From Sinomonas mesophila (GTDB lineage Bacteria; Actinomycetota; Actinomycetes; Actinomycetales; Micrococcaceae), in assembly GCF_001999765.1 (NCBI RefSeq), contig NZ_MTIC01000003.1:62001-126000 (forward strand): a stretch of DNA of 64,000 nt, in the 5' to 3' direction. Positions within the stretch are counted from its first letter, which is position 1. Each line of letters begins with the position of its first letter. Positions 1 through 64,000 of the stretch are shown here, one piece after another. A model generated the notes under the pieces. It was not told the DNA's origin. It made no database searches and saw only the letters and a list, made by a program, of their open reading frames with translations. The position numbers were made by a program, and so were the translations under genes.

Positions 1-1
1 C

Positions 2-2203
2 ATGGACATCTGGCCCGGAACCGCATATCCCCTGGGGGCTACCTTCGATGGCACGGGGACGAACTTTGCCCTCTTCAGCGAAGCGGCGAGCGGCGTTGAG
101 CTGTGCCTCTTCGACGACGAGCGCAACGAGAAGCGCGTGCCCATGACCGAAGTCGACGGCTTCGTGTGGCACTGCTACCTCCCGCACGTCCAGCCGGGGC
201 AGCTCTACGGTTACCGCGTCCACGGTGACTACGATCCCGACACTGGGCAGCGCTGCAACCCCAACAAGCTGCTCCTCGACCCCTACGTCAAGGCCGTCAA
301 GGGCGAGCCCGACTGGGCGCAGCCCCTCTTCTCGTACAACTTCGGCGAACCGAACAGCAAGAACCACGAGGACTCGGCCGAGCACATGATGCTCGGCGTC
401 GTCACGAGCCCGTTCTTCGACTGGCAGGGAGACGCCCTGCTCAAGGTCCCCTACCACCGCACGGTCATCTACGAGGCCCACGTCAAGGGCCTCACCGAGG
501 CCCACCCCGAGGTGCCCGTCGAGCTCCAGGGGACGTACGCGGGCGTGGCCCACCCCGCCGTCGTCAGCCACCTGACCAAGCTCGGCGTGACCGCCCTCGA
601 GCTCATGCCCGTCCACCAGTTCGTGGACGACAACACGCTCCGGGAGAAGGGCCTGTCCAACTACTGGGGCTACAACACGATCGGCTTCTTCGCCCCGCAC
701 AATGGGTACTCCGCGAGCGGGGACAGGGGCCACCAGGTCCAGGAGTTCAAGGCGATGGTCCGCACGCTCCACCAGGCGGGCATCGAGGTGATCCTCGACG
801 TCGTCTACAACCACACGGCCGAGGGCAACCACCTGGGCCCCACGCTGTCCTTCAAGGGCATCGACAACGCCGCCTACTACCGGCTCGTCGAGGACGACCA
901 GCAGTACTACATGGACTACACGGGCACGGGGAACTCGCTCAACGTCCGCCACCCGCACTCCCTCCAACTGCTCATGGACTCGTTGCGGTACTGGGTCACC
1001 GAGATGCACGTGGACGGGTTCCGGTTCGACCTCGCCGCGACCCTGGCCCGCGAGTTCTACGACGTCGACAAGCTCTCGAGCTTCTTCGAACTCATCCAGC
1101 AGGATCCGGTCGTCTCGCAGGTCAAGCTCATTGCCGAGCCGTGGGACGTCGGCCCCGGCGGCTACCAGGTGGGCAACTTCCCGCCGCAGTGGACGGAGTG
1201 GAACGGCAAGTACCGGGACACGGTCCGCGACTTCTGGCGCGGCGAGCCCGCGACCCTTGGCGAGTTCGCCTCCCGGCTCACGGGCTCGGCGGACCTCTAC
1301 CAGCACACCGGGCGGCGGCCCGTGGCGTCGATCAACTTCGTCACGGCGCACGACGGCTTCACGCTGCGCGACCTCGTCTCCTACAACAGGAAGCACAACA
1401 AGGCCAACGGCGAGGGCAACGAGGACGGCGAGAGCCACAACCGCTCGTGGAACTGCGGCGCCGAGGGGCCGACGCACGACCCGGCTGTGCTCGAGCTGCG
1501 CGCCCGCCAGCAGCGCAACTTCATCGCCACGCTCCTGCTCTCCCAGGGCGTGCCGATGATCTCGCACGGGGATGAGCTGGGCCGCACGCAGAAGGGCAAC
1601 AACAACGCCTACTGCCAGGACACGCCGCTGACCTGGATCAACTGGAAGAACGCAGACGGCCCGCTCGTCGAGTTCACCGCCGCCGTGGCCCGGCTCCGGG
1701 CCGAGCACCCGACCTTCCGGCGCTCCCGCTTCTTCGACGGCCGGCCCGTGCGCCGCCGGGGTGAGGGCCTGCCGGACATCGAGTGGCTGCGGGCCGACGG
1801 CGAGCCCATGGTCCCGGAGGACTGGGACATCGCCCTGGGCCGGAGCGTGGGGGTGTTCCTCAACGGCCACGGCATCCGAGGCAAGGACACCCACGGCCGG
1901 CCCATCACCGACAAGAACTTCCTCCTGTACTTCAACGCGGACGACACGGATGTGGACTTCCGCATCCCGCCGGACGAGTACGCCCCCGGCTGGGACGTCC
2001 TGCTCGACACCTCGGGGCAGACGGCCGGGGTCACCGAGATCCCGAGCGGGGCCCTGCTGACCGTCCCGGCCAAGAGCATGGCCGTGCTGCGTGCCCACGA
2101 GCGCACCGAGGAGGTCGACCACTCCGTGGCCGCGTCCCTCGCCGCGCAGGCGGGTTCTTTGAGCAAGAGCAACCAGCCGTCCTCGAGCAGGGCGGGCGAG
2201 TAG
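2..2203 (+). CDS. glgX: Glycogen debranching enzyme GlgX (TreX type)
   Basis: Hydrolyses alpha-1,6 branches of glycogen/maltodextrin in the cytoplasm, giving linear chains for TreY. The 733-aa protein starts MDIWPGTAYPLGATFDGTGT, the usual start of the family, followed by an N-terminal CBM48-like beta domain and a GH13 barrel. The GH13 catalytic residues are visible: nucleophile D343 (GFRFDLA), acid/base E379 (LIAEPW) and D451 (TAHDGF). Length is normal, so the gene looks complete, although only one base precedes the ATG and its promoter and ribosome site lie outside the window. It is the first of three genes (glgX-treY-treZ) transcribed together; treY begins 40 nt downstream. Confidence 0.96.
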   Translation: MDIWPGTAYPLGATFDGTGTNFALFSEAASGVELCLFDDERNEKRVPMTEVDGFVWHCYLPHVQPGQLYGYRVHGDYDPDTGQRCNPNKLLLDPYVKAVKGEPDWAQPLFSYNFGEPNSKNHEDSAEHMMLGVVTSPFFDWQGDALLKVPYHRTVIYEAHVKGLTEAHPEVPVELQGTYAGVAHPAVVSHLTKLGVTALELMPVHQFVDDNTLREKGLSNYWGYNTIGFFAPHNGYSASGDRGHQVQEFKAMVRTLHQAGIEVILDVVYNHTAEGNHLGPTLSFKGIDNAAYYRLVEDDQQYYMDYTGTGNSLNVRHPHSLQLLMDSLRYWVTEMHVDGFRFDLAATLAREFYDVDKLSSFFELIQQDPVVSQVKLIAEPWDVGPGGYQVGNFPPQWTEWNGKYRDTVRDFWRGEPATLGEFASRLTGSADLYQHTGRRPVASINFVTAHDGFTLRDLVSYNRKHNKANGEGNEDGESHNRSWNCGAEGPTHDPAVLELRARQQRNFIATLLLSQGVPMISHGDELGRTQKGNNNAYCQDTPLTWINWKNADGPLVEFTAAVARLRAEHPTFRRSRFFDGRPVRRRGEGLPDIEWLRADGEPMVPEDWDIALGRSVGVFLNGHGIRGKDTHGRPITDKNFLLYFNADDTDVDFRIPPDEYAPGWDVLLDTSGQTAGVTEIPSGALLTVPAKSMAVLRAHERTEEVDHSVAASLAAQAGSLSKSNQPSSSRAGE

Positions 2204-2242
2204 CCCGGGAGAGCCGCCCGCACGCCGACGCGAAGGAGCACC

Positions 2243-4651
2243 GTGAAGATCCCAGCCTCGACCTACCGAGTCCAGATCCGGCCCGGATTCACGCTCCGCG
2301 ACGCGGAGGCGATCCTGCCCTACCTGCGCTCCCTCGGCGTCGGGTGGCTCTACCTCTCGCCGCTGCTCGAGGCGACCGACTCCTCCGAGCACGGCTACGA
2401 CGTGTGCGACCCGTCCCGCGTCGACCCGGCGCGCGGCGGCGGCGAGGCGCTCGCGTCCCTCTCGGCCGCCGCGCATGCGGAGGGCATGGGCCTCCTCGTG
2501 GACATCGTGCCCAACCACGTGGGCGTCGCCGTCCCTGCGCAGAACCCGTGGTGGTGGTCGCTCCTGCGCGAGGGCCGCGGGTCGCGCTACGCGGAGGCGT
2601 TCGACGTCGACTGGGACGCCGCGGGCGGGAAGGTGCTCCTGCCGATCCTCGGCTCGGAGGACGACCTGACCGTCCTGCGGCTCGAGGATGGCGAGCTGCG
2701 GTACTACGGGCACCGCTTCCCGCTCGCGCCCGGGACGTGGAAGCAGGGCGAGACCGCCCCGGAGGTGCACGCCCGCCAGCACTACGAGCTCATCCCGTGG
2801 CGCTTGGCCGACACGCGGCTCAACTACCGCCGCTTCTTCGCGATCAACAGCCTCGCGGGGGTGCGGGTCGAGGTTCCGTGGGTCTTCGACGAGGCCCACA
2901 CCGAGGTCAAGCGCTGGTTCGACGAGGGCCTCGTGGACGGGCTCCGGATCGACCACCCGGACGGCCTCGCGGACCCCGCGGGGTACCTCTCGCGGCTGCG
3001 CGAGGTCACCGGCGGGGCGTACACCTTGGTCGAGAAGATCCTCGAGGGGCACGAGGAGCTGCCCGCGTCCTTCCAGTGCGAGGGCACGACGGGCTACGAC
3101 GCTCTCGGCCTCGTGGACCGGCTCTTCGTGGACCCAGCCGGGGAGGCCGGCCTGACGGCGCTCGACGCGGAGCTACGCGGCGGCGAGCCGGCGGACTTCG
3201 CGGACATGGTCCACGGGACGAAGCGCTGGATGACGGACGGCCTCCTGCGGGCGGAGATCCTCCGCCTGGCCCGGCTCGCCCTCGACCCGGTGGCCGAGGC
3301 GGTTCAGGCGGACCCGGCCGCGGCCGAGCTCGTCGAGGCCGAGTCGCTGCCGCGCCATCCGGAGGTGAGCGCGGCCGACCCCGACGCCGTCAGCCCCCTC
3401 GAGACCGCCGCGGACGCCCTCGCGGAGGTCGCGGCGCAGTTCCCCGTGTACCGCACCTACCTTCCCGCGGGCCGCGAGGTCCTCGCGCGGGCTTGCCGCG
3501 ACGCGGCCGCCCGCCGCCCGGACCTCGCCGCGACGATCGGGGACCTCGAGCCGCGCCTCGCCGACCCGGCGGGGGAGCTCGGGGTCCGGTTCCAGCAGAC
3601 CACCGGCATGGTCATGGCCAAGGCCGTCGAGGACACCGCGTTCTACCGGTACACGCGCCTCGGCACGCTCACCGAGGTCGGCGGCGACCCGACGCACTTC
3701 TCGGTCTCCCCGGACGAGTTCCACGCCCGCATGGCCGAGCGCGAGCGGCACCAGCCGCACACCATGACGACCCTCACGACCCATGACACGAAGCGCAGCG
3801 AGGACGCCCGGGCCCGGATCAGCGTCCTGTCCGAGCTCGCCGAGGAGTGGGCGGCCCTCGTGCCCCGGCTCAACGCGTTCGCGCCCCTGCCCGACGGTCC
3901 GCTGTCCAACCTGCTCTGGCAGGCCATCCTCGGCGCATGGCCCGCGGAGGCCGGTCGGCTCACCGAGTACGCCCTCAAGGCGGCCCGCGAGGCCGGCGTC
4001 CACACGCTCTGGACGGCACCGGACGAGGAGTTCGAGACCGCCGTGCGCGCGCTCGTGGACATCGCGCTCGTGCCGGGCGAGGTGCGCCGGCTCCTCGAGG
4101 AGCTCTCCGGGCGCATCGACGGCCACGCGGCGTCGAACGCGCTCTCGGCCAAGCTCGTGCAGCTCGCCATGCCCGGCGTCCCGGACGTCTACCAGGGCAC
4201 GGAGTTCTGGGACCGCTCGCTGTGCGACCCGGACAACCGGCGGGACGTCGACTTCGCCGCCCGCGCCGCCGCGCTCGAGGCCCTCGACGCCGGCGCGCCC
4301 GTGCGCGGCCCCTTGGTCCAGGAGGCCAAGCTGCTTGTCGTCTCACGGACCCTGCGGCTGCGCCGGGATCGTCCCGGGCTGTTCTCGGGCTATGCGTCCG
4401 TCGAGGCGCACGGGCCCGCCGCGGAGCACCTCGTCGGGTTCCGGCGCGGCGAGCGCGGGGCGCTCGCCCTCGCCACGCGCCTGCCGGCCGGGCTCGAGCG
4501 CCGCGGCGGCTGGGGCGAGACGAGCGTGCGGCTGTCCCGCCCGATGCGGGACGCCTTCACCCAGACCGAGTACGACGCCGGCGAGCACCACGTGGGGGAG
4601 GTCTTCGCGGCCCTCCCCGTGGCGCTCCTGATCCCGGAGGAGGGGGCCTAG
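2243..4651 (+). CDS. treY: Maltooligosyl trehalose synthase TreY
   Basis: Intramolecular transglycosylase (GH13) that turns the reducing-end alpha-1,4 bond of a maltodextrin into an alpha,alpha-1,1 bond, giving maltooligosyl trehalose. The 802-aa protein starts [16 protein letters not shown], typical of TreY. It carries DIVPNHVGV, the nucleophile D237 in GLRIDHPDG, the acid/base E264 in LVEKILEG, and D515 in [14 protein letters not shown]. The GTG start is fixed by this conserved N-terminus and by AAGGAG seven bases upstream. It sits between glgX and treZ; its stop is 3 nt before the treZ ATG, so the two are probably translationally coupled. Confidence 0.96.
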
Positions 4652-4654
4652 ACA

Positions 4655-6529
4655 ATGACGGAGCGGAGCGCGGTACGCGTGGCTGAGCGGAGCGCGGCGG
4701 AGTCGAAACGAGGTCCGGCGGTCGAGCGGAGTGCAGCGGAGCCGAGGCCCCCCGGCTGGGTCTGGGCCCCCCGGCCGCAGCGGGTCGAGCTCGTCCTCGG
4801 CGCCGGCCCGGAGCCTGAGCGGCTGGCCCTCGAGGCGCGCGACGGCGCGTGGTGGGCGCCGCCGTCGGGCGCCGCCGCCCGCGTGGCCGCCGCCCTCGCC
4901 GCGGGGGAGCGCTACGGCTATGCCCTCGACGGCGAGGGGCCCTACCCGGACCCGCGCTCGCTGCGCCAGCCCGACGGCGTCCACGAGCTCTCGGCGGGCT
5001 TCGACCCGGGCGCCCACGCCTGGTCCGACGGCCGCTGGTCCGGCCGCGAGCTCGCTGGCTCCTCGGTCTACGAGCTGCACGTGGGCACCTTCACCCGCGA
5101 GGGCACGTTCGACGCCGCGGCGGCGCGCCTGCCGTACCTGGCCGACCTCGGCGTCGGCTTCGTCGAGCTCCTGCCGGTCAACGCGTTCAACGGCCCGCAC
5201 AACTGGGGCTACGACGGCGTCCTGTGGTCGGCGGTGCACGAGGGCTACGGCGGCCCAGCCGCGTACCAGCGCTTCGTCGACGCCGCGCACGCGGCGGGGA
5301 TCGGCGTCGTCCAGGACGTCGTGTACAACCACCTCGGCCCCAGCGGGAACTACCTCCCGCAGTACGGCCCCTACCTCCTGCCCGGCGCCGCGACGGGGTG
5401 GGGCGACGCCGTCAACCTCGACGGCCCCGACTCGGACGAGGTCCGCGCGTTCATCCTGGCCAACGCGCGGCTGTGGCTCGAGGACTACCGCGTCGACGGC
5501 CTCCGCCTCGACGCCGTCCACGCCTTGGTGGACCGCCGCGCCCGCACGCTCCTCGAGGAGCTCCAGGATCTCGCGGACGACGTCGCGGCCCGCACCGGCC
5601 GCACGAAGGTCCTCGTGGCCGAGTCGGACCTGAACAACCCGAGGCTCATCGACCCGCGTTCCCGCGGGGGGTACGGCCTCGGCGGGCAGTGGAGCGACGA
5701 CTACCACCACGCCGTCCACGTGGCCCTGACCGGGGAGTCGGCGGGCTACTACGGGGACTTCGCGGACCCCGAGGCCCTGCCGAAGGTCCTGCGCGGCGGC
5801 TTCTACCACGACGGGACGTACTCGAGCTTCCGCGGCCGCGGGCACGGCCGGCCCATCGACCCCGACCGCGTGCGCCCCTCGCAGCTCGTTGTCTGCAGCC
5901 AGAACCACGACCAGGTGGGCAACCGCGCCGTCGGGGACCGCCCGAGCGCGCACCTGGGCCACGAGGGCCTCGCCGTCGCCGCGGTCCTCACCCTCGCCGG
6001 GCCGTACACGCCGATGCTCTTCATGGGGGAGGAGTACGGGGCGAAGACCCCGTGGCAGTTCTTCACCTCCCACCCCGAGCCCGAGCTCGCCGAGGCCACG
6101 CGCGAGGGCCGGCTCAAGGAGTTCGAGCGGATGGGCTGGGACCCCGCCCTCGTCCCCGACCCGCAGGACCCGGCCACGCGCAAGCGCTCGATCCTCGACT
6201 GGGCGGAGGCGGAGACGCCCGACGGCGCGCGACTGCTCGCTCTGTACCGGCGCCTCCTCGCCGTGCGCGCCGAGCTCCCGGGGCTCTGGGACGGCCGGCT
6301 CGACGAGACGGAGGTCCTCTCCGGGACGTCGGCCGACGGCTCGCGCTGGCTCACGTGGCGCCGGCCCGGGGCTGCTGTGTGCGTGGGCTTCGGCCCGGGA
6401 CCGGTCTCCCTGCCCCTCCCGCAGGGGCTCGCCGCCCGGATCGCCGTCGCCACGGACGAGGCGTGCACCGTCGACGGCGCGGAGGCGCGCCTGCCCGGGC
6501 TGGCCGCCGTCGTCCTCGCGACGGGGTGA
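4655..6529 (+). CDS. treZ: Maltooligosyl trehalose trehalohydrolase TreZ
   Basis: Hydrolyses the alpha-1,4 bond next to the trehalose unit made by TreY and releases free trehalose. The 624-aa protein has an N-terminal CBM48-like domain ([13 protein letters not shown]), a GH13 barrel with D286 in [15 protein letters not shown]323 in VLVAESDLN, and QNHDQVGNR. The ATG follows GGAGGAGGGG, which overlaps the end of treY. The first 36 residues are odd: three copies of an ERSA motif encoded by near-repeats of GAGCGGAGCGCGG, placed before the normal start of the family fold, so the gene seems to have gained a repetitive 5' extension. Last gene of the trehalose operon. Confidence 0.95.
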
Positions 6530-6622
6530 GGCGGGCTGTCAAGACGCGGCACGGTCATGACTTCTTCTGAGAGCGGTGCACGCACCGTGTCGCGGGGGGT
6601 CGACAAACGTCTCTGTGGACTA

Positions 6623-6639
6623 CATCCAATCCTTGGATG
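6623..6639. promoter_or_regulatory. Palindrome CATCCAA-N3-TTGGATG in the treZ-6722 gap
   Basis: Perfect 7-bp inverted repeat with a 3-bp centre in the 192-bp gap before the gene starting at 6722. The size and symmetry fit a transcription factor operator; no regulator can be named. A TTGACA (6688-6693) and TAGCCT (6705-6710) also lie in this gap, but only 11 bp apart, so they do not form one promoter. Confidence 0.35.
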
Positions 6640-6721
6640 AATCAGGCGACTCTCCCTAGACACCCGCCGCGGGCGGTCCTAGCGTGTTTGACACATCTCA
6701 CTCTTAGCCTGGGGGCAGACC

Positions 6722-8656
6722 GTGGATCGACGTGGATCAATCATTGCCGCCGCCGCGAGCGTCGTGGCTCTTTCGCTGTTCGGAATCCCCGGCGCGGCCG
6801 CCCACCCGGACGGCCAGCACGGCATGGACGAGGGACACCTGATCGGTGCCGGGGCCTTCGGGAACGTCGAGTTCGTTGACAAAGTCGACGTGACCGACAC
6901 GCCCGACCTCATCGCGGATGTGGCCGTCTCGCCGGACGGCAACACCGCATTCCTCGCCAACTGGGGCGAACCGGACTGTGCCGGGCCGGAGACCGGTGGC
7001 CAGACCAGCCCGGATGCCGGCGCCTACATCGTGGACATCTCCGGCGTCGACCGGAACCCGCGCGAGGCGGCCCGGCAGATCGGCTTCATCCCCTCCCACC
7101 AGGACTCGCGTCCCGGCGAGGGCATGCAGGTCATCGAGGTGACCACCGCAAGCTTCAGCGGCGAGGTGCTCGTCATGAACAACGAGCCCTGCGGGAAGAA
7201 CGCCAAGGGCGGAGTCTCACTGTGGGACGTCACCGACCCGCTCAACCCGAAGAGGCTCTCCGAGCACTTCGGCGACCGGGAACCCGGGGCCCGCGACACG
7301 CACCAGATCCACAGCGCCTTCGCGTGGGACGCGGGGGACAAGGCCTACGTGGTCGTCACGGACAATCTCGAATTCCCGGACGTGGACATCCTGGACATCA
7401 CCAACCCGCACCGGCCGCGCGTCATCGCCGAGTACGACCTCAACCTGGCCAAAGAAGGCGGCATCGCCCAGCCGGACCTCGGCCTGACCGACTCCTTCCT
7501 CCACGACATGGTGGTCAAGCAGATCGACGGCCGCTTCATCATGCTGCTCTCGTACTGGGACGGCGGGTACGTCCTGCTGGACGTCACGGATCCCGCCAAC
7601 GCGGTGTTCTTCGGCGACACCGACTTCGCCGCCGTGGACCCCGAGCTCCTCGAGTCTCTGGGCGTCTCCCTCACCCCCGAGGGCAACGCCCACCAGGCGG
7701 AGTTCACGATCGACAACCGCTTCTTCATCGGCACGGACGAGGACTTCGGGCCCTACAGGACGGCGCCCTTCCAGATCACCACCGGCGATTTCGCGGGCGA
7801 GTACCCGTCGGTCATCGTCCCAGGCGGTCAGGCCCCGGCCATCCTGGGCGACCTCACGCTGAACGGGCCCGTCGTGTACGGCGGCTATGGATGCCCCGAC
7901 TCGGCCGCGATCCCCCGCCCGGAGGACGTCCCCGGCTACCTTCCCTTGCAACCGGGCGAGGAGAAGACCCTCGTGCTCCAGCGGGGGCCGGTGGGCGATC
8001 CGAGCGAGCCAGAGGAACCCTGCTTCCCGGGCGAGAAGGCCCACGAGGCCGCCTTGGCCGGATGGGACGCCGTGCTGTTCGTCGAGCATCATTCCGGGGC
8101 GGCGGCCGAGGGCGCGCCCTTCTGCGGCTCCGGAGCCTTCGTCGACGAGATCGTGGCTGTGTGCACGTCCCACGAGGCGTTCCACAGGCTCTTCGGCCTC
8201 GCGCCGGTCGACGGCCCCTGGACCTACCCTGAGGCCCTGGCCATCGGCACGGTCGGGGAGGACATCGAGGTCGGCTCGATCTTCGACGGCTGGGGCTACG
8301 TCCACCTGTTCGACGCCCAGACCCTCCAGGAGCTCGACACCTACGCCATCCCCGAGGCCCACAATCCGGACTTCGCACTGGGGTTTGGGGACCTGAGCGT
8401 CCACGAGGTCGCTGTCGACCCGCAGGACCCGTCGCTGGCCTACCTGTCCTACTACTCGGGCGGGCTCCGCGCCGTGCAGATCCAGTGCACCGACCCGGCA
8501 GACACCGCCACGTGCGGGCTCGTCGAGGTCGGGGGCTACCTGGACAAGCAGGGCAACGACTTCTGGGGCGTGGAGACCTTCGTCGGCGAGGACGGCCGGA
8601 CGTACATCCTCGGCAGCGACCGCGACAGCGGCCTCTGGATCTTCGTCCATCAGTGA
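6722..8656 (+). CDS. Secreted LVIVD-repeat / PA-domain protein
   Basis: A 644-aa exported protein of unknown function. A signal peptide is visible (MDRR, then hydrophobic SIIAAAASVVALSLFGIPGAAA, cleavage near residue 27). The body contains repeats of the LVIVD beta-propeller type (VADVAVSPDGNTAFLANW, YIVDISGV, SLWDVTDPLNPKRLSE, DVDILDITNPHRPRVIAEY, YVLLDVTDPANAVFFGD). A PA-like insert follows around residues 375-490 (APAILGDLTLNGPVVYGGYGC to GSGAFVDEIVAVCTS). Such proteins are predicted extracellular interaction domains; no enzyme activity is assigned. The GTG start is chosen because it directly precedes the signal peptide. The last 6 codons and the stop are duplicated downstream. Confidence 0.8.
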   Translation: MDRRGSIIAAAASVVALSLFGIPGAAAHPDGQHGMDEGHLIGAGAFGNVEFVDKVDVTDTPDLIADVAVSPDGNTAFLANWGEPDCAGPETGGQTSPDAGAYIVDISGVDRNPREAARQIGFIPSHQDSRPGEGMQVIEVTTASFSGEVLVMNNEPCGKNAKGGVSLWDVTDPLNPKRLSEHFGDREPGARDTHQIHSAFAWDAGDKAYVVVTDNLEFPDVDILDITNPHRPRVIAEYDLNLAKEGGIAQPDLGLTDSFLHDMVVKQIDGRFIMLLSYWDGGYVLLDVTDPANAVFFGDTDFAAVDPELLESLGVSLTPEGNAHQAEFTIDNRFFIGTDEDFGPYRTAPFQITTGDFAGEYPSVIVPGGQAPAILGDLTLNGPVVYGGYGCPDSAAIPRPEDVPGYLPLQPGEEKTLVLQRGPVGDPSEPEEPCFPGEKAHEAALAGWDAVLFVEHHSGAAAEGAPFCGSGAFVDEIVAVCTSHEAFHRLFGLAPVDGPWTYPEALAIGTVGEDIEVGSIFDGWGYVHLFDAQTLQELDTYAIPEAHNPDFALGFGDLSVHEVAVDPQDPSLAYLSYYSGGLRAVQIQCTDPADTATCGLVEVGGYLDKQGNDFWGVETFVGEDGRTYILGSDRDSGLWIFVHQ

Positions 8657-8683
8657 CCGACATCTTCGTCCATCAGTGACCGA
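8639..8683 (+). repeat. Tandem duplication across a stop codon
   Basis: The 22-bp ATCTTCGTCCATCAGTGACC-GA occurs twice in direct order (8639-8660 and 8662-8683), separated by one base. The first copy holds the last codons and TGA stop of the LVIVD gene; the second lies in the intergenic region. It looks like a recent slippage or duplication event. Confidence 0.9.
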
Positions 8684-8690
8684 GAGGACC

Positions 8691-8720
8691 CTCGCGGACC
8701 CGCCTCGACGGGTCCGCGAG
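8691..8720 (+). terminator. Hairpin downstream of the LVIVD gene
   Basis: Perfect 12-bp stem CTCGCGGACCCG / CGGGTCCGCGAG with a 6-nt loop, 35 nt after the stop. It has no T run, as is common for actinobacterial terminators. Confidence 0.65.
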
Positions 8721-8725
8721 AGGTC

Positions 8726-8751
8726 TTGGCACTCTTGGGCGAGAGTGCTAA
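8726..8751. promoter_or_regulatory. CIRCE-like HrcA operator before hsp20
   Basis: TTGGCACTC, 8 nt, GAGTGCTAA. CIRCE, the operator of the heat-shock repressor HrcA, is TTAGCACTC-N9-GAGTGCTAA. This copy matches the arms with one change but has an 8-nt instead of 9-nt spacer, unlike the two canonical copies at 35189 and 35235. It suggests heat-shock control of hsp20 by HrcA. Confidence 0.7.
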
Positions 8752-8760
8752 AACGGTGCC

Positions 8761-8833
8761 GTCGGGAGAGATCCCGACCCGAGAGACAAGGAGTGAACAC
8801 CCCCCGAAGGGGGCGATGAAGGAGTGATTCCTG
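8761..8833 (+). promoter_or_regulatory. Structured 5' leader of hsp20, possible RNA thermometer
   Basis: Three possible hairpins lie in a row: GTCGGGA-GAGA-TCCCGAC (8761-8778), CCCCC-GAA-GGGGG (8801-8813), and AGGA-GTGAT-TCCT, which covers the ribosome site of hsp20. AAGGAGTGA occurs twice (8788 and 8819). A three-codon reading frame ATG AAG GAG TGA (8816-8827) overlaps the second copy. Sequestered Shine-Dalgarno sites before Hsp20 genes are typical of heat-sensed translation; this case is inferred from pairing only. Confidence 0.4.
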
Positions 8834-9316
8834 ATGGTTGATTTTGATCCGATCCGCGAGCTCGACCGCATGGCCGGAGCCCTGTTTGGCCAACGCAGCA
8901 GCGGGCCCAGGCTCATGCCGATCGACCTCTACTTCGAGGACGATCACTACATCCTCAACGCCGACCTGCCCGGCATCGACCCGGGCTCGGTCGACATCGA
9001 CGTCGACGGCCAGCTGCTGACCATCCGCGCCGTGCGCACGCTGCGCGGGCACGAGGGCGTCAAGTGGCTCGCACGGGAGCGCGAGGGCGGTGCATTCCTG
9101 CGCCAGCTCACCCTCGGCCAGGGCATCGACACGGAGAGCATCTCCGCGACGTACAGCAATGGCGTGCTCGCAGTGACCATTCCCGTGCACGAGCGTGCCA
9201 AGCCCCGCAAGATCGAGGTCAGGACCGAGACCGAGGAGACGCAGGTCGGAACCCGCGGCGAGGCCCCCAAGGACCTCGGCGAGCGAAAGGGACGCCAGCG
9301 TCAGGTCGGGGCCTGA
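8834..9316 (+). CDS. Hsp20/alpha-crystallin small heat-shock protein
   Basis: ATP-independent chaperone that holds unfolding proteins in the cytoplasm. The 160-aa protein has a short N-terminal arm (MVDFDPIRELDRMAGALFGQ), a central alpha-crystallin domain (about residues 33-130: PIDLYFEDDHYILNADLPGIDPGSVDIDVDGQLLTIRA to GAFLRQLTLGQGIDTESISATYSNGVLAVTIPV), and a charged tail. GVLAVTIPV is the family motif. The ATG is 10 nt after AAGGAG. A CIRCE-like operator and a structured leader lie upstream, in line with heat-shock control. Confidence 0.92.
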   Translation: MVDFDPIRELDRMAGALFGQRSSGPRLMPIDLYFEDDHYILNADLPGIDPGSVDIDVDGQLLTIRAVRTLRGHEGVKWLAREREGGAFLRQLTLGQGIDTESISATYSNGVLAVTIPVHERAKPRKIEVRTETEETQVGTRGEAPKDLGERKGRQRQVGA

Positions 9317-9347
9317 CGAGGGTCGGCTCCGCCGCTGGCGGAGCGAT

Positions 9348-9379
9348 GGAGGGGCGGTGCCGGACGGCGCCGCCCCTCC
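9348..9379 (+). terminator. Hairpin after hsp20
   Basis: 14-bp stem GGAGGGGCGGTGCC / GGCGCCGCCCCTCC (one G-T pair) with a GGAC loop, 31 nt after the hsp20 stop. Confidence 0.6.
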
Positions 9380-9388
9380 GCGGTGCTG

Positions 9389-9449
9389 GAGGTGACCCCG
9401 GATCGCAGGGAGGTGACCCCGGATCGCTGGGAGGTGACCCCGCATCGTT
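9389..9449 (+). repeat. 21-bp tandem repeat, 3 units
   Basis: Three units with the core GGAGGTGACCCCGGATCG at a 21-bp period. Same family as the arrays at 19827, 20838, 33346 and 40262. It lies between hsp20 and the kinase gene at 9508. Confidence 0.9.
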
Positions 9450-9507
9450 CGGGCGGCGGTTGGGTAACGTGAGCCTCAACGCCGCCGATCGGAAGGGGCA
9501 CACCGGC

Positions 9508-10425
9508 ATGGAACGCTGCGCACTCGTGGTCAACCCGGTCAAAGTCGGGGCCGCGAAGGTCGCGAAGGCCTTCGAGGCCCGCTGCGCGGAGGCCGGCGCC
9601 GAGCCGATCGTTCTCGAGACCACGGTCGAAGACCCCGGCGGCGGGATGGCCCGGGAGGCTGTCCGGGCCGGCGCCGGGCTCGTCGTCGTCGGCGGCGGGG
9701 ACGGCACGGTGCGCGCCGTGGCCGGCGAGCTCGCCGGCACGACGGTGCCGATCGGCGTCGTGCCCCTCGGGACAGGCAACCTGCTCGCGCGCAACCTCGG
9801 GATCCCCATCGACGACCCGGCGGCGGCGCTCGCCACCGCGTTCGGGCCCCATGAGCGGGTCATCGACGTCGCGTGGGCGCGGATCGACGACGGGCCCGAG
9901 CTGGCGTGGGTCGTCATGGCGGGCATGGGATTCGACGCGACGATCGTGGCCAGGACCAACGTCGACCTCAAGGCCCGTGCGGGCTGGCTCGCCTACGTCG
10001 TCTCCGCCGCGCAGAGCGTCGTCGGGGAGGCGCACCGGATCAGGGTCGACGTCGACGGCGAGCTCGCGCTCGAGCGGCGCCAGCGCGGCGTCATGGTGGG
10101 CAACTGCGGCAAGATCCAGGGCGAGGTCGAGGTGTTCCCCGGTGCCAAGGTCGACGACGGGATCCTCGACGTGCTCGCCGTCGCGCCTCGCGGGGCGCTC
10201 GGCTGGTTCCGGGTCGCGACCGCGCTCCTGAGCCGCGTCCGCCGCCACAATCCGCCGGACCTCGGGCACTTCACGGGCCGGACCGTCCGGGTCGCGTCCG
10301 CCACCCCGCACGACGTCCAGCTCGACGGCGAGCACCTCGGCACCGGCAGCCGGCTCACCTTCCGCGTCGCCCCCGCCGCGCTGACGGTCCGCGTCCCCGA
10401 ACGGGATAGGCCAGAACGGGGATAG
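9508..10425 (+). CDS. Diacylglycerol/lipid kinase family protein (YegS/DagK type)
   Basis: Predicted ATP-dependent kinase of a lipid or related substrate, 305 aa from the ATG at 9508. The N-terminal catalytic domain has CALVVNPVKVG and the nucleotide-binding VVVGGGDGTVRAVAGEL near residue 60, then the PLGTGNLLARNLGIP motif. The C-terminal beta domain contains MVGNCGKIQGEVEVFPGAKVDDGILDVLAV. This start is chosen because GGAAGGGG lies 9 nt upstream and the family fold begins at once; the frame stays open further upstream, through the repeat array. Substrate is not shown by sequence. Cytoplasmic or membrane-associated. Confidence 0.88.
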   Translation: MERCALVVNPVKVGAAKVAKAFEARCAEAGAEPIVLETTVEDPGGGMAREAVRAGAGLVVVGGGDGTVRAVAGELAGTTVPIGVVPLGTGNLLARNLGIPIDDPAAALATAFGPHERVIDVAWARIDDGPELAWVVMAGMGFDATIVARTNVDLKARAGWLAYVVSAAQSVVGEAHRIRVDVDGELALERRQRGVMVGNCGKIQGEVEVFPGAKVDDGILDVLAVAPRGALGWFRVATALLSRVRRHNPPDLGHFTGRTVRVASATPHDVQLDGEHLGTGSRLTFRVAPAALTVRVPERDRPERG

Positions 10426-10436
10426 GATCGATCCCT

Positions 10437-11465
10437 GTGACCTACATCGCAGCAGCTGACCGCTATGAATCGATGCAATACCGCCGCGTGGGCCGGAGCG
10501 GGCTCAAGCTCCCCGCTATCTCCCTGGGCCTGTGGCACAACTTCGGCGACGACAGTCCCTTCGAGGTCCAGCGGGACATCCTGCGCCGGGCCTTCGATCT
10601 GGGCGTGACCCACGTCGACCTCGCGAACAACTACGGCCCGCCCGCCGGCAGCGCCGAGACGAACTTCGGCCGGCACCTGCGCGACGACTTCCGCCCGTAC
10701 CGGGATGAGCTCGTCATCTCGACCAAGGCCGGCTACCACATGTGGGACGGCCCCTACGGCGAGTGGGGATCGCGCAAGTACCTCATCTCGAGCCTCGACG
10801 CCTCCCTCAAGCGCATGGGCCTCGAGTACGTCGACATCTTCTACTCCCACCGCTTCGACCCCGAGACGCCGCTCGAGGAGACCATGGGCGCGCTTGACTT
10901 CGCGGTGCGCTCGGGCCGGGCGCTCTACGCGGGCATCTCGTCCTACTCGCCCGAGGACACGCTCGAGGCCGCCCGCATCCTGAAGGAGCTCGGGACGCCG
11001 CTGCTCATCCACCAGCCGCGCTACTCGATGCTGGACCGCTGGACCGAGCAGGGCGCCCCCGACCTGTATGAGGCCCTCGACGACGTCGGCGCCGGCTCGA
11101 TCGTGTTCAGCCCGCTCGAGCAGGGCCTCCTCACGGACCGCTACCTCCGGGGCATCCCGGAGGGCTCGCGCGCGGCCAAGGAGCACTTCCTCAAGTCCTC
11201 CTCGATCACCGAGGACAGGCTCGCCGTGATCAGGGACCTCCATGGCATCGCCGAACAGCGCGGGCAGTCGCTCGCGCAGATGGCCATCTCGTGGACCCTC
11301 CGGCCGCGGCCCAATGGAGCCGCGCCCGTCACGAGCGCGCTCGTCGGAGCGTCCTCGGTCCGCCAGCTCGAGGACAGCCTCGGCGCCCTCGCGACTCTGG
11401 ACTTCAGCGACGAGGAACTCGAGCGGATCGACGGGATCGTCGCCGGGATGTCGTTCCGGAGGTGA
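10437..11465 (+). CDS. mgrA: Aldo/keto reductase, L-glyceraldehyde 3-phosphate reductase-like
   Basis: NADPH-dependent reductase of the AKR14 (YghZ/MgrA) type, 342 aa. Family features: YRRVGRSGLKLPAISLGLWHNFG, FDLGVTHVDLANNYGPPAGSAE with the AKR Asp/Tyr pair, STKAGYHMWDGPYGEWGSRKYL, YVDIFYSHRFDPETPLEETMGAL, and C-terminal cofactor residues in SALVGASSVRQLEDSL. E. coli YghZ reduces methylglyoxal and L-glyceraldehyde 3-phosphate; the true substrate here is not known. GTG start; TAGGAT (10423-10428) ends 8 nt before it, so the transcript may be leaderless. Followed by a strong hairpin. Confidence 0.88.
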   Translation: MTYIAAADRYESMQYRRVGRSGLKLPAISLGLWHNFGDDSPFEVQRDILRRAFDLGVTHVDLANNYGPPAGSAETNFGRHLRDDFRPYRDELVISTKAGYHMWDGPYGEWGSRKYLISSLDASLKRMGLEYVDIFYSHRFDPETPLEETMGALDFAVRSGRALYAGISSYSPEDTLEAARILKELGTPLLIHQPRYSMLDRWTEQGAPDLYEALDDVGAGSIVFSPLEQGLLTDRYLRGIPEGSRAAKEHFLKSSSITEDRLAVIRDLHGIAEQRGQSLAQMAISWTLRPRPNGAAPVTSALVGASSVRQLEDSLGALATLDFSDEELERIDGIVAGMSFRR

Positions 11466-11486
11466 CCCCTGGGCCGTGACGTGGAG

Positions 11487-11524
11487 ACGGCCGCCGCCCG
11501 GGGGGAGTCCCGGGCGGCGGCCGT
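11487..11524 (+). terminator. Terminator hairpin of the aldo/keto reductase gene
   Basis: Perfect 16-bp stem ACGGCCGCCGCCCGGG / CCCGGGCGGCGGCCGT with a 6-nt loop, 21 nt after the stop. Confidence 0.75.
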
Positions 11525-11578
11525 CCGAGCGGCAGGCGAGCGCCGCCGTCGTGCGCCCTACGCAGTCACCCCGCTGTC

Positions 11579-11609
11579 ATATATCAGAGGTGCGCGTAAT
11601 ATATCAGAG
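11579..11609. repeat. Direct repeat ATATATCAGAG x2
   Basis: Copies at 11579-11589 and 11599-11609, AT-rich in otherwise GC-rich DNA. The second copy contains the stop codon of the minus-strand gene ending at 11604. Confidence 0.8.
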
Positions 11610-11915
11610 CTTCTTGCCGAGGCCGACGCCCACCGCCGTGTGCAGGCCCGCGGTCGAGGCCTTCGTCCCGGAGCCCCTCCTGATCTCGGCCGGGACGTGC
11701 TTGCGGCCGAGGAGGAAGTACGCGATCGGTCCTATCCCGTTGATGAGCGTCCCCAAGGCCCATGCGGCCTTGGGGCCGTTGACCTGGTCCGAGGGCCGCT
11801 TGGCCAGGTCGCGCAGGGCGAGCCCCTGCAGTGTCATCTGGATGGCGGCCCCGAGCACGACGCCGAAGCGCTGGCCGCCGCTGAGCTCACTCCACTTCTT
11901 CTTTCTGCGTCCCAT
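11604..11915 (-). CDS. Small membrane protein, phospholipase D-nuclease N-terminal-like
   Basis: 103-aa protein with two likely membrane segments (FGVVLGAAIQMTLQGLAL and WALGTLINGIGPIAYFLLG) between basic ends (MGRRKKKW and GRKHVPAEIRRG). The helix-loop-helix pattern with IGPIAYFLLGRK matches the PLDc_N (phospholipase D-nuclease N-terminal) family, found alone in many actinobacteria; the role is unknown and no catalytic domain is present. The ATG lies 6 nt after a TAGACT hexamer on the minus strand, which suggests a leaderless transcript. Confidence 0.75.
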   Translation of the reverse strand: MGRRKKKWSELSGGQRFGVVLGAAIQMTLQGLALRDLAKRPSDQVNGPKAAWALGTLINGIGPIAYFLLGRKHVPAEIRRGSGTKASTAGLHTAVGVGLGKKL

Positions 11916-12003
11916 GCCGTCAGTCTAGGCAGGCCGGTTAGGATGGTCGATGCTCTCCGGCGCGCACAGCAGCCCAGCCGGGGACCGATCAACTAGGAGT
12001 GAC

Positions 12004-13089
12004 GTGTCAGAGAAGAAGATCAAAGTCGCCATCGTCGGCGTGGGCAACTGCGCCGCCTCCCTCGTGCAGGGCGTCCACTACTACCGTGACGCCGACCCGG
12101 CGGACACCGTCCCGGGCCTCATGCACGTCGAGTTCGGCGACTACCACGTGGGCGATATCGAGTTCGTCGCGGCGTTCGACGTCGACGGCAAGAAGGTCGG
12201 CTTCGACCTGGCCGAGGCGATCGTCTCGAGCGAGAACAACACGATCTCGATCGCCGAGGTCCCGCCCACGGGCGTCACGGTCCAGCGCGGGCACACCCTC
12301 GACGGCCTCGGCCGCTACTACCGCGAGACGATCGAGGAGTCGGTCCTCGAACCGGTCGACGTCGTCGCGGCCCTCCGCGAGGCCGAGGCCGACGTGCTCG
12401 TGTGCTACCTGCCCGTCGGCAGCGACGAGGCCGCGAAGTTCTACGCCCAGGCCGCGATTGACGCGGGCGTCGCGTTCGTCAACGCGCTGCCCGTCTTCAT
12501 CGCGAGCGTCCCGGAGTGGGCCGAGAAGTTCCGGGCCGCGGGCGTGCCGATCGTCGGCGACGACATCAAGAGCCAGATCGGCGCGACCATCACCCACCGC
12601 GTCCTCGCGAAGCTGTTCGAGGACCGCGGCGTGACCGTCGACCGGACGTACCAGCTCAACGTCGGCGGCAACATGGACTTCAAGAACATGCTCGAGCGCG
12701 ACCGCCTCGAGTCCAAGAAGGTCTCCAAGACGCAGGCCGTGACCTCCAACGTCGAGGCCGAGCTCGCCGAGCGCGACGTGCACATCGGCCCGTCCGACTA
12801 CGTCCAGTGGCTCGACGACCGCAAGTGGGCGTTCGTGCGCCTCGAGGGCCGCAACTTCGGCGATGCCCCCGTCTCGCTCGAGTACAAGCTCGAGGTCTGG
12901 GACTCGCCCAACTCCGCGGGCGTGATCATCGACGCGATCCGCGCGGCGAAGATCGGCCTCGACCGCGGCATCGGCGGCCCGCTCACGTCCCCGAGCGCCT
13001 ACTTCATGAAGTCCCCGCCGGAGCAGAAGGCCGACGACGTGGCCCGCGCCGACGTCGAGGCCTTCATCCGCGGCGAGCGGGAGCGCTGA
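12004..13089 (+). CDS. ino1: Inositol-3-phosphate synthase Ino1
   Basis: Converts D-glucose 6-phosphate to 1D-myo-inositol 3-phosphate with NAD+ as internal redox cofactor. In actinobacteria the product feeds mycothiol (through MshA, at 18534 here) and phosphatidylinositol. The 361-aa protein starts [19 protein letters not shown] with the NAD-binding GxGNCA motif. Further actinobacterial Ino1 motifs are [55 protein letters not shown] and [11 protein letters not shown]. The GTG is chosen because AGGAG lies 4 nt upstream and homologues begin here. No operon partner; a convergent palindrome-flanked gene follows. Confidence 0.95.
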
Positions 13090-13116
13090 CCGGCGTCCCT
13101 TCCACCCCCCCTTCCC

Positions 13117-13177
13117 AACGCCGCATCGCAACACGCTGTTATGAGATCTCCTTTTCGGCGTGTTGCGATGCGGCGTT
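13117..13177. repeat. 61-bp palindromic element P, copy 1
   Basis: Perfect 20-bp inverted repeat AACGCCGCATCGCAACACGC / GCGTGTTGCGATGCGGCGTT around a 21-nt loop (13137-13157) containing TTATGA. The element covers the last 12 codons and the TAA stop of the minus-strand gene 13139-14131. Copies 2 and 3 lie at 14196 and 15834. By the TTATGA in the loop this copy is in + orientation. Confidence 0.97.
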
Positions 13178-14131
13178 TGGCTTGAGGCGGACGACGCCGG
13201 GCTGCGGCAGGGCCCCTCGGCCCACCAGGGCGTCGCGCAGGCGCCTGACGGTGCGGTCGAACCCGTTCGCGAGGTCCTTCCTGGTGGCCTTGATGAGCAG
13301 CCAGTCCGCATCGGTGAACTGGGCGTCGCGCTCGACGTCCCGCCACTGCTGTTCGGCGGTGAGGTGGTGCTCGCCCTCGTACTGGAGGCCCACGCGCACG
13401 CTGCGGTAGCCGGCGTCCGCCGTCGGCGACCAGGGATCATCCGGCCGCAGCGCGATCTGGAGCTCGGGCTCGGGAAGACCGGCATCCACGATGGCGAGTC
13501 TCAGCTTGGTCTCTGGGACGGAGTCCGCGCCGACGCGCATGAGCTCAAGAGCGGCGCGGGCCTTCCGGATCCCCTGGAGGTTCGGGTGGCGGCCCACCAG
13601 GAGGCGGAGGCCCGCGACTGTGTCCAGCGGCGCCGACCGGCCCTCGAGCTCGGGCCGGGGCCGGCGGATGAGGTGGTCGCCGAGGGCGACGAGGTCAGGG
13701 AGCGGGAGCCTCCGCGCCAGATCCAGCCACGTCCGGCCTGGTGTTGCCACGGGAACACCCGAGATCTCGGTGAGCTCCTCGGCGAAGGCCGTGACGTTGT
13801 GCGCAATCAGGCCCATGCGGCGGGACTGGGGCAGGGCCCGCGGCCGGCTCACGTGCAGCGCCGCGTCGAGGTCCATCCACGGCGGGACCGGGAGACCGTG
13901 CAGCGCGGCCGCGGACTCGTGCGAGACCCAGGCGCCCGGGCTCGCCGCGCAGACCGCACGTGCGAGCGCGAGGACGGGCACGTCGTCGTGCGCCGGCGTG
14001 TACAGCCCGTGGCTGAGCCGCTCGAGGTCGCCGGCTCGGAGCCTCGTCGGCGTGAGCCCAGCGAGGCGCGCCTCGGCGCTCGTGAAGGGGCCTTCGCCGA
14101 GACCCTCCGGAAGGGGAGCGGGTGTGCGCAT
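13139..14131 (-). CDS. Solo AbiEi-like / PD-(D/E)XK (DUF559-type) nuclease-like protein A
   Basis: 330-aa protein. The N-terminal part (about 1-125) resembles AbiEi-type antitoxins: FTSAEARLAGLTPTRLRAGDLERLSHGLYTP as a winged helix, then HESAAALHGLPVPP and VPVATPGRTWLDLARRLP. The C-terminal part (about 200-290) resembles a Vsr/DUF559 nuclease: E207 in PETKLRLAIVDAGL, D239 in TADAGY, E252 and E254 in GLQYEGEHH, and WLLIKATRKDL. No toxin partner is adjacent. The last 12 residues, NAASQHAEKEIS, are encoded by palindrome P copy 1, and copy 2 lies upstream, so the gene forms a cassette. The same design is seen at 25482. Activity is unproven. The start ATG has no clear ribosome site. Confidence 0.8.
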   Translation of the reverse strand: MRTPAPLPEGLGEGPFTSAEARLAGLTPTRLRAGDLERLSHGLYTPAHDDVPVLALARAVCAASPGAWVSHESAAALHGLPVPPWMDLDAALHVSRPRALPQSRRMGLIAHNVTAFAEELTEISGVPVATPGRTWLDLARRLPLPDLVALGDHLIRRPRPELEGRSAPLDTVAGLRLLVGRHPNLQGIRKARAALELMRVGADSVPETKLRLAIVDAGLPEPELQIALRPDDPWSPTADAGYRSVRVGLQYEGEHHLTAEQQWRDVERDAQFTDADWLLIKATRKDLANGFDRTVRRLRDALVGRGALPQPGVVRLKPNAASQHAEKEIS

Positions 14132-14170
14132 GCGCCCATGGTGCCCGAGAACGGACGGGGCCGTCGGGAG

Positions 14171-14179
14171 TTATCCACA
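14171..14179 (+). promoter_or_regulatory. Perfect DnaA-box 9-mer TTATCCACA
   Basis: Identical to the consensus DnaA box. It lies 40 nt upstream of nuclease gene A and 16 nt inside palindrome copy 2. The other copy noticed, at 25423, is in the same relative place before the sister gene. Confidence 0.6.
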
Positions 14180-14195
14180 GCCCCCCGTCCCGCCC

Positions 14196-14256
14196 AACGC
14201 CGCATCGCGACACGCTGGAAAGGACCCGTCATAAGGGCGTGTTGCGATGCGGGGTT
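14196..14256. repeat. 61-bp palindromic element P, copy 2 (inverted)
   Basis: Arms AACGCCGCATCGCGACACGC (14196-14215) and GCGTGTTGCGATGCGGGGTT (14237-14256) with two mismatches between them, and a loop of exactly 21 nt. The TTATGA of the loop reads on the minus strand, so copies 1 and 2 flank gene A in inverted orientation. Confidence 0.95.
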
Positions 14257-14264
14257 GTCGGCGG

Positions 14265-14292
14265 ACGACGGCGGGTTCCCACCCGCCGTCGT
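14265..14292. repeat. ACGACGGCGGGT hairpin
   Basis: Perfect 12-bp stem ACGACGGCGGGT / ACCCGCCGTCGT with a TCCC loop. One of several intergenic hairpins in the window with ACGACGGCG/CGCCGTCGT ends. Confidence 0.8.
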
Positions 14293-14435
14293 GCGCCCGC
14301 CTGCGCTGCGTGAGTGGACCCTTGACGGTCCGGAGGCCGGGGCGTAGACCGAAAGGGTCATGGGGCCGTCTCTGGCTGGGGAATCTACGGAGGCGGTCCT
14401 CCACTCGGGTCTCGTGGGCAATTCTGGAGTCTGTC

Positions 14436-15812
14436 ATGGGTACCGAGCGGTTTGATGTTCTCCGCGAGCAGGTTCGTGGGCAGGTCATCGAGGAAGAGGA
14501 CCCGGAGTACGACGCGGCGCGCCGGGTCTTCAACGCCATGGTGGACCGCCGCCCGGCCGCGGTGCTGCGCGTATCGCAGGTCGCCGACGTCATGGCCGCG
14601 GTCCGCTTCGCGCGCGATCAGGGCCTCGACGTCGCCCTGCGCGGCGGCGGGCACAGCGCACCCGGCTACGGCACGGTCGACGGCGGGCTCGTCCTCGACT
14701 TCTCGGCTCGCCGCGGCGTGCGGGTCGACCCGGCGACGCGGACGGCCCGAGCCGAGGCGGGCGCGACGTGGGCCGACTTCAACCACGCGACGCATGCCTT
14801 CGGACTCGCGAGCACGGGCGGAATCATCGGCACCACAGGCGTCGCGGGCCTCACGCTCGGCGGCGGGATCGGCTACCTGGCCCGCAAATGCGGGCTCGCG
14901 TGCGACAACCTGATCTCGGCGGACGTCGTCCTGGCCGACGGGAGCTTCGTCACCGCCAGCGAGAGGGAGAACCCGGACCTGTTCTGGGCCCTGCGCGGGG
15001 GCGGCGGCAACTTCGGGGCCGTGACCTCGTTCGAGTTCCGGCTCCACCCCGTTGACACGATCTACGGTGGCGTCGTCTTCTTCCCCGCCGCCGAGGGTCG
15101 CCAGGTCGGCGAGTTCTACCGCGAGTGGCTCCCGGGGCAGCCCGAGGAGTTCGGAGCCTTCTACGCATACCACCAGGGCCCTCCCGTTCCCTTCCTCCCC
15201 GAGGAGTGGCACGGCAAGCCGGTCTCCCTGATCGCGGGAATGTGGACGGGGGACGTCAGCGAGGGCGAGAAGCGGTGGCAGCCCGTGTTCGACGCGGCGA
15301 CGAGTGTCGGCTCGCTGATCGCCACAATGCCCTACCCCGCACTCAACGTGGCCTTCGACGCCCTGAACCCTCCGGGCATGCAGGGCTACTGGAAGTCCGA
15401 CTTCGCGAAGGAACTCTCGGACGACCTCCTGCGCGTCGCCGCGGAGTTCGGGAACTCGGTGCCGAGCGTGCAGACGGCCAACCACTTCTACCCGATCGAC
15501 GGCGCCGTCCAGCGCGTCGCCGCCGATGCGACGGCCTTCCCCTACCGGAACGTCAACTTCTCGCCCGTCATCGCGGGCCAGTGGGACGATCCGGCGGCCA
15601 ATGAGTCCAACATCCAGTGGGTGCGGTCCTACTGGGCGGCCCTGCACGAGTACACCGAGCCCGGCGGCTACATCAACTTCCAGGATGCAGACGACCAGTC
15701 GAGGATCCAGGCCAACTACTCGGCCAACTACGCCCGGCTGGCCCAGATCAAGGCGAAGTACGATCCCGACAATTTCTTCCGCATCAACCAGAACATCACC
15801 CCGGCCGCCTGA
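14436..15812 (+). CDS. FAD-binding oxidoreductase (PCMH/BBE type)
   Basis: 458-aa flavoprotein of the berberine-bridge-enzyme-like family, which oxidises sugars, alcohols or amines; the substrate is not evident. PCMH-type FAD domain: VADVMAAVRFARDQGLDVALRGGGHSAPGYG (the His is the usual covalent FAD site), GIIGTTGVAGLTLGGGIGYLARKCGL, and LRGGGGNFGAVTSFEFRLHP. The C-terminal BBE motif is YSANYARLAQIKAKYDPDNFFRINQNI. The ATG at 14436 (MGTERFDVLREQ) is chosen because GGAG lies 6 nt upstream; the open frame extends further upstream through palindrome P and the hairpin, which is unlikely to be translated. No signal peptide. Confidence 0.88.
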   Translation: MGTERFDVLREQVRGQVIEEEDPEYDAARRVFNAMVDRRPAAVLRVSQVADVMAAVRFARDQGLDVALRGGGHSAPGYGTVDGGLVLDFSARRGVRVDPATRTARAEAGATWADFNHATHAFGLASTGGIIGTTGVAGLTLGGGIGYLARKCGLACDNLISADVVLADGSFVTASERENPDLFWALRGGGGNFGAVTSFEFRLHPVDTIYGGVVFFPAAEGRQVGEFYREWLPGQPEEFGAFYAYHQGPPVPFLPEEWHGKPVSLIAGMWTGDVSEGEKRWQPVFDAATSVGSLIATMPYPALNVAFDALNPPGMQGYWKSDFAKELSDDLLRVAAEFGNSVPSVQTANHFYPIDGAVQRVAADATAFPYRNVNFSPVIAGQWDDPAANESNIQWVRSYWAALHEYTEPGGYINFQDADDQSRIQANYSANYARLAQIKAKYDPDNFFRINQNITPAA

Positions 15813-15833
15813 GGCGCCGCCGCCCGCCCGCCC

Positions 15834-15894
15834 AACCCCGCATCGCAACACGCTGTTATGACGCATCGTTTGCGGCGTGTTGCGATGCGGCGTT
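15834..15894. repeat. 61-bp palindromic element P, copy 3 (stand-alone)
   Basis: Arms AACCCCGCATCGCAACACGC (15834-15853) and GCGTGTTGCGATGCGGCGTT (15875-15894), with a 21-nt loop starting TGTTATGA as in copy 1. It sits between two convergent genes with no nuclease gene next to it, so the element can exist alone. It may also act as a shared terminator. Confidence 0.95.
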
Positions 15895-15908
15895 TGGGGG
15901 CGGCGCGG

Positions 15909-16565
15909 TCAGGCCGGGGCGCCCGGGTCGGGCTGGGCGAGGAGGCCCGGGCCGGGTGCGGCGGGGCCGTGGCGCATGATCGACCGGCTCGTCTGGGCGA
16001 GCGCGAGGAGCTTGACCACGAGCTGGGCGCGCATGTGCATCGCCACGGCGGCGCGGGTCACGAGGGTCTCGAGGTCCGGGGCCTCGGTGGCGTTGCCGAT
16101 GTCCACCTGGGCGATTGCGTCCGCCGCGGCGCTGTAGGCGTCGAGGACCGCGGCGTCCGGGAGGATCCCGAGCTTCTCCATGGCCTCGAGGTGGTCGTCG
16201 AGCGCGGCGCGCGCCCCCGTCGGCAGGGGCGGCCAGCCGCGGAGCCGCACGACGTCGTCGCCCGCGGTGGTGCGCCCGGGCTGCGGCGCCGGCAGTCCCT
16301 GGATCTGCACCTGGATGGCCTTCATGACCTCGATCCGCTCCGCGCCGGAGTCGATGAGCCTCACGATCCCGCGGATCTGCGCGACGCTCAGGCCCACCGC
16401 CCGGCGGAGGGCGCGGATCGTCCCGAGGCGCCGCACGTGGGCGTCGCCGTAGTCGGCCCGCGTCTGGGTGAGGATCCGCCCCGGCGGGAGGAGTCCCTCC
16501 CTGAGGTAGAACTTGATGGTCGCGACCGGAGTGCCGGTCGCTTCGCTCAGCGCTCGCAGCTGCAT
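15909..16565 (-). CDS. MerR-family transcriptional regulator
   Basis: 218-aa regulator. The N-terminal MerR winged helix is clear: MQLRALSEATGTPVATIKFYLREGLLPPGRILTQTRADYGDAHVRRLGTIRALRRAVGLSVAQIRGIVRLIDSG. The remaining 130 residues form a helical effector domain without conserved Cys metal ligands, so a metal sensor is unlikely. The start is supported by AGGGG 5 nt upstream. The target is unknown; the next gene upstream is fhs on the same strand, about 200 nt away. It ends 15 nt from palindrome P copy 3. Confidence 0.85.
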   Translation of the reverse strand: MQLRALSEATGTPVATIKFYLREGLLPPGRILTQTRADYGDAHVRRLGTIRALRRAVGLSVAQIRGIVRLIDSGAERIEVMKAIQVQIQGLPAPQPGRTTAGDDVVRLRGWPPLPTGARAALDDHLEAMEKLGILPDAAVLDAYSAAADAIAQVDIGNATEAPDLETLVTRAAVAMHMRAQLVVKLLALAQTSRSIMRHGPAAPGPGLLAQPDPGAPA

Positions 16566-16770
16566 GGCATCCCCTAGGAAGCCCCTTGGATAGTGCCACT
16601 TTAATACTTCTCAAGACGTTCGGAGTGGCCCGAAGCTGGATAGCAAAGGTATCTTGGTCGGTGGGTCGGGGCGCACGCTCCTCCGAGGGAGCGCGCGATG
16701 GATTGGGGGGCGCTCCCTCGGCCCTGCCCGCAGGAGGCGGCCCGGGCGGGCGTCAGGGCCCAGGCGGGCC

Positions 16771-18471
16771 TCAGAAGAGTCCGGAGATGCGGCCCTCGTC
16801 GTCGACGTCCATGCGCAGGGCCGCGGGCTCGGCCGGCAGGCCCGGCATCGTCATCGTCTGCCCCGTCACGGCCACGATGAACCCCGCCCCCGTGCGCGGC
16901 CACAGCTCCCGCACGTGCACAATGAAGCCCTTGGGCGCGCCGAGCCTCGAGGGGTCGTCGGTGAACGAGTACTGCGTCTTGGCCATGCACACCGGCAGCG
17001 CGTCCCAGCCGTTCTCCCGGATCTGCCCGAGCTGGCGCAGGGCCTTGTCCGAGAACTCGACGCCGGCCCCGCCGTAGACGTCGCGCACGATCGTGCCGAT
17101 CTTCTCCTCGATCCCCGCCTCGAGGGGGTACAGCTGGCGGCACTGCCCGGGGGTCTCGAGCGCGGTGAGGACCTCGCGCGCGAGGGCGTCCCCGCCGTCG
17201 CCCCCGCCGCCGCGGCCCCACACGTCCGCCACCGCGGCGCGCACGCCCCCCTCCGCGCACCAGCGCAGCACGGCATCGAGCTCCTCTGCGGTGTCCGCGG
17301 CGAAGCGGTTGATGGCCACAACCGGCTCGAGCCCGAAGCGGCGCACGTTGGCCACGTGCCGGGCGAGGTTGGCGAGGCCCCGCCCGAGGGCCTCCACGTT
17401 CGGCGTCCCGAGACGGTCCTTCGGCACGCCGCCATGCATCTTGAGCGCGCGGACCGTCGCGACGAGCACGACGGCGGAGGGCGCCACGTCCGCGCAGCGG
17501 GCCTTGATGTCGATGAACTTCTCGGCGCCGAGGTCCGCGCCGAAGCCGGCCTCGGTCACGACGACCTCGGCGAGGCGGCGCGCCGTCGTCGTCGCGAGGA
17601 CCGAGTTGCAGCCGTGCGCGATGTTCGCGAACGGACCGCCGTGCACGAGGGCCGGCGTGCCGGCGATGGTCTGGACGAGGTTCGGCTTGATCGCGTCCTT
17701 GAGCAGGAGCGCCATGACGCCCGCGGCGCCGAGCTCTCCGGCCGTGACGGGCCGGCGGGCCCAGGTGTAGCCGACCGTGATCCGGCCGAGGCGCTCCTTG
17801 AGGTCCCTGAGCGAGGACGCGAGACAGAACACCGCCATGACCTCGGAGGCGACCGTGATGTCGAACCCGTCCTCACGCGGGACGCCCTGCGCCGGGCCGC
17901 CGAGGCCCACGACGATCTCGCGCAGCGTGCGGTCGTTCATGTCCATGATGCGCTTGACGGCGATCCGCCGCGGGTCGATCCCGAGGGCGTTGCCCTGGAA
18001 GATGTGGTTGTCCACGAGCGCGCACAGGGCGTTGTTCGCGGCCGTGACGGCGTGGAAGTCGCCCGTGAAATGCAGGTTGATGTCCTCCATCGGCAGGACC
18101 TGGGAGCGGCCGCCGCCCGTCGCGCCGCCCTTCATGCCGAGGATCGGGCCGAGGCTCGGTTCGCGCAGGGCGACCATCGTGCGCTTCCCGGCCCGCGCGA
18201 GGGAATCCGCGAGCCCGACCGTGAGGGTCGACTTGCCCTCGCCCGCGGGGGTGGGGGACAGCGCCGAGACGAGGACCACCTGGCCGAGCGTGCCCGCGGG
18301 AGGCAGGCGGCCGACGTCGACCTTCGCCTTGTAGCGGCCGTAGAGCTCGAGCGCGTCGGCGGGGATCCCCGCGGCCGCGCCGACCTCCTCGATGGGGCGG
18401 AGGGTGGCGGCCCGCGCGATCTCGAGATCGCTGGGGGGAGAGGCGCTGGGCGTCGCTGCCGTGGCGGTCAT
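16771..18471 (-). CDS. fhs: Formate--tetrahydrofolate ligase
   Basis: Makes 10-formyl-THF from formate, THF and ATP for purine and fMet synthesis. The 566-aa protein begins [21 protein letters not shown] and has the family's P-loop-like [69 protein letters not shown] and [12 protein letters not shown]. Length is normal. The ATG lies 6 nt after TAGGGT on the minus strand, so the mRNA is probably leaderless. The folate theme returns with 5-FTHF cyclo-ligase at 59112. Confidence 0.96.
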
Positions 18472-18533
18472 GCGGCCACCCTACCCCGCGACGCTGAGAC
18501 TGCCCCGACCCGCCCCGTTGAGGGGTTTGCGGG

Positions 18534-19802
18534 TCAGGGGAGCGTTGCCGAGGCGAGGTGTGCCGCGTGCTCGCGCATCGCGGCCCGGTACGCCGCCCGG
18601 GTCGCCTCCGCCGTCTGCTCCCAGCCGAACCGCTCGGCGTAGATCGAGGCCGCGCGGCCCAGGTCGTGCCGGGTCTCCGGGTCATCGTGGAGCTGTTCGA
18701 GCACGGCTGCCCAGTCGGAGGGATCGTGCCCGTCGATGAGGAACCCCGTACGGCCGTCGCACACGGCACGCGTGAGCCCGCCGACCCGGGCTGCGACCAC
18801 CGGCGTCCCGCACGCCTGCGCCTCGAGGGCCACGAGCCCGAACGACTCCGACGCGCTCGGCATCGCCACGGCGTCCGCTGACCGGAACCACTCCGCGAGC
18901 TCCGCCGCCGGCACGGGCGGCAGGCGCCGCACAACGCCGTCGAGCCCCTCCGCCTCCGCGAGCACGTCCAGATCGAGGCCCGCCGAGCCGCTGGGCGCCC
19001 CGACAATGCTCACGCGCAGCGGGATGTCCGGGCGCCGCCGGCGCAGCTCGCCCGCGGCGGCGACGAGCACGTGCGGGCCCTTGAGCCGCTGGATCCTCCC
19101 GGCGAAGAGGACGTGGAATTCGTCCGGGCCCACACCCCGGACGGCGCGGGAGCGGGTCCGGAACGCCGGCCGGAAAACCGACAGGTCCACGCCGGGGGAG
19201 ACGACGTCGACCATGTCCTCGTCCGCATGGTAGTGCCGCACCAGCTCGTCCCGCTCCGCCGGCGTGTTGGCCGTGAGCCGCGCCGACGCGTCCACGAGCC
19301 GCTGCTCGCCGCGCTCGCGGTTGCTCGGCTCGGGGGTGTCGCCGGCGGGCAGGTGCAGGTTCTTGACCCGCGCCATCGTGTGCATCGTGTGCACGAGCGG
19401 GACGCGGAGCTCCCTGGCCACGTCGAGGCCCGCCATCCCTGAGACCCAGTAGTGGGAGTGCACGACGCCGGTCGGGTCGCCTCCCGCGTCCTGCCCGGCG
19501 AGGATGCGGCGCACCACCCCGGCGGCGAACTCCGCCGCGAGCGGGGGCATCTGCTCCTTCGCGAGCCGCCGCCGGGGCCCGGACTCGATGTGGTGGACGA
19601 GCGCCCCCGGCCCCAGCTCGACGGTGTCCGGCTGGGCTGTGTCGGTCGCGCGGGTGTAGACGTCGACGTGCAGTCCCGTCGCGGCGAGGGCCCGGGCGAG
19701 ATGCGAGACGTACACGTTCATGCCCCCGGCGTCGCCGGCCCCAGGCTGCTCGAGGGGGGACGTGTGGAGGGAGATCATCGCCACGCGGTCGAGGTGCTGC
19801 AC
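18534..19802 (-). CDS. mshA: D-inositol 3-phosphate glycosyltransferase MshA
   Basis: First committed step of mycothiol synthesis: transfers GlcNAc from UDP-GlcNAc to 1D-myo-inositol 3-phosphate, the Ino1 product. GT-B fold, GT4 family. The N-terminus has AMISLHTSPLEQPGAGDAGGMNVYVSHLARALA and HSHYWVSG, the C-terminal domain LFAGRIQRLKGPHVLV and PSASESFGLVALEAQACGTPVVAARVGGL. The start is uncertain: GTG 19802 (422 aa, usual length), GTG 19784 or ATG 19778 are all in frame and none has an ideal ribosome site. The frame stays open far upstream but that region is repeats and other genes. Confidence 0.93.
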   Translation of the reverse strand: MQHLDRVAMISLHTSPLEQPGAGDAGGMNVYVSHLARALAATGLHVDVYTRATDTAQPDTVELGPGALVHHIESGPRRRLAKEQMPPLAAEFAAGVVRRILAGQDAGGDPTGVVHSHYWVSGMAGLDVARELRVPLVHTMHTMARVKNLHLPAGDTPEPSNRERGEQRLVDASARLTANTPAERDELVRHYHADEDMVDVVSPGVDLSVFRPAFRTRSRAVRGVGPDEFHVLFAGRIQRLKGPHVLVAAAGELRRRRPDIPLRVSIVGAPSGSAGLDLDVLAEAEGLDGVVRRLPPVPAAELAEWFRSADAVAMPSASESFGLVALEAQACGTPVVAARVGGLTRAVCDGRTGFLIDGHDPSDWAAVLEQLHDDPETRHDLGRAASIYAERFGWEQTAEATRAAYRAAMREHAAHLASATLP

Positions 19803-19826
19803 CCTTACAAGGCTACGGGTCCCGCG

Positions 19827-19910
19827 GAGGTGACCCCGCATCGCAGGGAGGTGACCCCGCATCGTAGGGAGGTGACCCCGCATCGCAGGGAGGTGACCCC
19901 GCATCGGGGT
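19827..19910 (+). repeat. 21-bp tandem repeat, 4 units
   Basis: Four near-identical units of GAGGTGACCCCGCATCGCAG + G, exactly 21 bp apart, just upstream of mshA (which runs away from it) and in the 273-bp gap before the gene at 20076. Apart from this array and a CGCCGTCGTGCGCC motif at 19936, nothing else was recognised in the gap. Confidence 0.93.
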
Positions 19911-20075
19911 GGGCAGGCTGCGGCACCCGGCCCGGCGCCGTCGTGCGCCATGCCTGCGCCACTCCTTGTGCGACCTCCGGTCCGGGCTTACCTTTGCCGC
20001 GGAGCCCGCCGTGCCGCGCGCGGCCGGCGCTGGACAGCCGTCCGGCTCCGCGAGACCCCAGCGCAGGAGCACCCC

Positions 20076-20831
20076 ATGACCAATCTCGAACGCCTCCAGG
20101 CGGGCTTCAAGGCTGCCTTCATCGACCGGGACTTCGACGCCGTCGACGAGTACTGGGCCGAGGACTACATTCAGCACTCGACCTTCGCCGCGGACGGCCG
20201 CGACGGCTTGAAGCAGGCCATCGCGCAGATCGGCGACGGGTTCTCGTACACCCCCGCCCGGGCCATCGAGGATGGCGACTTCGTGGCCCTGCACGGGATC
20301 TACACGGGGTTCGGCCCGGACCCGCTCGTCGCCTTCGACCTCATGCGGGTGGTCGACGGGAAGAACGCCGAGCACTGGGACGCCCTGACGCCCGTCGTGG
20401 CCCGGACGGCGAGCGGCCGCTCGCAGACTGACGGGCCGACGTCCATCGAGGACCTCGACCGCACGGAGGAGAACAAGGAGCGCGTCAGGGAGTTCGTCGA
20501 GAAGGTCCTGGTCGGGGCGGACTACGCGGCCCTCGCGGACTACATCTCGACCGAGCAGTACGACCAGCACAACCCCTTCGTCGCCGACGGCCTGGACGGG
20601 CTCGGCCGCGCCGTTGCGGCCATGGCCGCGGACGGCCGGGCGCTCGTGTACAAGAAGGTGCACCACATTGTGGGTCAGGGGAACTTTGTGCTGGCCGTCT
20701 CGGAGGGCGAGTTCGGCGGACCCGTGGCCTTCTGGGACCTGTGGCGCCTCAAGGACGGCAAGCTCGTGGAGCACTGGGACGTGGTCCAGCCGATCCCGGA
20801 GAAGCTCCCGCATGGCAATGGGGTGTTCTGA
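20076..20831 (+). CDS. Two-domain SnoaL/NTF2-like protein
   Basis: 251-aa protein with two SnoaL-like cone folds in tandem. Domain 1 (about 1-115): NLERLQAGFKAAFIDRDFDAVDEYWAEDYIQHSTFAADGRDGL to AFDLMRVVDGKNAEHWDALTPV. Domain 2 (about 130-245): NKERVREFVEKVLVGADYAALADYISTEQYDQHNPFVADGLDGL to AFWDLWRLKDGKLVEHWDVVQPIPE. The repeated YxQHNxxxxDGxDGL and FDxxRxxDGKxxEHWD motifs show internal duplication. Relatives act as isomerases, cyclases or unknown; no function is assigned. The ATG follows CAGGAG by 7 nt. Confidence 0.85.
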   Translation: MTNLERLQAGFKAAFIDRDFDAVDEYWAEDYIQHSTFAADGRDGLKQAIAQIGDGFSYTPARAIEDGDFVALHGIYTGFGPDPLVAFDLMRVVDGKNAEHWDALTPVVARTASGRSQTDGPTSIEDLDRTEENKERVREFVEKVLVGADYAALADYISTEQYDQHNPFVADGLDGLGRAVAAMAADGRALVYKKVHHIVGQGNFVLAVSEGEFGGPVAFWDLWRLKDGKLVEHWDVVQPIPEKLPHGNGVF

Positions 20832-20837
20832 GCGGCC

Positions 20838-20902
20838 GAGGTGACCCCGGATCGCAGGGAGGTGACCGGCGGATCGCAGGGAGGTGACCCCGGGTCGTGG
20901 GG
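20838..20902 (+). repeat. 21-bp tandem repeat, 3 units
   Basis: Three GAGGTGACC units (the middle one GAGGTGACCGGCGGATCG, 22 bp), beginning 7 nt after the stop of the SnoaL-like gene. Confidence 0.88.
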
Positions 20903-20908
20903 ACGCGC

Positions 20909-20935
20909 ACGACGGCGGCGACCCGGCGCCGTCGT
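20909..20935. repeat. ACGACGGCG / CGCCGTCGT hairpin
   Basis: 9-bp stem with a 9-nt loop next to the 21-bp array. Same hairpin end sequence as at 14265, 40477 and 44764. Probable terminator of the SnoaL-like gene. Confidence 0.65.
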
Positions 20936-20936
20936 A

Positions 20937-20958
20937 CGCCCCGAGTAGACTCGGGGCG
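20937..20958 (+). promoter_or_regulatory. Leaderless promoter and palindrome of alr
   Basis: The -10 hexamer TAGACT (20946-20951) lies 6 nt before the alr GTG, so transcription should start at the codon itself. The hexamer overlaps the centre of a perfect palindrome CGCCCCGAG-TAGA-CTCGGGGCG, which could be an operator. Confidence 0.55.
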
Positions 20959-22136
20959 TGACTTCCGAACCCACCACGGCCTCCTCCAGCGTGCCCACGT
21001 CGCGGCTGCCCGAGCGCGCCGCCGTCGTCGACCTCGACGCGATCCGGCACAACATCGGCGTGCTGCGGAAGGTCGCGGAGCCGGCGCGGGTCATGGCGGT
21101 GGTCAAGGCGGACGGCTACGGGCACGGCGCCGTGCCGGTCGCGCGGGCGGCGCTCGAGGCCGGGGCGTCGTGGCTCGGGGTGGCGCACATCAGCGAGGCC
21201 CTTGGCCTGCGCGCGGCCGGTATCGACGCGCCGATCCTCGCGTGGCTGCACACTCCGGACTCGAACTTCTCGGCGGCGGTCGCGGCGGGGATCGACCTGG
21301 GCTGCTCGGGCTGGGAGCTCGAGCGGATCGTGGCGGCCGCGCGCGAGCAGGAGCGTCCCGCTCGGGTCCACCTCAAGATCGACACGGGCCTGGGCCGCAA
21401 CGGCGCGACCCCCGACCGCTGGGACTCGCTCGTGGGCGAGGCCGTCGAGCACCAGGACGAGGGGCTCCTGCGCGTCGTCGGCGTCTTCAGCCACCTCGCC
21501 GTGGCGGACGAGCCCTCCCGCCCCGAGACCGACACCCAGCTCGGGGCGTTCCGCGAGGCGATCGCGCTCGCCGAGGACGCCGGCTGCGACCTCGAGGTGC
21601 GGCACATCGCCAACTCGCCCGCGATCTTCTCCCGCCCCGACGCGCACTTCGACCTCGTCCGCGCGGGCGTCTCGGTCTACGGCCTCTCGCCCTTCGAGGA
21701 GCAGTCCTCGGCGGACCTCGGCCTGCGCCCCGCGATGACCGTGCGGGCGACCCTCTCCCAGGTCAAGCGCGTCCCCGACCGCCAAGGGGTGAGCTACGGG
21801 CTGCTCTACCGCACCCGCGGCGCCTCGACCCTGGGCCTCGTGCCGCTCGGCTACGCCGACGGCGTGCCGCGCACGTCCGAGGCCGGGCCCGTGCGGATCG
21901 CGGGGGAGACGTACCCGGTCGTGGGGCGGGTTGCGATGGACCAGATCGTCGTCGACCTCGGCCCTGGCGCCGACCCCGACGCGCTCGCGGGCGCCGAGGC
22001 CGTGCTCTTCGGCTCGGGTGACGACGGCGGTCCCACCGCCGACGACTGGGCGCGCGCCGCCGGCACCATCAACTACGAGATCGTCACGCGGATCAGCCCG
22101 CGCGTGCCGCGGGTCTACATCGGGGAGGGCGCGTGA
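20958..22136 (+). CDS. alr: Alanine racemase
   Basis: PLP enzyme giving D-alanine for peptidoglycan. The 392-aa protein has an N-terminal barrel with PLP lysine K50 in VVKADGYGHG and a C-terminal beta domain with catalytic Y280 in VSYGLLYRT. Other motifs: VDLDAIRHNIGVL, HLKIDTGLGRNG, SPAIF, VRAGVSVYGLSP, PLGYADGVPR and RVAMDQIVVDLG. The GTG is supported by a leaderless -10 element. Its TGA overlaps the tsaE start (GTGA), so it heads the alr-tsaE-tsaB-rimI-tsaD operon. Confidence 0.96.
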   Translation: MTSEPTTASSSVPTSRLPERAAVVDLDAIRHNIGVLRKVAEPARVMAVVKADGYGHGAVPVARAALEAGASWLGVAHISEALGLRAAGIDAPILAWLHTPDSNFSAAVAAGIDLGCSGWELERIVAAAREQERPARVHLKIDTGLGRNGATPDRWDSLVGEAVEHQDEGLLRVVGVFSHLAVADEPSRPETDTQLGAFREAIALAEDAGCDLEVRHIANSPAIFSRPDAHFDLVRAGVSVYGLSPFEEQSSADLGLRPAMTVRATLSQVKRVPDRQGVSYGLLYRTRGASTLGLVPLGYADGVPRTSEAGPVRIAGETYPVVGRVAMDQIVVDLGPGADPDALAGAEAVLFGSGDDGGPTADDWARAAGTINYEIVTRISPRVPRVYIGEGA

Positions 22137-22885
22137 GCGGCGGCCCCGGCCCGGTGCCCGCGGCGCCCGGCGGCTTCGCGTGGGAGATCGCCTTCGCGCC
22201 GGCGACGGCGGAGCAGACCCACGCGATCGGCGCGGCGCTCGCGGGGGTGCTCCGCGCGGGTGACCTCCTCGTGCTCACCGGGGAGCTCGGCGCGGGCAAG
22301 ACGACGCTCACCCAGGGCCTCGGCGAGGGCCTCGGCGTGCGGGCGGGGATCATCTCCCCGACGTTCGTGCTCGTGCGGATCCACCCGAACCTGCCCGACG
22401 GGCCGCGACCCGGCGGACCGGACCTCGTGCACGTCGACGCGTACCGGCTCTCCGGGGCCGGGGAGGTCGACGACCTCGACCTCGAGAACTGGGCAGACAC
22501 CGCCGTGACGGTCGTCGAGTGGGGCCGCGGGCGGGTCGAGCACCTCGCCGAGAGCTGGCTCGACATCGAGCTGCGCCGCCCCGGTGCCCCGGCGCCCGCG
22601 CCCTCGGCCGGGATGGGCCCGCTCGACTTCGACACCGAGGATGACGACGAGCCCCGCCTCATCGTCGTCCGCGCCTTCGGCCCCCGCTGGGCCGCGCACC
22701 CCGAGGTGCACTGGCCCGCCGTCGAGCGCGTCGGCGCCCCTGGGCTCCACGCACCGACGGGCCCCGCCGAGATGGGGTCCCGGGACCGCGAGATGGGGTC
22801 TGGGGACGCCGAAATGGGGTCCCCGGACCGCGAGATGGGGTCCCACGGCGTACACGCCGCCCCGACGAAGGAGGAGGCTCCGTGA
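22133..22885 (+). CDS. tsaE: tRNA t6A ATPase TsaE, with repetitive tail
   Basis: ATPase of the TsaB-TsaD-TsaE complex that makes the t6A37 modification of ANN-decoding tRNAs. Walker A is GELGAGKTTLTQGLGEGLG, then SPTFVLVRIHP, LVHVDAYRL and VTVVEWGRG. At 250 aa it is long for TsaE. From about residue 213 the tail is EMGSRDR-EMGSGDA-EMGSPDR-EMGSHGV, four heptads encoded by a 21-nt tandem repeat. This tail is probably disordered and not part of the enzyme fold. The GTG overlaps the alr stop and the TGA overlaps the tsaB GTG. Confidence 0.93.
   Translation: MSGGPGPVPAAPGGFAWEIAFAPATAEQTHAIGAALAGVLRAGDLLVLTGELGAGKTTLTQGLGEGLGVRAGIISPTFVLVRIHPNLPDGPRPGGPDLVHVDAYRLSGAGEVDDLDLENWADTAVTVVEWGRGRVEHLAESWLDIELRRPGAPAPAPSAGMGPLDFDTEDDDEPRLIVVRAFGPRWAAHPEVHWPAVERVGAPGLHAPTGPAEMGSRDREMGSGDAEMGSPDREMGSHGVHAAPTKEEAP
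22769..22852 (+). repeat. In-frame 21-nt repeat inside tsaE, 4 units
   Basis: Four exact 21-nt units beginning GAGATGGGGTC (22769, 22790, 22811, 22832). The period and the GGGGTC core match the reverse complement of the intergenic 21-bp family. Because 21 is a multiple of 3, the reading frame is kept. Confidence 0.9.
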
Positions 22886-23685
22886 TCATCCTCGCCATCG
22901 ACACGTCCGCGATCGCGTCCGCGGCGCTCATCCGCTCCCATGAGACGACCGACGGCGACCCCGGCGCTCCCAACGATGCCGCCGTTCTCGCCTCCTTCGC
23001 GACCGAGGACACGAAGTCCCACGCAGAGGTCCTCGCCCCGGGAATCCGCGCGCTCCTCGCCGAGCAGGAGCTCGCGCCAGGCGAGATCGAGCGCATCGTC
23101 GTGGGCATCGGCCCCGGTCCGTTCACCGGCCTGCGCTCCGGCATCGCCACGGCGCGCGCCCTTGCGTTCGCGTGGGACGTCCCGCTGCACGGGGTCATGA
23201 GCCTCGACGCCCTCGCGTGGGACGTCCTCGCCGCGGGCGTCCCGGACGACGGCGCCGGCGCGCCGGGCGCCGACGGTGCGGCCCCGCCGTCGTCCGCGCC
23301 GCCGTCGTCCGTGCCGCCGGAATTCGGCGCCCCGGAATTCGGCGCGCGCGACTTCGCCATCGCGACCGACGCCCGCCGCAAGGAGCTCTACTGGGCGCGC
23401 TACGGCGCCGACGGGGTGCTCCGCGACGGCCCGCACGTCACGCCCCCTGGCGGGCTCCCCGCGGTGCCGGTCTACGGGGCCGGCGCCGGGATCTACCCCG
23501 AGCAGCTCGCCGACGCCGGGGCGACTTGCGTGCACGCCTTCGACGCGGCCCAGCCCACCGCGGCCTCGCTCGGCCTCGTCGCTGCCGCGCGCATCGCCAG
23601 GGGGCTGCCGCTCGCGGACACGACGCCCCTGTACCTGCGCGAATCCGACGCCCAGGTCCCCGGCCCGCGGAAGCGCGCCCTGTGA
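22882..23685 (+). CDS. tsaB: tRNA t6A protein TsaB
   Basis: Non-catalytic scaffold of the t6A complex, an ASKHA-fold partner of TsaD. The 267-aa protein starts [16 protein letters not shown]; [16 protein letters not shown] and [31 protein letters not shown] are the family motifs. About residues 110-155 hold an Ala/Pro/Ser/Gly-rich insertion absent from most homologues, encoded by two short tandem repeats at 23284-23346. GTG start overlaps the end of tsaE; the TGA overlaps rimI. Confidence 0.93.
23284..23346 (+). repeat. Two 15-bp tandem duplications inside tsaB
   Basis: CCGCCGTCGTCCGCG-like 15-mer twice (23284-23298, 23299-23313), then CCGGAATTCGGCGCC-like 15-mer twice (23317-23331, 23332-23346). 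The first contains the GCCGTCGTC motif also seen in intergenic hairpins. They encode the TsaB linker insertion. Confidence 0.85.
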
Positions 23686-24221
23686 GCGGCGAGGCCGCGC
23701 GTGCTGGCCTGCCGGCCGGGGTCGTGCTCCGCGAGATGGCCGAGGCGGACGTGCCCGAGGTGCACGCGCTCGAGCGGCTGCTCTTCCCGGCGGATGCCTG
23801 GCCCGAGCAGATGTTCCGCGACGAGCTCGCCCAGGCCCAGACGCGCCGGTACTGGGTCGCCGAGCACCGCACTCCCTCCGGGACGAGGATCATCGCGTAC
23901 GCGGGGCTCATGTGCGTGCCGCCGATCGCCGACGTGCAGACGATCGCCGTCGTGCCAGACTTCGAGGGCCGCGGGCTCGGCTCGGCGCTCCTGACCGGGC
24001 TCATCGACGAGGCGCGGCGGCGCGGCGCCGCCGACGTCCTGCTCGAGGTCCGCGCCGACAACCCGCGCGCGCAGGCGCTCTACCGGCGCTTCGGCTTCGT
24101 CCAGATCCACACGCGCCGGCGGTACTACCGCGACGGCGTCGACGCGCTCATCATGCAGCTGCCGATCGCCCCCGCGGGGGCGGCCGAGGCCGGCGACGCC
24201 GGGGAAGGGGAGACCGAATGA
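23682..24221 (+). CDS. rimI: Ribosomal protein S18 alanine N-acetyltransferase RimI
   Basis: GNAT enzyme that acetylates the S18 N-terminus in E. coli. 179 aa from the GTG at 23682: [36 protein letters not shown], acetyl-CoA motif [29 protein letters not shown], and [29 protein letters not shown]. The start overlaps the tsaB stop (GTGA) and the end overlaps tsaD (ATGA). The position between tsaB and tsaD is conserved in actinobacteria. Confidence 0.92.
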
Positions 24222-25297
24222 ACCGCGAGGCACCGCTCGTCCTGGGGATCGAGTCCTCGTGCGACGAGACCGGCGTCGGCGTCGTCCGCGGCACGCGCCT
24301 GCTCGCCAACACCGTCTCCTCCTCGATGGACGAGCACGTGCGCTTCGGCGGCGTCATCCCCGAGATCGCCTCGCGCGCGCACCTCGACGCGGTCGTCCCG
24401 ACCCTGCGCGAGGCCCTCGACACCGCCGGCGTGACCCTCGACGAGGTCGACGCGATCGCCGTGACCTCCGGCCCCGGGCTCGCCGGGGCGCTCATGGTCG
24501 GCGTGTGCGCCGCCAAGGCCCTCGCCGTCGCGACCGGCAAGCCGCTGTTCGCCGTCAACCACCTCGTGGCGCACGTCGGCGTCGGGCTGCTGGACGACGG
24601 CGTGTACGGCGGCGCGCTGCCGGCCGGCCTCGGGGCGCTGCTCGTCTCGGGCGGGCACACCGAGGTGCTGCGGGTGCGGAACATCGCCCGGGACGTCGAG
24701 CTGCTCGGCTCGACGATCGACGACGCGGCGGGGGAGGCCTACGACAAGGTCGCCCGGCTGCTCGGGCTCGGCTACCCGGGCGGGCCGGCGATCGACGGGA
24801 TCGCGCGCGAGGGCGACGCACACGCCGTGCGCTTCCCGCGTGGGCTCACGCAGCCCAAGTACATGGGCACGGCCGAGGACCCGGGCCCGCACCGCTACGA
24901 CTGGTCCTTCTCGGGGCTCAAGACGGCGGTGGCCCGGTGCGTCGAGCAGTTCGAGGCCGCGGGGCAGCCCGTCCCGGTCGCGGACATCGCGGCGTCGTTC
25001 CAGGAGGCCGTCGTGGACGTCATCACGTCCAAGGCCATCCTGGCCTGCCGCGAGCAGGGCATCCGGAACCTGCTCCTCGGCGGGGGCGTCGCGGCCAACT
25101 CGAGGCTGCGGGAGGTCACGGCCGCACGCTGCGAGTCCGCGGGGATCTCCCTGGCCGTGCCGCAGTTCTCGCTCTGCACCGACAACGGGGCGATGGTCGC
25201 GGCCCTCGCGGCGCGGGTCATCATGGACGGCGGGGAGCCGAGCGACCTGGGCTTCGCGCCCGAGTCGTCGCTGCCCGTGACGTCGGTGACGGCGTAG
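24218..25297 (+). CDS. tsaD: tRNA N6-threonylcarbamoyladenosine transferase TsaD
   Basis: Transfers the threonylcarbamoyl group to A37 of tRNA. 359 aa: [43 protein letters not shown], metal-binding [43 protein letters not shown] and the C-terminal [14 protein letters not shown] and [10 protein letters not shown]. The ATG overlaps the RimI stop. Last gene of the operon; palindrome Q copy 1 begins 18 nt after its stop. Confidence 0.97.
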
Positions 25298-25315
25298 GGG
25301 GCCGCCGGGCCAGCG

Positions 25316-25393
25316 CGTCAGAAACTGCACAAGTCAGCACCATTTAGCCGCCGCGGCGGCGGTCGGGCGCGCTGAGTTGTGCAGTTTCTGACG
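25316..25393. repeat. Palindromic element Q, copy 1
   Basis: Inverted arms CGTCAGAAACTGCACAA + GTCAGC (25316-25338) and its near-perfect complement (25371-25393, one mismatch), with a 32-nt GC-rich loop. It lies between tsaD and nuclease gene B. Copy 2 crosses the end of gene B. Confidence 0.95.
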
Positions 25394-25422
25394 TCCCGCC
25401 TCGGAATCTGGCCCCGACGGGG

Positions 25423-25431
25423 TTATCCACA
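25423..25431 (+). promoter_or_regulatory. Perfect DnaA-box 9-mer TTATCCACA
   Basis: Same 9-mer as at 14171, here 50 nt upstream of nuclease gene B and 29 nt from palindrome Q copy 1. Confidence 0.6.
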
Positions 25432-25481
25432 GGTGGCGCCATGACGCCCATTCCACGGGGGAGCCCGGGCAGCATGGGAAT

Positions 25482-26390
25482 GTGGACCACGTCGTTGAAT
25501 TCCTTGCCGCGGTCGGTGGAAGTGCCCGGACGGGACAGCTCCTGCGTCACGTCTCCGCCCGGCACCTAGCAATGGCCGTCCGATCCGGTGCCGTCCTCAG
25601 GGCGGGCCAGGGCATGTACGCGCTGAGCGCCTTGGGGGAGGCGGAGCGGCTCGCCCTGACGGGGAGGGCCGTCCTCTTCGGCAGGTCCGCCGCCTTGGCC
25701 CACGGGCTCGGGGTCCTGCACCGGCCCGAGAGCGTCGAGCTGGCCGTCCCGCGAGGGCGCCGCACCAGGAAGGTCCCAGGCACCGTGGTCGCGACGCGAC
25801 TCCTGCCTGCAGCTGACCTCGTCGCCAACGGCGCAGTACAGGCGACGTCGGTGGCACGCACGGTGCTGGACTGCGCCGCCGCGCTGCCATTCGCGGAGGG
25901 GCTGGCCATCGCTGACTCGGCCCTGCGGCTCGGGAAGGTCAGCCCGGACCAGCTTGTCGAGGCGGCGGGCCGGTGGGTGGGACGGAACCGCAGGGCCCAG
26001 CAGAGGGTCCTGCAGGCGATGGACGGGCGTGCATCAAACGCCTTCGAGTCAGGGCTCCGGGCCGCGTGCCTCGAGGCTGGGGTCGTCATGGAGCCGCAGG
26101 TCTGGATCCCCACGGCTCGGGGCGACTACCGCGTCGACCTGGCCAAGCAGTGGGTACTCGTCGCCGAGGCGGACAGCTTCGAATGGCACGGCGGGCGCGA
26201 TGCCCTGCACCGGGACTGCACGAGGTACAACGAGCTCGTTCGTGCGGGCTGCACCGTGCTCAGGTTCAGCTGGGAGCACGTCATGTTCGAGCGGGCCTGG
26301 ATCGGCGAGGTGGTCTCGGACGTCGAGAGGCGTCTGAAACTGCACAACTCGGAGCGGGAACGGGGCGAAGGCCTGCGCCCAGCCGCATGA
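25482..26390 (+). CDS. Solo AbiEi-like / Vsr-like (DUF559-type) nuclease-like protein B
   Basis: 302-aa protein with the same two-part plan as the gene at 13139 but little sequence identity by eye. N-terminal AbiEi-like winged helix: GSARTGQLLRHVSARHLAMAVRSGAVLRAGQGMYAL, then ATSVARTVLDCAAALP. C-terminal Vsr-like fold: E189 in NAFESGLRAACLEAG, D219 in YRVDLA, E229 and D231 in VAEADSFEWHGGRD, and VLRFSWEHVMF. No toxin partner is adjacent. The last 19 codons and the TGA lie within palindrome Q copy 2. GTG start, upstream DnaA box. Function is unknown; a nuclease or antitoxin-derived DNA-binding role is possible. Confidence 0.82.
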   Translation: MDHVVEFLAAVGGSARTGQLLRHVSARHLAMAVRSGAVLRAGQGMYALSALGEAERLALTGRAVLFGRSAALAHGLGVLHRPESVELAVPRGRRTRKVPGTVVATRLLPAADLVANGAVQATSVARTVLDCAAALPFAEGLAIADSALRLGKVSPDQLVEAAGRWVGRNRRAQQRVLQAMDGRASNAFESGLRAACLEAGVVMEPQVWIPTARGDYRVDLAKQWVLVAEADSFEWHGGRDALHRDCTRYNELVRAGCTVLRFSWEHVMFERAWIGEVVSDVERRLKLHNSERERGEGLRPAA

Positions 26391-26407
26391 GTTGTGCAGT
26401 TTCTGAC
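26332..26407. repeat. Palindromic element Q, copy 2
   Basis: Arms GTCTGAAACTGCACAACTC (26332-26350) and GAGTTGTGCAGTTTCTGAC (26389-26407), one mismatch, 38-nt loop. The arms match copy 1; the loops differ. The TGA stop of gene B (26388-26390) touches the right arm. Confidence 0.95.
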
Positions 26408-26421
26408 AGCCAGAGTAGTCC

Positions 26422-26889
26422 CTAGGCGTTCTCGAGCTCCGCGATCACGATCTTCTTCTGCCCCATCATGATCTGGACCTGTTCGGGCCGCTTGGTCAGC
26501 TCGCCCATATTCGCGGGGATGATCTGCCAGCTGACCCCAAACCGGTCCTTGCACCAGCCGCACTGCTCGGAGTCGGGGACGTGCGAGAGCTTCGACCAGT
26601 AGTCGTCGATCTCGTCCTGGTCCGCGCACGAGACGACGAACGAGATCGACTCGTTGAAGGTGAACAGCGGCCCGCCATCGAGGCAGACGAAGTCCACGCC
26701 GTTGAGCGTGAACTGCCCGTTGATCACCTTGCCCGACATGCCCTTGAAGTGCTCGTCGAGGGACTCGTCCGGATACTCGTCGATCCGGTTGATCCGGGAA
26801 TTCGGGAAGACGTTGACGTAGTACTCCATCGCCTCGCGGGCCTGGCTGTCGAACCACAGGCACGGCTGGATGGGTGAGAGCTCTGCCAT
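26422..26889 (-). CDS. VOC-family (PhnB-like) protein
   Basis: 155-aa protein of the vicinal oxygen chelate superfamily, PhnB / '3-demethylubiquinone-9 methyltransferase' subgroup. The methyltransferase name is historical and no activity can be claimed. Motifs: PCLWFDSQAREAMEYYVNVFPNS, VINGQFTLNGVDFVCLDGGPLFTFNESISFVV, EIDDYWSKL and CGWCKDRFGVSWQIIP. The ATG at 26889 lies 7 nt after TAGGGT on the minus strand, so a leaderless transcript is likely. Convergent with gene B. Confidence 0.85.
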   Translation of the reverse strand: MAELSPIQPCLWFDSQAREAMEYYVNVFPNSRINRIDEYPDESLDEHFKGMSGKVINGQFTLNGVDFVCLDGGPLFTFNESISFVVSCADQDEIDDYWSKLSHVPDSEQCGWCKDRFGVSWQIIPANMGELTKRPEQVQIMMGQKKIVIAELENA

Positions 26890-26948
26890 GGCGGCCACCC
26901 TACGCCCGCGGTCCACCGCAGTCGAGGGACCAGTCAAACGTTCGGGAT

Positions 26949-26983
26949 GTGGCCCCTCAACGGTGGGGAGGTGGCCACTCAGT
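26949..26983. repeat. Diverged copy of the GTGACCCC repeat
   Basis: GTGGCCCCTCAACGG followed 22 bp later by GTGGCCACTCAG. The spacing and core resemble the 21-bp repeat family in degraded form. Confidence 0.4.
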
Positions 26984-26986
26984 CGC

Positions 26987-27196
26987 TCAGCCCGAACGGC
27001 GGCGGCGCCACTCGAGGACGCCCTCGACGACGGCGTAGACCGCCGCGGCCACGGCGACCGACAGTGCCGCCGTCGGATGCGCGGTCAGCGCGAGGACGAG
27101 CGCTGCGAGGGCGAGGACGACCATGATCCGCAGCGGCGAGCGCCGGCGCGCCGGGCCGGAAGCCCCGCGCCCCGGCCCCCGCCCGGAGGCCGTCAC
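26987..27196 (-). CDS. Small membrane protein coupled to the carboxylate-amine ligase
   Basis: 69 aa: a basic, Gly/Arg-rich start (TASGRGPGRGASGPARRRSP), one or two membrane segments (RIMVVLALAALVLALTAHPTAALSVAVAAAVYAVVEGVL) and a basic end (EWRRRRSG). The GTG start overlaps the TGA of the ligase (GTGA), a typical translational coupling. No family was recognised. Confidence 0.6.
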   Translation of the reverse strand: MTASGRGPGRGASGPARRRSPLRIMVVLALAALVLALTAHPTAALSVAVAAAVYAVVEGVLEWRRRRSG

Positions 27197-28341
27197 CCGA
27201 CGTGGCCCTCGCGCATGAGCTTGGCCTCCTCGAGGACGACGGCGCGCAGGTCGCCTCCGTGGGTCTCCGCGACGCGGCGCTGCCGCTGGTACCCGGCCCC
27301 GCGGCGGATGATGCCCTCGACGTCGCGCAGCTCCGTCGCGCAGCCGAGGTCCCGCGCGACCGGCTCGAGCCGGCCGAGCGTCTCGGCGAGGTGCTCGGTC
27401 ACGAGCTGCTCGTTGCCCGCGGCGTCGGTGATGATGATCGCGTCGAGCCCGTACCGGGCCGCGCGCCACTTGTTCTCCTGCACGTGCCACGGCGGCATGG
27501 TCGGGATCGTCCCGCCGGCGTCGAGGGTCCGCGAGGCCTCCTCGACGAGGCACTGCGTGAGGGCCGCGATGGCGCCGATCTCCTCGAGGGTCGAGAGCCC
27601 GTCGCACACGCGCATCTCGATCGTCCCGAGCCGCGGCACGGGCCGGATGTCCCAGCGGATCTCGCTGATGACGTCGATGACCCCGGTCGTGAGCATGTCC
27701 TGCACGTAGGCCTCGAACCCGGCCCAGTCGGGGAACTGGAACGGCAGCCCGGCCGTGGGCAGCTGCTGGAACATGAGCGCGCGCTGCGACGCGTAGCCGG
27801 TGTCCTCCCCGCTCCAGAACGGGCTCGACGCCGAGAGCGCCTGAAAGTGCGGGAAGTAGTTCACGAGGGCGTCGAGGACAGGCATCGCCTTGTCCCGCCG
27901 GTCCAGGCCCACGTGCACGTGCACGCCGTAGATCACCATCTGCCGGCCCCACCACTGCGTGCGGTCGATGAGCTTCGCGTACCGCTCCTTGTCCGTGACC
28001 GGCTGGAGCCGGGGCGGGCTGAACGGGTGGCTCCCGGCGGAGAAGAGCTCGACGCCGAGCCGGTCCGTGACGCCGCGGACCGCGGCGAGCGACTCGGCGA
28101 GGTCCGCCTTCGCGTTCCCGACGGTGTGGTGCACGCCCGTGACGATCTCGACCGTGTTGAGCAGCAGCTCCTGGTGGATGCGCGGGCAGGACTCCTCGAA
28201 CAGGTCGGCGCGCTCGGACTGGAGCCGCGAGAGGACCTGCGGGGCCACGGAGACGAGCTCGCCACCGTGCTTGTCGACGAGCGCCATTTCCCACTCGAGC
28301 CCGATGGTGGACTGCTCGGACTGGGCGAAGTCGATCTTCAG
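27193..28341 (-). CDS. YbdK-type carboxylate-amine ligase (glutamate--cysteine ligase 2 family)
   Basis: ATP-dependent ligase; relatives join glutamate and cysteine weakly. Since this lineage makes mycothiol rather than glutathione, the physiological product is unclear. 382 aa: IDFAQSEQSTIGLEWEMALVD, IHQELLLNTVEIVTGVHHTVGNA, AGSHPF, WWGRQMVIYGVHVHVGL, EIRWDIRPVPRLGTIEMRVCDG and ENKWRAARYGLDA. No ATG/GTG/TTG fits the family N-terminus. CTG at 28341, five bases after AGGGGGTGG, is the likely start; an upstream in-frame GTG lies before the -10 element at 28401. Followed by a coupled small membrane gene. Confidence 0.88.
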   Translation of the reverse strand: MKIDFAQSEQSTIGLEWEMALVDKHGGELVSVAPQVLSRLQSERADLFEESCPRIHQELLLNTVEIVTGVHHTVGNAKADLAESLAAVRGVTDRLGVELFSAGSHPFSPPRLQPVTDKERYAKLIDRTQWWGRQMVIYGVHVHVGLDRRDKAMPVLDALVNYFPHFQALSASSPFWSGEDTGYASQRALMFQQLPTAGLPFQFPDWAGFEAYVQDMLTTGVIDVISEIRWDIRPVPRLGTIEMRVCDGLSTLEEIGAIAALTQCLVEEASRTLDAGGTIPTMPPWHVQENKWRAARYGLDAIIITDAAGNEQLVTEHLAETLGRLEPVARDLGCATELRDVEGIIRRGAGYQRQRRVAETHGGDLRAVVLEEAKLMREGHVG

Positions 28342-28400
28342 GTGTCCACCCCCTGGGAAGCCGGCGTCAGTGCCGCCGGCGCTGGTCGTTCGGTCCCCCC

Positions 28401-28406
28401 AGTCTA
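28401..28406 (-). promoter_or_regulatory. -10 hexamer TAGACT of the YbdK-type ligase
   Basis: TAGACT on the minus strand, about 60 nt upstream of the CTG start, leaving a short leader with the ribosome site. Confidence 0.4.
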
Positions 28407-28471
28407 GGACAGCGGCCGACACCGACCCTTCCATCCACCGCTCGCGCGGGCGCCCGGCGTCGTCCGCTGCG

Positions 28472-30235
28472 TCACACCCGCTCGAGGATCTCGTCGGTCC
28501 GTGCCGAGTCGGGAAGGCACCCGTAGCCGAGGCTCCGGCCCGGCGCGAGCCGGGCGGCGATGAAGGACTCCGCGACGGACGACGGCGCGTGCCCGACCAG
28601 GAGCGTCGCCTCCAGCGCCAGCGCGAGGGACTCCGCGAGGGAGCGGGCCCACGCCTGGGCTTCGTCCGGCTCGCGGACGGCGTCCGCCATGAGCGCGAGC
28701 GCCCGCTCGAGGTGCGCGTCGAGGACGGGGTCGGAGCCCCGGTGCTCCTCGAGCTCGACGGCAAGCACGTCGGCGGAGTCGGGCTCTCGGGCCAGGGCGC
28801 GCAGGACGTCGAGGGCGACGACGTTCCCCGTGCCCTCCCAGATCGCCATGACCGGCTGCTCGCGGTAGCGCAGCGCGAGCGGGAAGTCCTCGGTGTAGCC
28901 GTTGCCGCCCAGGCATTCGAGCGCCTCCGCCGCGTGCCCCGGACCGCGCTGGCACACCCAGAACTTGGCCGCGGGGACCGCGATCCGCGCGAACGCGCGC
29001 TCCCGGTCGGCGTCGACCCCCGGCCGGGGGGCCGGACCGTTGTCCACGGAGGCGGCCTCGCCGCCGCCCGCCCCGCCGGGGGCGGCGCGGTCCTCCGCCG
29101 GCGACCACACGGCGTCGTCCGCCGCCGCCAGCCGCATCCCGAGCGCGGTCGCGGCCTCGGACTCGAGCGCGAGGTCCGCGAGGACCGCCGCCATGAGCGG
29201 CTGGTCCGCCAGCAGGCGTCCGAACGCCCGGCGGTGCTGCGCGTGCCACAGCGCCTCGGCGACGCACTGCCGCATCCCGGCCGCGGTGCCCAGGACGCAG
29301 TCCAGCCGGGTCTCCTGGACCATGCCGAGGATGGTGCGCAGGCCCCGACCGGGATCGCCGATGCGCCAGCCGAACGTGTCCTCGAACTCGACCTCGGCCG
29401 AGGCGTTCGCGCGGTTGCCGAGCTTGGACTTGAGCCGCACGAGCCGGAAGGTGTTCCGCCCGCCGCTCTCGAGCACGCGCGGGACGAGGAAGCACGAGGG
29501 CCCCTCGGGCTCCTGCGCGATGACGAGGAAGGCGTCGCTCATGGGCGCGGAGCAGAACCACTTGTGGCCGGTCAGGAACGCGATGCCGCCGCCGGCATCG
29601 TGCGCCACGGTCGTGTTGGCGCTCACGTCCGAGCCGCCCTGCCGCTCGGTCATGGCCATGCCCATGAGCGCGCCGGGCTTCTGCCCGGCCGGGGCGAGGC
29701 CCGGGCTGTAGCCGGTGCCGAACAGGCGGGGCAGCCAGACCCGCGCCACGTCAGGCTCGGCGAGGAGCGCCGGGACGGCCGCGTGGGTCATCGACACGGG
29801 GCAGGTGTGCCCCGGCTCGCCCTGGGCGAAGAGCATGAACGCCGCCGCGCGGGCCACGTGCCCGCCGGGCCGCGGGTCGGCCCACGACGACGTGTGCGCG
29901 CCGCTCGCGACGGCGGTCGCGAGCACGTGGTGGTACGCGGGGTGGTACTCGACCTCGTCGGCGCGCTCGCCGTAGCGGTCGAGGACGTGCAGCTCGGGCG
30001 CGTGCTCGTTCGCGAGCCGGGCGTACTCGGCGAACTCGTGCGAGCCGACGAGCCGGCCGATCGCCGTGAGGACGCCAGCGGCCCAGCCGGCGCCGTGCCG
30101 CTCGACGGCCTCCACGAGGGCCGCATTGGAGGTGAATTCGTTGATCCCCCCGCGGGGCGGGGCCTGATTGCGACCCAGCGGCTCGGGATGCCGATCCGCG
30201 TCCACTGGCAGGCTGCGCTCGCTCGCGGCGGTCAT
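28472..30235 (-). CDS. Acyl-CoA dehydrogenase family protein (AidB-like)
   Basis: Flavoprotein of the acyl-CoA dehydrogenase superfamily, 587 aa, closest in layout to AidB. Motifs: TCPVSMTHAAVPALL (N-terminal helical domain), GMAMTERQGGSDVSANTTVA and FLTGHKWFCSAPMSDAFLVIAQ (middle beta domain), and LKSKLGNRANASAEVEFEDTFGWRIGDPGRGLRTILGMVQETRLDCVLGTAAGM. It ends with ALECLGGNGYTEDFPLALRYREQPVMAIWEGTGNVVALDVLRAL. An Ala/Pro/Gly-rich insert lies around residues 385-415. Substrate is unknown; E. coli AidB is a DNA-associated flavoprotein induced by alkylation. The ATG at 30235 has no clear ribosome site. Confidence 0.86.
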   Translation of the reverse strand: MTAASERSLPVDADRHPEPLGRNQAPPRGGINEFTSNAALVEAVERHGAGWAAGVLTAIGRLVGSHEFAEYARLANEHAPELHVLDRYGERADEVEYHPAYHHVLATAVASGAHTSSWADPRPGGHVARAAAFMLFAQGEPGHTCPVSMTHAAVPALLAEPDVARVWLPRLFGTGYSPGLAPAGQKPGALMGMAMTERQGGSDVSANTTVAHDAGGGIAFLTGHKWFCSAPMSDAFLVIAQEPEGPSCFLVPRVLESGGRNTFRLVRLKSKLGNRANASAEVEFEDTFGWRIGDPGRGLRTILGMVQETRLDCVLGTAAGMRQCVAEALWHAQHRRAFGRLLADQPLMAAVLADLALESEAATALGMRLAAADDAVWSPAEDRAAPGGAGGGEAASVDNGPAPRPGVDADRERAFARIAVPAAKFWVCQRGPGHAAEALECLGGNGYTEDFPLALRYREQPVMAIWEGTGNVVALDVLRALAREPDSADVLAVELEEHRGSDPVLDAHLERALALMADAVREPDEAQAWARSLAESLALALEATLLVGHAPSSVAESFIAARLAPGRSLGYGCLPDSARTDEILERV

Positions 30236-30289
30236 GCATATATTGCACACCCGTGATGGCACGGGGGCCAGAGGGCGGCGATTCGCTTC

Positions 30290-30304
30290 TGAGAACAATT
30301 CTCA
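30290..30304. promoter_or_regulatory. Zur-like operator
   Basis: TGAGAACAATTCTCA, a near-perfect 7-1-7 inverted repeat like actinobacterial Zur boxes (TGAAAATGATTTTCA type). It sits between TTCGCT (30282-30287) and TAGACT (30306-30311), so a bound repressor would block this promoter. Both downstream genes belong to classic zinc-starvation families. Confidence 0.65.
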
Positions 30305-30319
30305 TTAGACTCACTGGCC

Positions 30320-31432
30320 ATGCATGTCTCCCTCCTGAGCTCCCTCGATCCGCAGTGCCGTGGGACCGCCGCGGCCCGTCTCGCAGCCACCCACCCCGGC
30401 TCGATCGTGCTCCAGCACGACCTGCTCGACGGCGGCGTCGTGCTCCGGCAGACCTACGACGGCGGGCGGCTCGCCGAGCGCGCCCACGCCACGCTCGAGC
30501 ACGGATGCCTCACCTGCACGGTGCGCCTCGACGTCGTCCCCGCGATCGAGCGGCACCTCGAGGCCGGGACGCCGCACGTCGTCGCCGCCCTGCCCGCCGG
30601 CGTGAGCGTGGGCATGGTGCTCGCGGCCCTCGGCGAGGCCTTCGGGCTCGATCCGCAGGGCCACGGGATCCACGCGCCGCTGCGCATCGACACCGCAGCG
30701 CTCGCCGTGGACCCGTCGGCGCTCGAGGACTCGATCTGGGAGCGCGGGACGCTCTTCGAGTCCTCCCTGACGTCCTCGCCCGGCGACGACCGCACCCCCG
30801 GCGAGTTCCTCGTCGGCGAGCTCGCCGCCGCGGACACGGCCTTCGCCGTGCCCGGGCTGGCCGCGAGCCTGCTCGCGACCGGGGCGGAGTCCACTCCCGC
30901 GTGGGCCCGCGGCACCGAGCTGCTGTCCGAGCTCGCGCCGCACGCCGCCGTCGTCCGCCCCGACGACGACTACCGCCCCGGCTGCTTCGACGGCCCCGAG
31001 GCCGCCGCCCGGTCGCGGCGCGGCGAGGTCCGGGTGCCCGCCGCGGGCCTGTCCGGGCGGTTCGGCACGCTCCACCATCGTCTCGAGCGTCCCCTGCACC
31101 CCGCCCGGCTGCGGGAGGCGCTGCCCGAGCTCGCCGCCGGGAGCCACTGGCTGCGCGGGCGGCTGTGGGTGGCCTCGGCGCCTGGGCAGCGGATCGCGAT
31201 CTCCGGCGTGGGGCCTCGCGTCTGGTTCGAGTCCACCGGGCCGTGGCCGGACGCGCCCGAGGTGCCCGGCGCGCCGCGGCGCTGCACCGAGGTCGCCGTC
31301 ACGGCCGACGCAGAGGACCTCGACGCCGACGGCTTCCGCGGGCTGCTCGACGGCTGCCAGCTCACCCCGGCCGAGATCGCCGCCGGCCCCGGCGCCCTCG
31401 CGGCCGACCCGTTCGGCTTCGCCGACTCCTGA
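30320..31432 (+). CDS. COG0523/CobW-family protein with degenerate P-loop
   Basis: 370 aa. COG0523 proteins are GTP-driven metallochaperones, often induced by zinc starvation. Recognised from GCLTCTVRLDVVPAIERHL (the CxxC metal motif region), ELAAADTAFAVPG, and a C-terminal CobW_C-like part: RLERPLHPARLREALPEL, SHWLRGRLWVAS, GPRVWFESTGPWP, ELTPAEIAAGP-like end. The N-terminus, SSLDPQCRGTAAARLA, lacks the GxxGxGKT lysine, so normal GTP binding is doubtful. The ATG lies 8 nt after TAGACT. Followed after 46 nt by the zinc-free L36 gene, under the same Zur-like box. Confidence 0.8.
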   Translation: MHVSLLSSLDPQCRGTAAARLAATHPGSIVLQHDLLDGGVVLRQTYDGGRLAERAHATLEHGCLTCTVRLDVVPAIERHLEAGTPHVVAALPAGVSVGMVLAALGEAFGLDPQGHGIHAPLRIDTAALAVDPSALEDSIWERGTLFESSLTSSPGDDRTPGEFLVGELAAADTAFAVPGLAASLLATGAESTPAWARGTELLSELAPHAAVVRPDDDYRPGCFDGPEAAARSRRGEVRVPAAGLSGRFGTLHHRLERPLHPARLREALPELAAGSHWLRGRLWVASAPGQRIAISGVGPRVWFESTGPWPDAPEVPGAPRRCTEVAVTADAEDLDADGFRGLLDGCQLTPAEIAAGPGALAADPFGFADS

Positions 31433-31478
31433 CCCCTCACCCCAGGGGAAGTGACCCCTCAACCAGGAAGGAACCACC

Positions 31479-31601
31479 ATGAAGGTCCGCAACTCACTGC
31501 GCGCGCTCAAGAAGATCCCGGGGGCGCAGATCGTGCGCCGCCGCGGGAAGACGTTCGTGATCAACAAGAAGAACCCGCGGTTCAAGGCCCGCCAAGGGTA
31601 G
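31479..31601 (+). CDS. rpmJ: Ribosomal protein bL36, zinc-independent form
   Basis: 40 aa: [20 protein letters not shown] then [20 protein letters not shown]. Normal L36 binds zinc through three Cys and a His; this one has no cysteine at all, the 'C-minus' paralogue that replaces L36 under zinc starvation to free the metal. AAGGAA lies 6 nt before the ATG. Its place after a COG0523 gene and a Zur-like box agrees with that role. Another, zinc-binding L36 is expected elsewhere in the genome. Confidence 0.95.
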
Positions 31602-31629
31602 GAGGCTGCTGAACAAGGGGCTCGATGCG

Positions 31630-31712
31630 GCGGGCGGAACGCCACCAATGGCCGACTAGCGGCGTGTTCTAGCCAGCACCCGTGGGTGCGGCACCGGGGT
31701 CGTTCCGCCCGC
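31630..31712. other. Stem-closed structured segment after rpmJ
   Basis: Complementary 12-mers GCGGGCGGAACG (31630-31641) and CGTTCCGCCCGC (31701-31712) enclose 59 nt that hold CTAG-N9-CTAG and CACCCGTGGGTG inverted repeats. It could be the terminator of rpmJ, a small structured RNA or a remnant of an element. It does not fold as a tRNA or SRP RNA. The rest of the 297-bp gap (31602-31898) shows nothing recognisable. Confidence 0.4.
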
Positions 31713-31898
31713 TTGGTTTGAATGTGCCCCCGAGTGCGGTGCGTTTTCCAGTGGTGGGTCAGGCCGAAGCTCCGGGCGGCCACGACAAACCTCCTCGTCA
31801 TCGCCCCGCCCCCCTGCCGAGAGGCTGCGTTCACCCTGGATTCACCCCCAGCCGCTACGATCCGACCAGGTCTCGACGGCGCACGGAAGAGGAGAGCA

Positions 31899-32327
31899 GT
31901 GGGCGCTCCTGAGCACCCGCACAGGCGGGTCCCCCAGATCGAGGAAATGCTCGCCCTGGCGCTGGCCGACAACATCGGCTCAAGCATGAGCCTAGGGATG
32001 TTCGCCCACTATATGCGCGCTGGTTCGCATCCGGCCGGTTCCATGGCACGGGCAGACGTACTCCATCGCCTCCGCACCGCCCTCACCGAGGGCCTCATGG
32101 TCGCAGGTACCGTCGGCTACACCGAGCACCGTCCTTGGGGCTTGGGCCCTGAAGCTGCCCTCCACTCCATCGCCGCGGCCTGGCCCCAACACGTCCCCGC
32201 CGAATACATGAATCTGCGGGACATCTGCTGGCTGGCCAACACCTTACGGGGAGACGAAGTCGGCAGGGCATTTGCCCGTGCAGCCGCACTCTGCCCCAGT
32301 ACGGTACAGGGAGCAGCAGCACCCTGA
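31899..32327 (+). CDS. Hypothetical protein
   Basis: 142 aa from the GTG at 31899, which follows AGAGGAGAG. Mostly helical by eye: RRVPQIEEMLALALADNIGSSMSLGMFAHYM, ARADVLHRLRTALTEGLMVAGTVGY, ALHSIAAAWP, and MNLRDICWLANTLRGDEVGRAFARAAAL. No signal peptide, membrane segment or known motif was recognised. Codon use at third positions is less GC-rich than in neighbouring genes, which may mean recent acquisition. Confidence 0.6.
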   Translation: MGAPEHPHRRVPQIEEMLALALADNIGSSMSLGMFAHYMRAGSHPAGSMARADVLHRLRTALTEGLMVAGTVGYTEHRPWGLGPEAALHSIAAAWPQHVPAEYMNLRDICWLANTLRGDEVGRAFARAAALCPSTVQGAAAP

Positions 32328-32503
32328 ACCGAAATGCTCCACCCCGACACCACGGGCGCCGGCTCACCCACCGGCCTCGTGCTGGGGGCTGTGTGTCAAC
32401 CCGATGGGAGATTAGCGAGGAGGCGAGGCGTTCAGCACGGACGCAGACTAGCGTGCCGCCGTCATGGGTAGGGCAGGGGCCGGCGCGGCACTAGCCTTGT
32501 GCC

Positions 32504-33334
32504 GTGCCGATCCTGAACAAAGACATGACCCTGTGCATCTCGCTCTCGGCCCGGCCGAGCAACAACGGGACGCGCTTCCACAACTTCCTCTACGAGGCGC
32601 TCGGCCTCAATTGGATCTACAAGGCCTTCGCGCCGACTGACCTCGCCCAGGCGATTGCGGGCGTGCGCGGCCTCGGCATCCGCGGCTGCGCCATCTCCAT
32701 GCCGTACAAGGAGGAGGTCATCGCTCTCGTCGACAGAATGGACGCCTCGGCCGCCGCGATCGACTCGGTCAACACGATCGTCAACGACGCCGGGATCCTG
32801 ACCGCGTACAACACCGACTACACGGCGATCGCACAGCTTCTGCAGCGGAATGAGGTAGACCCGGCCTCGTCGGTGCTCCTGCGCGGTTCCGGCGGGATGG
32901 CCAAGGCGACCGCCGCGGCGTTCCGGGACGCCGGCTTCGGAGAAGTGACGATCGTGGCCCGCAGCGAGGCCGCCGGGCGGGCGCTCGCGGATCTCTACGG
33001 GTTCACCTGGCAGCCGACCATCGAGGCGGCGCTCGCAGAGGACCCGACCGACGTCGTCGTCAACGTCACCCCGATCGGCATGGCCGGCGGCGCCGAGGCG
33101 GAGGCGCTGTCCTTCCCGCAGGAGGTGATCGACGCGGCATCGATCGTGTTCGACGTCGTGGCCGTCCCCGCCGAGACCCCGCTCATCCGCGCGGGCCGGG
33201 CTGCCGGCAAGACCGTCATCACCGGGGCCGAGGTCATGACCATCCAGGCGCTCGAGCAGTTCGTCCTGTACACGGGCCTCACCCCGACGCCGGAGCAGGT
33301 CGCGGCGGCCGAGGAGTTCATGCGCGCCCAGTAG
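32504..33334 (+). CDS. Shikimate dehydrogenase-like protein (HI0607/SdhL type)
   Basis: 276 aa. Follows the HI0607-like subclass of the AroE superfamily: NKDMTLCISLSARPSNNGTRFHNFLYEALGLNWIYKAF, GVRGLGIRGCAISMPYKEEV, SVNTIVNDAGILTAYNTDY (the Asn-Thr-Asp of the active site) and the NADP-binding RGSGGMAKATAAAFRDAG. It lacks the normal SxS shikimate motif of AroE, so its substrate need not be shikimate; HI0607 has very low shikimate activity. GTG start; TAGCCT (32492-32497) ends 6 nt before it, giving a leaderless transcript. Confidence 0.88.
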   Translation: MPILNKDMTLCISLSARPSNNGTRFHNFLYEALGLNWIYKAFAPTDLAQAIAGVRGLGIRGCAISMPYKEEVIALVDRMDASAAAIDSVNTIVNDAGILTAYNTDYTAIAQLLQRNEVDPASSVLLRGSGGMAKATAAAFRDAGFGEVTIVARSEAAGRALADLYGFTWQPTIEAALAEDPTDVVVNVTPIGMAGGAEAEALSFPQEVIDAASIVFDVVAVPAETPLIRAGRAAGKTVITGAEVMTIQALEQFVLYTGLTPTPEQVAAAEEFMRAQ

Positions 33335-33345
33335 CCCTCCGGCCC

Positions 33346-33495
33346 GGGGTCACCTCCCAAGGTTGAGGGGTCACGTCTCAAGGTTGCGAGGTCACGTCTC
33401 AAGCTTGCGGGGTCACAATGACCCCGCAACGCTGGGAGCTGACCCCGCAACGCTGGGAGGTGACCCCGCAACGCTGGGAGGTGACCCCGCAACCC
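33346..33495. repeat. 21-bp repeat array with inverted halves
   Basis: Left half: four GGGGTCAC/GAGGTCAC units read in reverse sense; right half: four GACCCCGCAACGCTGGGAG units in forward sense, at 21-bp spacing. The centre is GCGGGGTCA-CAA-TGACCCCGC. The whole could form a very long hairpin. It lies between the convergent genes at 32504 and 33516. Confidence 0.93.
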
Positions 33496-33515
33496 AGCCC
33501 TCGGGGGAGGGGTGG

Positions 33516-34754
33516 TCAGGCGGGCTCGGCGACGACGGGCTCGACGACGGCGGCCACCCGGTGCTCTCCGATCCGGGTCAGCACGAGGGTCGCCTTGCCG
33601 GTCGCGCCCTTCTTCTGCCCGGCCAGGAGCACCTTGCGCAGCTCGTCGGGCGTCACGGCGGTGCCGCGCTTCTTGATCTCGAGCACGCCGATGCCCTGTT
33701 CGCGCACCCACGCGCGCAGGGCCTTGACGTGGTAGGGGCGCACCTCGAGGACCCGGTACGCCCGCGCGAACGGCGTCTCGACGAGCCCGGGCGCGCACAC
33801 GTACGCGATCTGCGGGTCGAGGAGGTGCCCGCCGATCCGCTCGGCGAACTCCGCCACGAGCCCCGCCCGGATGACCGCGCCGTCCGGCTCGTACAGGTAC
33901 CCCTCGAACGGCCCGATGTGCGGCTGCGCGCCGCCGCCGAACTCTGTCTCGGCCACGAGCTCCGCCGCGCCGCCGTGACCGAGCACGAGGGCCGCCCGGC
34001 GCACGGTCGGGCGGCGCAGGGCGTTGAAGTAGAGCGCGACCTCGGCCACGTCGCCGTCGACCGAGACCCACTGGGCCTCGCACCCGTCCGGGACGGACTC
34101 GTGCGGCAGCCCCGGCCCGAGCTTGACCCCGAGGGGCAGCCCCCGCGCCGCGAGCGACTCGACGAAGGACAGCGGCGGCGAGAACGCCTCCGGGTCCCAG
34201 ATCCTGCGCGTCCCCGAGCTCGAGGTCTCCCGCCGCGCCGGGTCGAGCCACACGCCGTCGACTTCCTCGAGCGGCACCGTCTCGGCGTCGGCGTGCACGA
34301 CGCGGGCCTCCGGGAAGGGCATGAGGTTCATGGTCGCGCACGCCGCCGTCGCCTCGTCGCGCTCGACGGCGGTGACCTCCAGCTCGAGCGAGGCCATCGC
34401 GAGGGCGTCCGCGCCGAGCCCGCAGCCGAGGTCGGCGACGTGCCGCACCCCGGCGTCGACGAAGCGGCGCGCGTGCCGCGCGGCGACGGAGAGCCGCGTG
34501 GCCTGCTCGAGCCCTGCCCGCGTGAACAGCATCTGCGACGCGAACTCGCCGAACTTCACCGCGGCCCGCGCGCGGAGCCGGGCCTGGCTCAGGACGGCGG
34601 CGACGAGCTCGGGGGAGTGGCCCTCCTTGCGCAGCCGCGAGCCGAGCGCGAGGGCGTCCTCCTCGCGGTAGGGGCCGAGCGAGTTGAGCAGGGCCCATCC
34701 CTCCGGCGTCAGGAGGGGGGCGAGCTGGTCCTGGGCATTCTCGTCATGGGCCAT
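33516..34754 (-). CDS. Class I SAM-dependent methyltransferase, THUMP-like domain
   Basis: 412-aa predicted methyltransferase. Helical N-terminus (LTPEGWALLNSLGPYREEDALALGSRLRKEGHSPELVAAVLSQARLRARAAVKFGEFASQMLFTRAGLEQATR). SAM-binding core: VRHVADLGCGLGADALAMASLELEVTAVERDEATAACATMN, then DGVWLDPARRETSSSGTRRIWDPEAFSPPLSFV. C-terminal THUMP-like part: EVRPYHVKALRAWVREQGIGVLEIKKRGTAVTPDELRKVL. The substrate is unknown; the DPARR motif and the tail resemble those of RNA-modifying relatives. The ATG lies 6 nt after TACGCT on the minus strand (leaderless). Confidence 0.87.
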   Translation of the reverse strand: MAHDENAQDQLAPLLTPEGWALLNSLGPYREEDALALGSRLRKEGHSPELVAAVLSQARLRARAAVKFGEFASQMLFTRAGLEQATRLSVAARHARRFVDAGVRHVADLGCGLGADALAMASLELEVTAVERDEATAACATMNLMPFPEARVVHADAETVPLEEVDGVWLDPARRETSSSGTRRIWDPEAFSPPLSFVESLAARGLPLGVKLGPGLPHESVPDGCEAQWVSVDGDVAEVALYFNALRRPTVRRAALVLGHGGAAELVAETEFGGGAQPHIGPFEGYLYEPDGAVIRAGLVAEFAERIGGHLLDPQIAYVCAPGLVETPFARAYRVLEVRPYHVKALRAWVREQGIGVLEIKKRGTAVTPDELRKVLLAGQKKGATGKATLVLTRIGEHRVAAVVEPVVAEPA

Positions 34755-34785
34755 GCATCCAGCGTAGTTGGATAGGGTTGAGCGC

Positions 34786-35154
34786 ATGGAGACGACCCCG
34801 ACTGTCCCCCAGCCCGCCCACCGCCCGGGGGGCTTCGCCCATCTCGCGCGCCCCGCCCTCGTCGTGGGCCTCGTCATCGTGGTCATCTCCGGGCTCCTGC
34901 TCGCCGTCGTCCTGGGCCTCGACGCCTTCACCGCGACCGTGTACTCAGTCGGGGGCAAAAGCATCAGTGACCCGACCCCCGAGGCTGCGGCGCTCCGCGA
35001 CCAGTACGCGGGGGCGAAGGTCGCCGCGATCGTCGGGCTCGTGCTCGGCGGGGTCGCCCTCGTCGGCGCGGCCGTCGCGATGTACGCGACGCGCGGCCAG
35101 GACGCGGAGGACGACGGCGGCGGCCTGAGCTTCGACGAGCTCGCGGGGGAGTAG
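34786..35154 (+). CDS. Small two-TM membrane protein
   Basis: 122 aa with a Pro-rich N-terminus (TTPTVPQPAHRPGGFAHLA), TM1 PALVVGLVIVVISGLLLAVVLG, an external loop of about 45 residues, TM2 VAAIVGLVLGGVALVGAAVAMYA and an acidic tail (DAEDDGGGLSFDELAGE). No named family. The ATG lies 7 nt after TAGGGT, so leaderless; divergent from the methyltransferase with overlapping promoters. Confidence 0.75.
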   Translation: METTPTVPQPAHRPGGFAHLARPALVVGLVIVVISGLLLAVVLGLDAFTATVYSVGGKSISDPTPEAAALRDQYAGAKVAAIVGLVLGGVALVGAAVAMYATRGQDAEDDGGGLSFDELAGE

Positions 35155-35188
35155 GGCTGGGCGGCGGCTCCGACGTCGCCCGACCGCC

Positions 35189-35215
35189 TTGGCACTCGCC
35201 TTGACCGAGTGCCAA
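35189..35215. promoter_or_regulatory. CIRCE element 1 of groES
   Basis: TTGGCACTC-N9-GAGTGCCAA, HrcA operator, overlapping the -35 TTGACC. Confidence 0.92.
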
Positions 35216-35230
35216 CCCGCTCACTAGAGT
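35201..35230 (+). promoter_or_regulatory. groESL promoter
   Basis: TTGACC (35201-35206), 18 bp, TAGAGT (35225-35230), placed between two CIRCE elements. Confidence 0.75.
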
Positions 35231-35234
35231 CGCA

Positions 35235-35261
35235 GTAGCACTCGGCAGCGTCGAGTGCTAA
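35235..35261. promoter_or_regulatory. CIRCE element 2 of groES
   Basis: GTAGCACTC-N9-GAGTGCTAA, second HrcA operator, just after the -10. The pair should give tight HrcA repression of groESL. Confidence 0.94.
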
Positions 35262-35348
35262 CCATGTCAGGCACGCTCCCGGCACCCGCGACGACGGTTG
35301 CTTGCCCGGCTCCCCACCCGTGAACCCGTTCATGTAAAGGAGAGATCC

Positions 35349-37327
<1,979 letters not shown>

Positions 37328-37344
37328 GCTCTCGCACAGCACCC

Positions 37345-37386
37345 CGGCGGCGGGTCCCCTTCCACGCGGAAGGGGGCCCGCCGCCG
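37345..37386 (+). terminator. Terminator hairpin of groESL
   Basis: 19-bp stem CGGCGGCGGGTCCCCTTCC / GGAAGGGGGCCCGCCGCCG (one G-T pair) with an ACGC loop, 17 nt after the groEL stop. Confidence 0.8.
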
Positions 37387-37542
37387 TCGTCCGCCCCCTT
37401 TCGTTTCGGGTACGCATCTCGAGGCGCCTCCGGCCTTTCGGGTGCAGATCTCGACGCCCCTTCCGCATTCCGGGTGCGCGCGACGGCGGCAGGCGGGCGC
37501 GATTCCCAGGGCATGCGGGACGGCGCCCACGGACGACGGCGG

Positions 37543-38514
37543 CTAGGCACGACGGCGCGCGTCGCGGCGGGCGAGCCGCAGCGCCGTCGTGCGCGGCAGC
37601 TTGGGGCTCACGGCCCCATAGACGAGCAGGACCACGACGGCCGCGACGACGATCCCGAGGAGGTTTAGCCCGAGCTGCGCGGCGGAGAGTGCGGCCTTCT
37701 CGACCTCGCCGAGCACGAGCGCCACCGCGACGAACCCCGCCGAGGGGACGGTCGTGACCGAGATGACCACGCCCACGAGCACCGAGGACTTGCGGCTGAT
37801 GAGGGAGAGCATGCCCACGGTGCCGGCGATGGCGGCCACGATGAGCGAGTACGGCCCCGGGTGGTAGATGAACTCGACCGCGGAGTTCGAGGTGCGGACC
37901 TGTTCCGGGTCGTAGAGGCCGAGCGGGACGGAGACGGCCGCCGCCGCGGCCACGGTGAGCATCGCGAGCGGGAACCCGAGGCCGAGAGCGAGCGCGGCCT
38001 GCCGCGCGAGCCTCCACTTGCGCTCGACGACGGCGACGGCCAGGGCCGCGAGCGGGCCGAACTCGGGCCCGACGACCATGGCGCCGACGATCGCGATCGT
38101 CGAGTTGGTCACGATCCCGATCCCGGCCAGGTGCGTGGCGGCGACAAGGAAGACGATGTAGCTCAGCGTCAGCCGCGAGTCCTCGCCCGTGCGCTGGGAC
38201 ACCTCGTCCCAGATCACGGCGTCGGCGCCCTCGCCCGGCGCGGCCGCGTCGGCGTCGTCCGCCGCCGAGGAGAGCACGAGCTCGGGGCTGCCCGCCGTGA
38301 TGGAGCCGAGCTCGGGGACCTTCAGCGCCTCGAGCTCCTCGAGCAGGCGGTCGGCGGCCTCGCGGGCCACTTGGACCTCGACGACGTCGCCCGGCGGGTG
38401 CACGGAGGCGCCGCGCGCGACGGCGACCTCCGCCGTGCCGACGTGCCCGCGGCACGCCGCGACGACGGTGTCGGTGAGCTCTCCTGGGACGCGCACGCGC
38501 AGGGTGACGATCAC
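37543..38514 (-). CDS. DUF389 / TIGR00341 membrane protein
   Basis: 323-aa integral membrane protein of unknown function. A soluble N-terminal ACT-like part (VIVTLRVRVPGELTDTVVAACRGHVGTAEVAVARGASV to EELEALKVPELGSIT) is followed by about six membrane helices, with the family motifs TLSYIVFLVAATHLAGIGIVTNSTIAIVGAMVVGPEFGPLAA and SSVLVGVVISVTTVPSAGFVAVAL. The C-terminus is basic. GTG start. It stands alone between groEL and guaB, divergent from guaB. Confidence 0.88.
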   Translation of the reverse strand: MIVTLRVRVPGELTDTVVAACRGHVGTAEVAVARGASVHPPGDVVEVQVAREAADRLLEELEALKVPELGSITAGSPELVLSSAADDADAAAPGEGADAVIWDEVSQRTGEDSRLTLSYIVFLVAATHLAGIGIVTNSTIAIVGAMVVGPEFGPLAALAVAVVERKWRLARQAALALGLGFPLAMLTVAAAAAVSVPLGLYDPEQVRTSNSAVEFIYHPGPYSLIVAAIAGTVGMLSLISRKSSVLVGVVISVTTVPSAGFVAVALVLGEVEKAALSAAQLGLNLLGIVVAAVVVLLVYGAVSPKLPRTTALRLARRDARRRA

Positions 38515-38617
38515 ACGCTGAGCCTCTCATGGACGGCCATCCGGGGGCGGCGCGGCGTGGCTTTCCTCACGTGGCCGCCGCGAGGAATACGCTCGCCCCC
38601 GCCAAAAGTTACGATAG

Positions 38618-40237
<1,620 letters not shown>

Positions 40238-40261
40238 TCGGTACTCCTCCCCACACCGATC

Positions 40262-40468
40262 GGGGGTCACCTCCCAAGGTTGCGGGGTCACCTTCCAAGG
40301 TTGCGGGGTCACGTCTCAGGGATGCGGGGTCACGTCTCAGGGACGCGGGGTCATTGTTAGGACAATGACCCCGCAACGCAGGGAGGTGACCCTGCAACGC
40401 AGGGAGGTGACCCTGCAACGCAGGGAGGTGACCCCCCATCGCAGGGAGGTGACCCCGCAACGCAGGGC
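40262..40468. repeat. Large 21-bp repeat array with inverted halves
   Basis: About four reverse-sense GGGGTCAC units (40262-40350), a perfect palindrome GCGGGGTCATTGT-TAGG-ACAATGACCCCGC at 40345-40374, then five forward units of GACCC(C/T)GCAACGCAGGGAG at 21-bp spacing. Same layout as the array at 33346. It lies between guaB and the siderophore-binding gene, which converge. Confidence 0.94.
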
Positions 40469-40476
40469 AAGCGCAG

Positions 40477-40518
40477 ACGACGGCGGCCCCCACCTCGCGA
40501 GGTGGGGGCCGCCGTCGT
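40477..40518. terminator. Terminator-like hairpin ACGACGGCGG...
   Basis: Perfect 19-bp stem ACGACGGCGGCCCCCACCT / AGGTGGGGGCCGCCGTCGT with a CGCG loop, 26 nt beyond the stop of the gene at 40544 (minus strand). Confidence 0.75.
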
Positions 40519-40543
40519 GCGTCCTTCCGTGGCCGGGAAACGC

Positions 40544-41551
40544 CTACTTCTGCGGCAGGTGCGGGTCCACGCCGTACTTCTCGGCGAGGGCCGTGAGCAC
40601 GCCGTGCGCGCCCTGGATGCTCACCGAGGTCGCGAAGACGCGGTCGTCCACCTCGAGGACCTCGCCCTTGAGCGTCGACCACAGCGGGTTCGACATGAAC
40701 GCCTGCTTCTGCGCGCGGGACTTCTCGCCCTCGGCGGTGTCCTGGCCGAAGGCCGAGACGATGATCAGGCCAGCGTCCGCCGTCGGCAGCTGCTCCTGGG
40801 AGAGCTCGACGAGGATCTTCTCCTTCGAGTCCGGCTGGCCCGCCGGGCGCGCGATGCCCGCATCGGTCATGATCTCGCCGAGGAACGACGTCGAGGAGTA
40901 CAGGCGCGCGGTGTCCTCGCCGGCGAAGCGGAGGTACGAGTAGGTCAGGCCCGGGTTCTTCTTCAGGATCTCCTCGCCGACGGCCTTGGCGCGGTCCTTG
41001 TACTCGGTGATGAGCTTCTCGGCGAGGTCCTTCTTGCCGAGGGCGTCGCCGAGCATGACGATGTTCTGCTTCCACGACGGGCCCGTGGAGACGGACATGA
41101 TCGTCGGGGCGATCTTCTCGAGCTGGCTGTAGAGCGCCTCGTGGCGGACCTTGGCGGAGACGATGAGGTCCGGCTGCGCCTCGAGGATCTTGTCGAGGCT
41201 CGGCTCGGCGAGGGCGCCGACGTTGACGGCGTCCTTGGTCAGACCGCTCACGTCGCCGAGGTACGACGGGAAGGACTCGTCGCCCTTGCGGTAGGTCGTG
41301 TAGCCGGCGATCTCGGCGCCGAGCAGGAGCGCGGCGTCGGTGTAGCTCGCGTCGAGGGTGGCCACGCGGAGCGGCTTCTTCTCGATCGTCGTCGAGCCCA
41401 TCGCATGCTCGATCGTCTTCGGGAACTGGGCGTCGGCGGCGGCGGTCGACGGCGCGGCCGCCGGGGTCTGGCCGCCGCACGCGGTGAGGGCGAGGAGGCC
41501 GAGGGCCGTGGCGGCGGCCGCCGCCACGCGAGTGAATCGGGTGCGCTTCAT
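40544..41551 (-). CDS. Fe3+-siderophore ABC transporter substrate-binding lipoprotein
   Basis: 335-aa periplasmic-binding-type lipoprotein (FecB/FepB family). Signal peptide KRTRFTRVAAAAATALGLLALTAC with lipobox LTAC, Cys at residue 25. Ligand domain: PLRVATLDASYTDAALLLGAEIAGYTTY, VGALAEPSLDKILEAQPDLIVSA, YSQLEKIAPTIMS, and ENLI-like C-terminal lobe (FMSNPLWSTLKGEVLEVDDRVFA). It catches ferric siderophore outside the membrane and hands it to the permeases encoded divergently at 41704-43925. Regulated through the IdeR-like box at 41613. Confidence 0.92.
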   Translation of the reverse strand: MKRTRFTRVAAAAATALGLLALTACGGQTPAAAPSTAAADAQFPKTIEHAMGSTTIEKKPLRVATLDASYTDAALLLGAEIAGYTTYRKGDESFPSYLGDVSGLTKDAVNVGALAEPSLDKILEAQPDLIVSAKVRHEALYSQLEKIAPTIMSVSTGPSWKQNIVMLGDALGKKDLAEKLITEYKDRAKAVGEEILKKNPGLTYSYLRFAGEDTARLYSSTSFLGEIMTDAGIARPAGQPDSKEKILVELSQEQLPTADAGLIIVSAFGQDTAEGEKSRAQKQAFMSNPLWSTLKGEVLEVDDRVFATSVSIQGAHGVLTALAEKYGVDPHLPQK

Positions 41552-41612
41552 GGGACTCTCTGTCACAGGGGGGCAGGGATGCACGACGGCGGTGGCCCGC
41601 CATCGGGTGTCA

Positions 41613-41633
41613 CTAAGGCAAGCCTTGCCTGAG
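41613..41633. promoter_or_regulatory. IdeR/DtxR-type iron box
   Basis: CTAAGGCAAGCCTTGCCTGAG, shown as CTAAGGCAAG-C-CTTGCCTGAG; the inner AGGCAAG-C-CTTGCCT is a perfect palindrome and fits the DtxR/IdeR 19-bp consensus. It lies between the divergent binding-protein and permease genes, so iron should repress both. TAGACT (41642-41647) just downstream may be the permease -10. Confidence 0.8.
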
Positions 41634-41703
41634 TTTCGTCGTAGACTGTACCGGCGTGTTTCAAATACGCGCAATTCGACTTGCGTAATCCAAAGGGAGG
41701 CCA

Positions 41704-42747
41704 GTGGCAGCGACCCTCGTACCGCCCCGGGCACGCACCGGGACCCTGCCCCGGAGGCGCCCGCTGCTCGGGCTCGCCGTCGGCGCCGGCGTCCTCGCCG
41801 CCGCCCTCGCGCTGAGCCTCGCGATCGGCGGCCGCCCCACGAGCCTCGCCGAGCTCCTGCACGCGCTCTTCACCCCGGACGGCTCCGTCGCGGACCTCGC
41901 GATTCGCGAGCTGCGCTGGCCGCGCACCGTCAACGGCCTCGTCGTCGGGGCGTGCCTCGGCGTCGCCGGCTGCCTGAGCCAGGGGCACACGCGCAACGCC
42001 GTCGCGGACCCAGGTCTCCTGGGCATCTACCCGGGCGCCGCGCTCGCCGTCGTCGGCGGCTCGCTCGTCTTCGGCGGGGCGGGCACGACGACGTACGCCC
42101 AGGCCGCGCTCGCGTTCTGCGGGGCGGTGGTGGCCTGCGCCGTCGTGTTCGCGGTCGGGTCCGCGACCCGGCACGGCGTGACGCCTGTGACGCTCGTCCT
42201 CGCGGGCGCCGCCGTCTCGGCGCTCGCGGGCGGGTTCGTCTCCCTCATCGTGCTCAGCTCCGACGCGGCCCTCGACACGCTGCGCTTCTGGCAGCTCGGC
42301 TCCGTCGCCGTCCGCGGCGGGCTCGTGCCCCAGATGCTGCCCTTCGTCGCCGTGGGACTGGCCCTCGCCGCGGCGAACATCGGCCCGCTCAACGCCCTGG
42401 CCCTCGGGGAGGATACCGCCCGCTCGCTCGGCGTCTCGGTGGCCCGCGCACGGTTCCTCGGCCTCGCGTCCCTGGCCCTGCTGGCAGCGTGCGCCGTGAC
42501 GCTCGCCGGCCCGATCGCCTTCGCCGGGCTCCTCGTGCCGCATATGGTCCGCGGCCTCGTCGGCGCCGACTACCGTTGGCAGCTGCCCGGCTGCGCCCTG
42601 CTCGGCGCGTCCCTGCTCCTGCTCGCCGACACGGCGGGGCGGGTCATTGCCCGCCCCGGCGAGCTGCCCGTCGGCGTCGTGCTCGCCGTCCTCGGCGCGC
42701 CCTTCTTCGTCCACCTGGCCCGCCGGCGCAGGCTGGTGACCCTGTGA
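41704..42747 (+). CDS. Iron-siderophore ABC permease 1 (FecCD family)
   Basis: 347-aa permease with about 10 membrane helices. FecCD motifs: REJRWPRTVNGLVVGACLGVAGCLSQGHTRNAVADPGLLGIYPGAALAVV-like region (residues about 68-118), LGEDTARSLGVSVARARFL, and AGPIAFAGLLVPHMVRGLVGADYRWQLP. GTG start with AAGGGAGG 5 nt upstream. It forms one half of the channel with the next gene, which it overlaps by 4 nt (GTGA). Confidence 0.93.
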   Translation: MAATLVPPRARTGTLPRRRPLLGLAVGAGVLAAALALSLAIGGRPTSLAELLHALFTPDGSVADLAIRELRWPRTVNGLVVGACLGVAGCLSQGHTRNAVADPGLLGIYPGAALAVVGGSLVFGGAGTTTYAQAALAFCGAVVACAVVFAVGSATRHGVTPVTLVLAGAAVSALAGGFVSLIVLSSDAALDTLRFWQLGSVAVRGGLVPQMLPFVAVGLALAAANIGPLNALALGEDTARSLGVSVARARFLGLASLALLAACAVTLAGPIAFAGLLVPHMVRGLVGADYRWQLPGCALLGASLLLLADTAGRVIARPGELPVGVVLAVLGAPFFVHLARRRRLVTL

Positions 42748-43925
42748 GCGTCACGGAGCGCGAGGCCCCCAAGCGGCCGGCGCCGCCGCGGCTGCCGCGG
42801 GCGAAGCGCGCGCCGCGGCCCACGGACCCTGCCCGCCCCGCGGGTGCGGGCGGGGCGCGCGTCGTGCGCGTCGGCCCCGTCTCCGCCCTCGTCCGGCCCC
42901 GGCTCGTGGCGATCTCGGCCGCCGCCGTCGTCCTCCTCGTTGTCGCCGTCGTCGGTCACCTCATGCTCGCCGGCCGCGCCCTCTCCGCCGCCGAGGTGCT
43001 CGGGGCGCTCGCGCAGGATCCCTCCGTGCCGGCGCGCACGCAGCTCATGGTCCTCGAGTTCCGCCTGCCGCGGACCCTCGCCGGCGCCGTCGCGGGCGCG
43101 TGCCTCGCCGTCTCGGGCGCCATCACCCAGACGGTCGCGCGGAACCCGCTCGCGACCCCCGAGATCCTCGGCGTCACCTCGGGCGCCTCGGTCGGAGCCG
43201 TCGCCGTCCTCGTCCTCGCGGAGGCGGGAGCCGGCGGCGCGAGCGGCGCCGCGGCCGCCGTCGGCATGCCCGCGGCCGCCATGACCGGCGCCCTCGTCTT
43301 CGGCATCGGCGTGTTCCTGCTCGCATCCCGCCGCCGCCAGGCTGCGCTCGACTCGACCCGGCTCGTACTCGTCGGTCTGGGCGCGACGGGGCTCGCGACG
43401 AGCCTCGTCACGTGGCTCCTGACGCTCGGGGACGTCTCGAACGCCGGACAGGCCCTGACCTGGATGATGGGCTCGCTCAACGGCCGCGACTGGGAGGCGG
43501 CCCTGCCGGCGCTCGCGGCGTGTGCGCCGCTGCTCGCGACCGCCGCCTTCTCCGGACGCTGGCTCACGCTCAGCAGCTTCGACGACGACACCTCGCGCGG
43601 GCTCGGCCTCCCGCTCGGGCGCAGCCGCCCGCTCCTGCTCCTGCTCGCCGTGCTCCTCGCCGCCGTCGGCACGGTCCTCGCCGGGCCGCTCGCGTTCGTC
43701 GCGCTCGTGTGCCCGCTCGCGGCCCGCATGGTCGGGGGCACCATCGTGCCGCCGCTCGCGGTCACCGCCCTCGTCGGCGCCTCCTTCACGGTCGCGAGCG
43801 ACCTCGTCGCGGGCTTCGCCCTCCCGCACGCCCTGCCCGTCGGCGTCCTGACCACCGTGGTCGGCGCCCCCGTCCTGATCGCCCTCGTGCTGCGGAGCCA
43901 GAGAAGCCAGTGGAGGAATGCATGA
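42744..43925 (+). CDS. Iron-siderophore ABC permease 2 (FecCD family)
   Basis: 393 aa from the GTG at 42744. A 50-residue Pro/Arg-rich cytoplasmic start precedes the membrane domain. Motifs: LEFRLPRTLAGAVAGACLAVSGAITQTVARNPLATPEILGVTSGASVGAVAV, LVLVGLGATGLATSLVTWLL, SLNGRDWEAALP, and LAGPLAFVALVCPLAARMVGG. The start overlaps the first permease and the stop overlaps the ATPase (ATGA), so the three are coupled. Confidence 0.93.
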   Translation: MSVTEREAPKRPAPPRLPRAKRAPRPTDPARPAGAGGARVVRVGPVSALVRPRLVAISAAAVVLLVVAVVGHLMLAGRALSAAEVLGALAQDPSVPARTQLMVLEFRLPRTLAGAVAGACLAVSGAITQTVARNPLATPEILGVTSGASVGAVAVLVLAEAGAGGASGAAAAVGMPAAAMTGALVFGIGVFLLASRRRQAALDSTRLVLVGLGATGLATSLVTWLLTLGDVSNAGQALTWMMGSLNGRDWEAALPALAACAPLLATAAFSGRWLTLSSFDDDTSRGLGLPLGRSRPLLLLLAVLLAAVGTVLAGPLAFVALVCPLAARMVGGTIVPPLAVTALVGASFTVASDLVAGFALPHALPVGVLTTVVGAPVLIALVLRSQRSQWRNA

Positions 43926-44746
43926 AGAGTACCGAGGAGACCACCCCGATCCTCGCCGCCGAGGGCCTGAGCCTCGGCTTCGACGGCCGCACCGTGGTCC
44001 ACTCCCTCGACCTGGCCTTCGAGCGGGGGACCGTGACCACGGTCATCGGCCCCAACGGCTGCGGGAAGTCCACGCTCCTGCGCGGACTCGGCCGGCTCCT
44101 GCGGCCCGAGGCCGGGCGCGTGACACTCGACGGCGCCCAGATCGCCGCGATGCCCCCGCGCGCCGTCGCCTGTCGCCTCAGCGTCCTGCCGCAGACCCCG
44201 CAGGCTCCCGCCGGCCTGACCGTGGGCGAGCTCGTGGCCCGCGGCCGGCATCCGCGCCAGCGCTGGTACCAGCAGTTCACGGGCGGCGACGAGCGGGCCG
44301 TCTCCGACGCGCTCGCCGCGACGGACATCTCCGACCTCGCCGGCGTCCCGCTCGAGGACCTCTCGGGCGGCCAGCGCCAGCGCGCGTGGATCTCGATGAC
44401 GCTCGCCCAGGAGACGGAGCTGCTCCTGCTCGACGAGCCCACGACCTACCTCGATCTCGCCCACCAGGTCGAGGTGCTCGAGCTCGTCCAGCGGCTCAAC
44501 CGCGAGCTCGGCCGCACGGTCGTCATGGTGCTGCATGACATCTCCCTCGCCGCGCGCTACTCGGACCGGATCGTCGCGATGCGGGACGGGCGGATCGTGG
44601 CCTCCGGCACGCCCGGCGAGGTCATCACGCCGCGGCTGCTCTGGGACGTCTTCGGGCTCAAGGCCCAGGTCATCGCCGAGCCCACCGACGGCCGCCCGCA
44701 CGTCGTTCCCATCGGCGGCTGCCGCGTCGTCCGCGCCGTGTCGTAG
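43922..44746 (+). CDS. Iron-siderophore ABC transporter ATPase
   Basis: 274-aa ATPase of the FecE/FepC class. Walker A GPNGCGKSTLLRGL, Q-loop LPQTPQAPAGLTVGELVARGRHP, signature LSGGQRQRAWISMTLAQ, Walker B LLLLDEPTTYLDLAHQ and switch His in VMVLHDISLAARYSDRIVAM. Last gene of the iron operon; its TAG is followed by a hairpin at 44764. No siderophore synthesis gene is near, so it may take up siderophores made elsewhere or by other species. Confidence 0.95.
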   Translation: MKSTEETTPILAAEGLSLGFDGRTVVHSLDLAFERGTVTTVIGPNGCGKSTLLRGLGRLLRPEAGRVTLDGAQIAAMPPRAVACRLSVLPQTPQAPAGLTVGELVARGRHPRQRWYQQFTGGDERAVSDALAATDISDLAGVPLEDLSGGQRQRAWISMTLAQETELLLLDEPTTYLDLAHQVEVLELVQRLNRELGRTVVMVLHDISLAARYSDRIVAMRDGRIVASGTPGEVITPRLLWDVFGLKAQVIAEPTDGRPHVVPIGGCRVVRAVS

Positions 44747-44763
44747 GGACATCTCAGGGGCGC

Positions 44764-44805
44764 ACGACGGCGGCCCTCACCCGCTCGGGTGAGGTCCGCC
44801 GTCGT
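44764..44805 (+). terminator. Terminator hairpin of the iron operon
   Basis: Stem ACGACGGCGGCCCTCACCC / GGGTGAGGTCCGCCGTCGT (one mismatch) with a GCTC loop, 17 nt after the ATPase stop and 26 nt before the end of the convergent protease gene. Confidence 0.75.
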
Positions 44806-44830
44806 CTGTTCGCCTGGGGAGCTCGATTGC

Positions 44831-46768
44831 CTAGGCCAGCGCGAGCTTCGTGTCGTCGACCTGGAACGTCGTCGCGTAGGAGTAGTCCTCCGTGCCGAGG
44901 AAGCGCAGGGTCACCGTCTTGCCCTTGAAGGCGGAGAGGTCGAGCGTCCTGAGGACGTAGGCCGAGCCCTTGTCCTTGTTCGAGAACGTCGCGAGCGTCT
45001 TGGTCGTCAGCCCGTCGATGACCTGGACGCGGAACGTGTCGTAGGCGGTGGACGTGCCCTCATCGCTCAGGACCCGCAGGAAGAAGGACAGCGACGCGGT
45101 GCCCGTGCCCGTGGGGACGGCGACGCGCTGGTCGAGCCTGTAGCTCGTCGACCTGCCCCAGCCGTTGAGCGCGGCGTAGCCGGAGCCGCTGCGCGCCGAG
45201 GAGCCGGACTCGAAGGTGTCGCTGTAGTTCGAGGTCCACGACGTGCCGGCGGACTCGAAGCCCGGGTTGAGCAGGGAGTTGGCGGGGGTCGGCGTCGGGG
45301 TGGGGGTCGGCGTCGGGCTGGGCGCCGCCGCGCCCACCAGGGCCATCGTCGCGGTGGCGTCCGAGAGGCCGGCCCCGCAGCCGAGCGAGCACCCGGCGGG
45401 CATCGGGCGCGTGCCCTGCTTGAGCGTGGCCTCGACGTCGGCCGGCGTCATCGTGGGCCGCACGGCCTTGAGGAGCGCGGCCAGGCCGGCGACGTGCGGG
45501 GTGGCCATCGAGGTGCCCTGGAAGTACGCGTAGCCAGCGCCGGCGGGGACGGTCGTGCCGGTGTTGAGCGTCGAGAGGATCCCGCCGCCGGCCACGCGCA
45601 CGTCGCCGCCGGGCGCGGTGAGGTCCACGGTCGCGCCGTAATTGGAGAAGTAGGAGAGCCCGCCGCTCGGGTTGCTCGCCGCGACGGCGACGACGCCCGC
45701 GCAGTTGGCCGGCCGCGAGGTGGCCGCGTTCTGCGCCGAGTTGCCCGCGGCCACGACGACCGTCGTGCCGCGGCTCGCCGCGCTGTTGATCGCGTTCTGG
45801 TACGTCGTGCCGCACGTCCCTGCGCCGCCGAGGCTCATGTTGATGACGTGGGCGCGGCTGGCGGTGGCCGGGACGCCCGGAACGCCGCCGCCCGAGGCCC
45901 ACACGATCGCGTCCGCGATGTCCGAGAGCATGCCGCCGCACTTGGCCAGGACGCGCACCGGGACGACCTTCGCGCCGGGGGCGACGCCGGCCACCCCGGC
46001 CGCGTTGCCCGTCACCGCCGCGACCGTCCCGGCCACGTGGGTGCCGTGCCACGAGGAGTTCGCGGCCTGGCTCTGGCCGCACTCGCCGGCGGCATACCAG
46101 TCGCCCTCGTCGCGCGGGTTCGCGTCGCGGCCATTCCCGTCCCGGGCCGAGACTGCGTCGGAGACGAAGTCGTAGCCGGGGAGGATGTTCGCGTCGAGGT
46201 CGGGGTGCGCGGTGACGCCGGTGTCGAGGACGGCGACGACGGCGCCGGTGCCGGTCGTGGTGTTCCACGCGCCCGGGATGCGCTGGCCGTTGGTGCCGGT
46301 GAAGTCCCACTGCTCGGCGTAGCGGGGATCGTTCGGGGTGAGCGTCGGCTTCATGAGGGCGTCCGGCTCGACGTAGTCGACGGCGCCCGAGCCGGCGATC
46401 CCGGTCATGAAGGCCTTGGCCTCGGTGTCGTTGAGCGCGCGGTCCGTCGCGACGAGCGTCGCACCGGTGGCGAGCTGGCGGACCTCGCGGGGCGAGAGGC
46501 CGAGCTGCTGGGCGATGCGGCCCCAGGCGTTGGCGCGGGAGCTCGCGTTCGCCCCCGCCGGCCCGGGCGCGAACTGGACGATGAACTGCGAGTACTGCTG
46601 CCCGGGCAGCGCGTTCTGGACGAACGCCGTGCCGGGGGCTCCGCCGCTCGGGCCCGGCGTCGGGCTCGGGGCCGCCGTGGCCGGGGCCGCGGCGAGGGCG
46701 GCGCTGCCGACGGCGGCGGCCAGCGCGAGCGCGAGGTGGGCGCGGAACCGGCGAGGCGTGGTCCCCAT
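44831..46768 (-). CDS. Secreted S8 (subtilisin-like) serine protease
   Basis: 645-aa extracellular peptidase. Signal peptide GTTPRRFRAHLALALAAAV...ATAA (cleavage near residue 32), a Pro-rich spacer, an I9-type propeptide (SQFIVQFAPGP to VDYVEPDALM, about 60-135), and the S8 domain with triad D182 (VVAVLDTGV), H244 (SWHGTHVAGTV) and S420 (GTSMATPHVAGL). A (PT)n linker at about 485-495 leads to a C-terminal beta-sandwich (SLLNPGFESAGTSWTSNYSDTFE to FQVDDTKLALA) of the kind found in secreted proteases. AGGAG precedes the ATG. Presumed nutritional or maturation protease. Confidence 0.94.
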   Translation of the reverse strand: MGTTPRRFRAHLALALAAAVGSAALAAAPATAAPSPTPGPSGGAPGTAFVQNALPGQQYSQFIVQFAPGPAGANASSRANAWGRIAQQLGLSPREVRQLATGATLVATDRALNDTEAKAFMTGIAGSGAVDYVEPDALMKPTLTPNDPRYAEQWDFTGTNGQRIPGAWNTTTGTGAVVAVLDTGVTAHPDLDANILPGYDFVSDAVSARDGNGRDANPRDEGDWYAAGECGQSQAANSSWHGTHVAGTVAAVTGNAAGVAGVAPGAKVVPVRVLAKCGGMLSDIADAIVWASGGGVPGVPATASRAHVINMSLGGAGTCGTTYQNAINSAASRGTTVVVAAGNSAQNAATSRPANCAGVVAVAASNPSGGLSYFSNYGATVDLTAPGGDVRVAGGGILSTLNTGTTVPAGAGYAYFQGTSMATPHVAGLAALLKAVRPTMTPADVEATLKQGTRPMPAGCSLGCGAGLSDATATMALVGAAAPSPTPTPTPTPTPANSLLNPGFESAGTSWTSNYSDTFESGSSARSGSGYAALNGWGRSTSYRLDQRVAVPTGTGTASLSFFLRVLSDEGTSTAYDTFRVQVIDGLTTKTLATFSNKDKGSAYVLRTLDLSAFKGKTVTLRFLGTEDYSYATTFQVDDTKLALA

Positions 46769-46989
46769 GATTCTCCTGGTCTAGCGGGCGCGGCTGAGCG
46801 GCCCGGCGGGTACGGGTGCGGTGCGTTGTGTGGGTGCTTGGGCGAGGGCGGTCCGCGCCGTGGGTGGCGGCGGTCTGCTGCGCGTGATCCCAGCGTAGGA
46901 TCGGCGCCCCCAGCCCCGGCGCAGGGAAGTCCGAGCATGTGCGCAGGATTCGCCCGGGCGCCCAACCCGGGTCCAGTAAGGTAGAAGCC

Positions 46990-48126
46990 GTGACTTACGA
47001 GATCGAGATCGGCCGCGGCAAGCGCGGGCGGCGTGCCTACTCCCTCGACGACATCGCCATCGTCCCGAATCGACGGACCCGCGACCCGCACGACGTGTCG
47101 GTCTCGTGGCAGATCGACGCCTACCGCTTCGAGATGCCCGTCATCGCCGCCCCGATGGACTCGGTCATGTCCCCGTCGACCGCGATCAGGCTCGGCCGTC
47201 TGGGTGGGCTCGGAGTGCTCGACCTCGAGGGCCTGTGGACCCGCTACGACGACCCGGAGCCGGTGCTCGAGGAGATCGCCGCGCTCGAGGGCGGCTCGTC
47301 CAGCCCCTCCGTGACCCGGCGCCTCCAGGAGATCTACTCCGAGCCCGTCCAGACCGAGCTCATCACGTCGCGCCTCGCCGAGATCCGCGCCTCGGGCGTC
47401 ACCGTGGCCGGAGCGCTCACGCCCTCGGGCACCGTCCAGCACTACAAGACCGTCCTCGCGGCCGGCGTCGACCTGTTCGTCATCCGCGGAACGACCGTCT
47501 CCGCGGAGCACGTCTCCAAGACCCACGAGCCGCTGAACCTCAAGAAGTTCATCTACGAGCTCGACGTCCCGGTCATCGTCGGCGGCGCCGCCGGCTACAC
47601 GCCCGCACTGCACCTCATGCGCACGGGCGCCGCGGGCGTCCTCGTTGGATTCGGCGGGGGAGCGACGACGACGACGCGCCGCGCGCTCGGCATCCACTCG
47701 CCGCTCGCCTCGGCGATCAGTGACGTCGCGGCCGCGCGCCGCGACTACATGGACGAGTCCGGGGGCCGCTACGTGCACGTCATCGCCGACGGCGGGATGG
47801 GCACCTCGGGGGCCATCGTCAAGGCGATCGCGATGGGCGCGGACGCCGTCATGCTCGGCTCCGCCCTGGCCCGCGCCGACGAGGCGCCCGGCCGCGGCTG
47901 GCACTGGGGCGCCGAGGCGCACCACCCCGAGACCCCGCGCGGCGAGCGCGTCAACGTCGGCACGGTCGGCCCCATGGAGGAGGTGCTCTTCGGCCCGGGC
48001 CACGACGCCGGCGGCACGAGCAACCTCATCGGCATGCTGCGCCGCTCGATGGCGACCACGGGCTACTCGGACCTCAAGGAGTTCCAGCGCGTCGACGTCG
48101 TCGTGTCCCCCTACGGGGGCCGCTGA
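46990..48126 (+). CDS. GuaB3-family IMP dehydrogenase-related protein
   Basis: 378-aa CBS-less IMPDH paralogue conserved in actinobacteria. It begins YEIEIGRGKRGRRAYSLDDIAIVPNRRTRDPHDVSVSWQID, with barrel motifs MPVIAAPMDSVMSPSTAI, VPVIVGGAAGYTPALHLMRTGAAGVLVGFG, VIADGGMGTSGAIVKAIAMGADAVMLGSALA. The GSICTTR catalytic loop of GuaB is replaced by IRGTTVSAEHVSK, without Cys, so classic IMPDH chemistry is doubtful from sequence. GTG start; TAAGGT (46977-46982) ends 7 nt before it (leaderless). Confidence 0.93.
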   Translation: MTYEIEIGRGKRGRRAYSLDDIAIVPNRRTRDPHDVSVSWQIDAYRFEMPVIAAPMDSVMSPSTAIRLGRLGGLGVLDLEGLWTRYDDPEPVLEEIAALEGGSSSPSVTRRLQEIYSEPVQTELITSRLAEIRASGVTVAGALTPSGTVQHYKTVLAAGVDLFVIRGTTVSAEHVSKTHEPLNLKKFIYELDVPVIVGGAAGYTPALHLMRTGAAGVLVGFGGGATTTTRRALGIHSPLASAISDVAAARRDYMDESGGRYVHVIADGGMGTSGAIVKAIAMGADAVMLGSALARADEAPGRGWHWGAEAHHPETPRGERVNVGTVGPMEEVLFGPGHDAGGTSNLIGMLRRSMATTGYSDLKEFQRVDVVVSPYGGR

Positions 48127-48143
48127 CCTGCCTAGACTCTCCT

Positions 48144-48188
48144 AGGGGCAGGTTTCACAGGGGCAGGTTTCACAGGAGCAGGTTTCAC
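48144..48188 (+). repeat. 15-bp tandem repeat x3 before glpD
   Basis: AGGGGCAGGTTTCAC three times in exact tandem (third copy with one change), ending 20 nt before the glpD ATG. Could be repeated operator half-sites or simple slippage. Confidence 0.9.
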
Positions 48189-48208
48189 CGAGCCGAAGGG
48201 GGCCTTGC

Positions 48209-49930
48209 ATGGCAGGGACGCTCAGCCCGGAGGGCCGCGAGGCGGCGCTCGCGCGGATGCGCGAGAGCAGCGAGCCCGGCCGCGAGCTCGACGTCCTGAT
48301 CGTCGGCGGCGGGATCGTCGGTGCAGGCGCCGCGCTCGACGCCGCGACCCGCGGGCTCGACGTCGGCATCGTCGAGGCCCGGGACTGGTCGTCCGGGACG
48401 TCCTCGCGCTCGTCCAAGCTCATCCACGGCGGCCTGCGCTACCTCGAGATGCTCGACTTCGGCCTCGTGCAGGAGGCCCTCCAGGAGCGGGGGCTGCTGC
48501 TGCAGCGCATCGCTCCGCACCTCGTGCGCCCCGTGCCGTTCCTGTACCCGCTCACGCGGCGCTTCTGGGAGCGCCCGTACGTGGGCATCGGCATGATCCT
48601 CTACGACACGCTCGGTCTCACGAGCGGGCGCGGCAACGGCGTGCCGGTGCACAAGCATTTCTTCCGCCGGGGCACGCTCCGGGCCGCGCCGAGCCTGCGC
48701 GAGGACGCCATGATCGGCTCCATCCGGTACTACGACGCGCAGGTCGACGATGCGCGCATGGTGGTCTCCGTCGTCCGCACGGCTGCGCACTACGGCGCGC
48801 ACGCGGCGAACCGGCTCTCCGTCGTCGACTTCCTCCGCGAGGGCGAGCGCGTCGTGGGCGCGCGCGTGAAGAACCAGGAGGACGGATCCGAGTTCCCGGT
48901 CCGCGCCAAGCAGGTCATCAACGCCACGGGCGTGTGGACCGACGAGACGCAGGCCCTCGTCACCGACCGCGGCCAGCTCCAGGTGCGCGCCTCCAAGGGC
49001 ATCCACCTCGTCGTGCCCCGGGACCGCTTCCAGTCCACGGTGGGGCTCATACTGCGCACCGAGAAGTCGGTCCTGTTCGTCATCCCGTGGGGGCGGCACT
49101 GGATCATCGGCACAACGGACACGGACTGGCGCCTGGACAAGGCCCATCCCGCGGCCTCGAGCAAGGACATCGACTATGTCCTGGAGCGCGTCAACCGGGT
49201 GCTCAAGCGGCCGCTCACGCGCGAGGACGTCGAGGGTGTCTACGCGGGGCTGCGGCCGCTGCTGGCCGGGGAGAACGAGTCGACGGCGAAGCTCTCGCGG
49301 GAGCACGTCGTCGCCCACCCTGTGCCGGGGCTCGTCGTCGTCGCCGGCGGCAAGTTCACCACCTACCGCATCATGGCGCGCGACGCTGTCGACGAGGCCA
49401 CGCGCGCGATGGACGAACGTGTGCCGCCGAGCTGCACGGACCGTGTCCCGCTCGTGGGGGCGGACGGCTTCCGGGCCGTGTGGAACCGGCGCCAGCGCCT
49501 CGCCGACAAGGCCGGGGTCCATGTGGCCAGGGTCGAGCACCTGCTCAACCGCTACGGCTCGCTCGCGCGCGAAGTCCTCGACCTCATCGCCGAGCGGCCC
49601 GAGCTGCGCGCGCCCCTGCCCGGCGCCGACGACTACCTCGCCGCCGAGGTCGTCTACTCGACGACCCACGAGGGCGCGCGGCATGTGCACGACATCCTCA
49701 CGCGGCGCACGCGCATCTCGATCGAGGCGTGGGACCGGGGCGTCTCCGCCGTACCGGTCGTGGCGGACCTCATGGCGCCCCTGCTCGGCTGGAGCGAGGT
49801 GCAGCGGGACAAGGAGGTGGCCCACTACATCGCCCGCGTCGAGGCCGAGCGGCTGAGCCAGCAGCAGCCCGACGACGAGTCGGCGGACGCCGCGCGCATG
49901 GGTGTGGAAGACATCGTCCCGGTAAAGTAG
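48209..49930 (+). CDS. glpD: Aerobic glycerol-3-phosphate dehydrogenase GlpD
   Basis: FAD enzyme at the membrane that oxidises sn-glycerol 3-phosphate to DHAP and feeds electrons to quinones. The 573-aa protein has an FAD-binding start DVLIVGGGIVGAGAALDAATRGLDVGIVEARDWSSGTSSRSSKLIHGGLRYLE, DDARMVVSVVRTAAHYGA, KGIHLVVPRD, WGRHWIIGTTDTDW, AGLRPLLAG, and the C-terminal DAO_C domain (GVEDIVPVK end). AAGGGGG lies before the ATG. The PTS EIIA gene follows directly. Confidence 0.96.
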   Translation: MAGTLSPEGREAALARMRESSEPGRELDVLIVGGGIVGAGAALDAATRGLDVGIVEARDWSSGTSSRSSKLIHGGLRYLEMLDFGLVQEALQERGLLLQRIAPHLVRPVPFLYPLTRRFWERPYVGIGMILYDTLGLTSGRGNGVPVHKHFFRRGTLRAAPSLREDAMIGSIRYYDAQVDDARMVVSVVRTAAHYGAHAANRLSVVDFLREGERVVGARVKNQEDGSEFPVRAKQVINATGVWTDETQALVTDRGQLQVRASKGIHLVVPRDRFQSTVGLILRTEKSVLFVIPWGRHWIIGTTDTDWRLDKAHPAASSKDIDYVLERVNRVLKRPLTREDVEGVYAGLRPLLAGENESTAKLSREHVVAHPVPGLVVVAGGKFTTYRIMARDAVDEATRAMDERVPPSCTDRVPLVGADGFRAVWNRRQRLADKAGVHVARVEHLLNRYGSLAREVLDLIAERPELRAPLPGADDYLAAEVVYSTTHEGARHVHDILTRRTRISIEAWDRGVSAVPVVADLMAPLLGWSEVQRDKEVAHYIARVEAERLSQQQPDDESADAARMGVEDIVPVK

Positions 49931-49934
49931 CCGT

Positions 49935-50429
49935 ATGCCCCTCCCCGGACCCTTCGACCGCTATGACGCCCAGCTGACGACTCCGGGCCTCGTCATCCTC
50001 GAGATGGTCGCGGAGGATCGGGTGGACGCCGCACGCCAGCTTGCCCAGCGCCTCAAGGATGCGGGCCGCGTGGACGATCTGGACGCCTTCCTCGCCGACG
50101 TCGCCTCGCGGGAGCACCAGCTCGCGACCGGCCTGCCGGGCGGGATCGGCCTCCCGCACGCGCGCAGCGAGCACGTCACCCGGCCCTCGATCGCCGTCGG
50201 CGTAGCCAAGTACGGCCACCCCCTGGACTTCGGGGCGATGGACGGCCCCGCCAACGTCGTCCTGCTCATCGCCACGCCCGCGTCCTCGTTCTCGGAGCAC
50301 CTCGAGGTGCTCGCGACGCTCGCCCGGTCCCTGTCCAAGCAGGGCTTCCGCGAGTCCCTGCGCCGCGCCAACGATGCGGACATCATCGCCGAGCTCATCA
50401 ACTCCTCGCTCGTGTTCGCCGACCACTAG
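49935..50429 (+). CDS. Orphan PTS EIIA, fructose/mannitol class
   Basis: 164-aa PTS_EIIA type 2 domain. The phosphorylated His lies in GGIGLPHARSEHV. Also FLADVASREHQLATGLP and DGPANVVLLIATPASSFSEHLEVLATLARSL. No EIIB or EIIC domain is in this protein or nearby, so it may be a stand-alone component or a regulatory EIIA-like protein. The ATG is 6 nt after TAAAGT, which also lies at the glpD end, so it may have its own leaderless promoter besides read-through from glpD. Confidence 0.9.
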   Translation: MPLPGPFDRYDAQLTTPGLVILEMVAEDRVDAARQLAQRLKDAGRVDDLDAFLADVASREHQLATGLPGGIGLPHARSEHVTRPSIAVGVAKYGHPLDFGAMDGPANVVLLIATPASSFSEHLEVLATLARSLSKQGFRESLRRANDADIIAELINSSLVFADH

Positions 50430-50487
50430 GATCCGGGCCACCGGGCCCGTTTACGTTTTCTACAGCGTGTCGGAGTACCGTTAATGG

Positions 50488-51333
50488 GTGCTCCGAACCG
50501 CCCTCAAGCCCCAGTGGATCGCCGCGCTCGTCGGAGCGCTCCTGGTCTCGTGGGTGTTCGTGCTCCTGAGCCAGTGGCAGTTCTCGCGCTCCGTCTCCGA
50601 GGCGCCCCCGGCTGTACGCACGACCGAGGAGGTCCGGCCGCTCGCCGAGGTGCTCCGCCCGGGCGAGTTCTTCCCGGCATCCGCCGCCGATCAGATGGTC
50701 AGCGCCGAGGGCAGCTTCGACCCCGCGAGGCAGGTCCTCGTCCGCGACCGCCTGCAGGACGGCCGCAAGGGCTGGTGGGTCGTCGCCGCGTTCGCCGTCG
50801 ACGGTGCACCCTCCGTCGGCGGGGAGGCGGGCACAGTGATCCCGGTCGCCCGCGGATGGGTGGCGGCGCCCGAGGACGCAGGCCCGCCACCGTCAGGCCC
50901 CGTGGAGCTGACCGGCAGGCTCTTGCCATCCGAGGCCCCCGAGGCTGCCAGTGACCTCGCCGCCGGCGAGGTCGCGACCCTCTCCGTGGCGCAGCTGATC
51001 AACCTGTGGGACGTGCCGAGCTACCCCGGGTTCGTCGCCGCGACGTCCGAGGTCACCCCGGACGGCGACGCGTCGGCCGCGGCCCGCGGCGGCCCCGTCG
51101 AGGCCCTCACCATCGAGCCGCAGCCGCTCGAGCAGCCGGTCAATTGGCTCAACATCTTCTACGCCGTCGAATGGGTCGTCTTCGCCGGCTTCTCGGTCTT
51201 CCTGTGGTGGCGGCTCGTCCGCGACGACTACGAGCGCACCCAGGACGCCCTCGCCGACGCGGCCGACGACGCCGCGACTGACACAGCACGCCCCGGAGAT
51301 GCCGGGCCCGCACGAACCGGAGGAACACCGTGA
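50488..51333 (+). CDS. SURF1-family cytochrome oxidase assembly protein
   Basis: 281-aa protein with two membrane anchors: WIAALVGALLVSWVFVLLSQWQFSRS near the start and WLNIFYAVEWVVFAGFSVFLWWRLVRDDYER near the end, with the SURF1 external domain between (GSFDPARQVLVRDRLQDGRKGWWVVAAFAVDG, VARGWVA, VELTGRLLPSE). Helps assemble the heme aa3 oxidase. GTG start, 6 nt after TACCGT (leaderless). The TGA overlaps the DUF3817 GTG. Confidence 0.9.
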   Translation: MLRTALKPQWIAALVGALLVSWVFVLLSQWQFSRSVSEAPPAVRTTEEVRPLAEVLRPGEFFPASAADQMVSAEGSFDPARQVLVRDRLQDGRKGWWVVAAFAVDGAPSVGGEAGTVIPVARGWVAAPEDAGPPPSGPVELTGRLLPSEAPEAASDLAAGEVATLSVAQLINLWDVPSYPGFVAATSEVTPDGDASAAARGGPVEALTIEPQPLEQPVNWLNIFYAVEWVVFAGFSVFLWWRLVRDDYERTQDALADAADDAATDTARPGDAGPARTGGTP

Positions 51334-51815
51334 TCGATCCCCAGCCCGCCGCGGGCCGCACCGTGAGGCAGCGCCGGTTCGGCGGCACCGTCGCGCAGAT
51401 CAGGACCGCGCTCAAGCTCTACCGCGTCCTGTCCTACTCGACCGGCATCATGCTCCTGCTCCTGTGCACGGAGATGATCGCCCGCTACGCGTTCGGGAAG
51501 TTCCTGTACGCCGGCGGCACCGACGCCCTCACGGGCCAGCCGTTCGGCGTCGGCCTCGCCGACGCGGAACCCGCGGGCGTGCTCGGAGGGGTGAACCTGT
51601 CGATCGCGATTCTCATCGTGCACGGGTGGATGTACGTCGTGTACCTCATGTCGACCTTCCGCCTCTGGACCCTCATGCGCTGGCCCTTCGGCCGGTTCAT
51701 CCTCATGGCGCTCGGCGGCGTCGTGCCGTTCCTGAGCTTCTTCGTGGAGCGCAGGATGCACGCCGAGGCCGAGCGCGAGCTCGAGTCCCACCCCGAGGCG
51801 GGCCAGCGCTACTGA
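51330..51815 (+). CDS. DUF3817 integral membrane protein
   Basis: 161 aa, three membrane segments: LYRVLSYSTGIMLLLLCTEMIARYAFG, SIAILIVHGWMYVVYLMSTFRLW and FILMALGGVVPFLSFFVERRM. DUF3817 is marked by KLYRVLSYSTGIMLLLL, HGWMYVVYL and PFLSFFVERR. Coupled to the SURF1-like gene (4-nt overlap). Function unknown; commonly found before guaA in actinobacteria. Confidence 0.9.
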   Translation: MIDPQPAAGRTVRQRRFGGTVAQIRTALKLYRVLSYSTGIMLLLLCTEMIARYAFGKFLYAGGTDALTGQPFGVGLADAEPAGVLGGVNLSIAILIVHGWMYVVYLMSTFRLWTLMRWPFGRFILMALGGVVPFLSFFVERRMHAEAERELESHPEAGQRY

Positions 51816-51869
51816 GGCGGGCGCCACACCGGCCCCGGCCAGTCGCCCGCGTTCCGGTACCCTAGACGG

Positions 51870-53468
51870 GTGACTACAGCTTCCCAGACCGCGGGCGTGC
51901 AGACCGCCCACAGGCCGGTGCTGGTGGTGGACTACGGTGCCCAGTATGCGCAGCTCATCGCACGGCGCGTGCGCGAGGCCAAGGTGTACTCGGAGATCGT
52001 CCCGCACACCCTGACCACTGAGCAGATCCTGGCCAAGAACCCTGCCGCCATCATCCTCTCCGGCGGCCCGTCGAGCGTCTACGCTGAGGGCGCCCCGGCC
52101 GTCGGCGCTGACCTGTTCGAGGCGGGCGTCCCGGCCTTCGGGATATGCTACGGCTTCCAGGCCATGGCCAACGCCCTCGGCGGCCGCGTGGCCCGGACCG
52201 GCCTGCGCGAGTACGGCGCCACGCTGACCACCGCCGTCGGGCAGCCGCACTCCCTGCTCGCGGGCATCCCCGCCGAGCAGAGCACGTGGATGAGCCATGG
52301 CGACTCGGTCCACGAGGCCCCCGAGGGCTTCGAGGTCCTCGCGACCACCGCCGGCGCCCCCGTGGCCGCGTTCCTCAACCGGGAGAAGGCGCTCGGCGGC
52401 GTCCAGTGGCACCCCGAGGTCCGGCACTCCCAGTTCGGCCAGAAGGTCCTCGAGAACTTCCTCTTCGACGTGGCGGGCCTCGAGCCCAACTGGACCACGG
52501 GCAACATCGTCGAGGAGCAGGTCGCGCGCATCCGCGAGCAGATCGGCGACGCCCGCGTCATCTGCGGACTGTCCGGCGGCGTCGACTCCGCCGTCGCCGC
52601 GGCGCTCGTCCAGCGCGCCGTCGGCGACCAGCTCACGTGCGTGTTCGTGGACCACGGCCTGCTCCGCGAGGGTGAGGCCGAACAGGTCGAGCGCGACTTC
52701 GTCGCCGCGACCGGGGTCAACCTCTACGTGGCCAACGAGCAGGAGCGCTTCCTGTCTGCCCTCGCGGGGGTCACGGACCCCGAGCAGAAGCGGAAGATCA
52801 TCGGGCGCGAGTTCATCCGCGCATTCGAGGAGGCCGAGCGGGCGATCATCGAGAAGGCCCGCGCCGAGGGGGAGCAGATCAAGTTCCTCGTCCAGGGCAC
52901 GCTCTACCCGGACGTCGTCGAGTCCGGCGGCGGCGAGGGAACGGCCAACATCAAGAGCCACCACAACGTGGGCGGCCTCCCCGAGGACCTGCGCTTCGAA
53001 CTCGTCGAGCCGCTGCGTGCCCTGTTCAAGGACGAGGTCCGCGCCGTGGGGCGCCAGCTGGGCCTGCCCGAGGAGATCGTCAACCGCCAGCCGTTCCCCG
53101 GCCCCGGCCTCGGGATCCGGATCGTGGGCGAGGTAACGGCGGAGCGCCTCGATCTCCTGCGCAAGGCCGACGCGATCGGCCGCGCCGAGCTGACCGCCGC
53201 CGGCCTCGACAACGAGGTCTGGCAGATGCCCGTCGTGCTCCTTGCCGACGTCCGCAGCGTCGGCGTCCAGGGTGACGGCCGCACCTACGGCCACCCGATC
53301 GTGCTGCGGCCGGTCTCGAGCGAGGACGCCATGACGGCCGACTGGTCGCGCCTCCCGTTCGACCTGCTGGCCAGGATCTCCAACCGCATCACCAACGAGG
53401 TCGAGGGTGTCAACCGCGTCGTGCTCGACGTCACGAGCAAGCCGCCGGGAACCATCGAATGGGAGTAG
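51870..53468 (+). CDS. guaA: GMP synthase (glutamine-hydrolysing)
   Basis: Aminates XMP to GMP. The 532-aa protein has a class I GATase domain with nucleophile C93 in FGICYGFQ and [13 protein letters not shown], an ATP-PPase domain with PP-loop [17 protein letters not shown], and the dimerisation domain ([34 protein letters not shown]-like, [13 protein letters not shown]). GTG start; TACCCT (51858-51863) ends 6 nt before it (leaderless). Completes guaB-guaB3-guaA. Confidence 0.97.
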
Positions 53469-53519
53469 CCCCGCGCCGGCGGTTCCCCTAGGGCGGCGCC
53501 GGCGGGGCTCCACGACGTC

Positions 53520-53569
53520 GGGACGGCCGGCACACCCGCACCGCGGGGGTGCCGGCCGTCCCTCATTTT
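53520..53569 (+). terminator. Terminator of guaA
   Basis: Stem GGGACGGCCGGCACACCC / GGGGGTGCCGGCCGTCCC (one mismatch), 7-nt loop, followed by TCATTTT. The clearest intrinsic terminator in the window. Confidence 0.85.
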
Positions 53570-53627
53570 CGACTGCCGCAGCGTTGCACGGCCCGGGTCC
53601 GAGCTGTGGCAGGCTAACCTCGAGGCT

Positions 53628-56600
53628 ATGCCGAGATGGTCCACAGGCAGGCGAGCAGCCGCACTCGCCGACGCGGAGGAGAGCATAGACGTGTCTGAGA
53701 CGAGCACAGCCGAGGCCGAGAGCCGACTCGAGGCCTGGCTGTCGTCGTTGCCCGGCGTCACCGGACCGGATACGATGCTCGGCTTCGTCCCCGGGTCCGA
53801 GGGCACGATCGAGCTCACGCACGGGCATGCCTCCGGCCTCGCCCAGCTCCTCGCCGGCCGTCGAACCCGCCTCTCGACCCTCCTGCGCGACCGCCAGGAG
53901 TACACCGTCGCCGCCCGCGCGGCGCGGAACCTCCGCGCCAAGTCCTACGAGCTCGCGAACGAGCGCGGGGTCGACGCCGGCCACCTCGCCGCGGGACTCG
54001 TCACCTGGACCTCGGCGGTCGGCGGGCGCCCCCGCCGCGTGAGCGCGCCTGTGCTGCTCGCCGCCGTCGCCCTGACCGTCCGGGCAGAGCAGGACGACTT
54101 CGAGCTCCGGCTCACCGAGCCGGCCCGCATCAACCCCGCCCTCGTCCGGCACCTCCGCACCGTCCACGGCATGGACCTGGACAAGGTCGCGATCGAGCGC
54201 ATGGCCTACAGCACCGCCCGCCTCGACCCCCAGCCCGTCCTCGACCGGATCCGCACGCTCGTCGCCGGGATCCCCGGCGCCCAGGTAGAGCCCAAGCTCT
54301 TCGTCTCGACCTTCGCCGACCTCGAAGAGTCCCTCGAGGACCCTTCGATCACGGCGGCCCACCCCGTCCTCTCCGCCCTCGCGGCGGCGTCCGGAGCCGT
54401 GCACGCGGCCCCTGACCCGCTGCCTGAGCACCGCTTCCCGCCCCTGGACGACCGTGACCCCGCCGACGAGTTCCTCGTCCTCGATGCCGACCCCGAGCAG
54501 CAGCTCGTGGTCGACGCCGTCCGCGCTGGCGATTCCGTCGTCGTCGAGGCGCCTCCGGGCACAGGCCAGACCCAGACCGCGGTGAACGCCCTGGCCACGC
54601 TCGTGGAGGCGGGCCGCTCGGTGCTCGTCGTCGCGGAGCGCCGCGCGAGCCTCGGTGAGCTCCACCGCACGTGCGAGGCCCTCGGGCTGGGCTCCCTCGT
54701 CCTCGAGCTCGGGGCCGCCGCCGGTCCGGCCCAGCTGCGCCAGCAGCTCGTGCGGGCGATCGTGCGCAGCGAGAAGGCCGAGGAGCCGAGGCTCGAGGGA
54801 TTGCACCGCGTGCTGCGCGAACGCCGGCATCAGCTCACGGACCACGTCGCCTCGCTCCACAACGTGCGCGAGCGCTGGGGCTGCTCTCCGTACCAGGCCA
54901 TGCAGTCGCTCGCGGCACTGACCTCCCTGCACCCGGCACCCTCCACGACGGTCCGGCTCAAGCGGAGTGTGCTCGACAGCATCCGCGACCGCGGTGAGCT
55001 CACCGAGAGGCTCCGGCGCGCCGCCGAGCTCGGGAGCTTCAGCAGCGAGACCGCCGAGAGCCCGTGGCATGGCGCCCGGCTCCTGACGCGGCGCGAGACG
55101 GACGATGCGCGGGAACTCGCCGCGCGCCTCGCAGAGGAACTGCCCGCCCTCGAGGAGCGCATGCGGGCCATTGCGGACTACGCCGCGATCAGGCTCGAGA
55201 ACACGGTTGGCGGGTGGGGCCGGCAAGTCGAGCTGCTCGTCGCCGTGCGCGAGAGCCTCGACAAGTTCATGCCGGACATCTTCGACCGCCCCGTGGATGA
55301 CCTCATCTCCGCCACCGCCTCGTCCGCGTGGCGGCGCGAGCGCGGCATCGAGGTCACCGCGATGCAGCGCTCGCGGCTGCGCCGGGTCGCCAAGGAGTAC
55401 GTGCGCCCGGGCGTGCACCTTGCCGACCTGCACAGCTCCCTCGTGCTCGTCCAGCACCAGCGCGAGCAATGGTCCGCCTACGCGACCTCCGCCCGGCACC
55501 CCTCGGTGCCGTCCGGCCTCGCCGACCTGCGGCAGGCATACCGCGCCCTCGAGAAGGGCCTCGAGCGGCTGGGCGCACACCTCTGGCCGACCCCCGCCGG
55601 CGGGCAGCTCCTGGACGCCCCGATCGAGGAGCTCACGGCCCGGCTCACCGCGCTGTCCGAGGACACGCCGGCCCTCCGAACCCTCCCGGAGCGCACCCTC
55701 CTGGCGGACCAGCTGCGCGAGCGTGGCCTGGGGGACCTCCTCGAGGACCTTGCCCGGCGGGAGACTCCGGCCACTGTCGTCGGCGCCGAGCTCGAGCTCG
55801 CCTGGTGGCAGTCGGTGCTCGAGGCCATGATCAGCGGCGACGACTACCTCGCCATGTCCGACGGCGAGCAGCTGCGCCACGCGGAGGCCGACTTCCGCCG
55901 CGCGGACCGAGCCCACATCGCGAGCGGCAGCGCACGCCTGCGCTGGAAGCTCGCCCGCGAGTGGGCCGACGGGATCGCCCGCCACCAGCGCGAGGCCGAC
56001 GCGCTCCGCGGGCTCCTGAAGGACGGGCGCATCAGCCTCGTCGCCCTCGAGAAGCAGGCTCCGCGGCTCATTAGGCCGCTCGTTCCCGTGTGGACCTGCA
56101 GCCCCTACGCGCTCTCCGCGGCCCTCCCGCGCGAGCACCGATTCGACGCCGTCCTGATCCTCGACGCGGACACGATGCCGCTGCGGGCAGCCCTGCCCGC
56201 CATCGGCCGGGCGCAGCAGATCGTGGCGTTCGGCGATGCCCAGGTGGCCAACCCGCGGCCCTTCTCTGTCGGCGTGGAGGTCCGACCGGGCCAGCGGCCT
56301 GTCGCCGCCGTCGAGAGCGCCTCCACGGCGCTCGCCCGAGTCCTGCCAACGGTCGCCCTGAGGACGCTCTACCGTGCCGTGGACGAGGACCTCGGCCTGC
56401 AGCTGAGCCGGCGGTTCTACGGCGGCGCCCTGCGGCGGCTTCCCGACGGGCACTCCGTCACGGGCCTCGACCGGTCCTTCGTCGTCGAGTACCTCTCCGA
56501 TGGGACGGGCCTGCCGAGCGGCGATGACGGCGGCGTCGAGTCCGTCGCGGCCGAGGTCAACCGGGTCGTCGACCTCGTGTTCGACCACGCGCAGCATCGG

Positions 56601-57821
56601 CCCAGGATGTCGCTCGCTGTCATCACTGCGAGCGCCCACCACGCGGGCCGGGTCGGCGAGGCCATCCGGCTGCAGATGGCCAATCATCCCGACCTCGCGG
56701 GCTTCTTCAGCGGCGGCGAGGAGCCCTTCCGGGTCGTCCACGTGGATCGGGCCGGTGGCCTCGTCCGCGACCACGTGATCTTCTCCCTCGGCTTCGGGCG
56801 CACGCCACACGGCCGTGCCATGCACCACTTCGGTCCGCTGAGCGAGCCAGGCGGCCGGCGCCGCTTCGCGCTGGCCATGAGCCGTGCACGTCGGAGCATG
56901 CACGTGCTCACCTGCTTCCAGCCCTCGGAGCTGGACGTTGCGAGGCTCAGCGAGGGCGCCGTCGACTTCTACGAGCTTCTGGACCGCGAGCTCGGCGGCA
57001 ACACCGAGCTCGGCACCCGCGCCACTCGGGCCGCCGAGAGTGCCGAGGCTCTCGGCGCGGATCCCCTCGTGACTGACTTGGGGGACCGGCTCGCGTCGCG
57101 CGGGGCCCGCGTGTGGCTCCACTACGACGGCGCCGTCGACATGGCGGCGGCCATCGACCCCCTTCTGACCATGGGCCGCGAGGAGCACGAGGCCAGCATC
57201 CCCGTCGCGATCGAGTCCGACGGCACCGAGCGGTACCGCCGCCTGAGCGTGCGCGAACGGACCCGGCAGCGGCCCGAGCTGCTCGAGCGGCTCGGATGGA
57301 AGTCCGTGACGCTCTGGACCATCGAGGTGTTCACCGACCCGAGCGGGTGCGCGGACATGATCGCCCGAGACCTCGGGCTGGAGTCGCACGCCGACGAGGG
57401 CGGTTCGGCCGGCTTCCTCCAGGGTCCCCTTCTCGGAGCCGCCCACGTGGCGGAGGCGCCGGCCGGTCCGGCCGTGGCGCTCGCCTCCACGGGAGACCAG
57501 GAGCCCGGCGAGGAGGAATACACCGAACCCGGAGAGCACTATGCCGAGGGGTCGTACGAGTACGGCTCGACCGAGAACGCCGGCGCCGACGAGGGCCAGG
57601 ACGGGGAAGAGGACAACATGCCGGAGCCACACGACAGCGGTCTCCGCCGCCCGCGCGGCGCGCGCCGCGTGAGTGTCCCGGGCACCGGACCGGAGTCCGC
57701 GGACGCCGCGGAGGAGCCGGTCCCCGGGCTGGACGGGCGAGACGAGGCGAGGCCGTCGTCGTCGGACGAGGAGGAGCGAGACCGCTGGATCAAGGACCAG
57801 CGGCCCCCGCACTGGGGCTGA
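53628..57821 (+). CDS. SF1 helicase-like protein with altered Walker A and Vsr-like C-terminal domain
   Basis: 1397-aa protein. Residues about 1-270 have no clear motif. Helicase core: QQLVVDAVRAGDSVVVEAPPGTGQTQTAVNAL, where Q314 replaces the Walker A lysine. Then a long helical insertion (about 370-800), Walker B/motif III RFDAVLILDADTMPL and VAFGDAQVANP (D870), and motifs V-VI GGLVRDHVIFSLGFGRTPHG and RRFALAMSRARRSMHVL. Residues 1145-1250 resemble the REase_MTES_1575 Vsr-type domain (SVRERTRQRPELLERLGWKSVTLWTIEVFTDP), with key acidic residues partly lost. An acidic, disordered tail of about 150 residues ends it. TAACCT ends 7 nt before the ATG (leaderless). Confidence 0.82.
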   Translation: MPRWSTGRRAAALADAEESIDVSETSTAEAESRLEAWLSSLPGVTGPDTMLGFVPGSEGTIELTHGHASGLAQLLAGRRTRLSTLLRDRQEYTVAARAARNLRAKSYELANERGVDAGHLAAGLVTWTSAVGGRPRRVSAPVLLAAVALTVRAEQDDFELRLTEPARINPALVRHLRTVHGMDLDKVAIERMAYSTARLDPQPVLDRIRTLVAGIPGAQVEPKLFVSTFADLEESLEDPSITAAHPVLSALAAASGAVHAAPDPLPEHRFPPLDDRDPADEFLVLDADPEQQLVVDAVRAGDSVVVEAPPGTGQTQTAVNALATLVEAGRSVLVVAERRASLGELHRTCEALGLGSLVLELGAAAGPAQLRQQLVRAIVRSEKAEEPRLEGLHRVLRERRHQLTDHVASLHNVRERWGCSPYQAMQSLAALTSLHPAPSTTVRLKRSVLDSIRDRGELTERLRRAAELGSFSSETAESPWHGARLLTRRETDDARELAARLAEELPALEERMRAIADYAAIRLENTVGGWGRQVELLVAVRESLDKFMPDIFDRPVDDLISATASSAWRRERGIEVTAMQRSRLRRVAKEYVRPGVHLADLHSSLVLVQHQREQWSAYATSARHPSVPSGLADLRQAYRALEKGLERLGAHLWPTPAGGQLLDAPIEELTARLTALSEDTPALRTLPERTLLADQLRERGLGDLLEDLARRETPATVVGAELELAWWQSVLEAMISGDDYLAMSDGEQLRHAEADFRRADRAHIASGSARLRWKLAREWADGIARHQREADALRGLLKDGRISLVALEKQAPRLIRPLVPVWTCSPYALSAALPREHRFDAVLILDADTMPLRAALPAIGRAQQIVAFGDAQVANPRPFSVGVEVRPGQRPVAAVESASTALARVLPTVALRTLYRAVDEDLGLQLSRRFYGGALRRLPDGHSVTGLDRSFVVEYLSDGTGLPSGDDGGVESVAAEVNRVVDLVFDHAQHRPRMSLAVITASAHHAGRVGEAIRLQMANHPDLAGFFSGGEEPFRVVHVDRAGGLVRDHVIFSLGFGRTPHGRAMHHFGPLSEPGGRRRFALAMSRARRSMHVLTCFQPSELDVARLSEGAVDFYELLDRELGGNTELGTRATRAAESAEALGADPLVTDLGDRLASRGARVWLHYDGAVDMAAAIDPLLTMGREEHEASIPVAIESDGTERYRRLSVRERTRQRPELLERLGWKSVTLWTIEVFTDPSGCADMIARDLGLESHADEGGSAGFLQGPLLGAAHVAEAPAGPAVALASTGDQEPGEEEYTEPGEHYAEGSYEYGSTENAGADEGQDGEEDNMPEPHDSGLRRPRGARRVSVPGTGPESADAAEEPVPGLDGRDEARPSSSDEEERDRWIKDQRPPHWG

Positions 57822-57838
57822 TTCCCAGGACACGACGC

Positions 57839-58627
57839 TCACCGGCGGCCCGCCTCGACCAGGACGAAGAAGACCTTGCCCTGGGCCGAGGCACCCGCGA
57901 TCCGCTGAGCCTGCTCAGGCGATGCTGCGACGACGAGGAGCCCCTCCGCCTCCGGTGTCCCGAGCCACTGCCCGGCTGGCCTTCCACCCGAGGCCCCCGG
58001 CGTCCAGAGGACCGGGATTCGCGAGGCGAGGGTCGATCCCTCGCCTGCAGGTCCTCCGATGTCGGGACTCAGCACGAGGTCGATGAGCTGACCGGGGCTC
58101 AGGAGCTGGAGCGACGCGGCGTCGGCGACGCGAACGGGAACGGCTGCGGTGCCAGACGGCGTCCCGGCTAGGAGGCCTGGGCCGACGAGGGCGGCATCCG
58201 TGATGATCTCCCCCCGGCGCACCGCGCCGGCGATCCGCTGGCCTTCGAGCTCCGACGTGCGAGGGGAGGAGCCCCGCGGTACGGCCTCGGCAGGGAGGCG
58301 GGCGGTGGTCAGGTCGGCGGCCGCAAGCTGGGCCCCGGCGGGCAGGTCCCGGGCCGCGACGGCCACGGGGGCCATGGCGGCGGACGGAGGGGTGATCTGG
58401 TAGACGGCAACGCCGACTGCGATGCACGCGAGGGCCGCAGCGAGGGTCCGGCGGCGCCGTTCGAGGAACCTCCTGAAGGGGCTGCGGGGCGCGGCCGACC
58501 AGAGCAGGGGTGCCGGGCGCGCAGGCGCCGGCCGTGCGCGCGGAGTGCGGGCGGCCGGGGAGCGCCGCGGTGCCGCATGCAGAGGCGCGGGAAGCAGGGG
58601 AGGCTCGGGGCGGCGGAGTCGGCTCAT
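57839..58627 (-). CDS. SAF-domain, CpaB/RcpC-like protein
   Basis: 262 aa: a Pro/Arg-rich cytoplasmic start, one membrane helix (LAAALACIAVGVAVYQI), then a SAF domain (APVAVAARDLPAGAQLAAADLTTARLPAEAVPRG, GQRIAGAVRRGEIITDAAL) and an RcpC-like part (AVPVRVADAASLQLLSPGQLIDLVLS). CpaB/RcpC proteins act in Flp/Tad pilus assembly; no other pilus gene is in the window, so the role is open. The ATG lies 6 nt after TAGCGT on the minus strand (leaderless). It ends 18 nt from the convergent helicase gene. Confidence 0.8.
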   Translation of the reverse strand: MSRLRRPEPPLLPAPLHAAPRRSPAARTPRARPAPARPAPLLWSAAPRSPFRRFLERRRRTLAAALACIAVGVAVYQITPPSAAMAPVAVAARDLPAGAQLAAADLTTARLPAEAVPRGSSPRTSELEGQRIAGAVRRGEIITDAALVGPGLLAGTPSGTAAVPVRVADAASLQLLSPGQLIDLVLSPDIGGPAGEGSTLASRIPVLWTPGASGGRPAGQWLGTPEAEGLLVVAASPEQAQRIAGASAQGKVFFVLVEAGRR

Positions 58628-58721
58628 ACGGCGACGCTAGGCCGCAGCCGCCCACAGTGCGTCCCGCCGTCGTCCTATGTGGACGACGCGCTGGTGGCGA
58701 TGCCTGTGGAGGGGGAGTGCG

Positions 58722-58979
58722 TTAGGCCGACGCGCCGGCCGCCGCGGGAGCCTTAGTCGACGCCGAGGAGGAGGAGGACGTCGCCGGAACGCTGCTCCCG
58801 CCACTGCGCGAGTCCGTGCGGTAGAACCCGCCGCCCTTGAAGACGACCCCGACGCTGTTGAACTTCTTGCGCAGGGTGCCCGAGCACTCGGGGCAGACCG
58901 TCAGGGACTCGTCGCTGAAGGACTGGACGGTCTCGAACGCGTGGTCGCAGTCCTTGCAGGCGTAGGCGTAAGTGGGCAC
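58722..58979 (-). CDS. FmdB-family zinc ribbon protein
   Basis: 85 aa: PTYAYACKDCDHAFETVQSF and DESLTVCPECSGTLRKKFNSVGVVFKGGGFYRTD, with two CxxC pairs forming a zinc ribbon, then a Ser/Ala-rich tail. GTG at 58979 is chosen since AGGAG lies 6 nt upstream and the family begins (M)PTYxYxC. Function unknown, perhaps regulatory. Confidence 0.92.
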   Translation of the reverse strand: MPTYAYACKDCDHAFETVQSFSDESLTVCPECSGTLRKKFNSVGVVFKGGGFYRTDSRSGGSSVPATSSSSSASTKAPAAAGASA

Positions 58980-59111
58980 GGTAACTCCTAGCTCAACCGG
59001 GCGGAGGACCCTCAAGACGTGCCCGCGCGCGGCATCCGTTGCCCGCGCCGCTAGCAGTCATGGCCTCCGAGTGCCAATTCTAACAGTCCGGAGCCCCGTG
59101 GCATTCCCGCC

Positions 59112-59753
59112 TCATTCCCGGTTGCTGCCGAGGGCGATGGCGCCCGCCGGCGTCAGGGCGGTCCCGACCCGCCGGTCCAGCGGCTCGTCCGGAACGCCGC
59201 CTTCGGCGAGCAGCTCGCCGTCGTACACCACCGCAGCCGTCGGAACCCGCACCCCGAGCGTGTCCAGCCGCGCGAGGAAGCGGTCATAGTAGCCGCCCCC
59301 CTGGCCGAGTCGCCGCCCGGCCGCGTCGAGCGCCGTCGCCGGAAGCACGATGGCGCCGAGTGGTGCGCGGCCCGCGGCTCCGTCGCCCGAGGCGACGTCA
59401 ACCGCTCCGATGACCGGACCCTCCGGCTCCTGGACGGGCGCGTAGCGGCTGCGCACGAAGGCGATCCCCGGCCGCCATTCGACCCATCCGAGCTGGCTCC
59501 CGGGCAGGCACACCGGCAGGAGGACGCGGAGGCCCTCCGCGTGGAGCGACTCGAGGAGCGCGAGCGTCGGAGGCTCCGCGCCGACGCCGAGGTACGCCGT
59601 CACGGTCCCGCCCTCGGCGACGTTGGCCTGCGCCCAGGCCCTGCCGTGGGCGGCGATCCGCTCCCCGGCGGACTCGCGCTCGCGCTGGTCCATGGTGCGA
59701 CGGGCAGCCCAGATGCGGGCCCGGAGGGCTGACTTGAGTTCGGCGGTTCCCAC
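59112..59753 (-). CDS. 5-formyltetrahydrofolate cyclo-ligase
   Basis: ATP-dependent conversion of 5-formyl-THF to 5,10-methenyl-THF. 213 aa: GTAELKSALRARIWAARRTM, VTAYLGVGAEPPTLALLESLHAEGLRVLLPVCLPGSQLGWVEW, IVLPATALDAAGRRLGQGGGYYDRFLARL (the GxGxGYYDR ATP motif) and VPTAAVVYDGELL. GTG start, 6 nt after TAGAGT on the minus strand (leaderless); divergent from galU. Confidence 0.93.
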   Translation of the reverse strand: MGTAELKSALRARIWAARRTMDQRERESAGERIAAHGRAWAQANVAEGGTVTAYLGVGAEPPTLALLESLHAEGLRVLLPVCLPGSQLGWVEWRPGIAFVRSRYAPVQEPEGPVIGAVDVASGDGAAGRAPLGAIVLPATALDAAGRRLGQGGGYYDRFLARLDTLGVRVPTAAVVYDGELLAEGGVPDEPLDRRVGTALTPAGAIALGSNRE

Positions 59754-59831
59754 GGGCCGACTCTAGCCGTCTCCCGGCGCTGCGCGGGAGGAAACCCCCT
59801 GCGCCGGCGGGCCGTCGTATAGAGTGGCAGG

Positions 59832-60752
59832 GTGTCTACGAGCGCTGCAGTCAGGAAAGCCGTCATCCCCGTCGCCGGGCTCGGCACCCGATTCCTGCCG
59901 ATGACGAAGGCCATGCCCAAGGAGATGCTGCCGGTCGTGGACAAGCCCGCGATCCAGTACGTGGTCGAGGAGGCCGTCGGCGTGGGCATCGACGACATCC
60001 TGATGATCACGGGGCGCAACAAGCGGGCTCTCGAGGACCACTTCGACCGCGTCCCGTCCCTCGAGGCGACGCTCGAGGAGAAGGGCGACGCGAAGAAGCT
60101 CGCCGCCATCCAGGAGTCCAGCAACCTCGGAGACATCCACTACGTCCGCCAGGGCGACCCCAAGGGCCTCGGCCATGCTGTGCTCTGCGCCGAGCGCCAC
60201 GTGGGCAACGAGCCCTTCGCCGTCCTCCTCGGCGACGACCTCATTGACGAGCGAGACCCCCTCCTGGGCGAGATGATCCGCGTCCAGCAGGCGACGGGCG
60301 GCTCCGTCGTGGCGCTCATGGAGGTCGACCCCGAGCAGATCTCCTCCTACGGCTGCGCCGACGTCACGGCCGTGGAGGGCGAGGGCTTCGTGCAGGTCCA
60401 TGGCCTCGTCGAGAAGCCGGATCCCGCGGACGCCCCGTCGAATCTGGCCATCATCGGCCGCTACGTCCTGCACCCGGCCGTCTTCGGCGTCCTGCACCAG
60501 ACGGCGCCGGGCCGCGGCGGCGAGATCCAGCTGACGGACGCCCTTCAGGCCCTCGCCCGCCACGATGGCGAGGGCGGCGGCGTGTACGGCGTCGTGTTCC
60601 GCGGGCGCCGCTACGACACGGGCGACAAGCTCTCGTACCTCAAGGCCGTCGTCCAGCTCGCATGCGGGCGCGAGGACTTCGGCGGGGACCTGCGCTCGTG
60701 GCTCAAGGACTTTGTGGCGGACGGGGCAGAGGCCCCGGCCGCCCAGCTCTAA
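59832..60752 (+). CDS. galU: UTP--glucose-1-phosphate uridylyltransferase
   Basis: Makes UDP-glucose for envelope glycans and trehalose/glycogen metabolism. 306 aa: KAVIPVAGLGTRFLPMTKAMPKEMLPVVDKPAIQYVVEEAV, GDPKGLGHAVLCAERHVGNEPFAVLLGDDLID, GLVEKPDPADAPSNLAIIGRYVLHP, GRGGEIQLTDAL, and RRYDTGDKLSYL. GTG start, 6 nt after TAGAGT (leaderless). The GNAT gene starts 6 nt after its stop. Confidence 0.96.
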   Translation: MSTSAAVRKAVIPVAGLGTRFLPMTKAMPKEMLPVVDKPAIQYVVEEAVGVGIDDILMITGRNKRALEDHFDRVPSLEATLEEKGDAKKLAAIQESSNLGDIHYVRQGDPKGLGHAVLCAERHVGNEPFAVLLGDDLIDERDPLLGEMIRVQQATGGSVVALMEVDPEQISSYGCADVTAVEGEGFVQVHGLVEKPDPADAPSNLAIIGRYVLHPAVFGVLHQTAPGRGGEIQLTDALQALARHDGEGGGVYGVVFRGRRYDTGDKLSYLKAVVQLACGREDFGGDLRSWLKDFVADGAEAPAAQL

Positions 60753-60758
60753 CCTCGC

Positions 60759-61379
60759 ATGTGGGCTTCGGGCTTCTGGCCCGTGACTCTGCACGCCGGC
60801 GACCTCACGCTCCGGCCGCTGCGCCACCGCGACAGGTCAGAGTGGATGGCCGTCCGGGCCCGGAACCGGGACTGGCTCAGCCCATGGGAGGCCTCGAACC
60901 CGCACCCCGACGCCACGCTGCCGACCTTCTGGCAGATGGTCAGCTCTCTCAAGCATCAGGCGCGGGAAGGGACGGCCCTGCCGTGGGTCATCACCCTGGC
61001 CGACCCGCGCCGTCGCAAGGCGCCCATCGTCGGGCAGCTCACTGTCTCCTCGATCATGTGGGGCTCGGCGCTCATGGCGACGCTCGGCTACTGGGTGGAC
61101 CGCGAGCGTGCGGGGCAGGGCATCGCCCCGACCGCCGTCGCCCTCGCCACGGACTACTGCTTCCGCGAACTGGGGCTGCACCGCATGGAGATCAACATCC
61201 GCCCCGAGAACGCCCCGAGCCTCCGCGTCGTGGAGAAGCTGGGCTTCAGGCACGAGGGGCTCAGGCCCCGCTACCTCCACATCAACGGGGCCTGGGCCGA
61301 CCATGAGTCGTTCGCGCTCACCGCCGAGGAGGTCCCCGAGGAAGGGCTGCTCGGACGCTGGCTCGCGACCCGCGGCTGA
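60759..61379 (+). CDS. GNAT N-acetyltransferase (RimJ/RimL type)
   Basis: 206-aa acetyltransferase: LTLRPLRHRDRSEWMAVRARNRDWLSPWEAS, VGQLTVSSIMWGSALMATLGYWVDRERAGQGIAPTAVALATDYCFRELGLHRMEINIRPENAPSLRVVEKLGFRHEGLRPRYLHINGAWADHESFALT. The acetyl-CoA loop is RAGQGI. Target unknown; RimJ-type enzymes acetylate protein N-termini. In related genomes a molybdotransferase-like glp gene usually lies between galU and this gene; here the gap is only 6 nt. Confidence 0.92.
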   Translation: MWASGFWPVTLHAGDLTLRPLRHRDRSEWMAVRARNRDWLSPWEASNPHPDATLPTFWQMVSSLKHQAREGTALPWVITLADPRRRKAPIVGQLTVSSIMWGSALMATLGYWVDRERAGQGIAPTAVALATDYCFRELGLHRMEINIRPENAPSLRVVEKLGFRHEGLRPRYLHINGAWADHESFALTAEEVPEEGLLGRWLATRG

Positions 61380-61475
61380 CGGCGCGGGGGCCGCACGGCC
61401 CCGAGTCGGACCTTCTCCGCGACACACCGGCGCCAATGCCCGACCCGCCCCAGGGATCCTCCTACGGTTTTGACT

Positions 61476-62537
61476 ATGGACTTCGCCCTCAGCAGCTCGA
61501 CGGTGCTCGGCGCCGCTGTGCTCCTGTGGCTGCTCTGGGTCGCTCCCTATCTCCTGCGTCGCCGTCGCGCCGCGCAGCCCGCAGGTGAGGCGTCCATGCT
61601 GATGGATGGCACCGGGCAGGACTCCTCCGGCGCCGTGCCTCCCCACGCGAGTTCGGGGGAGCCCGACGGAAAGGCGTCCGACGGCGGGGCGCCCGACGCC
61701 GCGGCCGGACCCCCCGCCGCGGCCGGACCCCCCGCCGCGGCCGGACCCCCCGCCGCGGCCGGACCCCCCGCCGCGGCCCCGCTCCCGGTGGCGCGGCCAG
61801 AGCGACTGGCGGCCCCGCCGTCGTCCGCGGCAGCACCCGGAGCCGGCGCGCCCCTTCCCCCGTCCAGGAGCGGCGGGCGGAGCCTGAGGGTCCGGTGGGG
61901 CCGGCTCGCCGTGGCGGTCCTCGGGCTCGTGGCCCTCGTGGCCTGTCCCGTCACGCTCCTCCTCGTGGCCTTCGGCGGCCCGGCGGTCGTCCCCGCAGGC
62001 TGCGCCGCTGCTGCGGCGACCGCCGTCGCAGTCCTCCGTTCCCTGGCAGTGAGGGATCGCCGCCGGCGCGTGGACGCCGCCTTCGGAGCGGCGATGCGCG
62101 GCGCCCCGTCTCCTCCCGCGCCGTCCCGCCAGCCTGCGCCGAGCGAGGTGTTCGACGCCGGCTTCCCCCCCGAGCCTGCCCCTCGACCGCTGAGCCGCGA
62201 GGAACTCCGCGCGGCCGCGCTCGAGGTGGCGAAGGCATCCCAGGCGAGCGCCGAGGAGGCCGCCAAGGCAAGCGGCCAGACGGAGGAGACCTGGGAGCCG
62301 GTCGGGGTCCCCAAACCGTCCTACCTCGAGGCGGCCCGCGCCGAGCGCCCCGAGCCCGAGCCGCTCGAGGCGCCCGAGGAACCCAAGCCCTCCGCCAAGA
62401 CGGCGATCAGGCCCAAAGCCGACGCGCCGGAACCCGGCACCGCCCCCGGCGTCCCGGCCCTCGCCCCGCGCCCCGCGGGCCGGCCCGCGGGCGCCCTCGG
62501 CAACCTCGACGCCGTCCTCCAGCGCCGTCGGGCCTGA
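61476..62537 (+). CDS. glpR: GlpR-like membrane protein (gephyrin-like molybdotransferase receptor)
   Basis: 353 aa. N-terminal membrane helix (LSSSTVLGAAVLLWLLWVAPYLLRRRRAA), a long Pro/Ala linker with five AAAGPP units, a second pair of hydrophobic helices (LAVAVLGLVALVACPVTLLLVAF and VVPAGCAAAAATAVAVL), and a Pro/Glu-rich cytoplasmic tail. The RRRR after TM1 and the galU-GNAT-GlpR order match the actinobacterial GlpR/SepX family, which links the gephyrin-like protein Glp to the divisome. The start may instead be TTG 61470, two codons upstream. Confidence 0.72.
   Translation: MDFALSSSTVLGAAVLLWLLWVAPYLLRRRRAAQPAGEASMLMDGTGQDSSGAVPPHASSGEPDGKASDGGAPDAAAGPPAAAGPPAAAGPPAAAGPPAAAPLPVARPERLAAPPSSAAAPGAGAPLPPSRSGGRSLRVRWGRLAVAVLGLVALVACPVTLLLVAFGGPAVVPAGCAAAAATAVAVLRSLAVRDRRRRVDAAFGAAMRGAPSPPAPSRQPAPSEVFDAGFPPEPAPRPLSREELRAAALEVAKASQASAEEAAKASGQTEETWEPVGVPKPSYLEAARAERPEPEPLEAPEEPKPSAKTAIRPKADAPEPGTAPGVPALAPRPAGRPAGALGNLDAVLQRRRA
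61698..61778 (+). repeat. 18-bp tandem repeat inside glpR
   Basis: GCCGCGGCCGGACCCCCC four and a half times in exact tandem, coding for AAAGPP units of the linker. Confidence 0.95.
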
Positions 62538-62606
62538 GCGGCCCCTCTCGCGACGCGCGGAGGCCGCGCCGTGCCGGCGCCTCCCGCCGGGGCTAGTCTC
62601 GCTCCC

Positions 62607-63404
62607 ATGGGTCTCCTCCTCGTGGCCGGTGGGACCGGCACCGCCGGCAGGGCCGTTGTGCGCGAGGCGACCGCCCGCGGCTGGGACGTTCGCTCGCTGA
62701 GCCGCCGGCTTCCCGCGCCGGAGGACGCGGCCGGCGGCGTCGAATACGTCATCGGGGACGCTGCGACGGGCGCTGGCCTGGCCGCGGCGCTCGAGGGCGT
62801 CGAGGTCTTCGTGGACGTTCTCGAGGGCCTCCGCGGGCGGGCACGGCGTGACTATGCCCTCGCGGGCCGTCGGCTGCTCGACGCGGCCCGGGGGTCGGGG
62901 ACGGACCGTGCCGTGTCCCTCTCGATCGTCGCGGCCGACCGGTTCCCGATCGGCTTCTACCGTGCCAAGCTCGCCAAGGAGCGCGTGTACGAGGAGCACC
63001 CCCTGCCGACGACGGTGCTGCGGTGCGCCCAGTTCCATGACCTCGTCGCCGAGGTCTTCAGGGCTGGGGCGAGGTTGGGAGTCATCCCGTGCCTGCGCGG
63101 CGCCCGCCTCCAGCCGATCGACGTCCGGGACGTGGCCAAGGTCCTCCTGGACGCGGCCGCGGAGCCCGCCGGCGGCCATCTGGCGCTCACGGCCTGCGGG
63201 CCGGAGATCCGGGCCATGGCGGAGCTCGCCGAGGCCTGGAAGCATGCAGAGGGGTCCACGGCCCGGATCGTCGAGATCCCGGTCCCGGGCCGCTCCGGGC
63301 GGGTCCTCGCCGAGGGCGGGAATCTCGTGCCCGAGGCGGCCCGCGGCACCATCACGTTCGAGCAGTGGCTCGCGGAGCGGCACCAGCCGGTGCCGGGCGC
63401 GTGA
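62607..63404 (+). CDS. NAD(P)-binding NmrA/SDR-like protein
   Basis: 265-aa atypical short-chain dehydrogenase: LLLVAGGTGTAGRAVVREATARGWDVRSLSRR (GxxGxxG dinucleotide motif), VEVFVDVLEGL, YRAKLAKERVYEEHPLPTTVLRCAQFHDLV (YxxxK replaced by YRAK) and LQPIDVRDVAKVLLDAA. No substrate can be named. The ATG is chosen because TAGTCT (62594-62599) ends 7 nt before it; an upstream in-frame start would lie before the -10. Confidence 0.87.
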   Translation: MGLLLVAGGTGTAGRAVVREATARGWDVRSLSRRLPAPEDAAGGVEYVIGDAATGAGLAAALEGVEVFVDVLEGLRGRARRDYALAGRRLLDAARGSGTDRAVSLSIVAADRFPIGFYRAKLAKERVYEEHPLPTTVLRCAQFHDLVAEVFRAGARLGVIPCLRGARLQPIDVRDVAKVLLDAAAEPAGGHLALTACGPEIRAMAELAEAWKHAEGSTARIVEIPVPGRSGRVLAEGGNLVPEAARGTITFEQWLAERHQPVPGA

Positions 63405-63459
63405 GGCCCGGCGGATTTGGATTCCGGCCCCTCGCCCAGTAACGTAGATCCCGCACCGC

Positions 63460-63532
63460 GGGGTCTTAGCTCAGTTGGTAGAGCGCTTCGTTCGCATCGA
63501 AGAGGTCAGGGGTTCAAATCCCCTAGGCTCCA
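63460..63532 (+). tRNA. tRNA-Ala (anticodon CGC)
   Basis: 73 nt. Acceptor GGGGTCT/AGGCTCC, D arm GCTC-AGTTGGTA-GAGC, anticodon arm CTTCG-TTCGCAT-CGAAG with CGC at the anticodon, variable AGGTC, T arm AGGGG-TTCAAAT-CCCCT, discriminator A. CCA is not encoded. Reads GCG codons. Confidence 0.95.
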
Positions 63533-63569
63533 CGTCTGTGCCGTGGCGCATGCGCGGCGCATGGGGAAG

Positions 63570-63598
63570 GCCCCCGGTCCCTCGGGACCGGGGGCTTT
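63570..63598 (+). terminator. Terminator after tRNA-Ala
   Basis: 11-bp stem GCCCCCGGTCC / GGACCGGGGGC, CTCG loop, followed by TTTCT. It also lies 45 nt beyond the end of corA on the other strand and may serve both. Confidence 0.8.
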
Positions 63599-63642
63599 CT
63601 GCTGTCCAGGTGTACCCATCCCGGGGTGTCGTCCGAAGATGG

Positions 63643-64000
63643 CTAGAGCCAGTGCTTGCCCTTGAACACGAGGTAGAGGATGAGGCCCGAAAGCAGCATG
63701 AGCACGAGCGCGAACGGGTAGCCGGCGGTCCACTCGAGCTCCGGCATGAGACGGAAGTTCATGCCATACACGGCGGCGACGAGGCTCGGGGCGAAGAAGA
63801 TGGCCGCCCACGCCGAGATCCTCTTGACCTGCTCGTTCTGGGCAGCGCTCGACTCGCTCTGCCGGTTCGCCGTGAGCGTTCCGTCGAGGACCAGGGCGTT
63901 CTGCAGGATGTCGCGGAACGAGTCGGCGCGGGAGATGAGCTGCTCGACGTGGTCGTGGACGTCGCGCAGCCTCCGCTGGAGCTCGACGTCGACGCCGTAC
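63643..64000 (-). CDS. CorA-family magnesium transporter, 3' part
   Basis: The window shows only the C-terminal 119 residues. Helical region DVHDHVEQLISRADSFRDILQNALVLDGTLTANRQSESSAAQNEQVKRISAWAAIFFAPSLVAAVYGMNF, then ELEWTAGYPFALVLMLLSGLILYLVFKGKHWL. The YGMN motif between the two terminal membrane helices is diagnostic for CorA Mg2+/Co2+ channels. The 5' end lies beyond the window. Confidence 0.95.
   Translation of the reverse strand, partial: YGVDVELQRRLRDVHDHVEQLISRADSFRDILQNALVLDGTLTANRQSESSAAQNEQVKRISAWAAIFFAPSLVAAVYGMNFRLMPELEWTAGYPFALVLMLLSGLILYLVFKGKHWL

Follow-up and report, generated by a model that had tools for sequence, protein, structure and literature searches.

Palindromes that track a family of AbiEi-like nuclease genes in Sinomonas and other Micrococcaceae

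A gene for a nuclease-like protein that lies between two inverted copies of one palindrome raises the question of whether gene and palindrome belong together, and if so, what keeps them paired. The window, a 64,000-nucleotide stretch of a Sinomonas genome (Micrococcaceae; G000:C2:62001-126000, G000 being the window's own genome), contains gene A at 13139-14131 on the minus strand, which encodes a protein of 330 residues with an AbiEi-like N-terminal domain and a Vsr/EDxHD (PD-(D/E)XK-type) nuclease domain. The first copy of palindrome P (P1, 13117-13177; palindromes and hairpins are given without strand) consists of 20-bp arms (AACGCCGCATCGCAACACGC) and a 21-nt loop, and the second (P2, 14195-14257) lies upstream of the gene. 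A reading of the sequence alone (the sequence-only reading) had placed gene A between inverted copies of P, and the loops, TTATGA in P1 and TCATAA in P2, bear this out. Loop orientation is clear for P1 and P2 only, many other P copies having quasi-palindromic loops. The stretch 13139-13177, within P1, encodes the C-terminus NAASQHAEKEIS*, so that P1 was also correctly read as supplying the final 12 codons of gene A and its stop. When folded as single strands and compared with dinucleotide shuffles, the three P copies in the window have z values of -8.9, -5.3, and -6.4.

The site into which cassette A was inserted can be seen in relatives. It is the gap 3' of a plus-strand gene at 11950-13089, which from our own reading of the sequence we take to be inositol-1-phosphate synthase-like. 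Six other Sinomonas genomes (G003, G006, G007, G010, G011, and G012) have an empty site made up of the stop of this upstream gene, the gene's own intergenic hairpin, and the FAD-oxidase gene. The terminator-like hairpin at 14260-14297 of the window lies directly 3' of the upstream gene in relatives without the cassette, and in G000 the unit P1-gene A-P2 is inserted between that stop and the hairpin. Cassette A occupies the same place in G004 (S. atrocyanea DS1015, the same sequence as locus L177). By eye, no target-site duplication was seen at cassette A, whose outer ends carry no obvious direct repeat, and no excision product was seen. At the same locus in G013, G008, and G001 (L142, L144, L145), pairs of operator-like palindromes TGGGATCCCA flank a promoter-like stretch about 90-300 bp behind the inositol-phosphate synthase-like gene.

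About 11 kb from cassette A, a second nuclease-like gene had been described as having the same geometry with an unrelated palindrome, and our analysis agrees. Gene B (25482-26390, plus strand) encodes 302 residues with an AbiEi-like domain and an MTES_1575/DUF559-like nuclease domain. One copy of palindrome Q lies upstream of it (25316-25393; left arm CGTCAGAAACTGCACAAGTCAGC) and the other (26332-26407) covers its last 59 nt including the stop codon, with folding z values of -7.9 and -6.8 against dinucleotide shuffles.

The assignment of the genes as nuclease-like is supported by Pfam and PADLOC matches and by fold comparison. Both genes match the AbiEi models of PADLOC, gene A with an E-value of 3e-15 and gene B with one of 1.5e-15, and the nuclease domain of most family members matches the Pfam models of the MTES_1575 and DUF559 REase-like proteins, for which no palindromic partner is described in the open-licence literature. 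E207, H256, and D265 of gene A are invariant among 39 sequences, in at least 90% of which D239 is conserved. For gene B, E189, D219, H236, and D245 are invariant; these E-D-H-D residues may have catalytic roles. The AlphaFold2 model of protein A (pLDDT 91) finds its best fold match in 3r3p, the catalytic domain of the homing endonuclease I-Bth0305I (probability 1.00, TM 0.73 on the target), with a modest E-value of 0.04. The model of protein B, built from 8 sequences with a pLDDT of 74 and used as support only, matches AbiEi (6y8q), Rv2827c (1zel), and I-Bth0305I (3r3p, probability 0.99). A sequence profile search of solved structures returned only 3hrl, with an E-value of 0.06.

Each half of the protein has known relatives, and the family differs from both of them. 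For I-Bth0305I, a dimer bound to a target nearly 60 bp long has been reported (PMC3943268). The family described here resembles these EDxHD, Vsr-like homing endonucleases in the fold of the nuclease domain, in the E-D-x-H-D pattern, and in a long target, as reported for the I-Bth0305I dimer. Unlike them, it is not intron- or intein-borne. Where they have a single conserved target gene and phage-type DNA-binding modules, it has dozens of palindromes in the genome and a DNA-binding domain that is AbiEi-like. With the AbiEi antitoxins of type IV toxin-antitoxin systems (S. agalactiae AbiEi, M. tuberculosis Rv2827c) it shares the N-terminal domain, by profile and by fold, and upstream inverted repeats, but it adds a nuclease domain at the C-terminus, a second hairpin at the 3' end of the gene, and dispersed copies. 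The cassettes neighbour the inositol-phosphate synthase-like gene, the FAD oxidase, tsaD, and a gene for a 3-dmu-9_3-mt protein, and no AbiEii (DUF1814) toxin gene is found among the genes adjoining cassettes A and B.

Homologs of genes A and B were collected from 16 Sinomonas genomes and, with gene A as the query, as the best 80 loci from 84,980 species genomes, giving 118 non-redundant loci; the sampled loci are nearly all from Micrococcaceae. Strong hairpins were identified upstream of 56 of these loci, downstream of 60, and on both sides of 45, whereas the 165 neighbouring genes at the same loci have 2 upstream, 19 downstream, and none on both sides (Fisher p about 2e-20 for both sides, a p-value that, like the others here, is indicative only because the loci are related to each other). 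Random windows contain strong hairpins at a rate of 0.8%. The supposition that such pairing is no accident thus holds, with two-sided hairpins at 45/118 family loci against 0/165 neighbouring genes. The upstream palindrome lies 43-102 bp ahead of the start codon. Further clades of the family have a hairpin on one side only, upstream in L083, L093, L094, L096, and L098 (e.g. AAAGCCCGGCCGG) and downstream in L082, L087, L207, and L212 (e.g. GTGAGTGAGCAGCAGGCGCGAGT).

Palindrome and protein had further been proposed to diverge together as a general system, with a test of their co-variation as the way to check it. That test was run on the 45 two-sided loci, and the hairpin tracks the protein: hairpin similarity correlates with protein identity (Mantel r 0.77, 0/999 permutations), and in 45/45 loci the upstream and downstream hairpins match each other above the 95th percentile of unrelated pairs. 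Between loci, hairpin similarity does not exceed background when the proteins share less than 50% identity; it rises at 50-60% and is high above. Each protein clade that bears palindromes has one of its own: GCCGCATC.. in A1, CATCGAYTGCTCCGTAASTGTCGTT in A2, AAATGTTGGCTTGAGCAGGGT in A3, GCAACGCGGGGTCACTTATGGCCC in Arthrobacter, AGCGTCTCGGGATGTGGG and GTAAAGAAACTGCCGGAACT in Nesterenkonia, ACGCTGTCCCCGGATT in Zafaria, and CAAACTTGGGCGGGATAG in L241, among others. The proposal is thus supported in each of the tests applied, with the qualification that at least two large clades mostly lack palindromes. The extension of the inverted repeats into the 3' coding end is true of cassettes A and B but is lineage-specific; in Arthrobacter, the repeat usually begins 2-6 bp beyond the stop.

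Palindromes are missing from about 40% of the loci that were collected. At least the Sinomonas '...RAA' and the Arthrobacter '...SGFA' clades mostly lack flanking palindromes, and the palindrome-less clades retain the catalytic residues, which suggests that the nuclease has some life without palindromes. In the '...SGFA' clade of Arthrobacter and relatives (L182, L184, L188, L194, L200), short GACGCTCCCTCACC hairpins are observed behind the gene, and these may be terminators or a reduced palindrome.

The co-variation resides mostly in one part of the protein. Residues 21-120 are the best predictor of palindrome similarity. The N-terminal domain remains correlated with the palindrome when the nuclease domain is controlled (partial r 0.59-0.67; 0.59 with a quadratic control, 0/999 permutations), whereas the partial r of the nuclease domain with the N-terminal domain controlled is 0.02-0.03. 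Presumably, the N-terminal domain reads the palindrome and the C-terminal domain cuts.

Beyond the cassettes, palindrome P is a dispersed element. The whole-palindrome pattern finds 33 perfect copies in G000, 7 in G004 (where the variant specific to that genome is present), 1 in G006, and 0 in the 13 others of the 16 Sinomonas genomes, and the reversed pattern, used as a control, finds 0 copies in any genome. All 35 P copies that were read are of equal length with a 49-nt core, arms of CAACGCCGCATCGCRACACGC in G000, and a variable 21-nt middle; outside the arms, the left flank is rich in C and the right flank in G. The inner loop sequence differs from one solo copy to the next, and yet the variable middle, which forms the inner stem, still pairs above chance (210/350 versus 179 +/- 7). 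A coding stop lies within 80 bp in 36/41 copies, mostly at 0-26 bp, with 11 copies in convergent gaps and only 3 in divergent ones. The third copy in the window (P3, 15834-15894) is a solo copy of this kind, lying between convergent genes at 20 bp past the FAD-oxidase stop codon, and no P is present in the matching gap of the relatives checked (G003, G006, G007, G012). The A2-type palindromes behave alike, 19/21 copies having a coding stop within 80 bp, again mostly at 0-26 bp.

Stable hairpins directly behind stop codons might simply be transcription terminators or stabilisers of mRNA 3' ends, the association with a nuclease gene being secondary. We regard this as very improbable, because the palindromes have no T-run and loops of mostly 17-38 nt, because their presence depends on the cognate gene and their sequence follows the clade of that gene in trans, and because neighbouring genes, 19/165 of which do have a downstream hairpin, show 0 upstream/downstream pairs. 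The position behind stop codons itself also fits a terminator or 3'-end role. When elements are oriented by the upstream gene, G.U mismatches, expected of an RNA hairpin, number 9 and A.C mismatches, expected of a DNA hairpin, 4, which are small counts.

The dependence on the gene is seen for three palindrome types. Clade A1 genes occur among the 16 Sinomonas genomes in G000 and G004 only, the genomes with 33 and 7 P copies. A2-type palindromes number 9, 10, and 11 in G007, G008, and G013, the only three genomes with a clade A2 gene; a few further matches to the A2 pattern elsewhere belong to a different palindrome family. B-type palindromes are present in 10/11 genomes with gene B, G004 being the sole exception, and in 0/5 without it. 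The combined p for the association of gene presence with palindrome presence is about 1e-5.

Gene B allows the turnover of the palindromes to be followed, as its locus behind tsaD is constant in 11 Sinomonas genomes/species. The two palindromes flanking it have changed together and read GTCWGAAACTGCACAA in G000 and G007, GTCCCGYCAGGCACAATT in G006/G011/G012, and GGGCATATCGACACAA in G002/G003. The outer arms of the dispersed B copies match the variant of their own genome at 8.4/10 bases in G000, 8.6 in G002/G003, and 9.0 in G011, versus about 3/10 for the variants of other genomes; the match to the own variant is weaker in G006, G013, and G014. Local duplication or linkage alone can hardly account for such switching in cis and in trans. 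At one dispersed B site, G002 has an intact element, G003 and G004 have degraded ones, G006 has a variant, and G005, G007, G011, and G012 have none. Some orthologous dispersed copies are common to the sister species G002 and G003, which indicates that turnover is slow. In G004 (L110/L112), gene B is split over two frames and the B palindromes are decayed, none being intact; in G013 (L111), gene B contains stops, yet 12 B-type palindromes are kept.

Gain or loss of a whole cassette, as the empty site documents, together with a nuclease domain closest to a homing endonuclease and flanking palindromes that are homologous in either orientation, could point to a homing cassette that is freestanding and uses palindromes as its insertion sites. 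The solo copies would then be landing pads, or scars of a recombination between the two flanking palindromes that deleted the gene, comparable to solo LTRs. This explanation is unlikely in our judgement, since each genome has 0-1 cassette per palindrome family against up to 33 solo copies, the inner loop differs for each solo copy, and gene B stayed fixed at one locus across the genus while the solo copies turned over. Furthermore, no remnant of gene A was found between two P copies at G000:C12:36375-37290. The reading frame between these two copies (L163 1476-2388) is presumably SnoaL-like, by our own reading, and a paralog of it, about 77% identical, lies near a P copy at G000:C11:96430.

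The arms of the palindromes carry compensated changes. At stem positions 8-9 of A2, 46/60 are paired versus 30.4 +/- 3.3 when shuffled. Together with the pairing in the inner stem of P, this implies that the strands pair at some stage. The termini of P and A2 are CAACGCC..GGCGTTG and CATCG..CGATG. These changes bear on a further alternative, in which the protein acts as a regulator of the AbiEi kind, whether or not it is also an active nuclease. The upstream palindrome would be its autoregulatory operator and the dispersed copies further sites of the regulon, and the co-evolution would be that of a regulator with its sites. The AbiEi-like N-terminal domain, its power to predict the palindrome, and the position of the upstream palindrome before the start codon all agree with an operator, and the promoters of AbiEi antitoxin genes contain 23-bp inverted repeats to which the antitoxins themselves bind (PMC7319586). 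A duplex operator, however, needs no paired changes at variable arm positions, the dispersed copies lie behind stops and not at promoters (36/41 P, 19/21 A2, with 3 P in divergent gaps), and neither the matching downstream palindrome nor the gain of 33 sites in one species is explained. A regulon of this kind consequently appears doubtful to us, to about the same degree as the homing cassette.

The closest parallel is the REP/RAYT system (TnpA-REP, REPtron, REPIN) of Proteobacteria, in which a gene lies between two inverted palindrome copies, cognate palindromes are dispersed in intergenic space with an abundance tied to the gene, palindrome and protein co-diverge, and complementary changes keep the stem (PMC2817692; PMC8266576). 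The family described here shares the flanking by two palindromes of the same kind, inverted as far as orientation is clear (P1/P2 only), the dispersal of cognate palindromes with an abundance that follows the gene, the co-evolution of palindrome and protein, and the stem kept by complementary changes. It differs in its enzyme, which joins an AbiEi-like domain to a Vsr/EDxHD nuclease and does not match the family of Y1 transposases, in the lack of a GTAG-type head at palindromes or flanks, in palindromes of 60-80 nt with long loops against about 20-40 nt for REP, and in copy numbers (about 2-33) below typical REP numbers. The anatomy and co-evolution are as described for RAYTs (PMC2817692), and the palindromes might thus be ordinary REPs spread by a RAYT (Y1 HUH transposase), with the nuclease genes merely among them. 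This is extremely unlikely, because PF01797 (Y1 HUH, IS200/IS605-like) matches neither gene A nor gene B nor anything in the 16 Sinomonas genomes (0/16), the control search being positive in 5/14 reference genomes, and because the palindromes have no constant GTAG head. A RAYT as the driver is rejected for Sinomonas within the sensitivity of the PF01797 model.

The pairing, co-divergence, dispersal, dependence of palindrome on gene, empty site of cassette A, and compensated arm changes, all seen at the level of sequence comparison, are in our view probably best explained by a REP/RAYT-like system built on an unrelated nuclease, in which a gene is paired with a palindrome of about 60-80 bp, two copies of which flank it and further solo copies of which are dispersed behind the stop codons of other genes. 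The N-terminal domain would recognise this palindrome, probably with two protein subunits sitting on the dyad as a dimer, and the nuclease would cut at or beside it in the form of a cruciform, a single-stranded hairpin, or duplex. Host repair or replication might then copy palindromes to new gene 3' ends and keep the copies alike. A dimeric nuclease on a dyad, host copying, and a preference for gene 3' ends would together yield the whole pattern. The palindromes would be mobilised under this explanation, although none was observed to move, and the joining of a new copy is not accounted for by a nuclease on its own. The slow turnover, the catalytic residues kept by palindrome-less clades, the low copy numbers, the modest E-value of the I-Bth0305I match, and the B-type palindromes retained in G013 also count against it.

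The system works like REP without being a member of the REP family, and it would form a separate class if mobilisation by the nuclease is shown. We give roughly even chances to the stronger proposal of a second, independently evolved class of hairpin elements, in which an AbiEi-EDxHD nuclease reads a private palindrome through its N-terminal domain, creates, spreads, and homogenises it throughout the chromosome, and retunes it when the specificity changes, a single gene thereby maintaining all these hairpins in trans. To our knowledge, the Y1 HUH transposases are the one class of enzyme to which REP elements have so far been linked, and a second enzyme would make the spread of REP-like elements testable. 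No prior report was found in the open-licence literature on DUF559, Vsr-like proteins, REP/RAYT, or actinobacterial and Arthrobacter palindromes. If the proposal is true, a gene that keeps a private hairpin population is a convergent strategy, and many multi-copy AbiEi/DUF559-type actinobacterial genes without an assigned function are accounted for. The dozens of natural protein-palindrome pairs are also a ready set for learning how such a nuclease reads DNA.

Two further kinds of repeat were observed. An additional dispersed palindrome family, ACTGCTCCCTGGAGATCGGAACTGA.., is assigned to no gene (G010:C5:39141, G010:C29:142291, G013:C1:70415), and a hairpin similar to it lies upstream of the gene at L193. 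The window also contains tandem arrays of a 21-nt repeat, GGAGGTGACCCCGCATCGCAG or a relative of it, at 9388-9447, 19826-19906, 20838-20897, 22768-22844, 33345-33493, and 40263-40467. At 33345-33493 and 40263-40467, two arrays face each other as long inverted repeats. The repeat unit has CCCCGCATCGCA in common with palindrome P and GTGACCCCGC in common with the Arthrobacter palindromes.
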